Assembly (NCBI GenBank): GCA_902783895.1
Contig: CACZST010000012.1
Location: 1-47,321, forward strand
Direction: 5' to 3'
Source of the DNA: an uncultured Erysipelotrichaceae bacterium
GTDB taxonomy: Bacteria > Bacillota_I > Bacilli_A > RF39 > UBA660
Length of the DNA stretch: 47,321 nt
Under the pieces are notes generated by a model. It saw only the letters and a list, made by a program, of their open reading frames with translations. It was not told the origin of the DNA and searched no databases. Within the stretch, counting starts at the first letter, position 1. Each line of letters starts with the position of its first letter. Of this stretch, positions 1 to 47,321 are shown piece after piece. Both the position numbers and the translations under genes were made by a program.

Positions 1-39
1 CAATTACATTGTATCAGATTACATGTCTTTTTTATACTG

Positions 40-76
40 AAATAGTGTCAGTGAATTTTACTCACCAACACTATTT
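40..76. repeat. imperfect hairpin upstream of mnmA
   Basis: Outer arms AAATAGTGT (40-48) and ACACTATTT (68-76) pair perfectly. Inside is a symmetric CA/CA internal loop, then GTGA/TCAC arms around a 7-nt loop. No U-tract follows, so it is not a simple terminator. It may be the end of an upstream transcript or a protein site. Function unknown. Confidence 0.5.
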
Positions 77-90
77 ATAATACAACCTTA

Positions 91-117
91 AAAACATCTA
101 TTATATGATGTTTTTTT
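91..117 (+). terminator. intrinsic terminator of an upstream gene
   Basis: An 8-bp stem AAAACATC/GATGTTTT with an 8-nt loop is followed directly by a T run. It precedes the mnmA promoter and probably ends a transcript entering from outside the window. Nothing else is seen in bases 1-150. Confidence 0.65.
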
Positions 118-154
118 AATATTAATAAACATGATATGTTTTTACTTGTATTCA

Positions 155-183
155 TTGTTTATTTTTAATGGTTTTGGTATAAT
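155..183 (+). promoter_or_regulatory. sigma-A promoter of the mnmA operon
   Basis: TTGTTT, a 17-bp spacer and TATAAT, with an extended TGn element just before the -10 box. The start point would be near base 190. This excludes the upstream in-frame ATG at 131 and supports translation from 224. Confidence 0.7.
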
Positions 184-223
184 TAGTGTAATGAAATTTT
201 TGATAGATAATGAGGGTGGTTTT

Positions 224-1321
224 ATGACAAAAGTTGTAGTTGGAATGAGTGGCGGTGTTGATAGTAGTGTATCTGCTATTTTACTTAAAAATCAGGGCTA
301 TGATGTAGTTGGTTTATTTATGAGAAATTGGGATAGTTCAGTTAATAATGATTTTTTAGGTAATCCTAATTTAAATAATAATATTTGTCCGCAAGAAGAG
401 GATTATAATGATGCGCTTAAGGTGTGTGAAAAAATTGGCATTCCTCTTTACCGTGTTGATTTTGTTAAGGAATATTGGGATTATGTATTTGCTTATTTTT
501 TAGATGAACTTAAAAAAGGAAGAACTCCTAATCCTGATGTTATGTGTAATAAATATATTAAATTTGACATGTTTGAGAAAAAAGCATTTGAACTTGGAGC
601 TGATTATATTGCGACAGGTCATTATGCTAGATTAATTGATGGAAAACTTTACAAAGGCTTGGATCATAATAAAGATCAATCATATTTCTTATCACAAGTT
701 TCTAAAGATAAACTTGCTAAAGTGATATTTCCAGTTGGAGATTTAGAAAAAACTGAGGTTAGAAAAATTGCCAAAGAATATGATTTAATTACAGCTTCTA
801 AGAAAGATTCGACTGGTATTTGTTTTATTGGAGAGCGTAATTTTACTAAATTTTTGGAAAATTATTTACCAAATAATCCGGGAGATATTGTAAATATTGA
901 TACCAATGAGGTTTTGGGTAAACATATTGGTCTTATGTATTATACAATTGGTCAAAGAAGAGGACTTAATATTGGTGGAACTAAAGATAGGATGTTTGTT
1001 TGTAAAAAGGATTTGGATAAAAATATTTTATATGTAGCTATTGGTGATGAAAATAAATATTTACTTAGTTATGCAGCTTTAATTGAACAAGTTAATTTAA
1101 TTGATGAACTTCCTTCTAAATGTATGGCTAAATTTAGATATAGACAGCCAGATAATGAGGTTTACATTGAAAAGTTAGAGGATGGCAATATTTTAGTACG
1201 ATATCCTCAAGGTATAAAAGCTGTTACTGAAGGACAAGCTTGTGTATTTTATGATGGTGACGAATGCCTTGGTGGCGGGATTATAAAGAAAGTATATAAC
1301 GAGGTTGATTATGTTTTATAG
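224..1321 (+). CDS. mnmA: tRNA-specific 2-thiouridylase MnmA
   Basis: MnmA thiolates the wobble uridine (U34) of Lys, Glu and Gln tRNAs in the cytoplasm, adenylating U34 and then transferring persulfide sulfur. The 365-residue product has the usual family length. It carries the ATP-pyrophosphatase P-loop SGGVDSS at residues 9-15, the first catalytic cysteine in NPDVMC (C108) and the second in TGICF (C200), followed by the C-terminal beta-barrel region. ATG 224 was chosen because GAGGGTGG lies just upstream and the promoter is at 155-183; an in-frame ATG at 131 lies before the promoter. It is first in an operon with the two membrane-protein genes that follow, the next start lying inside its 3' end. 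Confidence 0.96.
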
Positions 1322-1664
1322 TTTTTTAGCAATTTTTGTTCCTAGTGTTTTAGGCTTAAAGTTATTAGATTATTTAAATAGGGGACTTACTTTAAAAAAT
1401 ACGATTTATTACTATTTTATTTTAGTTATTCTTTCTAATTTATTTAATTCTATTCTTTGTCCTTTAGTGTTTGGTGTTAAAAATAGTATATATGATTCTA
1501 TAAATTATTATCCTAGCTTTTTTGGTAAATATGTATTAGTTTCTATTATTATTAATATTTTATTTGCCATTATTATAGTTGTTTTACGAAAAAGTTTTAA
1601 ATTAGAAATTGAAGAAAAGAAAAATGAAAAAAAGTCAAAAAAAACAATTAAATCTAAAAAATAA
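1311..1664 (+). CDS. small membrane protein of unknown function
   Basis: A protein of about 117 residues with three predicted membrane segments (roughly residues 3-22, 28-55 and 70-95) and a strongly basic, Lys-rich tail of about 25 residues. I do not recognise the family. ATG 1311 follows GAGG by 6 nt; a TTG at 1305 in the same frame is an alternative. The start overlaps the mnmA stop region and the 3' end overlaps the next gene by about 40 nt, so translational coupling is likely. Co-expression with a phosphoglycerol-transferase-like enzyme suggests, but does not show, a partner role in envelope polymer synthesis. Confidence 0.75.
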
Positions 1665-3183
1665 GATTTTATATTTTTTAAAATATCTAATTGTTGAAAT
1701 ATTATTTATTTTAATATTAGTTACAGTTTATATAAAGAAAAGCTATTCTAATGTTTCGTTTGAACAACTTATTTATAGTCTTCAGACTGCTGAAGGAACT
1801 TCTAATGATATGCTTGTTAGTGGTGTTAAGTTTGTTATACCTTGGTTTATTTTAATTAATATTTGTTTTTACCTCAGTATTTTTATCAGAAAAAAATATT
1901 TTGTAAAAGAACTATGTTTAAATTTATATTTTAAGGACAAGAAAAAAACTTTTAATTTATTTCCTCTTAATATAAAAGAAAAAAAGATTATATTTATTTT
2001 ATATATAATCATTTCTATATTTTTGATACTTTATAGTATAGGCTTTATTAATTATGTATTTTTGAATAAAGATAATAGATTTTTTGAAAAATATTATATT
2101 GATCCTAAAACTGTAGAAATTGATGCGCCTAGTGATAAAAGAAATTTAATATTTATTTACGTGGAATCACTTGAAACAACATTATTTTCTATTGAAAATG
2201 GTGGGAATTTTAATAAGAGTATTATTCCAAATTTGGAAAATATTGACAAAGAAAATTTAAATTTCAGTAGTAGTGATAATCTAGGAGGAGCGTCTATGGT
2301 TTCAGGAACTTCTTGGACGGCAGCTGGTTTAGTTTCGACTTCTTCTGGTATTCCTTTAAAATTATCTTCATCTGATGGTAATATATATTGGGATTATAAA
2401 GGTTCTTATTTGCCTGGTGCGTATTCTTTAGGCGAGATATTAGAAAAGAATGGTTATCACAATTATTTTATGCTTGGATCTAATGCGGGATTTGGTGGAA
2501 GATCACTTTATTTTAATCAACATGGAAATTATGAAATATGGGATTATGGCCATGCGATTAGACAAGGTTGGATTGATGAAAATTATGATGTTTGGTGGGG
2601 TTATGAAGATAGTAAACTTTATGATTTTGCTAAAAAAGAACTTAAGGAAATTTCTTTAAATGATGAACCGTTTAATTTTACGCTTCTTACTGCGGATACA
2701 CATCCTAATGATGGATATTGTGATGATTCTTGCGTTGAAATATCTGATGTTAAATATTTGAATTCTTATAACTGTACAGATAAAATGCTTGGTGAGTTTG
2801 TAAATTGGATAAAAAATCAGGATTTTTATGATGATACAACTATTGTTATATTAGGAGATCATTTGACTATGCAAAGTAATTTGAAAGATTCTTTTGACAA
2901 AGAAGGTCAAGGTTATATTTATAATGCTTTTATTAATTCAAAGGTTGATGGAAATAATAAAAATAGAAGTTTTACATCTATGGATATGTATCCTACTGTT
3001 CTTTCTTCTTTAGGATTTAAAATTAAAGGTGAAAGATTAGGATTAGGTACTAATTTGTTTAGTGGTAAACAAACTTTGGCTGAAGAACTTGGAATTGAGA
3101 AGTTAAATAAGGAATTAGAAAATAAATCAAATTTTTATAACAATGTAATTGTTAAGGAAGATTCTTTAAAAGCAAGTAAATAA
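1624..3183 (+). CDS. LtaS/OpgB-like phosphoglycerol transferase (sulfatase fold)
   Basis: A membrane enzyme of about 519 residues with three N-terminal membrane helices and an extracellular alkaline-phosphatase/sulfatase domain. Metal and active-site motifs are visible: the FIYVESLE strand, a GTSWTAAG segment with the likely nucleophilic Thr followed by SGIPL, and ILGDH near the C-terminus. The SWTAAG...GIPL form resembles OpgB/MdoB-type phosphoglycerol transferases more than classical LtaS. It probably moves glycerol phosphate from phosphatidylglycerol onto a lipoteichoic-acid-like or glycan acceptor. ATG 1624 is preferred; a TTG at 1609 in frame is also possible. It is last in the mnmA operon and ends at a strong terminator shared with spoIVB. 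Confidence 0.85.
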   Translation: MKKSQKKQLNLKNKILYFLKYLIVEILFILILVTVYIKKSYSNVSFEQLIYSLQTAEGTSNDMLVSGVKFVIPWFILINICFYLSIFIRKKYFVKELCLNLYFKDKKKTFNLFPLNIKEKKIIFILYIIISIFLILYSIGFINYVFLNKDNRFFEKYYIDPKTVEIDAPSDKRNLIFIYVESLETTLFSIENGGNFNKSIIPNLENIDKENLNFSSSDNLGGASMVSGTSWTAAGLVSTSSGIPLKLSSSDGNIYWDYKGSYLPGAYSLGEILEKNGYHNYFMLGSNAGFGGRSLYFNQHGNYEIWDYGHAIRQGWIDENYDVWWGYEDSKLYDFAKKELKEISLNDEPFNFTLLTADTHPNDGYCDDSCVEISDVKYLNSYNCTDKMLGEFVNWIKNQDFYDDTTIVILGDHLTMQSNLKDSFDKEGQGYIYNAFINSKVDGNNKNRSFTSMDMYPTVLSSLGFKIKGERLGLGTNLFSGKQTLAEELGIEKLNKELENKSNFYNNVIVKEDSLKASK

Positions 3184-3185
3184 TT

Positions 3186-3216
3186 AAAAAAGAGATTTAA
3201 GTCTCTTTTTTAATTT
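3186..3216. terminator. bidirectional terminator between phosphoglycerol transferase and spoIVB
   Basis: A 10-bp stem AAAAAAGAGA/TCTCTTTTTT (3186-3195 and 3202-3211) with a 6-nt loop. T runs lie on both sides, so it can serve both convergent genes. The spoIVB stop overlaps its edge. Confidence 0.85.
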
Positions 3217-4202
3217 TCTCCTTCTTCTAACATATTAGTTATAAATATTCCATATCCTTTGTAGGGATTATTTACTACAACGTGAGTTACTGCTCCAACA
3301 ATATAATCTCCTTGAATGATAGGTGAGCCGCTCATCCCTTGGATTATTCCTCCAGTTTTTTCTTTTAATGTTTTATCAGTTATTTCGAATATAAAATTCT
3401 TGTTTTTGGCATTTTTGTTTGTTATTTGGGTTATATTAATATCATATTCTTTTATTTCGGTACCGTTTAAAACAGTTAATATTTTGGCACTTCCTGTTTT
3501 GATATCATTTTTTGAAGCTACTTTGTATGTTTTTTTATTTGGAAGTTTATCTTCATATGTTCCAAATATTCCTTGTGTTGTATTTTCTTTTACCGAACCT
3601 TGTGATTTAGATGAATCATATTCAGCTTTTTTTTCACCTGGTGAACCATCGTTACTTGGTGTTATTCCGGTTACTTTAGAATCGTATATTTTGCCGTCTT
3701 TTATTTCTAAGAGTTTTCCAGTTGTTTGTTCTTCAATTTCATGACCTAAGGCACCAAAATGTTTATTATCTGGGTCTATATATGTAAGTGTTCCTATTCC
3801 GGTTACACTATCTTTAACATATAAGCCTGTTTTATAAACACCGTTTTCATCTTTGCTTATTTTAACTTTAGTTGTTTTAAGATTTTTATTCCTTTGATAA
3901 CTTATGGTTATTTCATCATTATTTGATGAATTAATAGCACTTGCCATTTCATCAATGTTGTTTATTTTTTGACCATTTATTGATTGAATTAAGTCACCAG
4001 TTTTTAATCCAGCTTTACTTGCTAAATTTTCACCATCTACGGTATATGTACCTACAATTAGCACACCTTTAGAGTTAAGTGTTATTCCGATGTTTTCTCC
4101 ACCAACAATTACTCTATCTGAATAGGCGAGGGCGTTTATGGGAATAATAAGAAATGTTAAAAGGAGGGTGATGACTGTTTTATTAATTTTTTTTAAAAAC
4201 AA
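3210..4202 (-). CDS. spoIVB: SpoIVB serine peptidase (S55), sporulation signal protease
   Basis: SpoIVB is the forespore-secreted protease that triggers pro-sigma-K processing in Bacillus. The 330-residue protein has an N-terminal signal/anchor (about residues 8-26), a PDZ domain (about 45-115) and an S55 peptidase domain. A full catalytic triad can be placed: H154 in GALGHE, D276 in EITDK and S291 in QGMSGSP; the 15-residue Asp-Ser spacing matches the Bacillus enzyme. TTG 4202 was chosen because AGGAG lies 8 nt upstream; the nearby ATG is out of frame and stops after five codons. It has its own upstream region and ends at the terminator at 3186-3216. It is evidence that the organism sporulates. 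Confidence 0.93.
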   Translation of the reverse strand: MFLKKINKTVITLLLTFLIIPINALAYSDRVIVGGENIGITLNSKGVLIVGTYTVDGENLASKAGLKTGDLIQSINGQKINNIDEMASAINSSNNDEITISYQRNKNLKTTKVKISKDENGVYKTGLYVKDSVTGIGTLTYIDPDNKHFGALGHEIEEQTTGKLLEIKDGKIYDSKVTGITPSNDGSPGEKKAEYDSSKSQGSVKENTTQGIFGTYEDKLPNKKTYKVASKNDIKTGSAKILTVLNGTEIKEYDINITQITNKNAKNKNFIFEITDKTLKEKTGGIIQGMSGSPIIQGDYIVGAVTHVVVNNPYKGYGIFITNMLEEGEN

Positions 4203-4282
4203 ATAATCATCTCCTATGTTTCAGACTACATTATTATTATTACCTATATTTTGATTTTTAAAATTATAAATTACTGGAAAAT

Positions 4283-4301
4283 AAAAAAACATCAATTGAT
4301 G
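4283..4301 (-). terminator. weak terminator after the prli42-like gene
   Basis: A perfect 12-bp palindrome CATCAATTGATG (4290-4301), short as a hairpin, is followed on the minus strand by seven T residues. Confidence 0.5.
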
Positions 4302-4309
4302 ATTAATTT

Positions 4310-4408
4310 TTATCCATAATAAGGAACTGAAATTAGAGAAATAATAAAGAATGCGATTATAGCGATAAGCATTATCCAAACAATTATTTTTTGAACTTTT
4401 TTATTCAT
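4310..4408 (-). CDS. Prli42-like membrane micro-protein (32 aa)
   Basis: A short reading frame coding 32 residues: a basic start MNKKVQK, then one hydrophobic helix (IIVWIMLIAIIAFFIISLI) and the end SVPYYG. AGGTGA lies 6 nt before the ATG and a T-rich hairpin follows the stop. Length, the MxNKKV start and the single helix match the Prli42 (DUF4044) family, which anchors the stressosome to the membrane in Listeria. The match is from remembered family features. No RsbR/S/T homologue is in the window, so the partner is unknown. It lies between spoIVB and spoIIM. Confidence 0.7.
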   Translation of the reverse strand: MNKKVQKIIVWIMLIAIIAFFIISLISVPYYG

Positions 4409-4500
4409 TAGATTTCACCTCTTTTTAATTATAATACTTTTTCATGTTTTTTGGAATATATATTTATTTTATTAATATAATTTTATAGAGGAAAATAAAT

Positions 4501-5130
4501 ATGGAAAAATATATAATAAATTTACGAAATAAAATACATATTAATAAACCGCTTTTTATTTTTTTGATTATGCTTATTGTTGTTGGTGTTGCTTCAGGAG
4601 CATTTTTTTCATCTGTTTTAAGTAATGCGGATGAAAAGATGGTTTCTGATTATTTGGGTGATTTTTTTACAAATTTATCTAATGATAATTTAGAATATAA
4701 AACTTCAATTACTAATAGTTTAATTTTAACGTTGGGATTTGGAATTTTAATTTGGGTTTTAGGTATTTCGGTTATTGGTTTTATTTTGATTTTATTTATG
4801 CTTTTTATAAAATCATTTATTTTAGGATTTAGTATTGGTAGTTTAATTATCAATTATAAAATTAAAGGTATATTATATGCTTTAGGATATGTATTTCCTC
4901 ATCATATAGTGCAGCTTTTAGTATATCTTATTTTAACGGCATATGCACTTTGTTTTTCGTTTAGATTGATTAAATGTATTACCGGGAAGAAAAATCTTGA
5001 ATTTAAGGGAATAATGAGCAAATATTTATCTGTGCTTTCGTTTTCTTTAGTAATACTTTCGCTTTGTTCATTGTATGAAGTATATTTAATGCCTAAGGTA
5101 ATGAAATTTATATTTTTACTTTTAAAATGA
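4501..5130 (+). CDS. spoIIM: stage II sporulation protein M
   Basis: SpoIIM is an integral membrane component of the SpoIID-SpoIIM-SpoIIP complex that thins septal peptidoglycan during engulfment. The 209-residue protein starts with a short basic tail, has a first helix at about residues 17-38, a polar loop, then several long helices, including the conserved FPHHIVQL segment before the last helices. Length and layout match SpoIIM. GAGGA precedes the ATG. spoIID and spoIIP are not in this window. The TGA stop lies within the terminator hairpin that follows. No clear sigma-E promoter could be assigned upstream. Confidence 0.88.
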   Translation: MEKYIINLRNKIHINKPLFIFLIMLIVVGVASGAFFSSVLSNADEKMVSDYLGDFFTNLSNDNLEYKTSITNSLILTLGFGILIWVLGISVIGFILILFMLFIKSFILGFSIGSLIINYKIKGILYALGYVFPHHIVQLLVYLILTAYALCFSFRLIKCITGKKNLEFKGIMSKYLSVLSFSLVILSLCSLYEVYLMPKVMKFIFLLLK

Positions 5131-5150
5131 TTGTTTTTATCATTTTTTCT
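5124..5150 (+). terminator. spoIIM terminator
   Basis: An 8-bp stem AAAATGAT/ATCATTTT (5124-5131 and 5139-5146) with a 7-nt loop is followed by a T-rich tract. The spoIIM stop codon is in the left arm. Confidence 0.6.
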
Positions 5151-5174
5151 TTTTTACATAATTTTACATTTTAC

Positions 5175-5204
5175 TTGACATTAATAGGGGAGATGGTTTA
5201 AAAT
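5175..5204 (+). promoter_or_regulatory. sigma-A promoter of the HTH gene
   Basis: Perfect -35 TTGACA (5175-5180), an 18-bp spacer and TAAAAT (5199-5204). AGGAGGG and the start codon at 5230 follow at normal distances. Confidence 0.75.
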
Positions 5205-5229
5205 AAAATAGTAGGAGGGTTACTAAAAT

Positions 5230-6012
5230 ATGGATAGATTAAATGATATTTTAAGGGAACTTGGCATTTCAAAAGTGAAACTTGCTAAATGTTTAGGAGT
5301 TTCAAGACAAATGATTTATAATTATTTGGAACTTGATGATATAAATAAGTGGCCAAAGGATAAAAAAGTTATTTTACTTAATATTTTAGGAGTTAAATCT
5401 GCTGATGACATTGATAAAATAAAAGTTGATACTGATTATATTATGGACGTTGAAACTAGAATAAATAGTTTATTTGAAAATAATACAAAAAGTGAAGTTG
5501 GCGATGGTAATGTAATATTTAATGGACTTGATGATAAACAAAAAGATCTTTTACATTCTATTGTTGATGATTTAAAAGAAATTTTAAGCGATGAAAAAGA
5601 TGATGATGCTTATAATTCAGTTTTATATTTATCTCATTATATTAAATCAATGAATAGTATGAAAGAATTAAAATATATTTTAGGATATGTTTCTAAGGTT
5701 GCTGGATATACTAAACCATATGATTTTGTATTTGATGAAACAGATCAATTTATTTTCGAAAGTATTTTATTTTCAGCTTTAAATTTATATCATGGTGGTA
5801 ATGCTAGTAAAGCTAAGATTGCTGGAACTCATAAAAGATTTGTTGCTCAAATAGAGAAAAAAATGGAAGATAAAATGAGTAGAACTTTGGAAATAAATTC
5901 AGCTAAAGTTCAAGCAATGAAAGAACTTGGTTATACAGAAGTTAATGATGAAAATGTTGCTGAAATATTATATAAAATAGATGAAATTCAAAGTCGTAAA
6001 CGAAGTGAATAA
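5230..6012 (+). CDS. XRE-like helix-turn-helix protein with long C-terminal domain
   Basis: A 260-residue protein. Residues about 8-40 form a Cro/XRE-type helix-turn-helix (ISKVKLAKCLGVSRQMIYNY). The remaining ~210 residues are acidic, predicted helical and not recognised; residues 85-125 are rich in D/E/K. No membrane segment is seen. It has its own TTGACA promoter, a strong AGGAGGG site and its own terminator, so it is monocistronic. It sits beside spoIIM and upstream of the tandem repeat at 6291-6375, which holds 13-bp dyads of the kind a DNA-binding protein could recognise; any link is speculation. A regulator is likely; targets are unknown. Confidence 0.8.
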   Translation: MDRLNDILRELGISKVKLAKCLGVSRQMIYNYLELDDINKWPKDKKVILLNILGVKSADDIDKIKVDTDYIMDVETRINSLFENNTKSEVGDGNVIFNGLDDKQKDLLHSIVDDLKEILSDEKDDDAYNSVLYLSHYIKSMNSMKELKYILGYVSKVAGYTKPYDFVFDETDQFIFESILFSALNLYHGGNASKAKIAGTHKRFVAQIEKKMEDKMSRTLEINSAKVQAMKELGYTEVNDENVAEILYKIDEIQSRKRSE

Positions 6013-6057
6013 AAATCCGATAATATATATTATGTTAACTTGTATAAATTAATTTTT

Positions 6058-6083
6058 AAGAAGTATATTTTACTTCTTTTTTA
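6058..6083 (+). terminator. terminator of the HTH gene
   Basis: Stem AAGAAGTA/TACTTCTT (6058-6065 and 6071-6078) with a 5-nt loop is followed by TTTT and a T-rich tract. Confidence 0.75.
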
Positions 6084-6290
6084 TTTACTATTTAATATAA
6101 TATCTTACTACATTCTATTTTAGAATTCTATTTTAAAATGTTTTTTTTGAAATTGATGATGCTGTAATTTTAATCGAGATTTAAAAAGATGGATAATTAT
6201 TCATCTCGATTTAAAATAAATTGTTTTAAGAATTTCTTAATTTATGTACAATTAACATAAATACTATTATTTCCTATATTATATTATGCT

Positions 6291-6375
6291 ATATCATATT
6301 ATGATGTTATATATCATATTATGATGTTATATATCATATTATGATGTTATATATCATATTATATTATGATGTTAT
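6291..6375. repeat. 20-bp tandem repeat, about four copies
   Basis: Three perfect contiguous copies of ATATCATATTATGATGTTAT (6291-6350) are followed by a fourth with a 5-bp ATATT insertion (6351-6375); a degenerate partial copy lies before them. Each unit contains the 13-bp inverted repeat ATCATA-T-TATGAT, so dyads recur every 20 bp, about two helical turns. Confidence 0.9.
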
Positions 6376-6432
6376 ATTTTTAATTGAGCTTAACAACTAC
6401 TTATCTTTTAAAAGTTTTTTGGCTTAAAATGA

Positions 6433-6493
6433 ATCGTTTAACTCCCCTTTTATAATTTGATTTGAAATAGGGGATGATTTATTAAAAAACGAT
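6433..6493. repeat. nested inverted repeat, possible structured RNA or binding site
   Basis: Outer arms ATCGTTT (6433-6439) and AAACGAT (6487-6493) enclose inner arms TCCCCT (6443-6448) and AGGGGA (6469-6474). The C/G-rich arms stand out against the AT background. No reading frame explains them. Confidence 0.45.
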
Positions 6494-6675
6494 AATTTTA
6501 TGTATTTATTATTAAATTTTAATAAATATTATTACTAGAATTGTTTATATATATTTTATTAATTTAAATCATTAAATATTCAATGTATTATAATATTAAA
6601 TGTTTAAATTATTTTTATTTATTATTATTTTATAAATTAATTTTAAAGTATGTTTGTTTTATATATTTTTAAAAG

Positions 6676-6726
6676 AATAAAAGGGGAGATTAAGAAAAAA
6701 TCTGTGCTTAAAAGTATGACTCCCCT
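6676..6726 (-). terminator. possible terminator of the ZIP gene
   Basis: On the minus strand AGGGGAG and CTCCCCT (6720-6726 and 6682-6688) pair around a long loop that contains inner CTTAA/TTAAG arms. A T-rich stretch follows. The loop is long for a terminator. Confidence 0.45.
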
Positions 6727-6729
6727 ACT

Positions 6730-7473
6730 TTATAATTTACCTAATATATACATGAAGATTATACCAATTAAAAACATTATAATTGTTTTTGATTTATTTT
6801 TATATTTTAAGGATGTTGGTAATAGTTCAATTAATGAAATACTTATCATTATACCTATTATTATGCTTAGTAAACAACCCATTATTATATTATTAATAAA
6901 TGGTGATAATATTAAATATGCTATTAGTCCGCCTATTGGTTCAGATATCCCTGATAAAAAAGCCATTAAAATTGCCTTTTTTTTGCTATTTGTTGAAGCA
7001 TAAATAGGAATAGCTATACTAATACCTTCTGGAATATTATGAAGCGCTATGGCGGTTGTAATAGCGATTCCTAGGGATATATTATTTTCAGTTGAAATAA
7101 ATGTAGCCATTCCTTCTGGAATATTATGTAAAATAATTGCTATCATTGATAATATCCCAACTTTATATAGTTTATTTTGGGATTTTTTTTCATTTATTTT
7201 TTTGTCTAATATAATTGGTATTATTAAACCAATACTTAAGAAAATTATTATATAAATAAATGATATGTTTTTTGACATAACTTTAGTTAATTCACTGACA
7301 CTTTCTTTAAGTAAATCAAACATTGATACACCGATCATTACACCTGCGGCAAATGCTAAGGAATATTTAATTAATTTATCTTTTTCTATTTTTAAGAAAA
7401 CAAAAAAAGCGCCGATAAGGGTTGATAGACCGGCAATTGTTGTAAATAAAAAAGGAATTATAAAATTATTCAT
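6730..7473 (-). CDS. ZIP family divalent metal transporter (ZupT-like)
   Basis: A 247-residue inner-membrane protein with about eight helices. The two signature motifs HNIPEG occur at residues 116-121 and 145-150 in adjacent helices, where ZIP proteins form the binuclear metal site. Such proteins take up Zn(II), and often Fe(II) or Mn(II); the exact substrate cannot be read from sequence. ATG 7473 follows GGTGAGGGG closely. The xerC/D-like gene lies 49 bp upstream on the same strand, so they may be co-transcribed. I see no Zur- or Fur-like palindrome with confidence. Confidence 0.9.
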   Translation of the reverse strand: MNNFIIPFLFTTIAGLSTLIGAFFVFLKIEKDKLIKYSLAFAAGVMIGVSMFDLLKESVSELTKVMSKNISFIYIIIFLSIGLIIPIILDKKINEKKSQNKLYKVGILSMIAIILHNIPEGMATFISTENNISLGIAITTAIALHNIPEGISIAIPIYASTNSKKKAILMAFLSGISEPIGGLIAYLILSPFINNIIMGCLLSIIIGIMISISLIELLPTSLKYKNKSKTIIMFLIGIIFMYILGKL

Positions 7474-7522
7474 GTCCCCTCACCTACTTAAATCATATTC
7501 GTTTATTTTGTTATAATGATAA

Positions 7523-8398
7523 TTAGTTCCCGTGAGGATGAAAATTTTTATAGTTTTCGTGTAATTTTTCGTTTGAGATATGAGTGTATATTTGGGTTGA
7601 AGAAATATCACTATGACCTAATAGTTCTTGTATACTTCTTAAATCAGCCCCGTGTTTTAATAAGTGAGTGGCAAATGAATGTCTTAGGGTATGGGGTGAG
7701 AAGTCTTTTTTTATATTTTTTTCTAAAGCTATTTTTTTTAATATTTTGAAGAAACCTTGTCTAGTCATTTGATTTCCATGATTATTTAAAAATAAATAAT
7801 TATTTTCACCATGTTTAAATAAATTGAAGCGGTGGTCATTTATGTAATTATTTAATGCTTCGGTTGCATATTCATCTAATGGAATAATTCTTTCTTTAGA
7901 ACCTTTTCCAAATATTCTTACTACTTCATTTTGAATATCAATATCATTTACTTTTAAATTAATGAGTTCACTTACTCTAAGGCCACTACTATACATAAGT
8001 TCAAGCATGGCTTTGTTTCGAAAATCAAAATCTGTTTTAAGATTTATATCAAGCAAATCATTGACTTCGTCTTCTGTTAGAATATTTGGTAATTTCCTTT
8101 GTGTTTTTGGATTGTTAATATTAGCTAAAGGTGATGTTTTAATTTGATTTGTTAGTTTTAGATATTTATAAAAACTTTTGAGAGAACTTATATGTCTTGA
8201 TATAGTTTTAGCCTCTAAATTTTTACCTAGATTTTGAATATATTTTTTTATATCTTCATGATTAATTTTTTTAATTTCTTTTTTAAAGTAATTATCAAAA
8301 TCATTTAAATCACGTTTATATGATTCTACTGTATTTTCACTGTATTTTTTTTCGAAGCTAAGGTAATTTAGAAATTCTTCTATTTGTTTATTATTCAT
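7523..8398 (-). CDS. XerC/XerD-type tyrosine recombinase
   Basis: A site-specific recombinase of 291 residues, the usual Xer size, with an N-terminal SAM-like core-binding domain (about 1-85) and a catalytic domain. Active-site residues are visible: R141 (SGLRVSEL), Lys in GKGSKER, H236 and R239 (HTLRHSFATH), H262 (LLGHSDIS) and the nucleophile Y271 (QIYTHIS). It probably resolves chromosome dimers at dif. I cannot tell XerC from XerD. ATG 8398 is preferred because GGTGA, which includes the upstream ATG at 8410, sits 5 nt before it. No dif-like site or mobile element is evident beside it, so a housekeeping role is likelier than an integrase role. Confidence 0.9.
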   Translation of the reverse strand: MNNKQIEEFLNYLSFEKKYSENTVESYKRDLNDFDNYFKKEIKKINHEDIKKYIQNLGKNLEAKTISRHISSLKSFYKYLKLTNQIKTSPLANINNPKTQRKLPNILTEDEVNDLLDINLKTDFDFRNKAMLELMYSSGLRVSELINLKVNDIDIQNEVVRIFGKGSKERIIPLDEYATEALNNYINDHRFNLFKHGENNYLFLNNHGNQMTRQGFFKILKKIALEKNIKKDFSPHTLRHSFATHLLKHGADLRSIQELLGHSDISSTQIYTHISNEKLHENYKNFHPHGN

Positions 8399-8489
8399 AT
8401 TATTCACCATTTTAATTTTAACAAAAAAAGTAAAAAAATTAAAGTAGTGTTTATTGACTTAAAAAATGTTATTTTTATTTAAAATATTG

Positions 8490-8495
8490 TATAAT
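8490..8495 (+). promoter_or_regulatory. -10 box of the rarA promoter
   Basis: A perfect TATAAT lies just before the start region. The -35 at 17 bp (TGTTAT) is weak; a TTGACT at 8454 is too far (30 bp). The predicted leader is very short. Confidence 0.4.
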
Positions 8496-8512
8496 AGTAT
8501 GTGGTGATGTTT

Positions 8513-9718
8513 ATGAGACCACTTGCGGATATGTTAAGACCCAAAAAATTAGAAGATGTGGTTGGTCAAAAACAATTAATTGGTAAAGGTAATGTTTTAT
8601 ATAATTTGATTAATCATAAGAAGTTATTTTCAATGATTTTGTATGGTCCACCAGGAACAGGAAAAACTACTTTAGCTAATGTGATTATAAATGAACTTGA
8701 TTTGGAATATGATTTTTTAAATGCAGTTATTAATAGTAAAAAAGATTTTGATAATACTGTTTCAAAGGCAAAAGAACAAGGTGGACTTGTTTTGATTATG
8801 GATGAGATTCATAGATTAAATAAGGATAAGCAAGATTTATTACTTCCTTATTTAGAAAATGGATTAATTACTTTAATAGGACTTACAACGGCAAATCCTT
8901 ATCATTCGATTAATCCGGCTATTAGAAGTAGATGTCAACTTTATGAACTTAAACCTTTGAGTAATGATGATATTGTTTTAGCTTTGAAGAGGGCCTTTCC
9001 CTTACTTGAAAATATAAAAATTGAAGATGATGCTTTAGATTATATTGCTTTTTTATCTGGTGGTGATGTTAGATATGCATATAATTTACTTGAAGTTGCA
9101 TATTATGCATCTTCTGATTTTCATATAGATATGGATTTACTAAAAAAAATAAATAATAAACCTAGTTTATATATTGATAAGAATGATGATGGTTATTATG
9201 ACGTAATTAGCGCATTACAAAAGTCTATTAGAGGTAGTGATGTTAATGTGGCTCTTCATTATTTAGCTAGGCTTATAGTGGCTGAAGATTTAGATATTAT
9301 TTTTAGAAGACTTTCAGTAATTGCTTATGAAGATATTGGTCTTGCTAATCCGGCTATTGGTCCTAGGCTTGAGGCAGCAATTAAGGCAGCTGAACGTGTT
9401 GGTCTTCCTGAAGCTAGAATACCACTTGGTGAAATTGTTGTAGATATGGCTTTATCACCTAAATCTAATAGTGCTCATGAGGCTTTAGATTTGGCTATTC
9501 GTGATGTTAAGATGGGAAATGTTGGAAAGGTTCCAAATCATATAAAGACTCATTCAAAAGATTATAAATATCCTCATAATTATAAAGGTAGTTTTGTAAA
9601 ACAACAATATTTACCTGATGAACTTAAAGAAAGAAAATATTATAATCCTAAGCTTACAAGTAAATATGAAGTTAATTTAAAAAATATTTATGATAAAATT
9701 AATAAAGCCATAGACTAA
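8513..9718 (+). CDS. rarA: replication-associated AAA+ ATPase RarA (MgsA)
   Basis: RarA/MgsA acts at stalled replication forks and single-strand DNA gaps. The 401-residue protein starts with the family-typical MRPLADMLRP, then Walker A GPPGTGKTT (about residues 45-53), Walker B LIMDEIHR, sensor-1 LTTANP and the arginine-finger SRCQLYEL. A C-terminal tetramerisation region follows (EDIGLANP, DMALSPKSN, KVPNHIK). ATG 8513 was chosen because GGTGAT ends 4 nt before it and it gives the usual N-terminus; GTG 8501 and ATG 8507 are in frame upstream. It is divergent from xerC/D and convergent with holA, with which it shares a terminator holding both stop codons. Confidence 0.95.
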   Translation: MRPLADMLRPKKLEDVVGQKQLIGKGNVLYNLINHKKLFSMILYGPPGTGKTTLANVIINELDLEYDFLNAVINSKKDFDNTVSKAKEQGGLVLIMDEIHRLNKDKQDLLLPYLENGLITLIGLTTANPYHSINPAIRSRCQLYELKPLSNDDIVLALKRAFPLLENIKIEDDALDYIAFLSGGDVRYAYNLLEVAYYASSDFHIDMDLLKKINNKPSLYIDKNDDGYYDVISALQKSIRGSDVNVALHYLARLIVAEDLDIIFRRLSVIAYEDIGLANPAIGPRLEAAIKAAERVGLPEARIPLGEIVVDMALSPKSNSAHEALDLAIRDVKMGNVGKVPNHIKTHSKDYKYPHNYKGSFVKQQYLPDELKERKYYNPKLTSKYEVNLKNIYDKINKAID

Positions 9719-9735
9719 TCTATGGCTTTAATTTT
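9703..9735. terminator. bidirectional rarA/holA terminator
   Basis: A perfect 12-bp stem TAAAGCCATAGA/TCTATGGCTTTA with loop CTAA. The rarA stop is in the loop and the holA stop in the right arm. A T-rich tract follows on the plus strand. Confidence 0.85.
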
Positions 9736-10648
9736 TTAATATAAATAGTTCTAAAGCAAGGTCTTTGTTTTCTTTACCTGTTTTTATTCCAATATCAATG
9801 TTTGCTAGGTTATCTAAGTATTTTAAAAGTAAATCTGATTTGTAATTTCTTCCATTTTGAAGAGCTAATTTAACGCGATATGGATGAACTTTTAATGTGT
9901 TTGCAATATCTTTTTCAGAGTATCCTTTTTTTGCTAATTCTTTAGATTGATACATTAATCTAAATTGACTTGCTAGTAAAATTACTATTTTTAATGGCTC
10001 TTCATTTACTTTAAGCATTTCGTTGTATATTTCTAAGGCATCATCTTTATTTTTTTTAACAATGTTATCTATTAGCTTGAAGATATCTGTATCTATTTCT
10101 TTGTTTGTTAGATTTAAGATATCTTCTTTTGTTATGGTTTTATCATTTTTATATAATTTTATTTTATTAATTTCATTTTCTAGTTTTTGAGGGTTATTTC
10201 CTACTCTATCGATTAATAAATTTAAATTTGATGTGGTTATACTGTAACCTGCAAGTAATTTTTTTAAAAGAGTATTTGCACTTATATTTTCATTAAATGA
10301 TAATATTTTGTGATTTTTTTTAATTAATTTTGTGATTTTTTTTCTTTCATCTAGTTTTTCACTATTAGCTATTAAGATAAAGATTGTATTAGGATTTGGA
10401 TTATTTATATATTTTTCTATTTCTTCCATTCCGATATTATTTCCAGATAAAAACATTGATGCATTGTCTAAGATAACAACTTTTTTATCATCAAACATTG
10501 AAAATGTTTCACAATCATTAATAACGTTTTTAATATCTTCTTCAGTTAAATCATATTTACTAATATTCATTTTATCGAAGTTTTTTGTGATTTTTTTTAT
10601 TTCTTCATTTATTCTGTAATTATTTGTTCCATAAAATAAGTAAATCAT
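9728..10648 (-). CDS. holA: DNA polymerase III subunit delta
   Basis: The delta subunit opens the beta sliding clamp within the clamp-loader complex. The 306-residue protein has the typical start MIYLFYGTNNYRINEEI, an AAA+-like domain without a functional Walker A, and the C-terminal collar region (SQFRLMYQSKELAKKGYSE, then HPYRVKLA). Length is slightly below the usual 330-340. GGTGAT is 3 nt before the ATG. It is convergent with rarA and follows the histidine-kinase gene on the same strand after a terminator. The pairing of rarA and holA is by location only. Confidence 0.93.
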   Translation of the reverse strand: MIYLFYGTNNYRINEEIKKITKNFDKMNISKYDLTEEDIKNVINDCETFSMFDDKKVVILDNASMFLSGNNIGMEEIEKYINNPNPNTIFILIANSEKLDERKKITKLIKKNHKILSFNENISANTLLKKLLAGYSITTSNLNLLIDRVGNNPQKLENEINKIKLYKNDKTITKEDILNLTNKEIDTDIFKLIDNIVKKNKDDALEIYNEMLKVNEEPLKIVILLASQFRLMYQSKELAKKGYSEKDIANTLKVHPYRVKLALQNGRNYKSDLLLKYLDNLANIDIGIKTGKENKDLALELFILKN

Positions 10649-10671
10649 ACTATCACCATAATAATTTTATC

Positions 10672-10709
10672 ATATAAAAAGAAGTCTTGTAACTACTTTT
10701 TAGACTTCT
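10672..10709 (-). terminator. terminator of the two-component operon
   Basis: On the minus strand AGAAGTC/GACTTCT (10703-10709 and 10680-10686) form a 7-bp stem around a 16-nt loop that holds the kinase stop, followed by TTTTTATA. Confidence 0.6.
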
Positions 10710-12150
10710 CTTTATATTTTTTTAATTCAAAGTAGAAAGTTGTTCCTTTGGGTGATGTTTTAACACCAAATTTACTACCATGATTTTGTAAAATATTTTT
10801 TACGATTGATAATCCTAATCCAGTTCCATAATTGTTTCTTTTATGTTTTTTTTCGCTATGATAATATCTATCCCAAATGTTTTCTAAGTCTTCTTTTTTA
10901 ATACCTTTTCCGGTATCTTTTATTTCAATTAAATAGTTTTTCTTTTTTTCAGTTATATTTATAGTAACTATTTTATCATCACCAGTATAATTTATAGCAT
11001 TATTTGCTAAATTATAAATTACTTGATAGATTCTTTGTTCATCAACTTTAACAATAACCGACTCTGGATGATTAAAGACAAAATGATAGTTTTCTTTTTC
11101 AGATAATATTTTAAATCTATTTATTATCTCGGTAACTATTTTATTTAAATCAATTATTTGCCTATTTAATGGTTTTGCTTTTGCTTGTAAGGCAGATAAA
11201 TCAACTATGTCGTTTACAAGTAAGGCAAGACGGTCTGTTTCTTCAATAATTGTATTTAAGTTTTCGGTCATTTTTTCTTTATTGTCATAATTTATATCTC
11301 TAATCATTTCGGCATATGCTTTTATCATGGTTAGTGGTGTTTTTAGGTCATGACCAACATTAGCTAGTAAATCTTTTTTAAGATTTTCTGTTTTAGAAAG
11401 TTCGGTTTTAGCATAGTTTAACGAATCAGATAATTGATTTATTTCATATATTTTTGAATCTGTTTCGAATGAAACGTTATAATTACCATTTGCAACTTTT
11501 TTAGCATCGTTACTTAATTTAACTAAAGGTTTTGACATAGATTTGGAGACGATATAACCAAGTATTAATGATAAGATTATTACAATAAAACTTGTAAAGG
11601 CAAATTGTCTTGTCAAAATAGATATTGTTGAATCGAGTGGTTCAATTGAAGCGTTTATAAAAGCATACATTCCATTGTTAAGTTTTAATGCATATATAAG
11701 TATTTCATTTTCGTAATTTTTATTTATTAGTTTATAATGTTGCTGCTCTAAGCCACTTTTGACAAAATCATTTCTTATTCTAATATTTTTATTTCTTAGT
11801 TCGATACAGCCCTGGTTATATATGTTTGATGTATATACACTATTATCGTTATATAATTCAATACATAAGTCCCTTTTCTTAGCAATTTTGTCGATTTCAT
11901 TAATGTTTAAATTATCTTGCTTTTTTTCAATTTCTTTAGCTGCAGAATTTATATCATTTGTTTTATAAAATTTGTAATATGCACCTAAGAATAGAGTTTG
12001 GAAAAGCCATAGGAATATCAGGATTAGAATACTAAAACTTATAAGGAATAACCAAGTTTTGTTTTTGAAACTGTTTAATTTTAATGTTTTTAGTTTTTCT
12101 TTTACATTTAAGAAAATATTTTTTATGTTTTCTTTAAACTTCTGGAACAA
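10693..12150 (-). CDS. membrane sensor histidine kinase
   Basis: A 485-residue sensor kinase. One membrane helix at about residues 32-56, an extracytoplasmic sensor region of about 120 residues with two cysteines (C96, C115), a second helix at about 181-203, HAMP (about 204-255), HisKA with the phospho-accepting H267 in NVGHDLKTPL, then HATPase_c with N box NLANNAINY, G1 DTGKGI and G2 GTGLGLS. It phosphorylates the adjacent OmpR-family regulator. The start is TTG 12150, overlapping the regulator gene by 17 nt; no in-frame ATG lies nearby, and the ribosome site is weak, so coupled translation is likely. The sensed signal is unknown. Confidence 0.93.
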   Translation of the reverse strand: MFQKFKENIKNIFLNVKEKLKTLKLNSFKNKTWLFLISFSILILIFLWLFQTLFLGAYYKFYKTNDINSAAKEIEKKQDNLNINEIDKIAKKRDLCIELYNDNSVYTSNIYNQGCIELRNKNIRIRNDFVKSGLEQQHYKLINKNYENEILIYALKLNNGMYAFINASIEPLDSTISILTRQFAFTSFIVIILSLILGYIVSKSMSKPLVKLSNDAKKVANGNYNVSFETDSKIYEINQLSDSLNYAKTELSKTENLKKDLLANVGHDLKTPLTMIKAYAEMIRDINYDNKEKMTENLNTIIEETDRLALLVNDIVDLSALQAKAKPLNRQIIDLNKIVTEIINRFKILSEKENYHFVFNHPESVIVKVDEQRIYQVIYNLANNAINYTGDDKIVTINITEKKKNYLIEIKDTGKGIKKEDLENIWDRYYHSEKKHKRNNYGTGLGLSIVKNILQNHGSKFGVKTSPKGTTFYFELKKYKEKSKK

Positions 12151-12799
12151 ATTTATAACCTACTCCCCTAATAGTTATTATTAGATCACGATATTTTCCT
12201 AAATTATTACGAAGCATTTTAACATGTGTATCAATTGTTCTATCATCCCCATAGAAATCATAGCCCCAGATTTTATTTAATAATTGATTTCTTGATAAAG
12301 CTATATTAGGATTACTTACTAAGTAACGTAATAGTTCATATTCTTTTAAGGTTAATTTTACTTCTTTATCATCAATTGAAACGTAGTGAGCACTAAAGTC
12401 AATTTTTAAAGTTTTATATTCATAAACATCATTAGTTAATTTTTTACTTCTTCTTAAAATGGCTTTAATTCTGGCAATTAATTCTTTTGGACTAAATGGT
12501 TTTGTTAGATAGTCATCTGTTCCTAAATTGAAGCCTCTTAGTTTATCATATTCTTCAGTTCTAGCTGATAATATAATTACTGGAATGTTTTTTTCTTTTT
12601 TTAGTGTTTCTAAAAAAGTCATTCCATCCATTTTAGGCATCATGATATCTAAAACAATCAAATCAATATTGCTGTTTTTTATTGTATTTAATGCATCAAT
12701 ACCATTTTCGGCTTCGAGAACGTTAAAATTCTCTTTCTCCGCATAAGTTTTTATAACGTCTCTTATTAGCTTTTCATCATCTACAATTAATATGTTCAT
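12134..12799 (-). CDS. OmpR/PhoB-family response regulator
   Basis: A 221-residue regulator. The receiver domain (1-115) has D7/D8, the phospho-acceptor D51 (VLDIMMPKMDG), S78 and K100 (LTKPFSP). The C-terminal winged-helix DNA-binding domain includes LTLKEYELLRYL and TIDTHVKMLRNNLG. AAGGAGGAG precedes ATG 12799. It is the first gene of a two-gene operon with its kinase. Its targets are unknown; the direct-repeat promoter motif at 36770-36802 is the kind of site an OmpR-family protein can bind, but nothing here links the two. Confidence 0.94.
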   Translation of the reverse strand: MNILIVDDEKLIRDVIKTYAEKENFNVLEAENGIDALNTIKNSNIDLIVLDIMMPKMDGMTFLETLKKEKNIPVIILSARTEEYDKLRGFNLGTDDYLTKPFSPKELIARIKAILRRSKKLTNDVYEYKTLKIDFSAHYVSIDDKEVKLTLKEYELLRYLVSNPNIALSRNQLLNKIWGYDFYGDDRTIDTHVKMLRNNLGKYRDLIITIRGVGYKFVPEV

Positions 12800-12851
12800 A
12801 TATACTCCTCCTTATATAATTATAATACAATATAAATATGAAAAAAAGGTG

Positions 12852-12885
12852 AAAAAATAAAGCATACTTTAAATTTGGTATGCTT
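12852..12885 (-). terminator. terminator of the small unknown gene
   Basis: A 9-bp stem AAAGCATAC/GTATGCTTT (12859-12867 and 12877-12885) has the stop codon in its loop. ATTTTTTC follows on the minus strand. Confidence 0.75.
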
Positions 12886-13246
12886 TTCTTTTTATTGGTT
12901 TAATTAGATTTACTTTGACTTTTGAGTTGTGGCTACCAATTTCTTTAACCATACCTTTATTTTTTATTCTTTTAATAGTAGTTTCTGGTTTAGTTGTTTT
13001 AAAAGGTTTCATTTTGTTTAATTGCCCTTTTAAAATATTCAAATTTGGAACTGCCACGGTATATGTTACTGTATGAACATCATATTTTTTGATAAATTTT
13101 TTTAATTCTCTTTTTTCCTCTTTTGTTAAGTCATAGATATTATTTACATAAGTTAATATTTTATTTGCATAATTTATATCTGGATTTTCTATGGCGCTAT
13201 AGTTTACTAAAGAGTTTTTTATACTTTCTAATAAATCTTTATACAT
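12869..13246 (-). CDS. small basic protein of unknown function
   Basis: A 125-residue soluble protein. The N-terminal half is acidic to neutral and helical (DLLESIKNSL, DLTKEEKRELKKFIKKYDV), then TVTYTVAVPNL, then a very basic tail (KTTKPETTIKRIKNKGM, KPIKRKAYQI). The tail could bind nucleic acid. I do not recognise it. ATG 13246 is preferred: GGAGGT lies 7 nt before it and falls inside the extra codons of the upstream ATG at 13264. It has a perfect-consensus promoter with an operator-like inverted repeat (13276-13304) and its own terminator, so it looks like a strongly expressed, regulated single gene. Confidence 0.7.
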   Translation of the reverse strand: MYKDLLESIKNSLVNYSAIENPDINYANKILTYVNNIYDLTKEEKRELKKFIKKYDVHTVTYTVAVPNLNILKGQLNKMKPFKTTKPETTIKRIKNKGMVKEIGSHNSKVKVNLIKPIKRKAYQI

Positions 13247-13275
13247 AATATCTACCTCCCCCATTTGATTAATAA

Positions 13276-13304
13276 ATTATACCATTTTAGGTATAAAATG
13301 TCAA
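13276..13304 (-). promoter_or_regulatory. perfect sigma-A promoter with operator-like palindrome
   Basis: TTGACA, a 17-bp spacer and TATAAT, with an extended TGn before the -10. An inverted repeat TATACC-ATTTTA-GGTATA (13278-13295) covers the -10 and spacer. The -35 overlaps the stop codon of the upstream gene. Confidence 0.85.
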
Positions 13305-14332
13305 ATTTCTCGTTGTTTTTTCAAGCTTTTTGTGATGTTTGAATTTTTTATTTCTAAGAATTTTTCCGTGTCTTTATTCCCACTATTGTTACTATATATA
13401 TTAAACATTTTATTTATTAATTTATAGTATACGATAATATTGTCTGGATGTTCGTTTATATAGTCTAAACCAAGTATTATTTCTATCGCTTCTTCTTTTG
13501 ACATTGTTTTTATTAGTTCAGCAAGTAAGTTGTTAAAACTTCCAAGAAAATAATCCTTTTCCATATCTTTTGGGTCTTCATAAAATTGTTCAATCATATA
13601 TGCAAGTTTACTTAGTTTTTTATATGTTGGTTTTGGGTTATTAAAATATCTAATATTTAATAAATCTGTATATCCTTCATTTAAACCTCTACCTATAGTT
13701 ATGAAGTTTTCGTTATTAAGACCTTCTTCTTTATCAATTTTTGAAAGAGACTTATAATCTTTATATATTTGATTGTTATTATTATATCCAATAAAACGGA
13801 AACCACTCTCGGTTGTAAATGGATTATTTGATGAAAGATGAAGCATTTCATGATTAAATGTATTTATATTATCATCATATAAGTTTATGATATCAAGGAT
13901 AGGATCATATTCACCTAAAACTATTTGATTATTAAATATAACTTTTTTAAATTTTTCTAATTTTGTTAGATATTCTTGAGTTATTTTTAAATTTTTTAAA
14001 TTATATAAATAAAATAAATTATATTCTTGCCCATGCTGATTTAATGTTTCTTTAAAATTCTTAATTATATAAGAAAATTCTTCTTTTAAATTTTCGGTGA
14101 TATTTTCTTCTTGTATAATAAGTCTTTGTTTTAAATCTTCGCTCATATAATCGGATACATTTCTTGGGATTGTTTCAATGGTATTGTTTTTGAAAAATGA
14201 AATTAATATATTTTTAGTTTTATCAAGTTTATATGCTGTGTTTTTTCTATCATTTTGTTTAAAATAAATAGTTGTCCCTTCTAATGATAAAAATGTCAAA
14301 AATTCTAGTCCTAATAGTAATTCTATATTCAT
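13301..14332 (-). CDS. HExxH putative metallopeptidase-like protein
   Basis: A 343-residue protein with a hydrophobic N-terminus (residues 4-23) that may be a weak anchor. It has a zinc-protease-like motif HEMLH (residues 161-165) followed by NEGYTD with E219, which could be the third ligand of a gluzincin site 54 residues later. The rest is helical and rich in K, N, E and Y; I cannot place it in a named family. GGGGGA precedes ATG 14332. It has its own TTGACA promoter (14409-14436). The downstream small gene has a separate promoter but could receive read-through. Peptidase activity is an inference from the motif only. Confidence 0.75.
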   Translation of the reverse strand: MNIELLLGLEFLTFLSLEGTTIYFKQNDRKNTAYKLDKTKNILISFFKNNTIETIPRNVSDYMSEDLKQRLIIQEENITENLKEEFSYIIKNFKETLNQHGQEYNLFYLYNLKNLKITQEYLTKLEKFKKVIFNNQIVLGEYDPILDIINLYDDNINTFNHEMLHLSSNNPFTTESGFRFIGYNNNNQIYKDYKSLSKIDKEEGLNNENFITIGRGLNEGYTDLLNIRYFNNPKPTYKKLSKLAYMIEQFYEDPKDMEKDYFLGSFNNLLAELIKTMSKEEAIEIILGLDYINEHPDNIIVYYKLINKMFNIYSNNSGNKDTEKFLEIKNSNITKSLKKQREI

Positions 14333-14408
14333 AATTTTCCCCCTTTATTTATGATAGGTTTACCTGGTCTGATGTAGTTATAATTTTTTTGAATTTCTAT
14401 GTCTGTTT

Positions 14409-14436
14409 ATTTTAACCTTTTCTTAGAAATTGTCAA
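14409..14436 (-). promoter_or_regulatory. sigma-A promoter of the HExxH gene
   Basis: TTGACA (14431-14436), a 16-bp spacer and TAAAAT (14409-14414). A leader of about 70 nt precedes the start codon. Confidence 0.7.
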
Positions 14437-14445
14437 ATTTACACC

Positions 14446-14478
14446 AATAAAAAAGCTATAGATTGATACTTTAGCTTT
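14446..14478 (-). terminator. terminator of the deacetylase operon
   Basis: Stem AAAGCTA/TAGCTTT (14472-14478 and 14452-14458) followed on the minus strand by a T-rich tract. Confidence 0.65.
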
Positions 14479-14488
14479 AATTATTGTT

Positions 14489-15316
14489 TCAATTGTTGAT
14501 ATGATGGTGAATTGGACTTGTGTTTTTTGTTATTTTAGCGAAGGTATAGCCATTTGCTTTTCCATAATTTATAATATCATTTAGTGCTTCTACTGTGGTT
14601 GATTTAGTGGCAGAATCATGCATTAATATGATATTTTCTCCTTCTTTTAGTCTGGATGTTACATTATTATATATTTGCTCTTTAGAAAGTTTTCCTGAAG
14701 CATCCCCAGAATCTATATTCCAATCATAATAGTAAAAGTTGTTTTCATTTAAATAGTTTGTAATTCTAGTCATAATTTGAGGACTATATTTTTTAGATAT
14801 TGTATTTGAAGAGCCACCTGGTAATCTTAATATTCTTGGTTTATAACCGATAACTTTGGCTATTTTACTTCTTATAGCTTCAAAGTCTTCTTTATAATTT
14901 TCATCACTTGAATATATATAACTATAATTATGAGTTAAAGTATGGATAGCGACAGTATGATTTTCAATATGAGCTTTTTTGACAATGTTTTCAAATTTAT
15001 CAAATTGCTGATTTGTGACAAAGAATGTTGCGGGTACATTTTGCTGTTTTAAAATATCTAATATTTGACTTGTTAAATAACTTGGACCATCATCAAATGT
15101 TAGGTATATTGTTTTATCTGAAACTATACTTGGATTTATATTTGATTTTTTCATTGTATTTGGTTTATTTATTACTAGAGTTTGTTTAAATTTTTTATTA
15201 GGTATTGTTTTTAATGTTTCGGTTTGCTTTTGATGAGTGGCAATACATAAAAAAACTAAAATAATATCAATTAGTAAAATTATACTTATTAGTATTGATG
15301 ATTTTATTTTAGTCAT
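14489..15316 (-). CDS. polysaccharide (peptidoglycan) deacetylase, CE4 family
   Basis: A 275-residue extracellular enzyme with one N-terminal membrane anchor (about residues 7-26), a short linker and a NodB domain from residue 69. CE4 motifs are visible: TFDDGP (73-78), the metal-binding HTLTH, RLPGGSS, YDWNIDSGD and ILMHD. It most likely removes N-acetyl groups from cell-wall GlcNAc or MurNAc, which can give lysozyme resistance; the exact substrate is unknown. AGAGGTGA is about 7 nt before ATG 15316. It lies 14 bp after a second deacetylase gene of the same type, and the two NodB domains are clearly similar (SSNTISKKYS versus SSNTVSRKYS), which suggests tandem duplication. Confidence 0.92.
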   Translation of the reverse strand: MTKIKSSILISIILLIDIILVFLCIATHQKQTETLKTIPNKKFKQTLVINKPNTMKKSNINPSIVSDKTIYLTFDDGPSYLTSQILDILKQQNVPATFFVTNQQFDKFENIVKKAHIENHTVAIHTLTHNYSYIYSSDENYKEDFEAIRSKIAKVIGYKPRILRLPGGSSNTISKKYSPQIMTRITNYLNENNFYYYDWNIDSGDASGKLSKEQIYNNVTSRLKEGENIILMHDSATKSTTVEALNDIINYGKANGYTFAKITKNTSPIHHHINN

Positions 15317-15330
15317 TTTTTGTCACCTCT

Positions 15331-16725
15331 TTAATTATTTACATGCTGCTTAACCATGTTTGTTTCATCAGTTATTTTTTGGAATGTATAACCATTTTCT
15401 TTTCCATATTTAATGATATTTCTTAGGGCATCTTTGGTATAAGGCTTAATATCATGCATTAAAATCATATTACTATGGTTTTTACTTAGGTTTTTTACAA
15501 CATTGTTATAAACGCCATCAGGATTAGTTGTTTCACCAGCATCACCAGATGATATATTCCAGTCAAAGTATTTATATCCTTTATTTACAACATCATTTGT
15601 TAAATATGTCATTATACCCTCTGAATATTTTCTAGATACTGTATTTGAAGAACCGCCAGGAAATCTGATGAATTTAGGATCATCACCTGTTATGTTTTTT
15701 ACGCGCTGTTTTACTTGATTTAAATCATTATAATAATTATCTACTGAACTATAAATAGTAGCATAGTTATGGGATGCTGTATGAAGACCAACTGTATGAC
15801 CTTCATCAAATTCTCTTTTTATAAGTGAATCTGGTCCACTATTTGTGACGAAGAACGTTGCTTTTACATCTTCTTCTTTTAGAATATCTAATATTTCTGC
15901 TGTAGTTTTAGGATTTGGCCCATCATCAAATGTTAAATATATTGTTCCTGGTGCATTTGCGCCTGTTTCGCTCGGTTTTATTACTTTAATGTTTCTTGAT
16001 ATTTTTGATTCGTTTCCATTGTTATCGGTAACGGAATATGTAATAGTATAAGTTCCTTCTTTATTTGTATTAACTAATCCTTCTTTTTGTATTTTATCAG
16101 TTAAATCACCATCACAGTTATCGTTAGCAGTAGCGCCTTTATCTTTATAATTATTTTTTAAATAGATAATTTCATTTTGATTTCCGTTTATAGTTATAGT
16201 AGGTCCTTGATTATCTTTTTTTGTAATATTTCTTGTAACTTTAGCTTTATTTTTAGATGAATCTGTGACTGTATATGTTATTTTATCATCTGTTTTTTTG
16301 ACTTTAACTTTTTTAGTTAAATCACCATCATAATTATCTTTAGCTTCATAACCTTCTTCAACATAATTAGTATTTGGACAAACGTTTACTTCTTCAAATC
16401 CTTTTAAGGTTATTTTAGGTTTTTCTTTATCAGCAATGGTTACTTTTCTTATATCTTTATATGTGATAAAACCAATTTTTACTGAATAAATAACATCATA
16501 CGTTCCAATTTTTTTATAATTGACTTTGTTAGTTACTTTAACTTTTTTAGTATAATTGTGTCCAAATTTTGTTACTTTATATCCTGGTTCTTTATATTTT
16601 TGGCCATATTCTAAGGTTATATTATTTTTGCTTAATTCAAATTTAGGTGGCCATAAAACAATTATTAAGGTTATTAAAATAATTGTTAATGTGATAAATA
16701 ATGCGATTATCATTTTTTTATTCAT
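15331..16725 (-). CDS. polysaccharide deacetylase with N-terminal Ig-like (DUF5011) repeats
   Basis: A 464-residue membrane-anchored CE4 enzyme. One membrane helix (about 5-25) is followed by three tandem Ig-like domains of the DUF5011/HYR type (about 28-98, 104-170 and 175-250), each with the repeated pattern NYDGDLT or NCDGDLT and a TYxVxYSV strand. The NodB domain starts at about residue 260 with TFDDGP (265-270), LHTASH, RFPGGSS, FDWNISSGD and ILMHD. The repeats probably hold the catalytic domain away from the membrane within the wall. It is the first gene of a two-gene operon with the shorter deacetylase. Confidence 0.92.
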   Translation of the reverse strand: MNKKMIIALFITLTIILITLIIVLWPPKFELSKNNITLEYGQKYKEPGYKVTKFGHNYTKKVKVTNKVNYKKIGTYDVIYSVKIGFITYKDIRKVTIADKEKPKITLKGFEEVNVCPNTNYVEEGYEAKDNYDGDLTKKVKVKKTDDKITYTVTDSSKNKAKVTRNITKKDNQGPTITINGNQNEIIYLKNNYKDKGATANDNCDGDLTDKIQKEGLVNTNKEGTYTITYSVTDNNGNESKISRNIKVIKPSETGANAPGTIYLTFDDGPNPKTTAEILDILKEEDVKATFFVTNSGPDSLIKREFDEGHTVGLHTASHNYATIYSSVDNYYNDLNQVKQRVKNITGDDPKFIRFPGGSSNTVSRKYSEGIMTYLTNDVVNKGYKYFDWNISSGDAGETTNPDGVYNNVVKNLSKNHSNMILMHDIKPYTKDALRNIIKYGKENGYTFQKITDETNMVKQHVNN

Positions 16726-16744
16726 ACAACTTACCTCTGGATTT

Positions 16745-16773
16745 ATTATACACTATAAATGTGTTTTTTTAAA
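16745..16773 (-). promoter_or_regulatory. candidate promoter of the deacetylase operon
   Basis: TATAAT (16745-16750) with TTTAAA at a 17-bp spacing upstream. The -35 is weak and overlaps the hairpin downstream of the prepilin-peptidase gene. Confidence 0.45.
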
Positions 16774-16783
16774 GAAAAAACAC
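16761..16783 (-). terminator. possible terminator after prepilin peptidase
   Basis: A 9-bp stem GTGTTTTTT/AAAAAACAC with a 5-nt loop. The following T tract is short, so efficiency is doubtful. Confidence 0.4.
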
Positions 16784-16797
16784 CACCTAATTTTTAT

Positions 16798-17550
16798 TTA
16801 AATATAAAAGTTAAGTAGTGTTTGAAGGTCAATTTTTGAAAGAAATATTATTAAAGCTCCTGTGGCTAAAAAAGGGCCAAAAGGAATTATATGAGTGTCT
16901 TTTTTGTTCATAATAATTAAAGAAATTGGTAGTCCAACTAATGAACCTATAAATATTGAAAGAATGGCCATTGGATAGCCTAAAACCATACCAAATATAA
17001 ACATTAATTTAATGTCTCCCCCACCCATTGATTCTTTTTTAAAGAGGAAATCACCAAATTTCTTTATTCCCCACATTGTGAAGAAGGCACATATTCCATT
17101 AAGTATAGATGATAAGGCACTATTTAAACCATTTATATACCATATTTCACCAAATAGGACTATTCCAAAAAATATTAATACTTCATCAGGAATAATCATG
17201 AATTCATAATCACTGACTACAATTATTATTAAAAATGATACAAATGTTAGGGATAAAATAAGATCTAATGAAAATCCAAATGATAAATATGATAAGGCGA
17301 ACAATAATCCGGTTAATAATTCAAATATTGGATAAAAAGCTGATATTGGTTGATGACAGTTTTTACATTTTCCGTTTTGGAAAATGTAGGAAAATATTGG
17401 GATTAATTCGGATGGTTTTAATCTATGATTACAGTTTGGACAGTGACTTGGTGGTGATATGATTGATTGTCCTTTTGGAAGGCGATATCCCACAACATTA
17501 TAGAAGGAACCAAAGATGGTTCCTATTATAAAAAATAATAATACTTCCAT
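16798..17550 (-). CDS. prepilin peptidase (A24, PilD/ComC type)
   Basis: A 250-residue polytopic membrane protease-methylase that cleaves and N-methylates type IV pilin or competence pseudopilin leaders. The N-terminal domain carries the four-cysteine zinc motif (CPNC...CKNC). The aspartic catalytic residues lie in SDYEFMIIPDE and GGGDIKLM, and about seven helices are predicted. It lies 9 bp downstream of the PilC/ComGB-like gene. Together with comEA and comEC elsewhere in the window it supports a DNA-uptake machine. The pilin genes themselves and the assembly ATPase (ComGA/PilB) are not in the window. Confidence 0.92.
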   Translation of the reverse strand: MEVLLFFIIGTIFGSFYNVVGYRLPKGQSIISPPSHCPNCNHRLKPSELIPIFSYIFQNGKCKNCHQPISAFYPIFELLTGLLFALSYLSFGFSLDLILSLTFVSFLIIIVVSDYEFMIIPDEVLIFFGIVLFGEIWYINGLNSALSSILNGICAFFTMWGIKKFGDFLFKKESMGGGDIKLMFIFGMVLGYPMAILSIFIGSLVGLPISLIIMNKKDTHIIPFGPFLATGALIIFLSKIDLQTLLNFYI

Positions 17551-17559
17551 AAGTTCCTC

Positions 17560-18984
17560 CTATGCTTGAATTTGACTATACATATTAAACATTGGTACAA
17601 CTATTGATAAGACAATAACACCAACCATCACAGTTAATAAAATAATTAATACTGGTTCAATGAATGTTTTAATTCTAGTAACTGCATTTTTATGTAAGTT
17701 TTGATAATAATTTGATACTTTTTGCATCATTTCTGGTAATTGACCAGTTCTTTCACCTGTAACTATCATTTCATATGCGGGAATTGGGAAACACCATTGG
17801 TCTTTGAAAGCAACAGATATTGATTTTCCTTTTGATACGTTATCAATGGCTGAGTGAATTAGACTTTTGTATATTTCGTTGTTGCTAACTTTGTCTAATA
17901 TAACCATTGAATCGGTTATAAACACATTATGTGCGAGTAATGAGGCGAATGTTTTAGAAAACATAGTTACTTCATTATATATAATTACATCTCCAAAAAC
18001 TGGCATATGCATGACAAGCCATTGAACGGATGTTTTAAATGGTTTAACGTTTTTATAGACATACATAAATAAAAGTAATAAAACAATAACTGCTAATAAG
18101 ATCCATATAATATACTTTTGTAAGAAATCGCTTAACCCTAAGACGGCTAAGGTTATTCCCGGTATTTTAGCGTTGTCCATTGTTTTATAGATATCTATGA
18201 ATTTTGGAACAACAAAAAGCATTATAAATGTTCCAACACCTAAAGCAATAAATAAAATAATAACTGGGTATATCATAGCGGTAATCATTGCTTTTCTTGT
18301 TTCTTCCATTTCAGTAAAATATTCTTCCATGTCATCTAATGTTTCTGGCAGTTCGCCAGTCATTTCGGCAGCTTTAACCATATTAATTAGTATATTTGGA
18401 AAAGCTTTCCCTTGTTTTTCTAATGCTTCACTTAAAGTTTTACCTGTTGATAAGTCATAAGCTACACTATTTAGTACTAATTGATATGATTTTTTCTTGA
18501 ACTGTTTAGTTAGTATTTTAATAGATTCTTCTAATGAGATACCGGCTTTTAAATAAGTTGAAAGCTGAGCTAACATAAATATTAGATCTTTTGTTTTTAT
18601 TTTAATATTACTAGTACCATGCTGGGAATACATAGCTTGAATCCATTTATTGGTTTCAATTTCATATACAGTATATCCTTCATTTATAAGGTATGAATTT
18701 ACCTCAACTTTGGAGAAGGCATCAAAATATCCTTTAATTAATTTTCCTTCACTATTTTTGACAACATATCTATATGTTTGTTTAGTTTTGCTTTTGATAG
18801 CATCTTCTCCATTAAAATCTAATACAAGGGGTTCGTCATAATTTTTCTTTGATTTTATTTTTTTAGGTTTACGTTTTTTTTCTTTGACCTTTTTAATTGT
18901 TTCATTTGGATTTGCAACTGACATTCCAATTGTATTTAGGCCATCACCTATTTTATCAGTTACTTTTTTATTTTTGTGAAACAT
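17560..18984 (-). CDS. type II secretion/type IV pilus inner-membrane protein (PilC/ComGB/GspF)
   Basis: A 474-residue protein. It begins with a basic stretch (about 1-65), then the short PilC-type N-terminal domain (YRYVVKNSEGKLIKGYF, then LINEGYTVYEIE) and two T2SSF domains (about 130-255 and 335-460), each with a membrane hairpin. This platform protein couples the assembly ATPase to pilus growth. Full-length N-terminal domain and Lys-rich extension make it closer to PilC than to the shorter ComGB. AGGAGGG lies 6 nt before the ATG. It has an extended -10 promoter and forms an operon with the prepilin peptidase, without a neighbouring pilB or pilin gene. Confidence 0.9.
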   Translation of the reverse strand: MFHKNKKVTDKIGDGLNTIGMSVANPNETIKKVKEKKRKPKKIKSKKNYDEPLVLDFNGEDAIKSKTKQTYRYVVKNSEGKLIKGYFDAFSKVEVNSYLINEGYTVYEIETNKWIQAMYSQHGTSNIKIKTKDLIFMLAQLSTYLKAGISLEESIKILTKQFKKKSYQLVLNSVAYDLSTGKTLSEALEKQGKAFPNILINMVKAAEMTGELPETLDDMEEYFTEMEETRKAMITAMIYPVIILFIALGVGTFIMLFVVPKFIDIYKTMDNAKIPGITLAVLGLSDFLQKYIIWILLAVIVLLLLFMYVYKNVKPFKTSVQWLVMHMPVFGDVIIYNEVTMFSKTFASLLAHNVFITDSMVILDKVSNNEIYKSLIHSAIDNVSKGKSISVAFKDQWCFPIPAYEMIVTGERTGQLPEMMQKVSNYYQNLHKNAVTRIKTFIEPVLIILLTVMVGVIVLSIVVPMFNMYSQIQA

Positions 18985-19010
18985 GAAATACCCTCCTATT
19001 CTTCTATTTA

Positions 19011-19039
19011 ATTATAGCATATTTTAAGATTATTTTAAA
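19011..19039 (-). promoter_or_regulatory. promoter of the pilC-pilD operon
   Basis: TTTAAA (19034-19039), a 17-bp spacer and TATAAT (19011-19016) with an extended TGn. AGGAGGG follows at 19 bp. Confidence 0.6.
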
Positions 19040-19057
19040 TCAAATTTACTTTAGTAA

Positions 19058-19066
19058 CATATAATA
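19058..19066 (+). promoter_or_regulatory. -10 element of the YqfQ-like gene, possibly sigma-K-like
   Basis: CATATAATA fits the CATAnnnTA pattern of sigma-K -10 boxes but also contains TATAAT. No good -35 of either type is seen, so the sigma factor is uncertain. Confidence 0.35.
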
Positions 19067-19086
19067 CTTTAGAAGGGAGTATTTTT

Positions 19087-19395
19087 ATGAATTATTATAA
19101 TCCTTATTTTATGTATACGCCTGTAAGTGGTCTTGCGAAAGGTGGACTTTTTAGTTCTTTAAAAGGCGGGCTTAGTTTAAGTACAATTATGAATGGAACA
19201 CAAAGAACACTTGGAATTATTAATCAAGCAATTCCTTTAATTAAACAGGCTGCGCCTATGTTTAAGAATGCTAAAACAATGTTTCAGGTAATGAATGAGT
19301 TTAAAAAAATGGATACACCTGAAACTGCATCAACTACTAAAGAAAGTGAAGTTAAGACAGAGGAATATTCATCTGGGCCACAATTTTTTATATAA
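19087..19395 (+). CDS. YqfQ/VrrA-like spore-associated protein
   Basis: A 102-residue protein starting MNYYNPYFMYTPVSG, then a Gly/Ser-rich stretch (GGLFSSLKGGLSLS), then the conserved-looking core TLGIINQAIPLIKQAAPMFKNAKTMF, and a variable acidic C-terminus. The core, about 30 residues describing a chain of short amphipathic helices after a G-rich start, resembles the YqfQ/VrrA family found in spores of Bacillus. AGAAGGGAG is 7 nt before the ATG. It is monocistronic, divergent from pilC and convergent with trmK. Coat or crust location is inference from the family. Confidence 0.65.
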   Translation: MNYYNPYFMYTPVSGLAKGGLFSSLKGGLSLSTIMNGTQRTLGIINQAIPLIKQAAPMFKNAKTMFQVMNEFKKMDTPETASTTKESEVKTEEYSSGPQFFI

Positions 19396-19419
19396 AAAAG
19401 CTAGTAATTAACTAGCTTT
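19394..19419 (-). terminator. terminator of the dnaG-rpoD-trmK operon
   Basis: A 9-bp stem AAAGCTAGT/ACTAGCTTT with a 5-nt loop is followed on the minus strand by TTTTTT. It may also act for the convergent YqfQ-like gene. Confidence 0.75.
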
Positions 19420-19854
19420 AGCATAAATAATTGTATATATTTTTTTATCTTCAATATTTATTTCTTTAATTATTTGATAATTTTTTGATTTTAAAAATTC
19501 TTTTAAATCGTTAATTTTTGTATGGCTTGATATTATTAAATCATTTTTAATATTTCGGTCAAGAATTTTTGTTACTTTTTTTGTACCCATACCAGATATA
19601 ACAATTATTTCGTCATTTAAATTTATATTGGTTAAGCCATCATTTACTAATGTTTGAATATTGGCATCATATTTTATAGCGTTTTCTTTGGCTTTTTCAA
19701 TACATGGCTTTGAAATATCAGTAGCAAGACAAGTACAGTTTTTGTATTTGTTTAGGTAAATATCTAATAGCCCGTGGTCAGCACCGACGTCAATTATATT
19801 ACTATTTTCTGGAATTAAATCAGCAATGGTTTGTAATCTTTTTGAAAGCTTCAT
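19408..19854 (-). CDS. trmK: tRNA (adenine22-N1)-methyltransferase TrmK, short form
   Basis: TrmK methylates N1 of A22 in several tRNAs using S-adenosylmethionine. The 148-residue protein has the SAM motif IDVGADHGLLDIYL (about 21-34), ATDIS, VNDG and the ISGMG loop. It ends soon after the Rossmann core, whereas TrmK proteins are usually about 220-230 residues with a C-terminal coiled-coil domain; that part is absent here, and the stop is followed at once by a terminator. Its ATG directly follows the rpoD stop and the ribosome site GGTGAT is formed by the last two rpoD codons. Order dnaG-rpoD-trmK is the usual Bacilli order. Confidence 0.87.
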   Translation of the reverse strand: MKLSKRLQTIADLIPENSNIIDVGADHGLLDIYLNKYKNCTCLATDISKPCIEKAKENAIKYDANIQTLVNDGLTNINLNDEIIVISGMGTKKVTKILDRNIKNDLIISSHTKINDLKEFLKSKNYQIIKEINIEDKKIYTIIYAKAS

Positions 19855-20928
19855 TTAATCACCTAAATAGTCTTTTAATTTACGACTTCTTGATGGATGT
19901 CTTAATTTTCTTAAAGCTTTAGCTTCGATTTGTCTGATTCTTTCGCGTGTTACACCGAATAATTGACCAACTTCTTCTAAGGTTCTTGGTCTTCCATCTT
20001 CAAGACCAAATCTTAGTCTAATAACTTTTTCTTCTCTTTCGGTTAATGTTAATAATACTTCAGAAATTTCATCTTTTAATAATTCATTTACAGCAAAGTC
20101 TTCTGGACTCATGTTTGTTTCATCTGGAATGAAATCACCTAAGTGAGAATCGTCTTCTTCACCGATTGGTATTTCTAAGCTGACTGGTTCTTGAGATATT
20201 TTAAATATATCTCTAATTTTATCAACACTCATACCCATCTTTTTAGATAATTCTTCTTCAGTTGGTTCACGGTTTAATTCAAGGGTTAATTGTCTTTCGA
20301 TTCTAGCAAGTTTATTGATTGTTTCCACCATATGAACTGGTACTCTTATGGTTCTAGCTTGATCTGCGATTGCTCTTGTTATAGCTTGTCTAATCCACCA
20401 TGTAGCGTATGTTGAAAATTTATATCCTTTGGTAACATCAAACTTTTCAACGGCTTTCATTAAACCAATATTTCCTTCTTGAATTAAGTCAAGGAAAAGC
20501 ATTCCTCTTCCAACATATCTTTTAGCAATTGAAACAACAAGTCTTAAGTTGGCTTCAGCAAGGGTAGCTTTGGCAACTGGGTCACCTTCTTGAATACGAT
20601 CAGCAAGTTCTAATTCTTCTTCAGTTGTTAATAGTTTTATTTGTCCAATTTCTTTAAGATACATTCTAACTGGATCATTTATTGTTAAATCTTTAGTTAA
20701 AAGTTCTGTACTTGCAGCGGCTGGATCTTCATCATCTTCTGGGTTAGCTGATACAACTTTAATATTGTTTTCGCTTAAGGCATTATACAGTTCATCTAAT
20801 GAATCTGCGTCTAAATCTAAATTTTTAAGTTTTTCGGCTAATTTTTCATAGGTTATGGTTCCTGTATGTTTACCTTCTTCAATAAGTTCTTTTTTTCTAT
20901 CTTCAAACGTCTTTATTTCTTCAAACAT
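19855..20928 (-). CDS. rpoD: RNA polymerase primary sigma factor (sigma-A)
   Basis: The 357-residue housekeeping sigma factor. Region 1.1 is short and acidic (about 1-90). Region 1.2 ([11 protein letters not shown]), region 2 with the -10-binding segment ([17 protein letters not shown]), region 3 and region 4 with the -35-binding helix-turn-helix ([21 protein letters not shown]) are all present. GGAG precedes the ATG, 3 bp after dnaG. The many TTGACA/TATAAT promoters in this window fit its predicted specificity. It is followed without a gap by trmK. Confidence 0.98.
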
Positions 20929-20931
20929 AAT

Positions 20932-22656
20932 TTACTCTCCTTTTTTTAAATCAATTATTTGCTGGGCTATTTTTGCTTGATCTAGTGGATCTTGCAAGCT
21001 CTTTATTTTGTTTTTTAAACGATTTATTTCATTTTCGATATTATATACTTTTATAACATTTATATAATCATCGATTTCTTCTTGTGAATAATTTTCATCT
21101 TTATTATTTTGGTTTATTTTATTAATTGTATCCATTAATATGGGATCACATTCGATATAATCAATAAAGTCAGCAAGATTCATTGTGCCAGTTTTTTTGT
21201 GAAATTCACTCAATTCTCTGGCAAGAATACGATACTCTTTAGTTGGCATAAATGTAACTTTTCGGTCATACATTTTAATGACATCTGCGCTGTTCATCAT
21301 ATGATAAACTAGTCCACTTTCAGCTTTTTCATATTTGTCCATTTTTACTTTTGAAACTTGTTTTTTTTCTGGTTTTGGTTTTTCTATAGGATCTTTTAAA
21401 TAATCTTTAAATACATCAATATCTAAGCCAGATTCTTCAGATAATTTTTTGATGGTAACTTCTCTTAAAATCTCATCATCAATTTTATTGATTTCCTTAA
21501 TAGCTTCTTTTAAATATTCAGCTTCATCTACGGCATTACCTAAATCTTTATTTTTTTTGAGATATGATAATTTAAAATCCATTGCGCTTATTGGATTATT
21601 TATTTTTCTTTGGAAAGCTTCTAAGCCTTTACTTCTAATATAATCATCAGGGTCCATGTTATCTTCTAGTCTGACGATTTTAGGTGTTACTCCTAAATCC
21701 ATAAGCTGGTCAATAAATGACATTGTACCATGAGCGCCAGCTTCATCACCATCAAAACAGATGATGACTTCTTTTCCTAATTTTTTTATTAAATTAGCTT
21801 GAATAGGTGTTACCGCTGTTCCCATTGTAGCAACTACATTTTTATATCCACTGATATATGTCCTGATTGCGGCCATAAAACCTTCAACAACAATTATTTG
21901 ATTTTTTTGTCTGGCTGCCTCTTTGGCTTTATGATAATTATATAAAAGTTCACCTTTTTTAAATATTTCTGTTTCTGATGTATTGAAATATTTAGAGTTA
22001 TCAGCTCGGTTATATATTCTTCCACTGTAGGCGACTACTTCACCATTTAAATCATAAAGAGGAAACATTATTCTTCCTTTAAAAAGGTCATAAAATCCAT
22101 ATTCGTTTTTTTTGACTAAGCCTGTTTTTATAATATCTTCAGGTTTATATTTATGGATTAAGATATTTGATAATGAGTTATCATTATCTAGTGATAGACC
22201 AATTTGAAATTCTTTGATTATTTCTTCTCCTACCCCACGTGACTTTAAATATTCTTTAGCTTTTTTTCCTTGTGATGTGTTTATATTGTTGATATAGAAT
22301 TTTAAACTTAAATCATATATTTCATGTAAGATTGGAAATTTTTTAGTAAGTTTAACTGGTCCAATGTTTATTTTAATTCCACCAATATCGCCAATTTTTT
22401 GAACTGCTTGTTTAAATGAAATATTTTCATAGTCCATAACAAATTTAAATACAGTTCCTGTGGCTCCACATGAGAAACATTTATATATTTGTCTTGATGG
22501 GGAAACACTCATACTTGGATTACTATCATCATGGAATGGACAAACACCAAAATAATTTTTTCCTTTAGGGGTTAGATTAATATATGATGAAATAACATCA
22601 ACTATATTAACGCTATTTCGAATTTCATTAATTTGTTCCTGTGATAATATATTCAT
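20932..22656 (-). CDS. dnaG: DNA primase
   Basis: DnaG makes RNA primers at the replication fork. The 574-residue protein has the CHC2 zinc domain (C39, H42, C60, C63), the RNA-polymerase core with TOPRIM motifs VVEGFMA and ICFDGDEAG, and a C-terminal helicase-binding region. Length is a little short for the family (about 600). GAGGGGTG precedes ATG 22656 by about 8 nt. It is first in the dnaG-rpoD-trmK operon. Its upstream region contains a TAATCGCGTATATTTAT element that is closely matched before comEA. Confidence 0.97.
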   Translation of the reverse strand: MNILSQEQINEIRNSVNIVDVISSYINLTPKGKNYFGVCPFHDDSNPSMSVSPSRQIYKCFSCGATGTVFKFVMDYENISFKQAVQKIGDIGGIKINIGPVKLTKKFPILHEIYDLSLKFYINNINTSQGKKAKEYLKSRGVGEEIIKEFQIGLSLDNDNSLSNILIHKYKPEDIIKTGLVKKNEYGFYDLFKGRIMFPLYDLNGEVVAYSGRIYNRADNSKYFNTSETEIFKKGELLYNYHKAKEAARQKNQIIVVEGFMAAIRTYISGYKNVVATMGTAVTPIQANLIKKLGKEVIICFDGDEAGAHGTMSFIDQLMDLGVTPKIVRLEDNMDPDDYIRSKGLEAFQRKINNPISAMDFKLSYLKKNKDLGNAVDEAEYLKEAIKEINKIDDEILREVTIKKLSEESGLDIDVFKDYLKDPIEKPKPEKKQVSKVKMDKYEKAESGLVYHMMNSADVIKMYDRKVTFMPTKEYRILARELSEFHKKTGTMNLADFIDYIECDPILMDTINKINQNNKDENYSQEEIDDYINVIKVYNIENEINRLKNKIKSLQDPLDQAKIAQQIIDLKKGE

Positions 22657-22673
22657 GCGAAAAACACCCCTCT

Positions 22674-22694
22674 ATATATAAATATACGCGATTA
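22674..22694 (-). promoter_or_regulatory. CGCG-containing element upstream of dnaG
   Basis: On the minus strand TAATCGCGTATATTTATA lies about 20-35 bp before the dnaG start. TATATT may be the -10 box. It resembles AACCGCGTATATATAT before comEA. CG dinucleotides are rare in this DNA, which makes the match notable. Confidence 0.4.
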
Positions 22695-22736
22695 AAACTG
22701 AATTTCCTTTTTTTTTCGAAAAAAAGTTCAAAAAAA

Positions 22737-22767
22737 GTCATATTTTTACTAAATTTATCCATATTAG
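22737..22767 (+). promoter_or_regulatory. possible sigma-E-type promoter of the DUF6512-like gene
   Basis: GTCATATT (22737-22744), a 15-bp spacer and CATATTAG (22760-22767). The -35 fits the Bacillus sigma-E consensus as I recall it; the -10 fits only in the first four bases. Confidence 0.3.
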
Positions 22768-22785
22768 CTATAGAAAGAGGTAAAT

Positions 22786-23319
22786 ATGAGTTTAAAAAAA
22801 GAAAAAATAATTATTACAATTTTTGTGTTTTTAATTTGTTTTCCATTTCATTTTATTTATGATAAATTTCCATGTTTTTATTTTAGTATATTTTTCCCGG
22901 TAAATGAAAGTGTTTTTGAACATATTAAAATGGTTAATACTGCTTTATTAGTTGGGGCTTTACTGGAATATTTTATACTTAGGAAATATAATTTGAAATA
23001 TCATAATTTTGGTTTATCAGTATTTTTCTCACTTATTGGTAATATTTTGTTTTTTATATTAATTTATTTTCCTATTTATTTAAAATTTGGAGAGAACTTT
23101 GTATTTAATATTATATGTTTAATAATTAGTGTGATTATTTCGCAAATTATAAGTTATTATATTATGAAATTTAATAAGTTAAATCTTAATTTAATTGCTT
23201 TAACTCTAATAATTATTTTATGTACTTTTTTTGGTCTTTTAACATATTATCCATTAGAAAATCCTTTATTCCTTGATTCAGAAAATAATAAATATGGAAT
23301 CTTGATGTATTTAATTTAA
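22786..23319 (+). CDS. DUF6512-like integral membrane protein
   Basis: A 177-residue protein with about six membrane helices and the conserved polar segment FFPVNESVFEHIKM near residues 36-50, located between the first and second helices. That FxPVNESxxEHxK pattern is characteristic of the DUF6512 family in Firmicutes, whose function is unknown. GAAAGAGG lies 5 nt before the ATG. It is divergent from dnaG and convergent with, and 9 nt overlapping, the unknown gene at 23311. A sigma-E-like promoter is possible, which would make it a sporulation gene; this is weak. Confidence 0.7.
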   Translation: MSLKKEKIIITIFVFLICFPFHFIYDKFPCFYFSIFFPVNESVFEHIKMVNTALLVGALLEYFILRKYNLKYHNFGLSVFFSLIGNILFFILIYFPIYLKFGENFVFNIICLIISVIISQIISYYIMKFNKLNLNLIALTLIIILCTFFGLLTYYPLENPLFLDSENNKYGILMYLI

Positions 23320-23327
23320 ATTAAATA
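23308..23327. repeat. perfect 20-bp palindrome across convergent gene ends
   Basis: TATTTAATTT is followed directly by its reverse complement AAATTAAATA. It covers the stop codons of both convergent genes. It is all A/T and has no T tract, so a terminator role is doubtful. Confidence 0.6.
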
Positions 23328-23670
23328 TTGATTCTACTATTTTTTTATAATTTCTTTTTTGAAAAACTGTAGAATATGCTTCTTTTTTAGTACATAAGCG
23401 ATAAATAATTTGACTTGGAAGATATACTTCACAATTTATATTTTTGGAAAGTCCGATTTTTTTATTTGTTAAAAGCTCTTCTATGTATGGTTCTTCATCT
23501 AAAGCTATTTTAACTGCTATGGAGGTTACTTCTATATAATTATAAGCATTATGTTTTATTAATTTTAAAAGTAGTTTTTCTCTATGATTGAAAGTTTGGT
23601 AACTGATATTTTTTTTAATTTCTAAAAATCCTACTGGGACAAGTGCGTATTGTGCATTATCTTTATTCAT
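23311..23670 (-). CDS. conserved-looking small protein of unknown function
   Basis: A 119-residue soluble protein with no motif I recognise. It is mixed alpha/beta, with NYIEVTSIAVKIALDEEPYIEELL in the middle and basic helices near the C-terminus (YRLCTKKEAYSTVFQKRNYKKIV). GGTGAT lies 6 nt before the ATG. It has an almost perfect promoter (TTGACT-17-TATAAT), so it is probably well expressed. It overlaps the 3' end of the convergent DUF6512-like gene by 9 nt. Confidence 0.65.
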   Translation of the reverse strand: MNKDNAQYALVPVGFLEIKKNISYQTFNHREKLLLKLIKHNAYNYIEVTSIAVKIALDEEPYIEELLTNKKIGLSKNINCEVYLPSQIIYRLCTKKEAYSTVFQKRNYKKIVESIFNLN

Positions 23671-23696
23671 GAAGTCATCACCGCTTTCGAGGAGTT

Positions 23697-23725
23697 ATTA
23701 TATAGTCAAAAAAAGTTTAAGTCAA
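23697..23725 (-). promoter_or_regulatory. sigma-A promoter of the gene at 23311
   Basis: TTGACT (23720-23725), a 17-bp spacer and TATAAT (23697-23702). Confidence 0.8.
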
Positions 23726-23744
23726 CTACTTTTTTATTAAAATT

Positions 23745-23773
23745 TAAAATTAAAAACCTACACTTGGTAGGTT
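23745..23773 (-). terminator. comEC terminator
   Basis: Stem AACCTAC/GTAGGTT with a 5-nt loop (23755-23773) is followed on the minus strand by TTTAATTTT. Confidence 0.7.
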
Positions 23774-23797
23774 ATCTATATATAACGCTAAAATGCA

Positions 23798-25831
23798 TTA
23801 GCGGGCCTTAGAAACAGAATTTTTTGTTAAGTTTATTTTGATGGCGCCATCATCTTTAGTGACATATATTTTACTTTTGTTTAAGTTTTCTATTGTTTGT
23901 TTATGAGGATGACCATACATATTGTTTTTACCAGCTGAAATTAAAGAAATTTTTGGTTTTATTTTATTTATAAAATTTTTATTTGAACTTGTTTTTGATC
24001 CATGGTGCCCTACTTTTAATATATCCATTTTGGGTATATTATAAGTATTAATTAGATAATTTTCTGTTTTTGCTGATGCATCTCCCATCATAAGAATATT
24101 TTTTTCTTCTAATTTCATATATAAAACTAAACTGTTTTCATTTTCATCATTTGTTTTCATATCATTTATAAAATACATATTTTTTATTTTTTCCCTCGAT
24201 ACATGATATATTTTTAGATTTTTTTCTTTTGCTTTATTTATTATTTTTTCCTCTAATTTATTATCATTTGAATTTAGGATAATATTTTCAATTTTAAAAT
24301 TATTTATTAAATTTATGGCCATTCCACTATGATCAAAATCACCATGGGTAAGTATTAAGTAATTTAATTTATATATTCCTTCAGATTTTAAATATGGAAT
24401 AGTTATATTTTTAGTTATGTCATAAGAATCATTATTTTTTGAGACAATTCCGCCTGTATCAATTAGTATATTTTGTTTATTATATTTTTGCCTTATTAAA
24501 ATGCTGTCTCCCTGCCCTACATCTAACATGGTTATAGTTGTTTCTTTATTTAAAAAGTTAATGTAGTGATGAAAAAATAGGATGGGAATTATTAGTAATA
24601 AATATAATGGTTTATTTTTACTCCATTTATGTAAAATATAAGTTATTAATATGAGATACAGTAATATAAATATAGTGTTCATATGACAAAAGGTTATATA
24701 AAAAGAATAATTTGTGATAAAAAGAGATATCTTTTCCATTAGATTTATTAAATATAAAAGAATGTTATCGAGTGGTTTTATAAATAAAGTGATTAATGAT
24801 AAGGGGTATATTATATAAGTGATGTATGGGGCAAAAAGTAAATTAATTAAAGGAGTTATAAGATTTATTTGGTGAAAGTTATTTATTAAAATGGGAATAC
24901 TTCCAATAAAGGCAATTATATTTATAAAAAATAATTTTTGAAAACTATTTTTGGCTTTTGTTAAAATTTTTCTGGACATTATTAAATAAAAGGTTACGGA
25001 AAATGAAAGCAAGAATCCTAGATTATATAAGTAGTAAGGATTTATTAGAAGAAAAAGACTAAATAATAAAGTTAGTATATAAATACTTGGAATTTTTAAA
25101 TTTAATTGTTTATTTATGGTAAGCAAGATAAAGAAAAATACAGCTCTTAAAATAGATGGTGGAAAGTCAGTAATAAAAAGATAAAATATTAAAAAACCAA
25201 ATACTACTAAATAACTTTGAAATTTATTTTTAATAAGTTTATTACTTATAAAAAGTAAAATTGATGATAGTAAGGTTATATGCATGCCAGAAATAGCTAA
25301 AAGATGGCTTATTCCGTTTATTTGGTAACTTTCTTTTATTTCACTTTCTATTTTTGAATTATCACCTAATATAAAGGTTTTTAAATGATTTTTTGATTTA
25401 AAGGTATTAATATAATCTATTAGTTTATTTTTAACTATATAAATGAAAGAGGGATTATTATTATAAGTTATGATGTTTGTTGCTTTGAATATATACTTTA
25501 TATTTTTACTTAATAGATATTTACGATAATTAAATAGATTAAAATTTGTGTTTTCAGGTGGGATAGAAAATGTTCCAATTGCTTTTATTTTTTGTCCTAA
25601 TTTGCATTTATAATTTTGATATGTTATTAAGACAGGCTCTTTACCTTTAATGGTTATTTTTACATTATCATTATATGTGCATTTTGTTATTGTTCCAGTA
25701 ACATATTTTTGATTTATATTATAATCACTTTTAGGAAAGGTGTTTATTTTAACTTTGGAATAAATAATACTTAATATACATAAAAGAATAACAAATAATT
25801 TAAATGGTGAGACGGTCTTTAATTTTTTCAA
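23798..25831 (-). CDS. comEC: DNA uptake channel protein ComEC
   Basis: ComEC forms the membrane channel for single-stranded DNA in natural transformation. The ~677-residue protein has an N-terminal OB-like domain, the competence domain with many helices (motifs HLLAISGMHI and PPSILRAVFFF) and a C-terminal metallo-beta-lactamase-like nuclease domain (MLDVGQGDS, THGDFDHSG, MMGDAS, VGHHGS). All parts are intact. TTG 25831 is preferred: GGAG lies 9 nt upstream and it gives a KKLK start before the first helix. ATG 25858 is in frame but has no clear ribosome site. The gene overlaps comEA and ends at its own terminator. Confidence 0.93.
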   Translation of the reverse strand: MKKLKTVSPFKLFVILLCILSIIYSKVKINTFPKSDYNINQKYVTGTITKCTYNDNVKITIKGKEPVLITYQNYKCKLGQKIKAIGTFSIPPENTNFNLFNYRKYLLSKNIKYIFKATNIITYNNNPSFIYIVKNKLIDYINTFKSKNHLKTFILGDNSKIESEIKESYQINGISHLLAISGMHITLLSSILLFISNKLIKNKFQSYLVVFGFLIFYLFITDFPPSILRAVFFFILLTINKQLNLKIPSIYILTLLFSLFLLINPYYLYNLGFLLSFSVTFYLIMSRKILTKAKNSFQKLFFINIIAFIGSIPILINNFHQINLITPLINLLFAPYITYIIYPLSLITLFIKPLDNILLYLINLMEKISLFITNYSFYITFCHMNTIFILLYLILITYILHKWSKNKPLYLLLIIPILFFHHYINFLNKETTITMLDVGQGDSILIRQKYNKQNILIDTGGIVSKNNDSYDITKNITIPYLKSEGIYKLNYLILTHGDFDHSGMAINLINNFKIENIILNSNDNKLEEKIINKAKEKNLKIYHVSREKIKNMYFINDMKTNDENENSLVLYMKLEEKNILMMGDASAKTENYLINTYNIPKMDILKVGHHGSKTSSNKNFINKIKPKISLISAGKNNMYGHPHKQTIENLNKSKIYVTKDDGAIKINLTKNSVSKAR

Positions 25832-26453
25832 AGGAACTATCTCCAATTCCTGAGACATTTTTGATGTCTTCTATTTTTTGAAAATTTCCATTTTTATTTC
25901 GGTAATCTATTATTGATTCAGCTTTAGTCTCTCCTACTCCATCTAATGTTTGAAGTTCTTCTTTGGTAGCGGTATTGATGTTTATTTGGCTATTTTTATT
26001 TTCTGTTTTATTTTCTAATTTTGCTTTTTCATCTTCACTTTTTAGACAAGCGTTATTAATAGGAGGACAAGTGGGTACTGCATTGTTTTGCTTCATTTTC
26101 TGAATTTCAACTTTACTATATACAATTATTACCATTTCATCTTCTATTTTTTTACTTAAATTAAGATTACTTGTATCACTTATTTTGGTTAAACCGCCTG
26201 CTTGATTTATTGCATCCATGACCGTATTAGTACTTTTTAATTCATAAACGCCAGGATTAACTATTTCACCTTTGATATCGATTATAACTTTATCTTCTTT
26301 TTTTGGAGTTTCTTTTTTTGGTATTTCTTTTATTTCTTCTTCTACTTCTTCAGGTTCGTTTTGACTTTGAATTATATTTGCGATAGCGTAAAATGTAAAA
26401 ATTAAAAATATAATAATTAATATTCGATTTTTGTATTTTTTTAGAATATTCAT
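25800..26453 (-). CDS. comEA: DNA-binding competence receptor ComEA
   Basis: ComEA binds incoming double-stranded DNA at the cell surface. The 217-residue protein has one membrane helix (about 9-27), a charged linker, an SLBB domain (VIIDIKGEIVNPGVYEL...INQAGG) and a C-terminal helix-hairpin-helix pair (ININTATKEELQTLDGVG, then VSGIGDSSFEKIK). ATG 26453 was chosen because GGAGGTG ends 3 nt upstream; the ATG at 26465 lies before this site. The comEA-comEC operon follows ftsW after a terminator, and a CGCG element like that of dnaG lies before the ribosome site. Confidence 0.93.
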   Translation of the reverse strand: MNILKKYKNRILIIIFLIFTFYAIANIIQSQNEPEEVEEEIKEIPKKETPKKEDKVIIDIKGEIVNPGVYELKSTNTVMDAINQAGGLTKISDTSNLNLSKKIEDEMVIIVYSKVEIQKMKQNNAVPTCPPINNACLKSEDEKAKLENKTENKNSQININTATKEELQTLDGVGETKAESIIDYRNKNGNFQKIEDIKNVSGIGDSSFEKIKDRLTI

Positions 26454-26465
26454 GGGCACCTCCAT

Positions 26466-26488
26466 AAATATATATACGCGGTTATTTT
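26466..26488 (-). promoter_or_regulatory. CGCG-containing element upstream of comEA
   Basis: On the minus strand AATAACCGCGTATATATATT lies just before the ribosome site. TATATA may be the -10 box; no clear -35 is seen. Compare the dnaG upstream element at 22674-22694. Confidence 0.4.
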
Positions 26489-26500
26489 TATTTTTCCTTT

Positions 26501-26520
26501 AAAAAAAGACACTAAGTGTC
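26501..26520 (-). terminator. ftsW terminator
   Basis: GACAC-TAA-GTGTC hairpin (26508-26520), followed on the minus strand by seven T residues. The ftsW stop overlaps the hairpin edge. The stem is only 5 bp. Confidence 0.65.
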
Positions 26521-27688
26521 ATTTTATTTTAATTTGTTTATTTTTTGTTTCAATATTTACTCTTTGAACAATTGAAAGAGCGGCAATTAGTGATAAAGCA
26601 AAGCTTCCACCATAACTGATAAATGGAAGTGGTACTCCAGTTAAAGGTATTATTCCAAATAAACCACCTAGGTTTACAAATATATGGATAAAGATGTAGG
26701 ATGCGATTCCTAAACATAAATATCTGCCTCTTAAAGTGGCGGCTTTAGCTGATATTTCTAATATTCGCCAAAGAATTAAAGCATAACATATTAATATGAA
26801 ACAACTTAAAAATCCATATTCTTCGGCAATTATCGCGAAGGCTGAGTCAGTGTGAGGTTCTGGAATATATGAATATTTTTGTTTACTTTTGGCAGGCCCA
26901 ACACCAAATACACCACCGTTATTAATAGCTATATATGAATTACATACTTGATAACCACCATTTTCATAATTACCGCAAGGATCTAAGAAGGTGGTAAAAC
27001 GGCTTATACGTTCTTCATTTAAGATATAACCTTGGACGGAATACATTATTAAAGCTGCTGCACTACAAACACCTATTAATAGTAAAACTACTTTTAATTT
27101 ATCACTTTTTAAGATTGGGCTTGCAAGGAGAAGCATACCTATTATGAATAATGTTATTAAAAGAGTTCCAAAGTCTTTTTGAAGAATTATTAAGCATGGG
27201 ATTATCATAGCGGCTAGGACAATTATTCCTATTGATTTGTATCTAGTTTTTGGGTCGCTTATTGTTCGAAGTGGACGATAATATTTTTCAAAAAGTATAG
27301 CTAAAAGAGCTATAATAATTGGTTTTGATAATTCTGAAGGCTGTAATTTCATGATTTTTAAGTCAATCCAGTTTTTAGAACCACTTAATTCTTCACCAGT
27401 TAAGGCCCATATATTTAGTAAAATTACTATAAAAAATAAAAAAGGAACTAATACTTTATAGTATTTGGTATCAATTTTTATAATAACCAGTCCTAAAATT
27501 GTTCCTAATCCTAGGAATATAAGCTGTTTAAAAAAGTAATAATATATTGATACACCATAATTAACAACTGCAGCTCTGGAGGATGAACTTACGATATTTA
27601 AAAGTCCAGCAATAAATAAAATTATTGATAAAATAAGTAGTGGCTTATCTAAATCTTTAAATATTTGCCTGAATGACATTTTCTTCAT
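26519..27688 (-). CDS. ftsW: SEDS-family peptidoglycan polymerase, FtsW-like
   Basis: A 389-residue protein with about ten membrane helices. SEDS polymerases add lipid II to growing glycan strands with a partner class B PBP. Family motifs are present: GSKNWIDL, KLQPSELSKP, the large loop with NNGGVFGVGP and EPHTDSAFAIIAEE, and GVPLPFISYGGS. The absence of RodA-type features in the loop favours FtsW, but RodA cannot be excluded. AGGAGG is 7 nt before the ATG. It stands alone between the yjcZ-like gene (divergent) and comEA (same strand, after a terminator). Confidence 0.88.
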   Translation of the reverse strand: MKKMSFRQIFKDLDKPLLILSIILFIAGLLNIVSSSSRAAVVNYGVSIYYYFFKQLIFLGLGTILGLVIIKIDTKYYKVLVPFLFFIVILLNIWALTGEELSGSKNWIDLKIMKLQPSELSKPIIIALLAILFEKYYRPLRTISDPKTRYKSIGIIVLAAMIIPCLIILQKDFGTLLITLFIIGMLLLASPILKSDKLKVVLLLIGVCSAAALIMYSVQGYILNEERISRFTTFLDPCGNYENGGYQVCNSYIAINNGGVFGVGPAKSKQKYSYIPEPHTDSAFAIIAEEYGFLSCFILICYALILWRILEISAKAATLRGRYLCLGIASYIFIHIFVNLGGLFGIIPLTGVPLPFISYGGSFALSLIAALSIVQRVNIETKNKQIKIK

Positions 27689-27710
27689 TTCATATCCTCC
27701 TATTCTTATT

Positions 27711-27739
27711 TAATGATAGCATATAATTTATTTTTTTGA
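27711..27739 (-). promoter_or_regulatory. candidate promoter of ftsW
   Basis: An extended -10 TGCTATCAT with TTTCAA at a 17-bp spacing. It resembles the pilC promoter, which also has TGC before its -10 and AATAGGAGG downstream. Confidence 0.4.
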
Positions 27740-27781
27740 AAGGTTTAAAATTTAAAAAGATAAATTAGGTGTTTGGGGTAG

Positions 27782-27807
27782 ACGTATTTTATGTAAATCA
27801 TAGAATA
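27782..27807 (+). promoter_or_regulatory. sigma-K-like promoter of the yjcZ-like gene
   Basis: AC (27782-27783), 15 bp, then CATAGAATA (27799-27807), which fits the sigma-K pattern AC...CATAnnnTA. No TTGACA/TATAAT pair is present. The predicted leader is about 17 nt. Confidence 0.5.
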
Positions 27808-27829
27808 TATTAGAATAGGAGGCAAGAAT

Positions 27830-27988
27830 ATGTATTACTATGGTGGCTACCAAGGATATGGCTGCGGCTCACCTTGTGGTGGCGGTGGATACGGTGGTTA
27901 TGGCACTGGTTATGGTGCAGCTATTGTATTAGTATTGTTCATTTTACTTGTTATAATTATTGGTGCAAGAGCATTTGGAGGCAGGTAA
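27830..27988 (+). CDS. YjcZ-like sporulation micro-protein (52 aa)
   Basis: A 52-residue product: a Tyr/Gly-rich N-terminus (MYYYGGYQGYGCGSP, then GGGGYGGYGTGYG) with two Cys, then one hydrophobic helix (AAIVLVLFILLVIIIGA) and the end RAFGGR. This composition matches the YjcZ family of small spore-associated proteins. AGGAGG lies 7 nt before the ATG, a sigma-K-like promoter precedes it and a strong terminator follows. Use of GGC and TGC codons is higher than in neighbours, a consequence of the Gly-rich sequence. It is monocistronic and divergent from ftsW. Confidence 0.82.
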   Translation: MYYYGGYQGYGCGSPCGGGGYGGYGTGYGAAIVLVLFILLVIIIGARAFGGR

Positions 27989-28005
27989 AATTTCCTTTAA
28001 ATGAT

Positions 28006-28034
28006 GTGTAGTAAGTTTATTACTACACTTTTTT
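28006..28034 (+). terminator. yjcZ-like gene terminator
   Basis: A 9-bp stem GTGTAGTAA/TTACTACAC with a 5-nt loop, followed by six T residues. Confidence 0.85.
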
Positions 28035-28035
28035 A

Positions 28036-28061
28036 TGAAAAAAAGAGTGAATATCACTCTT
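28036..28061 (-). terminator. trpS terminator
   Basis: An 8-bp stem AAGAGTGA/TCACTCTT with a 3-nt loop contains the trpS stop codon and is followed by a T run on the minus strand. Confidence 0.8.
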
Positions 28062-29142
28062 GATTAAATTTTTCTTGTTGTTCTTTTATCCAATTTTCAT
28101 CTTCAAAGTAATTAATACCCATGGCAGCTTTTACTTCATTTGTTGTTTGGATAGCTTTTTGTCTAGCTTTATTTGTTCCTTCTTTTATGATTTGATAAAC
28201 TTCTGGGATATGTTTTTCCCAGTAATTTCTTTTTTCTCTTATTGGGCCGATAGTATCTTGCATAACATCATTTAAGAACCTTTTTATTTTCATATCTCCT
28301 AGCCCACCTTTACGGTAGTGGTCTTTTAATTCGTCTAGATTTTTATATTCAGGTAAATATTTAGTGAAATGTTCATCTTTGCAGAAAGCATCTAGATAAG
28401 TAAATACTGGATTGTTTTCAGTATGACCTGGATCTGAAATTTTTAAATGAGTTGGATCTGTAAACATACTCATTATTTTTTTCTCTATAACTTCCTTGGA
28501 ATCAGATAAGTAAATACAGTTACCTAATGATTTACTCATTTTAGCATTACCATCTAAACCTGGAAGTCTTGAACATGTTTCATTTTCTGGAAGCAAGGCT
28601 TCTGGTTTTACAAGAGTATTACCATAAGTATTATTAAAACTTTTTACGATTTCTTTTGTTTGTTCAATCATTGGAAGTTGGTCTTCTCCTACTGGTACGG
28701 TTGTCGCTTTAAATGCAGTTATATCAGCAGCCTGACTTACAGGATATATTAAGAAACCTGCTGGAATACTTGTTTGAAAACCACGTAATTTAATTTCATC
28801 TTTCACTGTTGGATTTCTTTCAAGTCTTGATACTGTAACTAAATTTAAATAATAAAATGTTAGTTCAGTTAGTTCTGGGACAGCTGATTGGACAAAAATA
28901 TTTGTTTTACTAGGATCAATTCCACATGCGAGATAATCTAATACTATTTCTATTACGTTTTGTCTTATTTTTTCAGGATTATCTGCATTGTCAGTTAATG
29001 CTTGTGCATCGGCTATTTCTATGTATATTTCATCATAGTTACCTGAGTTTTGAAGTTCGACTCTTTTTTTTAGTGAACCAACATAATGACCAATGTGTAG
29101 TCTTCCTGTTGGTCTATCACCGGTTAGAATTATTTTTTTCAT
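28054..29142 (-). CDS. trpS: tryptophanyl-tRNA synthetase
   Basis: A class I synthetase of 362 residues, slightly longer than the usual ~330. It has the HIGH-type motif LHIGHYVGSL near residue 16, the GEDQLPMIEQTKEI segment and the KMSKS loop in GNAKMSKSLGN. It charges tRNA-Trp. Its start overlaps the preceding unknown gene by ATGA, and that gene overlaps the Nudix gene in the same way, so the three form one operon from the promoter at 30260-30288. No T-box leader is present because the upstream region is only 47 bp. Confidence 0.96.
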   Translation of the reverse strand: MKKIILTGDRPTGRLHIGHYVGSLKKRVELQNSGNYDEIYIEIADAQALTDNADNPEKIRQNVIEIVLDYLACGIDPSKTNIFVQSAVPELTELTFYYLNLVTVSRLERNPTVKDEIKLRGFQTSIPAGFLIYPVSQAADITAFKATTVPVGEDQLPMIEQTKEIVKSFNNTYGNTLVKPEALLPENETCSRLPGLDGNAKMSKSLGNCIYLSDSKEVIEKKIMSMFTDPTHLKISDPGHTENNPVFTYLDAFCKDEHFTKYLPEYKNLDELKDHYRKGGLGDMKIKRFLNDVMQDTIGPIREKRNYWEKHIPEVYQIIKEGTNKARQKAIQTTNEVKAAMGINYFEDENWIKEQQEKFNQE

Positions 29143-29738
29143 AGTTTACCACTTCTTTCATTTAGTTTTTTTCTTAATATTTTTTGGTTTGCTTTTCTGG
29201 TGTAATCAATATCATCTATATCAATGTTTTCATATGAATATGTATTTGTGAATAATGGTATTTCTCGCATTTTTGAAGCATAATTAGCAGTTGTTTTAAT
29301 TAATTTATCGGCTTGGAACCACTGCTCAACGATGTAGCTAGCTGTTCCTTCGAAATCTAAGATATATATATCATTTGTTTTAATAATATGGGCAACACCG
29401 TCTGATATAATTTGGTTTTCCGTGGTTACTCCAAAGGATGTATTTTGAGAAACTTTATAGATAAATGAATTTATATTTTGATTTTCATTTACTTTCGTAA
29501 CTGTTTTTTCTAGAAAATGGATCATTTTAGATTTTATTTCTTCTTTAGATCTATTTAAAACAATTGAGTAAATTTCTACACATTTTTCATTATAAGGAAG
29601 CAGTGGGATATTGTCTTCAGTCCACCTTATTAATCCTTTTTCATCTATATTTTCTTTTAAGGCATTTATTAATTTTTCTTTCACATTTTCATCTTCTAAT
29701 AAATTATAAATTAATGGTATTTTTTCATTTGTTTTCAT
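29139..29738 (-). CDS. unknown soluble protein in the trpS operon
   Basis: A 199-residue protein with no family I recognise. The first half is charged and helical (LLEDENVKEKLINALKENI, WTEDNIPLLPYNEKCVEIY). The second half has beta-type segments (NTSFGVTTENQIISDGVAHIIK, DIYILDFEGTASYIVEQWF) and a basic C-terminus. No membrane segment or signal peptide is seen. It overlaps the genes on both sides by 4 nt, so its expression is tied to a Nudix hydrolase and trpS. A role linked to tRNA charging or nucleotide clean-up is possible but not shown. Confidence 0.75.
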   Translation of the reverse strand: MKTNEKIPLIYNLLEDENVKEKLINALKENIDEKGLIRWTEDNIPLLPYNEKCVEIYSIVLNRSKEEIKSKMIHFLEKTVTKVNENQNINSFIYKVSQNTSFGVTTENQIISDGVAHIIKTNDIYILDFEGTASYIVEQWFQADKLIKTTANYASKMREIPLFTNTYSYENIDIDDIDYTRKANQKILRKKLNERSGKL

Positions 29739-30241
29739 AATTTTATCTCCTTTAAGTTTTCTTTAAAATAATTTTTTAAAAATGGTAATGATGATTCTAC
29801 ACCTTCACCTTTATTTATCATTTCTTCAAATTCTTTAAGGCTTGCATATCTTACATCTTGAACTTCATCTTCTTGCATAGTTATTTCATTTAGATTTATA
29901 TCTTTTTCAAGTAAATATACTTCAGCGTAATCGATTAATCTTTTATAAGTAGCAATATATTTTAATTCATCTTTTTTGATATCTAAACCAAGTTCTTCTT
30001 TTATTTCTCTTAGGGCGCCAGCGATAGGAGTTTCACCTGCTTGAACTGTTCCGCCCGTGTTTGACCAATAATTTGGAAATTTTTTAGCAGTGTTTCCTCT
30101 TTTTTGAAGAAGTAAATCACCTTTTTTATTTATAATCCAAACATGGACAGATGTTTTATACATTCCTTTTGGAATGTTATTTTTTTCTGATACTTCACCT
30201 GTATATTCGTGGCGATCATTTAATAAATCTACTATTTCCAC
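29735..30241 (-). CDS. Nudix hydrolase
   Basis: A 168-residue protein with a complete Nudix box: GGTVQAGETPIAGALREI then KEELGL, fitting GX5EX7REUXEEXGU. The N-terminal region (MYKTSVHVWI, DLLLQKRG) resembles the IPP-isomerase-like or Orf135-like subgroup. It hydrolyses a nucleoside-diphosphate-linked compound; the substrate is unknown. GTG 30241 was chosen because AGAGGTG lies 6 nt before it; the GTG at 30250 is part of that ribosome site. It is the first gene of the three-gene operon ending in trpS. Confidence 0.88.
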   Translation of the reverse strand: MEIVDLLNDRHEYTGEVSEKNNIPKGMYKTSVHVWIINKKGDLLLQKRGNTAKKFPNYWSNTGGTVQAGETPIAGALREIKEELGLDIKKDELKYIATYKRLIDYAEVYLLEKDINLNEITMQEDEVQDVRYASLKEFEEMINKGEGVESSLPFLKNYFKENLKEIKL

Positions 30242-30259
30242 TGAATTCACCTCTTTTTC

Positions 30260-30288
30260 ATTATAACATGGATATTTTAGGTTGTAAA
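30260..30288 (-). promoter_or_regulatory. sigma-A promoter of the Nudix-trpS operon
   Basis: TTTACA (30283-30288), a 17-bp spacer and TATAAT (30260-30265), with an extended TGn. It abuts the stop codon of the FkbM gene. Confidence 0.78.
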
Positions 30289-31212
30289 TTATATGGCTAT
30301 TAAAGTTATTTCAGTTGGGTATATTGATCCACCATGGTATCTTAAATAAAATTTATAATCTTTGTGAATACTTTTTATATATTTTGGTATTTGCCAAATG
30401 TCATCGTTGTGATGATAAACTGAGATTAATAATTTTGGATGATCATTTTTAATATGGTTATAAGCTCCTTTTAAGGCATTAAAATCTTCACCTTCAATAT
30501 CTGTTTTAATGATGGTTATTTTTTCTTTTATTTCTTCATCTAAGGTAGTTACAATTACTTCATTTATCCCTTGGCTTGTAAGAGTATTCGCAGATGGGCT
30601 TTCACAATTTTCTAAAACAAATTTTTCTTCTTTTTTACTCCCTACTCCTTTATTTATTATATTAATATTAGGTAAGTGTTTGGTATTTTCTTTTAAGGTA
30701 TTTATGGTTTCTTTAGTTATGTCAAAACAATATATTTTCTTATATTTTTTGCCGTAACATTTGACATATGAAAGAACTGTATCACCGTTATACGCACCTA
30801 GGTCGACGATAACTTCATCTTCAGATGGTTTTAGTAAATCTAGATCAAAGTAGTCATCAAACATTTTTTCTTGAACATTTGAAAGATTTTGAAAATCATA
30901 GTTATACCAATTATTTAGGATACTATAAAGGGTTAATTTTGAGCGGTAATCTTCAAGATTTTGATAAAGCTCTTTATAATTTTTAATGTTTTCTTTTAAC
31001 GTTTGAGCTTTTAATTTTATTTCTTCAAAGTTTTCGCTTTTTTCATTTAAACTTCCCCAATAATTAAAATGATTGAAAAAATTTTCTACATTATTTTTTG
31101 TAATCGGATTTATTTTTTTATATTCTTCCTTTATATGGTTATAAATCTCCTCTTCACTTAATTTGTTTAACTCTATTAATAGGTTATTAAATTTTTTATC
31201 AATTATATTCAT
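30289..31212 (-). CDS. FkbM-family SAM-dependent methyltransferase
   Basis: A 307-residue protein. About 110 N-terminal residues are helical and unknown. The methyltransferase core has motif I VDLGAYNGDT, the acidic CFDI strand, then IKTDIEGEDFNALKGA, which is the FkbM hallmark, and PKLLISVYH. Substrates in this family range from sugars to lipids and cannot be assigned here. AAGGAG is 5-6 nt before the ATG. It has no operon partner, because a strong promoter for the Nudix-trpS operon starts right at its stop. Confidence 0.87.
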   Translation of the reverse strand: MNIIDKKFNNLLIELNKLSEEEIYNHIKEEYKKINPITKNNVENFFNHFNYWGSLNEKSENFEEIKLKAQTLKENIKNYKELYQNLEDYRSKLTLYSILNNWYNYDFQNLSNVQEKMFDDYFDLDLLKPSEDEVIVDLGAYNGDTVLSYVKCYGKKYKKIYCFDITKETINTLKENTKHLPNINIINKGVGSKKEEKFVLENCESPSANTLTSQGINEVIVTTLDEEIKEKITIIKTDIEGEDFNALKGAYNHIKNDHPKLLISVYHHNDDIWQIPKYIKSIHKDYKFYLRYHGGSIYPTEITLIAI

Positions 31213-31270
31213 ACTTTCTCCTTCCCTTTTAATGGTATTTAAGATATATAATTTTTATGATAATTTTCGT

Positions 31271-31300
31271 TTGACATTAACTTGTTATCCATTATATAAT
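31271..31300 (+). promoter_or_regulatory. sigma-A promoter upstream of def
   Basis: TTGACA (31271-31276), an 18-bp spacer and TATAAT (31295-31300). The start point would be near 31307. Confidence 0.75.
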
Positions 31301-31313
31301 ATGGGGTGTGTAA

Positions 31314-31338
31314 AGGAAGAAAATCCTTAGATTTTTTT
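31314..31338 (+). terminator. attenuator-like hairpin in the def leader
   Basis: A short stem AAGGA/TCCTT with a 6-nt loop is followed by AGATTTTTTT between the promoter and the start codon. The stem is weak. A second -10 (TGATAAAAT, 31349-31357) lies after it and could drive def independently. Confidence 0.35.
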
Positions 31339-31377
31339 AATAAAAGTATGATAAAATAGATTATGGAGATGATTGAG

Positions 31378-31926
31378 ATGTTTAAACCGTTAACAATGGT
31401 TGATGAAAAGAAAAAAATTATTAGATCTACTTGTAAGGAAGCTAGTTTACCACTTTCTAAAAGATACCGTGATTTGATTGATCAGTCAATTAAACATTTA
31501 ACATATAGTCAAATTGATAAATATGCGGAAAAATACGATATTCGTCCCGGAACTGCTTTAGCCTTCCCACAAATTGGTGAGGATGTTAGAATTATAGTTA
31601 TTGTGTATGAATATGAAGAAGGAAAATTTGAAAATTATGTTATGGTAAATCCTAAGGTAATAAGTCATTCTGAGGAAATGATTGCTTTAGAAACTGGTGA
31701 AGGTTGTTTGAGTGTTAACCGTGAGGTTGAAGGACATGTTCCTAGATATGCAAGAATTACGGTTACTGGATATGATCCAGATGGTAATAAGATTACTATT
31801 AGGGCTAGAGAATATTTAGCTATTATTTTCCAACATGAGTTAGATCATTTAGATGGTACTTTATTTTATGATCACATTAATAAAGATAAGCCTTTCTATT
31901 TGGAAAATGAGATGCGTTTAATTTAG
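31378..31926 (+). CDS. def: peptide deformylase
   Basis: Removes the formyl group from the initiator Met of new proteins. The 182-residue protein has the three family motifs: a modified motif 1 (PGTALAFPQIG), motif 2 EGCLS with the metal-binding Cys, and motif 3 QHELDH with two His ligands. Length fits the type 2 enzymes of Gram-positive bacteria. ATG 31378 was chosen because GGAGATGAT lies 4 nt before it; ATGs at 31363 and 31369 overlap that site. It is followed after 9 bp by the arylsulfotransferase-like gene, so the two are probably co-transcribed. Confidence 0.93.
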   Translation: MFKPLTMVDEKKKIIRSTCKEASLPLSKRYRDLIDQSIKHLTYSQIDKYAEKYDIRPGTALAFPQIGEDVRIIVIVYEYEEGKFENYVMVNPKVISHSEEMIALETGEGCLSVNREVEGHVPRYARITVTGYDPDGNKITIRAREYLAIIFQHELDHLDGTLFYDHINKDKPFYLENEMRLI

Positions 31927-31935
31927 GAGGGGCTT

Positions 31936-33651
31936 ATGAAAAGAACAGTGTCAAAATATATTCTTTTAATTATTTTAACTTTCATTGCGTCAATTTGGAT
32001 TTATGAGTATATTGAAAAATCGAAACCAATTGAAACTGAAAATGATATTTTAGTTTATCAGAAGGAAATTGAGAATAATAGACTTTCGGATACAAATTAT
32101 ACAATTGAAAATCCTAATATTATATTAAATCCTTATGGTAATTCACCACTGACTGCTTTAGTTGTTTTTCAAACAAAGGATTTAACTCCAGTTACGGTTA
32201 CTATAAAAGGAAAAGATAATGGTAGTGATATAAGTCATACTTTTGTGCCAAATAAGGTACATATACTTCCTATTTATGGACTTTATCCTGATTATGATAA
32301 TAAAGTTATAATTGAAGCTAGTGGTATTAAAAAAGAAATAACTATTAAAACTGAGAAGTTACCTGATGATTTTGCGATTGTAACTAATACTGATAATATA
32401 GATTTAGATGGTGAAGATTTATATTTTACGACACCTGAGGATAAAGGATATACAGCTGCTTATGATAAAAATGGTGAAGTTAGATGGTATTTAAAGGGCG
32501 ATTATAAATGGGATATTCAAAGACTTAATAATGGTCACATTTTAATCGGTAATGAAAAATTGGTTAGACAGCCTTATTATAGTATTGGGCTTGTAGAAAT
32601 GGATTTACTTGGAAAAGTATATTATGAGTATAATATACCAAATGGTTATCATCATAGTATGGTTGAGTTTAGTAATGGTAATTTACTTTTATCAACTAAT
32701 AATGCTAATGATGAAACTAAAGAAGATTATATTGTTGAAGTTGATAGAGCTACTGGTAATATTATTAAAGATATTGATTTAAATAAAATATTAGGTGGTA
32801 AAAATAAAGGTAATTGGTTTAAAATATCTTCTCTTGCCTATGATAGTGAAACTAATTCACTTACAATATCTGGTTATAATAGTAATATGATTATTAATAT
32901 TGATTATTCTTCTTTAGAAATAAACTGGATTATAACTGATAAGAAGTTGAATAAAAATTTAGAAAAATATAAATTAAAAGGTGATTTTTATCCTAATAAA
33001 CCTGAGTCTGTAGTACTTATTTCTTCATCACAGTTTGTATTTACTAGTTTAGATGGTGATATAAGAAAACTTGTTGAATATAAAGTTAATAAGACTGATA
33101 AAACTTTCGAAGTTTTAAATAAGATTGATTTACTTAATAATGAAAATGCTTATGTTGAACCAATTGATGATGGCTATTTAGTTACTCAAGGTAATTATAT
33201 ATATGAAGTTAATAATGGCAATAATAGTACAATGACACTTAATTCAAATTTATATAATAGTAAAAGGATGCCTTTATATGCGAATGATATGTTTACTGGT
33301 GTACAAGGAAATAGATTTGGTGTTTTGGGTGTTACCCCTACTACTAATAATCATTTACTTCTTTCAGCTAAAGAAGATAGTAGTATAATTAAAAAATATA
33401 ATCTTTCTTTCCATAAGGATGTTTATGGTCTTAAGTTTACTGGTGAATTTAATAAAAATGATGATGTACAACTTATATTAGATAATGTTTTAAGTAAAAA
33501 AACATATGATATTAAACTACCTGATAGTGATAAAAAAATTGTTAAAACATCTGAGTATATTACTGAAGATGGTCTTAAAGGTAAATATTATATTTATATA
33601 AGAATTAATGGTAAAATTTACAAGTTGAATAAATATGCCCTATTTTATTAA
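31936..33651 (+). CDS. arylsulfotransferase (ASST)-like membrane-anchored protein
   Basis: A 571-residue extracytoplasmic protein with one N-terminal membrane anchor (about residues 8-23). The ASST N-terminal beta domain is clear (IILNPYGNSPLTALVVFQT, then PIYGLYPDYDNKV), followed by a beta-propeller-like region with repeated blades (WDIQRLNNGHILIG, HHSMVEFSNGNLLLS). Active ASSTs carry His in a DWxHxN-type segment, an SSR and a QHxP-type segment; at the matching places here I read NWFKIS, SGY and NKPES, so key residues seem lost although IRKLVEY is kept. Function may differ from sulfate transfer. AGGAGGGG precedes the ATG; it follows def by 9 bp. Confidence 0.8.
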   Translation: MKRTVSKYILLIILTFIASIWIYEYIEKSKPIETENDILVYQKEIENNRLSDTNYTIENPNIILNPYGNSPLTALVVFQTKDLTPVTVTIKGKDNGSDISHTFVPNKVHILPIYGLYPDYDNKVIIEASGIKKEITIKTEKLPDDFAIVTNTDNIDLDGEDLYFTTPEDKGYTAAYDKNGEVRWYLKGDYKWDIQRLNNGHILIGNEKLVRQPYYSIGLVEMDLLGKVYYEYNIPNGYHHSMVEFSNGNLLLSTNNANDETKEDYIVEVDRATGNIIKDIDLNKILGGKNKGNWFKISSLAYDSETNSLTISGYNSNMIINIDYSSLEINWIITDKKLNKNLEKYKLKGDFYPNKPESVVLISSSQFVFTSLDGDIRKLVEYKVNKTDKTFEVLNKIDLLNNENAYVEPIDDGYLVTQGNYIYEVNNGNNSTMTLNSNLYNSKRMPLYANDMFTGVQGNRFGVLGVTPTTNNHLLLSAKEDSSIIKKYNLSFHKDVYGLKFTGEFNKNDDVQLILDNVLSKKTYDIKLPDSDKKIVKTSEYITEDGLKGKYYIYIRINGKIYKLNKYALFY

Positions 33652-33653
33652 GA

Positions 33654-33682
33654 AAAAAACGCTAAATTATTTAGCGTTTTTT
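33654..33682 (+). terminator. terminator of the def-ASST-like operon (copy 1 of a repeat)
   Basis: A 13-bp perfect stem with loop TTA and core arms ACGCTAAA/TTTAGCGT, followed by T residues. Bases 33655-33680 are identical to 34044-34069. Confidence 0.88.
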
Positions 33683-33694
33683 GGTTTTAATTTT

Positions 33695-33724
33695 TTGACA
33701 AATAATATATTTATGTGTTATAAA
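33695..33724 (+). promoter_or_regulatory. sigma-A promoter of the small gene at 33755
   Basis: TTGACA (33695-33700), an 18-bp spacer and TATAAA (33719-33724). Confidence 0.72.
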
Positions 33725-33754
33725 TTAAATAATATTTCTTAGGAGGGATTTTGT

Positions 33755-34045
33755 TTGAGAGAAAATTGGACTTATGATTGTCCTATGTTAAAACCAGTTT
33801 ATATTGCCTTTTTTAAAAGCAATAAAAAGTATTTGTTAGCATATGTAGATAAAAATGGTGAGTATTGTGGCTACTTTACCAATAAGGAACCTGATGAAGA
33901 TATTTTTATTCATTCTGCTGATTTAGGTGATAGAGGTATGGCTATCTTTGAACGTGATTTTTCAAAGAAGCCTGATATTCACGATATGAATTCTATGGAA
34001 AAGTCTTTAAAATTAATTGACATATATGCTTGTGATGATATTTAA
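33755..34045 (+). CDS. 96-residue protein of unknown function
   Basis: A small acidic soluble protein (MRENWTYDCPMLKPVYIAFF..., then LAYVDKNGEYCGYFT, ending YACDDI) with three cysteines. I do not recognise it. The pattern of strands with DKNGEY turns suggests a small beta-rich fold. TTG 33755 was chosen because AGGAGGG is 7 nt upstream and there is no in-frame ATG near. It has its own promoter, and it is bracketed by two copies of the same 26-bp terminator sequence, so it looks like a self-contained insertable unit. Confidence 0.72.
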   Translation: MRENWTYDCPMLKPVYIAFFKSNKKYLLAYVDKNGEYCGYFTNKEPDEDIFIHSADLGDRGMAIFERDFSKKPDIHDMNSMEKSLKLIDIYACDDI

Positions 34046-34070
34046 AAACGCTAAATTATTTAGCGTTTTC
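34044..34070. terminator. bidirectional terminator (copy 2 of a repeat)
   Basis: An 11-bp stem with loop TTA and core arms ACGCTAAA/TTTAGCGT serves the small gene and, on the other strand, the ABC-F gene, whose stop codon forms the loop. Identical over 26 bp to 33655-33680. Confidence 0.85.
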
Positions 34071-35651
34071 TTGTTTTTCTATATATTCGTCATAAGTCAT
34101 TTGTTTGTCTGTATATGTTCCATCTGGATGGATATCAATTAATCTATTAGCTAGAGTGCTTACAAGTTCCATATCAAAACTTGACATTATAATTGGCCCA
34201 TCAAATTTATTTAAACCATTATTTAATGAAGTGATGGACTCAATATCTAAATGGTTTGTTGGTTCATCTAATAGTAAAACATTTCCTTTATTTAACATCA
34301 TTTTAGCAAATATTGTTCTTACTTTTTCTCCACCTGATAAGACTGTTACATCTTTTAATGATTCTTCACCAGAAAATAGCATTCTTCCTAGAAAACCTCT
34401 AACGAAACTGTCTTCTTTGTTTTCTGAATATGATCTAAGCCATTCTAAAAGGTTAATGTGCTCATTAAAATATTCATCATGATTTTTAGGGAAATAAGAC
34501 ATGATAACAGTTGATCCAATTTTAATTTCTCCGCTGTCTGGAGTTATTTCACCCATTATTACTTTAAATAAAGTTGTTTTTGCTATTTCATTTTCACCTA
34601 TTAAGGCTATTTTATCACCTGGTTTTACATTTAAGGTGAAGTCTTTTAATATTTGTTTACCATCGATTGTAACATTTATTTTGCTTAAGAATAATATTTC
34701 TTTTCCTAATCTTTTTTCATAATCAAAATTAATATAAGGATATTTTCTTGATGATGGTACTAGCTGTTCAAGGGTAATTTTTTCTAATAGTTTCTTTCTT
34801 GATGTTGCTTGTTTTGATTTAGATGCATTAGCTGAAAATCTTGCGATAAAGTTTTGTAGTTCTTTTATTTTTTCTTCTTTCTTTTTATTATCAGCTTTGA
34901 TTTGCTTTTGCATTAATTCATTTGATTGATACCAGAAATCATAATTACCAATTGTCATTTTAATTCTTTGACGGTCAATATCTACCATGTATGTACATAT
35001 TTTATTTAAGAAATGACGGTCATGAGAAACTAGAATAATTGTTCCATCAAAATTCATTAAGAAATTTTCTAACCATATTTTACTTTTTAAATCTAAACCA
35101 TTTGTTGGCTCATCTAATAATAGGATATCTGGTTTACCAAATAAGGCAGATGCGAGTAAAACTTTAACTTTATCTTTGTCTTTTAATTCTGACATTTTAC
35201 ATTCAAATAAAGAATTATCGATACCTAAACCAGATAATAATATGGCAGCATCACTTTCAGCTTCCCATCCGTTTAAAGCTTCAAATTCACCTTCTAGTTT
35301 AGCAACTTTGATACCATCTTCTTCACTAAAATCTGGTTTCATATATAAGGCTTCTTTTTCTTTCATTATTTTATATAATGTTTCGTTACCCATTATTACA
35401 GTTTCTAAGACAGTATATTCATCGTAAGCATTATGATTTTGTTTTAAAAATGATAGTCTTTCATATTTATCTTTGATTATCTCACCGGTAGATGGTTCAA
35501 CTTCGCCAGTTAATATTTTTAAAAATGTTGATTTACCCGCACCATTGGCACCGATAATACCATAGCACTCCCCTTTTTTAAATTCTAAATTTACATCTTC
35601 AAATAAGACTCTTTTCCCGAATCTTAAACTTAAGTTTTTAACTTGTAACAT
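34056..35651 (-). CDS. ABC-F family ATPase (YbiT/YkpA-like)
   Basis: A 531-residue soluble protein with two ABC domains and no membrane part; ABC-F proteins act on the ribosome E site. The first domain has Walker A GANGAGKST and Walker B DILLLDEPTNGLDL, but its signature is SELKDKDK in place of LSGGQ. The second domain has a good LSGGEKVRT signature and LLLDEPTNHLDI, but its P-loop is GENEIAKTT, lacking the usual G and changing GKST. A linker of about 80 residues lies between (KKEEKIKELQNFIARFSA). Degenerate first signatures are typical of the YbiT type. GGTGAT precedes the ATG. No antibiotic-resistance role is implied. Confidence 0.88.
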   Translation of the reverse strand: MLQVKNLSLRFGKRVLFEDVNLEFKKGECYGIIGANGAGKSTFLKILTGEVEPSTGEIIKDKYERLSFLKQNHNAYDEYTVLETVIMGNETLYKIMKEKEALYMKPDFSEEDGIKVAKLEGEFEALNGWEAESDAAILLSGLGIDNSLFECKMSELKDKDKVKVLLASALFGKPDILLLDEPTNGLDLKSKIWLENFLMNFDGTIILVSHDRHFLNKICTYMVDIDRQRIKMTIGNYDFWYQSNELMQKQIKADNKKKEEKIKELQNFIARFSANASKSKQATSRKKLLEKITLEQLVPSSRKYPYINFDYEKRLGKEILFLSKINVTIDGKQILKDFTLNVKPGDKIALIGENEIAKTTLFKVIMGEITPDSGEIKIGSTVIMSYFPKNHDEYFNEHINLLEWLRSYSENKEDSFVRGFLGRMLFSGEESLKDVTVLSGGEKVRTIFAKMMLNKGNVLLLDEPTNHLDIESITSLNNGLNKFDGPIIMSSFDMELVSTLANRLIDIHPDGTYTDKQMTYDEYIEKQENAK

Positions 35652-35684
35652 AATAAATCACCTTTATCAATTTTATCATATTTA

Positions 35685-35716
35685 TTTAAAAAAGAAAAAC
35701 CTTTTTAATGGTTTTC
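35685..35716 (-). terminator. terminator of the zinc-ribbon gene
   Basis: Stem AAAACC/GGTTTT (35710-35715 and 35696-35701) with an 8-nt loop, followed on the minus strand by TCTTTTTT. It lies 57 bp after the stop codon. Confidence 0.5.
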
Positions 35717-35772
35717 CCTTTGTATTAATTGAAATTTAATATTTTTGCTTAATGATTCAATATATCAATATT

Positions 35773-36708
35773 TTATTTTTCTTTTTCATAGCTAATATAT
35801 TTTGAATTATCAAAAGCTATTATTTGCATAGTTATATATGGGAAGAGGATACTACATACTGCAAATGCGGTACTCTTTCCAAATCTTTTTGCTAATTTAT
35901 AAGATAGTATCAACATAAATACAATATTAATTGGTGTAATTAATAATAATATAAATAACCAGCCTTTATTGAAGGCAATTTTTGACAAACAGTAGTAGTT
36001 ATAAAATGGTATCAATGATTTCCATCCTTTTATCCCCGCTTTTACGAATATCTTCCACATTACAACAATTGTTAATATAAATATAACAATAGCAATAGCT
36101 ATAATAACGTATAAAATATTTGATGGATACCCAAATCCTAATTCCTCCACCATTGCCTTAATTTCATTTTTATATTGAGATGACCCAGTAGCTGCAAAAA
36201 TTGTATTACCGTTTTTAACAACTACAAAATAACTCCCACCATTTTCAAGTGAATAATAATTATAATTCATCAAATCAAACGTAACAGTACTAATTGATCC
36301 GTTCTTTTTTTGGGAATTAATTTGATAATATAAACTATTAAACACTTTACTTGCATTACTATTATTATAACCAATGATATAATGAAGGCCTAAATTTTTA
36401 CCATTAGTTGTGGCTAAATCATAAACTTTTACATCTGTATTTTTTACATCTTCTACTGTATAGTTTTTACTTTGAACTAAATTCCTAAACTCGTCTTGTG
36501 TAGCATACTTTTTATCAAAATAGCTACTATATCCTAAAACAACTAAAACAGATAAAATTATTTCTATTGCAAAAATTGTAAATAATTTTTTCTTTGTTTT
36601 TTGATCATTTTTCACAATATCTTTTTCATTATTTACTACTCTTTCATCGCAATAAGAACAAAATTTATCACTTTTATTTATTTTATTTCCACATTTATCA
36701 CACTTCAT
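35773..36708 (-). CDS. zinc-ribbon membrane protein with DUF5684-like C-terminus
   Basis: A 311-residue protein. An N-terminal zinc ribbon (MKCDKCGNKINKSDKFCSYC, four Cys) lies in the cytoplasm, then one membrane helix (about 43-63), an extracytoplasmic domain of about 130 residues, and several helices. The C-terminal part has GIKGWKSLIPFYNYYCL and AKRFGKSTAFAVCSILFPY, which resembles DUF5684 modules often fused to other membrane proteins. Function unknown. It has its own promoter with an extended -10 and paired direct repeats upstream that also occur before the CYTH gene, which suggests common control with that operon. Confidence 0.78.
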   Translation of the reverse strand: MKCDKCGNKINKSDKFCSYCDERVVNNEKDIVKNDQKTKKKLFTIFAIEIILSVLVVLGYSSYFDKKYATQDEFRNLVQSKNYTVEDVKNTDVKVYDLATTNGKNLGLHYIIGYNNSNASKVFNSLYYQINSQKKNGSISTVTFDLMNYNYYSLENGGSYFVVVKNGNTIFAATGSSQYKNEIKAMVEELGFGYPSNILYVIIAIAIVIFILTIVVMWKIFVKAGIKGWKSLIPFYNYYCLSKIAFNKGWLFILLLITPINIVFMLILSYKLAKRFGKSTAFAVCSILFPYITMQIIAFDNSKYISYEKEK

Positions 36709-36733
36709 TTTAACACATCCTCTATCTTATTTA

Positions 36734-36804
36734 AGTATATCACAAAAAAATTATTTTTTTTCGAACTATGTCTGAATGTACGAGTTTTTTGTCTGAACGT
36801 ACTA
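36734..36804 (-). promoter_or_regulatory. promoter with paired activator-like repeats (zinc-ribbon gene)
   Basis: Extended -10 TGATATACT (minus strand, TATACT at 36734-36739). Upstream are two direct copies of GTACrTTCAGAC, at 36770-36782 and 36791-36802, 21 bp apart. The same arrangement is found at 39159-39226. Confidence 0.65.
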
Positions 36805-36820
36805 TTTTTATATAAAAACA

Positions 36821-36851
36821 ATAAAAAATAACTAAAAAATAATTAGTTATT
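36821..36851 (-). terminator. terminator of the CYTH-hydrolase-kinase operon
   Basis: A 9-bp stem AATAACTAA/TTAGTTATT with a 7-nt loop contains part of the stop codon and is followed by TTTTATTG on the minus strand. Confidence 0.65.
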
Positions 36852-37884
36852 AACATTCAATTTCTAGTAATTTTTCTGAAATTTTTTTAGCATTTTTGAT
36901 TAAATATCTACAGATGTTTGTTCTTTCTTGACCGAAATGAAGTAAATCAATATTACCGTTTTTTAAATATTCTTTGTAGCCATATGTGCTAGATAAAACT
37001 TGAACTAGATAAATATATGGTAAATATTTTAAATCTTCTTTTGTAAGTTTTGAATATTTTAAGTATTCTTTCACATACATAACTAAGTTATCTATATTAA
37101 AGTTACCATTTTTACAATCTTTATCAATATAATTATATGATCTTGCGATTTCCCACACTATTGGCATTTCCCCTGCACTTACAAAATCAATTATGGATTT
37201 TATTTTACCGTTTGTATCATAGATAAACTGTAATACATTATAATCTCCATGTGTTTTTTTAATTGTAACATTTGTTGCTTTTTTATAGGTTCCGTCTTTT
37301 TTTATTTGTTTTAACATTTCTATTTTATCATTTAAATCTTTTATTATTTCTTTACCATGTATTATATCTTCTTTTGCTAATGGTATTAGATTTTCATGTT
37401 TAATTATACTTTTGTCAATTATTTCATCTGAGGTATATTTTTCTATACTACAGGTAAACATGTCATCATATGGATATTCTTCTAAATAATTAACAATTAT
37501 TCCTAAATATTTTGCTGATTCTAGTAATTGCTTTTTATCACCACTATAATTTTTCTTAGTTTCACCTTCAATAAATTTTTGTATAATTACCGTTTTGTCA
37601 TTATATTCAAAATATTGTTTTCCATCTAAACACATTACGTATTCAGGAACTGATAGTCCTTTATTTCTTAAAAAGTTTATAATATTAATTTCTTTAAGAA
37701 TTGTTTTCCCACTAAATTTGGATTGAAATTCTTTTAAAATATATTTATTATTGTCATTGGAAATTAATTTATATATATTAGCACTTCCTCCATTTATAAT
37801 TTCAATATCCTTTATTTCAAGCCCATAATGTTTTTTTACTTCTTCTTTTATTTTATCTTCAGTAAATTTCGTTTTTTCTATCAT
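36850..37884 (-). CDS. aminoglycoside-phosphotransferase-fold (APH) kinase-like protein
   Basis: A 344-residue soluble kinase-like protein. The N-lobe has GGSANIYKLIS and KYILKEFQSK (ATP-binding Lys), and EINIINFLRNKGL. The C-lobe has the catalytic KKTHGDYNVLQF loop and the metal-binding IIDFVSAG. Such proteins phosphorylate small molecules such as homoserine, choline, thiamine or sugars; I cannot name the substrate and do not infer drug resistance. Its ATG overlaps the stop of the alpha/beta hydrolase gene by 4 nt, with the AGGAGG site inside that gene's last codons. It is third in the CYTH-hydrolase-kinase operon. Confidence 0.87.
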   Translation of the reverse strand: MIEKTKFTEDKIKEEVKKHYGLEIKDIEIINGGSANIYKLISNDNNKYILKEFQSKFSGKTILKEINIINFLRNKGLSVPEYVMCLDGKQYFEYNDKTVIIQKFIEGETKKNYSGDKKQLLESAKYLGIIVNYLEEYPYDDMFTCSIEKYTSDEIIDKSIIKHENLIPLAKEDIIHGKEIIKDLNDKIEMLKQIKKDGTYKKATNVTIKKTHGDYNVLQFIYDTNGKIKSIIDFVSAGEMPIVWEIARSYNYIDKDCKNGNFNIDNLVMYVKEYLKYSKLTKEDLKYLPYIYLVQVLSSTYGYKEYLKNGNIDLLHFGQERTNICRYLIKNAKKISEKLLEIEC

Positions 37885-38612
37885 AACTTCCCTCCTTTTA
37901 AAAATTCAACTATTTTATTATTTAATTTTTCTCTTGAATTATTTATTTTAAAATTGTGGTCTGCACCATCAATTTCATATAAGTTAAAGTGAAATTTATT
38001 ACATAGTTTTTTAACATTATCTAAGGATGCGATTTTATCTTCGGTTCCATGAATAAATAAAATATTACTTTTATTTATATAGGTTATATCTGATAGATTA
38101 TGTTCTATTTCATCTAAATCATCGAGTAACTTTACAGGAAGTTTTTTCCCATAACCTACATAAAAGTATTTGTCAGTATTTTTAGGATTTGAAAGAAAAT
38201 CGTCGGTCATTTTCTTTTTATTTTTAAGTGGTAAACACTGAAAAATCACCTTATCTACTGATGGTGATTTTTCTTTTATATATGTATATAAATATAATGA
38301 CCCTAAGCTTTTTCCAATAAAACTAATTTTAATATCCTTATAACTATTCTTCGCATACTTATATACATTATCAATTGTCTTTAAACAATTTTTAACTGTA
38401 TATGTTGTATACTTGTTTTTTCTTTCTCCATGATATGGAAAATCAAATGAAATTAATCCGATTTTTTCTTTTATTAATCTTTCTTCTAATGGATGATAAA
38501 AGTTTTTATTACCACCTAGACCATGACATAGTATAACTAACCTATCCATATCTTTTGGGATAATTTCACATATAGGAGTTCTATCTTTTAAAATTTTAGT
38601 ATTGATATCCAT
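37881..38612 (-). CDS. alpha/beta hydrolase
   Basis: A 243-residue soluble hydrolase. The oxyanion segment CHGLGGNK (about 29-36), the nucleophile elbow GKSLGS with S102, LFIHGTEDK (acid) and GADHNF (catalytic His) are all present, so it is probably active as an esterase, thioesterase or lipase-like enzyme. The FDFPYHGERKN loop fits the BAAT/DLH-like group. It is the middle gene of an operon between CYTH and APH-fold proteins. A role on a shared small-molecule substrate is a guess from context. Confidence 0.88.
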   Translation of the reverse strand: MDINTKILKDRTPICEIIPKDMDRLVILCHGLGGNKNFYHPLEERLIKEKIGLISFDFPYHGERKNKYTTYTVKNCLKTIDNVYKYAKNSYKDIKISFIGKSLGSLYLYTYIKEKSPSVDKVIFQCLPLKNKKKMTDDFLSNPKNTDKYFYVGYGKKLPVKLLDDLDEIEHNLSDITYINKSNILFIHGTEDKIASLDNVKKLCNKFHFNLYEIDGADHNFKINNSREKLNNKIVEFLKGGKL

Positions 38613-38628
38613 TTAGATACCTCTTTAT

Positions 38629-39108
38629 TTAAATTTTTTCGTGAATAGTTTTTGAGATTATATCATAGGTTTTATCTACGGCTTCTTTCTCACCTTCGAT
38701 AGCTACTACAAACATTTTTTCTGGAGAAGAATAATCATCTATTTCAAATTTTACAGTTCCTTTTTCATAAACTACTCTTTTTCTATCTAGATGTTTCTTT
38801 TTTTTATAACCTAAAATATCCAATATTGAATTAATTGATTCTTTATTATCATCTGTTATTATTAATGGTTTAGTTTCTCTACAATTTTTTAATATTTCAT
38901 CTGAATCGTTTTCATCTTTAAAATCTAATGATTTTATTATTTTATCATTTGATTTTTTAGTAGTGATGCGGGCTAAAATCTTATTGTTACTTGTAAATAA
39001 CTCACGTATTTGGGAAGTCTCAGATGTTTTTTTATATCCATTTTCTTCACAATATTTTATATATGGATCTAAGCTTTTAACTTTAAAACTATATTCATAT
39101 TCTTTCAT
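38629..39108 (-). CDS. CYTH-domain protein (class IV adenylyl cyclase/thiamine-triphosphatase fold)
   Basis: A 159-residue protein that looks like one CYTH domain. The start KEYEYSFKV is a form of the ExExK signature; later KHLDRKRVVYEKGTVKFEID and VVAIEGE follow the typical tunnel strands. CYTH proteins act on triphosphates (inorganic triphosphate, ThTP) or, rarely, make cAMP; the substrate cannot be read. The signature is slightly degenerate (F between E and K). AAGGAG is 7 nt before the ATG. It is the first gene of a three-gene operon with a promoter that carries paired repeats. Confidence 0.78.
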   Translation of the reverse strand: MKEYEYSFKVKSLDPYIKYCEENGYKKTSETSQIRELFTSNNKILARITTKKSNDKIIKSLDFKDENDSDEILKNCRETKPLIITDDNKESINSILDILGYKKKKHLDRKRVVYEKGTVKFEIDDYSSPEKMFVVAIEGEKEAVDKTYDIISKTIHEKI

Positions 39109-39158
39109 GTTTTACTCCTTCTTTGTTTGATTTATATTATTTTTCAAACATTGTTTTC

Positions 39159-39226
39159 ATTATATCACAAAAAGTAAGACTATTTTTAAATATTGTTTGA
39201 ATGCATGATTTTTTGTCTAAATGTAT
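39159..39226 (-). promoter_or_regulatory. promoter with paired activator-like repeats (CYTH operon)
   Basis: Extended -10 TGATATAAT (TATAAT at 39159-39164, minus strand), preceded by TTTTTG as at 36734. Two degenerate copies of rTACATTCAGACA lie at about 39195-39207 and 39215-39226, 20 bp apart. The distance from -10 to the first copy (31 bp) equals that at the zinc-ribbon promoter. Confidence 0.62.
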
Positions 39227-39250
39227 TTTTGTTAATATTAATAAAATTGT

Positions 39251-39297
39251 ATGTAAAAACGGAAATATTATTTTATAGAGATTAATATTTCCGTTTT
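39251..39297 (-). terminator. terminator of the HD-domain gene
   Basis: A perfect 15-bp stem (39256-39270 with 39283-39297, core ACGGAAATATTA) around a 12-nt loop, followed by T residues on the minus strand. Confidence 0.85.
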
Positions 39298-39312
39298 GTA
39301 TATAAGAATAAA

Positions 39313-40101
39313 CTAATTAATTTTATCTTTTACATATTTTTTTGTCATACTATATATAGTATTTGTCTGAATGTTTTGAGGCATTAATTTATATATTTTA
39401 TCTATATAATCATTTTCATAAATTATTTTTAAGCTTTCTTTATGATTTATATCTGATGTGATAAAACCAAGAGCTCTTACCTTTTTATCTAAGACTGTTT
39501 TTAACAAATTATTATCAACTGTTTTTCTTTGAATAATTAGGTTATAAACATCATCAGAAATAACTTCTTTATTTTCTTTATTTGAATAAAATATTGCCTG
39601 CTCTTTTGTAGGAATATTTGGAATTATATCAACCATACTTTTGAAAAAATCTATTTTATCGGCATCTCTTAAAATGGTTGAAAAAATAAATTCTTTTTCG
39701 TTTAAATTATCTGGCAGGTCTTTTTTATTATGAAGTGATACTGCCTTTAATATTAATTTTTGTTCTTCCTCATTATAATTTGATAAAATGTTTTCTTTTT
39801 CTATTATTTTTGCACTTAATAAAGCATGATTTTCTGATAATAAATCGTCATATGTTTTGTATTTAATAAATTGTGTAAATCTTCCTATATCATGAATAAG
39901 TGACATTGTTTTTATTAATGATATATCATGTTCATTTAAATTTAGTGATTTTCCTATTCGTACAGAAAGATTAGCAACTCTATAACTATGATCAATTTTT
40001 CTTTTTATATGAATATATTCCGTTTCACTTTTTGCAGTTTCTAAAATTTTTTTTGTATATTTTTTAAAAAAATCATCTATATTTATTATGCTTTCAATCA
40101 T
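39313..40101 (-). CDS. HD-domain phosphohydrolase
   Basis: A 262-residue protein. Metal-binding residues of the HD superfamily are visible: H38 (HSYRVANL), H70-D71 (LIHDIGRF), then ENHALLSAKII and a later DADKIDFF. These proteins hydrolyse phosphoester bonds in nucleotides or related molecules; no exact substrate can be given. ATG 40101 follows AAGGGA by about 9 nt. It is followed by a strong terminator, so it is separate from the CYTH operon, but its upstream region holds a reversed copy of the same motif. Confidence 0.88.
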   Translation of the reverse strand: MIESIINIDDFFKKYTKKILETAKSETEYIHIKRKIDHSYRVANLSVRIGKSLNLNEHDISLIKTMSLIHDIGRFTQFIKYKTYDDLLSENHALLSAKIIEKENILSNYNEEEQKLILKAVSLHNKKDLPDNLNEKEFIFSTILRDADKIDFFKSMVDIIPNIPTKEQAIFYSNKENKEVISDDVYNLIIQRKTVDNNLLKTVLDKKVRALGFITSDINHKESLKIIYENDYIDKIYKLMPQNIQTNTIYSMTKKYVKDKIN

Positions 40102-40122
40102 AATATTTTTTCCCTTTTCTAT

Positions 40123-40160
40123 TTGTATAAGAAGTACATTCAGGCAATATTTTTATACAA
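40123..40160. repeat. inverted repeat enclosing a reversed GTACATTCAG motif
   Basis: Arms TTGTATAA (40123-40130) and TTATACAA (40153-40160) are perfect, with a 22-nt interior that contains GTACATTCAGGCA. The right arm contains the stop codon of the upstream gene. No T tract follows, so it is more likely a regulatory site or weak hairpin. Confidence 0.5.
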
Positions 40161-41496
40161 GAAATTTAGTGATAGTAAATACTAGAAGTCCTGTCATTAC
40201 TCCGCTTAAGAAAGTTAAGAAAAGAGGATCTGTGAAAGCATTTTGAATTTTATTATTCATTGTTAGTGTTTTTACTTTTGGTTTAGAAAGCACTTGCTTG
40301 TTTTCATATTCTTCATTTTCTAAATTATTTTCATATTCTACGTTTTCTAAATTGTTTTCATTTATTTTCTCATTTTCTAATTCATCACTTTCAATTGAAG
40401 TTAAAAGATTATAACATTCTTTAGTATCATCATCTAAGTTATTATAGTTTTCGCTTTTACCATATTCTTTTAGTATTTCAATTTGTTCATTTGTAAGTTT
40501 ATTATTTTGTGTATAATTTACAAATATTTCTTTTATTTGATTATTTTTAACTTGATTATCTAATTCTTCTTTTAATAAATTATCTTCATTTAAGTTTTGA
40601 TTAGATATTGTTTTAGTATTATCAATTTGTTTTTCTTCGCCAAATGTAATATTCATTTTACCTGTTTCATCTTTATTTATTACAATTGGTTGCCAACCAT
40701 TTCCTAAATTTACAAGCATCATTTTACCTGAAATGCTATTATCTACTGGTTTTATTCCATAGATGTTTTGAATATTATATTTATTTTTTAGGTAATTAGC
40801 GATTTCGTTAACATTTGAATCAGCTTTGTCTAAGGAAATAGTTTCATTTTGGGTTAATTCGGTTGTTTTGATGGTATCTAAAGCGTTTTTTACACCATTA
40901 TTAACACTTTCTTTGTTATTTAAATCTTCGGGCTTCATTTCGGCTAAAATACGGTCATAAATGCTTTCATTTGGATTTGTATTAGTAATTGTGTGTGGAA
41001 TTCCGTCTTTTATAAATGTAATGATTGAAGATGAAGGATTTATTTCATATTCAGTTATGCCATTTTCTTTGAATAGTTTGTTTAAATCCATCTCTGCTTT
41101 TTGAGTTACACTATCTTTTCTTTTTTCTTTTACTTTGAAAAATTCTTCAAAGGCTTTTTCAAGTTCATTTAATGAAAGTGAAAATTCTTTTAAATTAGTA
41201 AAATCGAATTTATTATTTTTAGATATCAATGGTGTTTCTAGGTCTTTTAGTTTACTTTTAAAATCATCTTCAACATCATAAATGGAATTATATTTTCCCT
41301 TTTTAATATCTTCAATCATTTCTTCTTTGATTATATCAACAATCGCATCTGCACTTTGTTTTTTTAATTCATCAGTAGCAAAGTTTGGATCAATTTCTTG
41401 AGGCATTCCGTTTTTCATTTTGATGACATTTACTAAATTGTTTTCTAATATTACAAAGTAACGATTATCATTTATAGTAATTAGTTTTTGTTTCAT
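40153..41496 (-). CDS. tail-anchored protein of unknown function downstream of smc
   Basis: A 447-residue, mostly hydrophilic protein rich in N, E and K, with one C-terminal membrane helix (FLTFLSGVMTGLLVFTITKF) and almost no residues after it, so it is tail-anchored with its bulk in the cytoplasm. I do not recognise a family. A short internal repeat ENNLENVEYE/ENNLENEEYE occurs near residues 385-405. AGGAG is 6 nt before the ATG, 14 bp after the smc stop, so it is co-transcribed with smc. A role in linking chromosome organisation to the membrane is an attractive guess with no direct support. Confidence 0.72.
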   Translation of the reverse strand: MKQKLITINDNRYFVILENNLVNVIKMKNGMPQEIDPNFATDELKKQSADAIVDIIKEEMIEDIKKGKYNSIYDVEDDFKSKLKDLETPLISKNNKFDFTNLKEFSLSLNELEKAFEEFFKVKEKRKDSVTQKAEMDLNKLFKENGITEYEINPSSSIITFIKDGIPHTITNTNPNESIYDRILAEMKPEDLNNKESVNNGVKNALDTIKTTELTQNETISLDKADSNVNEIANYLKNKYNIQNIYGIKPVDNSISGKMMLVNLGNGWQPIVINKDETGKMNITFGEEKQIDNTKTISNQNLNEDNLLKEELDNQVKNNQIKEIFVNYTQNNKLTNEQIEILKEYGKSENYNNLDDDTKECYNLLTSIESDELENEKINENNLENVEYENNLENEEYENKQVLSKPKVKTLTMNNKIQNAFTDPLFLTFLSGVMTGLLVFTITKFLV

Positions 41497-41510
41497 ATTA
41501 CTTCTCCTTT

Positions 41511-44447
41511 TTATAAATCTTCTAATCTAACACTTACTAGTTTGCTTACACCAGATTCTTGCATGGTTATTCCATATAAGATATCAGCATATTCCATTGT
41601 TTTCTTTTTATGGGTTATTATAATAAATTCTGATTTTGATTTTAATTTTGTTAGGTATTTTCCAAATGTATCAACATTTGCTTCATCTAAGGCGGCTTCT
41701 ACTTCATCTAAAATACAGAATGGTGCTTTTTTAGTTTGAATAATTGCGAATAATAAACTAATAGCAGTAAGAGTTTTTTCGCCTCCGGAAAGAAGTGATA
41801 TACTACTTAATTTTTTACCTGGTGGGCTTGCGATAATTTCAATTCCGGTTTCAAGCATATTATCAGGATCTGTTAGCTTTAAGGTTGCTTTACCACCTTT
41901 GAATAATTCTTTAAATGTTTCGGAAAAACTTTTACTTATTTTTTCAAAGCTTTCTTTTAACTCTTTAATCATTATTTTATCCATTGTTTGGATTATTTCA
42001 AGTAAAGTATCTTCAGCTTCGGTTAAGTCTGAAAGTTGTTTACTTAAAAATTCATATTTACTACTTACTTCTTCGTATTCATCAGGGGCAGTTAGGTTAA
42101 CTGGTCCGATATCTGATATTTCTTTTTTTAATTTTTTAACTATTTCTCTAGCATTTTCAGATTCGATATCTAACTTATAATTTTCTTTAGCTTTTTCATA
42201 AGTCATATGGTAATTTTCAGTTAAATTATTAAGTAAATTATCTAATTTTACATCCATTCTTCCTGATTTGATTTCTAAATCTTTTAATTCGTTTGTCTTA
42301 GATGAATAAATACTGTTTTCTTTTTTAATTGAAAGTTCATATTCTTCTAAAGCTTCATTTAAATTTTGTTTTTCTTTTATAAAATTATCAAGTTCCTTTG
42401 ATACTTCATTTTTCATTTTTAAAGCAGCATAATATTTTTCAAGGATTTCTTCTTCTTCTTTAGAAAGAGTTCCTTTTTCTAAATTAGATGTACCTTTTAT
42501 ATTATTTTTAACTTTTTCTAATGATTCTTTTATTTCTTTTCTTTGAATATTTAAACTTTCTAAACTATCTTGTTTAAGCATTTTATCTTTACTTAATAAA
42601 TATGTTTTATCTTCAAGTGATTTTAATTCATAATCTACTTCATTTATTTTGTTTTCTATTTCTTTAGTTTGATTTATTAATTTTTTTTCATTTTGTAAAA
42701 GATTTTCAAGTTCATATTTATCAGCGATTACGTTTTTAGGTTTATTTTGTTTACCACCAGTCATTGAACCACCAATATTAATTGTGTCACCATCTAATGT
42801 TACAATACGATATTTGTGGTTTATTTTTTTAGATATTTTTACTCCAAGATCTAGGTCTTTGGTTATTATAATTGTACCTAATTGGTTTAAAACAATATTT
42901 TGGTAAATTTTATCATATTTAACTAGGTTACTAGCAACATCTATAAAACCAGGTTCGTTTTTTAATTTTTTTATTGTCTCTTCATCTATTTGTTTTGATT
43001 TAATTATATTTAAAGGGAAAAATGTTGCTCGGCCGATTGTTTTTAAGTAGTTAATAGCTTCTTTAGCGTTTTCTTCGGTATCAACGATAATATTATTAGC
43101 ACTATAACCTAAAGCTGATGAAATAGCTAGATTATATTCTTCATTTGTTTCAATTATATTTCCTAAAGCATTGTGAATACCTCTTAATTTAGGATTATTT
43201 AAAATACTTTTAACAGCTGTAGGGAGATTCCCTCCATTTTCAATACTGTTTTGCAGGTATTCTTTTTGAATTTCTAAGTTTTGTTTAGTTCTAATAATTT
43301 CAGTTAATTTTCTTTCCAATTGATTTTTATTTCTTTTTTCATTATCTAAGTTTTTATTTTCTTTTTCAAGTCTTTCATCTAGTTTTTGAATATCATTTTT
43401 AATGTTATCGATATCTAATGAAATGTCTTGAAGTTTGTTATTTAAAGAAAGTTCATTTTGCTTTAGATTTAATATATTATCATGTATTTTAGAACTATCA
43501 ACTTCATATTTTTTTCTTTCAGCAATTATTTCTTTTTGACCATCTAATTTTTGAGCTAGAGATGTTAGTTCAAGTAATTTATTTTGAAATACCCTTATTT
43601 GTTCATCTAAATCAGTTATTTGAGTTTTATATTTTTCTATTTTAGCTTCACCAATAGAATTATTTGAAGTTATAGAAAGTAATTCATTTTTTAATTTTTC
43701 AATCTCATCTTTATTGTTTTGATATTCAAAATTAATACGAGTAATATCTTCAGTTATTAATGCGATTTCAATATTTTCAAGTTCACTTTTAGCTTGTTTA
43801 TATTTTAAAGCTTTTTCTTTAGCTTCTTTTAAAGGATTTAGTCTTTCTTCGGTTTCTTTTATAATATCATTAACTCTTGCTTTATTTTCATGAGTTTTAT
43901 CTAGTTTTTTAATTGCTTCTTCTTTTCTTCTTTTATATTTTAAAACACCAGCTGCTTCTTCAAATATGGTTCTTCTATCTAATGGTTTACTGGAAATAAT
44001 TTCTTCTATTTTACCTTGGGAAATTATATTAAAACTTTCTTTAGCAATTCCACTATCTAATAAGAAGTTTGTAACATCTTTTAATCTTACTCTTTCACCA
44101 TTTAAGAAATATTCATTAGTACCGTCTCTATAAACTCTTCTTTTTATTTCAACTTCATCATAATCTAATGGTAGATATTTATCAGTATTATCAAAGACTA
44201 AAGCAACAGAAGCAACATTCATTGGATTTCTTGATTTACTACCTGAGAAAATAACATCGGCCATTGAACCGTCACCACGAAGTGATTTTACTGATTGTTC
44301 ACCAAGAACCCATCTAACAGCATCGACGACATTACTCTTACCTGAACCGTTTGGTCCAACTATACCATTTATTCCTTCTTTAAATTCTAGATTTGTTTTA
44401 TCTGCGAATGATTTAAAACCATGAGCTTTTATTTGTTTTAAGTACAT
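41511..44447 (-). CDS. smc: chromosome segregation protein SMC, short-arm form
   Basis: SMC, with ScpA and ScpB, compacts and separates chromosomes. The 978-residue protein has Walker A GPNGSGKS (31-38), a coiled-coil arm (about 165-405), the hinge (about 408-565, with GGSMTGG), a second arm (about 570-815) and the C-terminal head with LLSGGEKTLTA and Walker B CILDEVEAALDE. Typical Bacilli SMC is about 1180 residues; the heads and hinge are complete, so the arms are each about 80-100 residues shorter, as in Mollicutes. GGTGAT is 3 nt before the ATG. It has a clear promoter and is followed by the tail-anchored gene. The usual rnc and ftsY neighbours are absent. Confidence 0.96.
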   Translation of the reverse strand: MYLKQIKAHGFKSFADKTNLEFKEGINGIVGPNGSGKSNVVDAVRWVLGEQSVKSLRGDGSMADVIFSGSKSRNPMNVASVALVFDNTDKYLPLDYDEVEIKRRVYRDGTNEYFLNGERVRLKDVTNFLLDSGIAKESFNIISQGKIEEIISSKPLDRRTIFEEAAGVLKYKRRKEEAIKKLDKTHENKARVNDIIKETEERLNPLKEAKEKALKYKQAKSELENIEIALITEDITRINFEYQNNKDEIEKLKNELLSITSNNSIGEAKIEKYKTQITDLDEQIRVFQNKLLELTSLAQKLDGQKEIIAERKKYEVDSSKIHDNILNLKQNELSLNNKLQDISLDIDNIKNDIQKLDERLEKENKNLDNEKRNKNQLERKLTEIIRTKQNLEIQKEYLQNSIENGGNLPTAVKSILNNPKLRGIHNALGNIIETNEEYNLAISSALGYSANNIIVDTEENAKEAINYLKTIGRATFFPLNIIKSKQIDEETIKKLKNEPGFIDVASNLVKYDKIYQNIVLNQLGTIIITKDLDLGVKISKKINHKYRIVTLDGDTINIGGSMTGGKQNKPKNVIADKYELENLLQNEKKLINQTKEIENKINEVDYELKSLEDKTYLLSKDKMLKQDSLESLNIQRKEIKESLEKVKNNIKGTSNLEKGTLSKEEEEILEKYYAALKMKNEVSKELDNFIKEKQNLNEALEEYELSIKKENSIYSSKTNELKDLEIKSGRMDVKLDNLLNNLTENYHMTYEKAKENYKLDIESENAREIVKKLKKEISDIGPVNLTAPDEYEEVSSKYEFLSKQLSDLTEAEDTLLEIIQTMDKIMIKELKESFEKISKSFSETFKELFKGGKATLKLTDPDNMLETGIEIIASPPGKKLSSISLLSGGEKTLTAISLLFAIIQTKKAPFCILDEVEAALDEANVDTFGKYLTKLKSKSEFIIITHKKKTMEYADILYGITMQESGVSKLVSVRLEDL

Positions 44448-44472
44448 CTTATCACCTTATCTACTATAAATA

Positions 44473-44501
44473 ATTATACCTTATTATTACACTTTTAACA
44501 A
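44473..44501 (-). promoter_or_regulatory. sigma-A promoter of smc
   Basis: TTGTTA (44496-44501), a 17-bp spacer and TATAAT (44473-44478). Confidence 0.72.
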
Positions 44502-44610
44502 TAATATATATAAGAAAAAAATTAACTTTTATAGGCTAATTTATTATAGTTTATTAGGTAATATTTATCTTTCATAATTTATTTAAGAATAATATGTTTT
44601 ATTTTAGCAA

Positions 44611-44637
44611 GAAAAAAGAACTAATCCATTAGTTCTT
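44611..44637 (-). terminator. rpoC terminator
   Basis: A 9-bp stem AAGAACTAA/TTAGTTCTT with a 4-nt loop contains the rpoC stop codon. TTTTTT follows on the minus strand. Confidence 0.82.
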
Positions 44638-47321
44638 GTTCTAGAGCTTCTAAAGGTTCATCGTTTAGAAGTTCGTTTTCTAAAGTGTAACTTGCATTAC
44701 GATATTCTTTAGCACCAGTTCCAGCTGGTATTAATTTACCAATAATAACGTTTTCTTTTAGACCTTCTAAGTGATCTACTTTACCTTTGACAGCAGCGTC
44801 AGTTAAGATACGAGTTGTTTCTTGGAATGATGCAGCTGATAGGAATGAATCAGTTTCAAGTGATGCTTTTGTAATACCAAGTAATACTGGTTTACCAGTT
44901 GAAGGACGTTTACCTTCAAGGATAAGTTTTTTGTTTTCTTTTGTGAAATCATTAATACTTATCATTGTTCCTGGTAAGAAATAAGAATCACCTGAATCTA
45001 CAATCTTAATCTTAGAAATCATACGTTTTGCCATAATTTCAACGTGTTTATCAGAAATATCAACACCTTGAGAACGGTAAACTTTTTGAATTTCAAATAA
45101 GATATATTCTTGAACAGTTATTGGATCTGTTACTACTAATAATTCTTTAGGGTTGATAGGTCCAGCAGTAAGTCTTTCTCCGGCTTTAACTTCTTGACCT
45201 TGTTCAACTACAAGTTTAGCACCATAGTTTGTTACATGTTCACGAGTTTCAACATCATTTGTGACAGAAATTTTAAATGTTCCACCATCTTCAACAATTT
45301 TAGAAACTACACCATTAATTTCAGAAATTGTAGATTTACCTTTAGGGTTACGAGCTTCGAAGATTTCAGTAACACGAGGAAGACCTTGTGTGATATCGTC
45401 TCCACCGGCAACTCCACCCGTGTTGAAGTTACGCATGGTTAATTGGGTACCTGGTTCACCGATTGATTGAGCGGCCATGATACCAACTGCTTCACCAATT
45501 TCAACTTCAGCACCTGTTGCTAAGTTACGTCCATAACATTTTAGACAAACACCATGGTCAACTTTACATGTAAGAACGCTTCTAATTGGAACTTTAGTTA
45601 TTCCTTCTTTAGTTATTTGTTCAGCAATTCTTTCAGTAATATATGTATCTTTTGGCACTAGAACATCTTTAGTACCTGGTTTTAAAATATTTTTACTTGT
45701 GTATCTTCCAACGATACGATCTTCTAATGATTCTATTAATGTACCATCAGTGTTTAAGAATGCTTCGCAAACAATACCTTGGTCAGTTCCACAGTCATTA
45801 GTTTTAACGATAACATCTTGAACAACATCAACTAAACGACGAGTTAAATATCCTGCATCGGCAGTTTTTAAGGCAGTATCAACGGCACCTTTACGAGTCC
45901 CATGGGTAGATGTGAAGAATTCAGATACTGTAACACCTTCACTTAATGATGAAGTGATTGGAATTTCAACATAATCACCATTAGGTTTACTAACGATACC
46001 ACGCATACCTGCAAGCTGTCCATATTGATCAATAGAACCACGAGCTTTAGAATTAATCATCATTGATATTGATGAATTTGGATGCTCTTTAAGTTGATTG
46101 TTTAAATCATCATATATTTGGTCTTTAGCATTAAACCAAGTTTGGATAACGTTTTCATAACGTTCTTGATCAGTTATTAAACCACGTCTAAATTGTTTAT
46201 TGATTGTGTCAACTTTATTTTGAGCTTTATTAATAACATCTTTTTTAATTGCACTTTCTTCAATATCATCAATTGAAATACTAACACCTGATAATGTTGA
46301 GTATTTGAAACCTAGGTTTTTAATAGCATCAAGCATTAATGATGTTTCAGTTGTATGATATCTCTTATAAATTTGAGCAATTAATTTACCAATAACACTT
46401 TTGTTAAATGGATCTACTATTTCTTTTTTCTCAATTGCTTCTTTGATGTTTACACCTTTATCAATAAAGTGAATAGCTGGGGTTGATTTTGTAGCATTTT
46501 CACTACTTCCATCATTAACATATTGGAATGTATCTGGGAAAACATCATTGAATATTAATTTTCCTGGAGTTGTAACTAAATATTTATCTAGGTATTTGTC
46601 TGGGAAAATTTTATGTTTAAATGATCTAACTGGCAGTGCGATACGTGCATGCATATCAACTTCTTCTCTTTGGAAGGCCATGATTACATCATCACTATTT
46701 CTAAATACTCTTCCTTCACCTTTGGCACCTGGTTTTTCCATTGATAAATAGAAGTTACCAAGGACCATATCCTGTCTTGGGGTAACGATTGGAGAACCGT
46801 CTTTTGGTGAAAGGATATTATTTGAGGCAAGCATTAATAATCTTGCTTCTGTTTGAGCTTCTTTACTGATTGGAACGTGAATGGCCATTTGGTCACCATC
46901 GAAGTCAGCATTGAAACCTTCACAAACTAATGGGTGGATTCTAATAGCTTTTCCATCAACTAATTTTGGTTCAAATGCTTGAATACCTAAACGGTGAAGT
47001 GTTGGCGCACGGTTAAGCATTACTGGGTGTTCTTTGATTTTTTCTTCAACAACATCCCAAATACGTTCATCTTGATTTTCAATCATTCTTTTAGCAGCTT
47101 TAATATTTGAAGCTATTTCTTTAGAAACTAAACCATTAATAACATGTGGTTTAAATAATTCTAGAGCCATCTCTTTTGGTATACCACATTCGTGCATTTT
47201 AAGTGATGGTCCAACAACGATAACTGAACGACCTGAATAGTCAACACGTTTACCAAGTAAGTTTTGACGGAAACGTCCTTGTTTACCTTTAAGCATACTA
47301 GATAATGATTTTAAAGGTCTA
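44621..47321 (-). CDS. rpoC: RNA polymerase subunit beta' (3' part)
   Basis: The C-terminal ~900 residues of beta'; the reading frame runs off the right edge of the window without a start (residues RPLKSLSS precede MLKGKQGRF). The catalytic Mg motif NADFDGDQ is present, as are the bridge-helix and trigger-loop region (GFTVSEFF-like [17 protein letters not shown] and [10 protein letters not shown]) and the second zinc site (CGTDQG, then [13 protein letters not shown]). It ends in a terminator and is followed by smc on the same strand; the usual rpsL-rpsG-fusA genes do not follow. Confidence 0.98.

Follow-up and report, generated by a model that had tools for sequence, protein, structure and literature searches.

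In the agr system of Staphylococcus aureus, AgrB, AgrD, AgrC and AgrA are encoded in one locus, and AgrA acts through direct repeats that lie between the divergent promoters P2 and P3, upstream of weak promoters, with RNAIII as the divergent partner (PMC4227749). In Clostridioides difficile, the LytTR regulator RgaR controls a small regulon, comprising the agrBD genes of Agr1 and a few unlinked promoters, of which the main target is the small RNA spoZ; the critical bases of its VirR-like sites fall at -51 and -72, 21 bp apart, and RgaRS is encoded outside the agr1 locus (PMC10602386). LytTR regulatory systems such as HdrR/BrsR are membrane-inhibitor systems and not agr systems, and their operators consist of 9-bp direct repeats with the core ACCnCTTAn, separated by spacers of 11–13 bp; they lie directly ahead of a weak -35, with a marked preference for a distance of 10 bp, and are often followed by an extended -10 such as TGATATAGT (PMC6193735). 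We describe here two promoters of an uncultured Erysipelotrichaceae bacterium whose paired repeats are, very probably, operators for the bacterium's own AgrA-type LytTR response regulator of agr quorum sensing.

The stretch analysed (the window, 47,321 nt in all) contains two intergenic promoters on the minus strand, each with a direct repeat close to RCRTTYARaCA that was located from the sequence and by a matrix scan. At site 1, the promoter-distal copy TACGTTCAGACA occupies positions 36790–36801 and the promoter-proximal copy TACATTCAGACA positions 36769–36780, an offset of 21 bp with a 12-bp spacer. At site 2 the upstream copy TACATTTAGACA (39214–39225) and the second copy TGCATTCAAACA (39194–39205) are offset by 20 bp and separated by 11 bp. 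The -10 hexamers, likewise on the minus strand, are TATACT at site 1 (36734–36739) and TATAAT at site 2 (39159–39164), each with an extended TGTGA in front; the extended -10 boxes are TTTTTTTGTGATATACT and TTTTTGTGATATAAT, respectively, the extended -10 stretches of the two promoters read TGTGATATACT and TGTGATATAAT, and neither promoter has a recognisable -35. In both cases exactly 29 nt separate the -10 hexamer from the last A of the second ACA. If transcription is assumed to start some 7 nt beyond the -10, the repeat copies are centred near -49 and -70. An earlier sequence-only reading of this DNA had reported extended -10 promoters with paired direct repeats 20–21 bp apart, both of which are present, and had interpreted positions near -49 and -70 as an activator-type layout, an assignment which the geometry favours. 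The constant distance to the -10 that it described also holds, but its figure of 31 bp was counted from another edge of the motif and is 29 nt as measured here. A lone perfect half-site, ACATTCAGACA, lies at 39364–39374, inside the 3' end of an HD-domain gene and about 150 bp upstream of site 2; with its best partner it scores 9.5 bits as a pair.

Both sites have the spacing of LytTR operators, with direct repeats of about 9 bp lying 11–13 bp apart, and also their placement, since the repeats end some 10 bp before a weak -35 position and the -10 follows at a fixed distance, 32 nt after the 9-mer. They share with RgaR sites the 21-bp separation (PMC10602386), and with HdrR/BrsR-type operators the 9-bp repeats just upstream of a weak -35 and the extended -10 (PMC6193735). 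The sequence of the repeat, RCRTTYAR followed by nCA, differs from the HdrR/BrsR core and also from the S. aureus repeat (PMC4227749).

A complete agr locus, encoding AgrA, AgrC, AgrB and AgrD, is present in the same genome, and its AgrA-like regulator is the one LytTR protein detectable in the assembly, which is 78% complete; several other genomes of the genus encode two. This regulator has a receiver domain (PF00072) and a LytTR domain (PF04397), both over cut-off, and its best NCBIfam match is AgrA, although the score is far below the equivalog cut-off of that model. Among solved structures, a profile built from its orthologues picks out ComE and AgrA, and the structure predicted for it (mean pLDDT 81.6) matches that of full-length ComE with an E-value of 3.5e-14 and the LytTR domain of AgrA to within 1.4–1.6 A. 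AgrC, encoded next to agrA, is a membrane sensor kinase of the GHKL type (PF14501, over cut-off) with a hydrophobic N-terminal half. AgrB, the peptide-processing protease (PF04647, 119 bits), is encoded beside agrC and agrA, and an AgrB gene is found in 42 of the 44 genus genomes. Behind agrB lies the gene for AgrD, a 39-aa peptide, MSFIASALATVGSFFAGLGSVGCHFMWIEEPECPKSLIK, which scores 21.3 bits with TIGR04223 against a cut-off of 19 and has the expected form, a Cys ring core followed by an acidic tail; across the genus the AgrD series shows a variable core and then a near-constant tail. In one AgrD of the genus (agr locus of genome G015, L096) Ser replaces the ring Cys, GSWIFWWDEPKCPKSLIK, which suggests that a lactone rather than a thiolactone peptide would be made. 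In the literature searched we found nothing on agr in this genus.

The repeat pair recurs at this locus. In the present genome the intergenic region between agrB and a cold-shock gene contains it twice, in divergent orientation. The pair facing agrB scores 29.0 bits, has a -10 at 30 nt, and is strong in this genome only, while nearly every genus genome examined shows synteny over the region itself, and in most of them alignment shows the pair facing the cold-shock gene to be kept. A search for the pair in 44 genomes of the genus gave 15 matches against none for a reversed control pattern, and a second pattern gave 32 against three; most of these matches sit between the AgrB gene and the divergent cold-shock gene, next to agrC and agrA. 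In an automatic scan, 27 of 39 such regions had their -10 at the spacing seen in the window, 29 nt, and in five of the 39 only weak pairs were present.

The leader of the cold-shock gene beside agr is long and contains a second conserved promoter of vegetative type, which in many species reads TTGAAA-18-TATACT (L043 1159–1560, G000:C24; L085–L124). It carries two TGTCG boxes, with the LytTR promoter further upstream. RNAalifold detected no conserved structure that might be a counterpart of RNAIII in this leader, a weak negative given that it comes from one gappy alignment, and a comparison with Rfam gave no match near threshold.

To score the window sites, a weight matrix was built from the agr/cold-shock sites of other species, with this genome left out, and the window sites took no part in training; the values obtained for the training species' own sites, being partly circular, were kept out of the evidence. 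Over the whole window, sites 1 and 2 rank first and second with 28.0 and 25.4 bits, and the next position reaches 12.5 bits. In 5 Mb of simulated first-order sequence, read on one strand, at most three positions per offset attained 18 bits. The two window sites thus stand far above chance, which is a very unlikely source for them. Genome-wide counts were obtained by pattern searches. If one mismatch at most is allowed, the paired pattern occurs five times in the 1.03-Mb assembly: at the two window sites, at the two agr sites, and at C14:25743, which precedes the gene for a 1325-aa secreted DNRLRE/YD-repeat (RHS-type) protein (L169 1710–5687, G000:C14). All five strong sites lie upstream of genes. 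The sequence-only reading had postulated a shared regulon and proposed a genome-wide scan, in which random scatter of the pairs would have told against it; no scatter was seen, and the small number of strong pairs in the genome supports such a regulon as a prediction. Elsewhere in the genus, two extra sites in G018 and G023 (L170, L171) score 24–28 bits but have no -10 at 29 nt. A weaker pair in G003 (20.8 bits), with a -10-like TACTAT at 29 nt, precedes a gene for a secreted Cys-rich protein (L069 1501–2261); neither agrB nor LytTR genes were detected in G003, an assembly 84% complete from which agr may simply be missing.

The predicted target of site 1 is a minus-strand gene at 35773–36708 for a 311-aa zinc-ribbon membrane protein with a C-terminal DUF5684. 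Site 2 precedes a putative minus-strand operon of three genes, encoding a 159-aa CYTH-like protein (38629–39108), a 243-aa alpha/beta hydrolase (37881–38612) and a 344-aa APH-type phosphotransferase (36850–37884). The label CYTH, given by the sequence-only reading, could not be confirmed, as the 159-aa protein matched no Pfam or NCBIfam family. The same reading had suggested that co-regulation be checked by conservation upstream of orthologues, and here the outcome went against it: a CYTH-like orthologue was found in five further genomes of the genus and a zinc-ribbon orthologue in one, and all of these lack the repeat pair upstream. The window targets would therefore be lineage-specific. Targets outside agr can nonetheless be conserved, because in the genomes of three relatives (L042, L044, L075/L172) the pair, with a -10 at 29–30 nt, precedes a different zinc-ribbon gene. 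In G048, G018 and G023 the gene behind the pair encodes a different zinc-ribbon membrane protein and is followed by a glycosyltransferase-like gene (L172 2203–3808, L173 3024–4631, L044 1579–3030), which makes zinc-ribbon membrane proteins a recurring class of predicted agr target.

The origin of site 1 can be traced further. Over the block from 36800 to 36764, 36 of 37 nt agree with the agr/cold-shock operator, and the agreement extends to spacer bases that the genus does not conserve; for the 14 non-core positions of this block, the genus column frequencies multiply to about 1e-7. The C14 site further shares with the agr region 39 of the 60 nt that precede its pair, and it retains a weaker divergent pair. 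Site 2 shows no sign of copying. Given the near-identity of site 1 to the agr operator, operator copying is the simplest reading for site 1 and the C14 site, and a likely one. The doubt that the sequence-only reading had cast on recent duplication was thus justified as between the two window promoters, but not for site 1 in relation to the agr/cold-shock operator.

Assignment of the sites to the LytTR (AgrA-type) class follows from the repeat, its 11–12-bp spacer, the distance to the -10 and the conserved place at the agr locus, and the LytTR protein predicted to bind them is connected with this type of site through the genomic linkage of the repeat pair to the one LytTR gene detected. In the mechanism proposed, AgrB would turn AgrD into a cyclic peptide, the presumed signal, which on accumulation would activate the kinase AgrC, and AgrC would in turn phosphorylate AgrA. 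Two AgrA molecules would then occupy the two repeat copies, with centres near -49 and -70, on one face of the helix, and bring in RNA polymerase at promoters where an extended -10 is present and a usable -35 is lacking; for the direction of regulation we infer activation rather than repression. The genes served in the window would be the zinc-ribbon/DUF5684 gene and the CYTH-like/hydrolase/phosphotransferase genes, the latter presumably transcribed as an operon, so that agr-type signalling between cells most likely switches on both sets. Further predicted operators lie in both directions between agrB and the cold-shock gene and before the gene for the RHS-repeat secreted protein. A divergent operator at agrB and the cold-shock gene implies self-amplification, and a predicted operator facing agrB, of the kind expected for peptide-dependent autoinduction, is present in this genome.

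Since the assembly is 78% complete and several relatives hold two LytTR proteins, it is possible that the sites are used by a second LytTR regulator missing from the assembly, the agr locus being another of its targets or just a neighbour. We regard this as unlikely: most of the genus keeps the agr operator next to agrAC, and a matrix derived from agr-locus sites alone fits the window sites. Still less probable is binding by a direct-repeat activator of another family. The sequence-only reading had named OmpR-family and XRE proteins as candidates, and some OmpR-family proteins do bind direct repeats upstream of promoters. OmpR-type half-sites are, however, usually about 10–11 bp apart, whereas here the copies are offset by 20 or 21 bp and none lies in between, so the sites do not have the half-site spacing of an OmpR/PhoB-type operator. 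Neither candidate family finds support; the repeat geometry and the conserved site at the agr locus, where the locus's own regulator is a LytTR protein, both indicate that class instead.

The near-identity of site 1 to the agr/cold-shock operator, and the look of the C14 site, as if a longer stretch of the agr intergenic region had been copied there, could also be taken to mean that site 1 is a recent copy without function and site 2 a coincidence. This, too, is most improbable. At site 1 the identity stops shortly past the operator and the promoter spacing is nonetheless kept; site 2 retains both the motif and the 29-nt spacing although it is no recent copy; and the simulated background makes chance very unlikely. 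Control by the bacterium's own AgrA therefore remains the preferred explanation of both window sites.

Set beside the described systems, the locus resembles S. aureus agr in that all four agr genes lie together and direct repeats upstream of weak promoters are found between divergent promoters. It differs in that the divergent partner is a cold-shock gene instead of RNAIII, agrAC forms a separate unit convergent with agrBD, and the predicted targets are zinc-ribbon, CYTH-like and RHS proteins (PMC4227749). The predicted regulon, agrBD together with a few unlinked promoters, is small, as is that of RgaR, although here the LytTR regulator is encoded within the agr locus (PMC10602386). The system is of a well-known kind, and its mildly unusual features are the cold-shock partner and the apparent operator copying. 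A broader proposal, to which we give somewhat less than even credence, is that the quorum-sensing regulon of this lineage grows by the copying of an agr operator block in front of new genes, as at site 1 and the RHS locus, and that throughout the genus the operator has the cold-shock gene, and not an RNAIII-like RNA, as its conserved partner.

For an uncultured gut genus, these results place genes of unknown role in a small regulon, with a predicted regulator and a signal system. They also provide a sharp, genus-wide operator model, with which agr targets should be predictable from sequence alone. The conserved arrangement suggests that the cold-shock gene is a core neighbour of quorum sensing in this genus, and the shared operator blocks suggest that new targets are recruited to it by operator copying.
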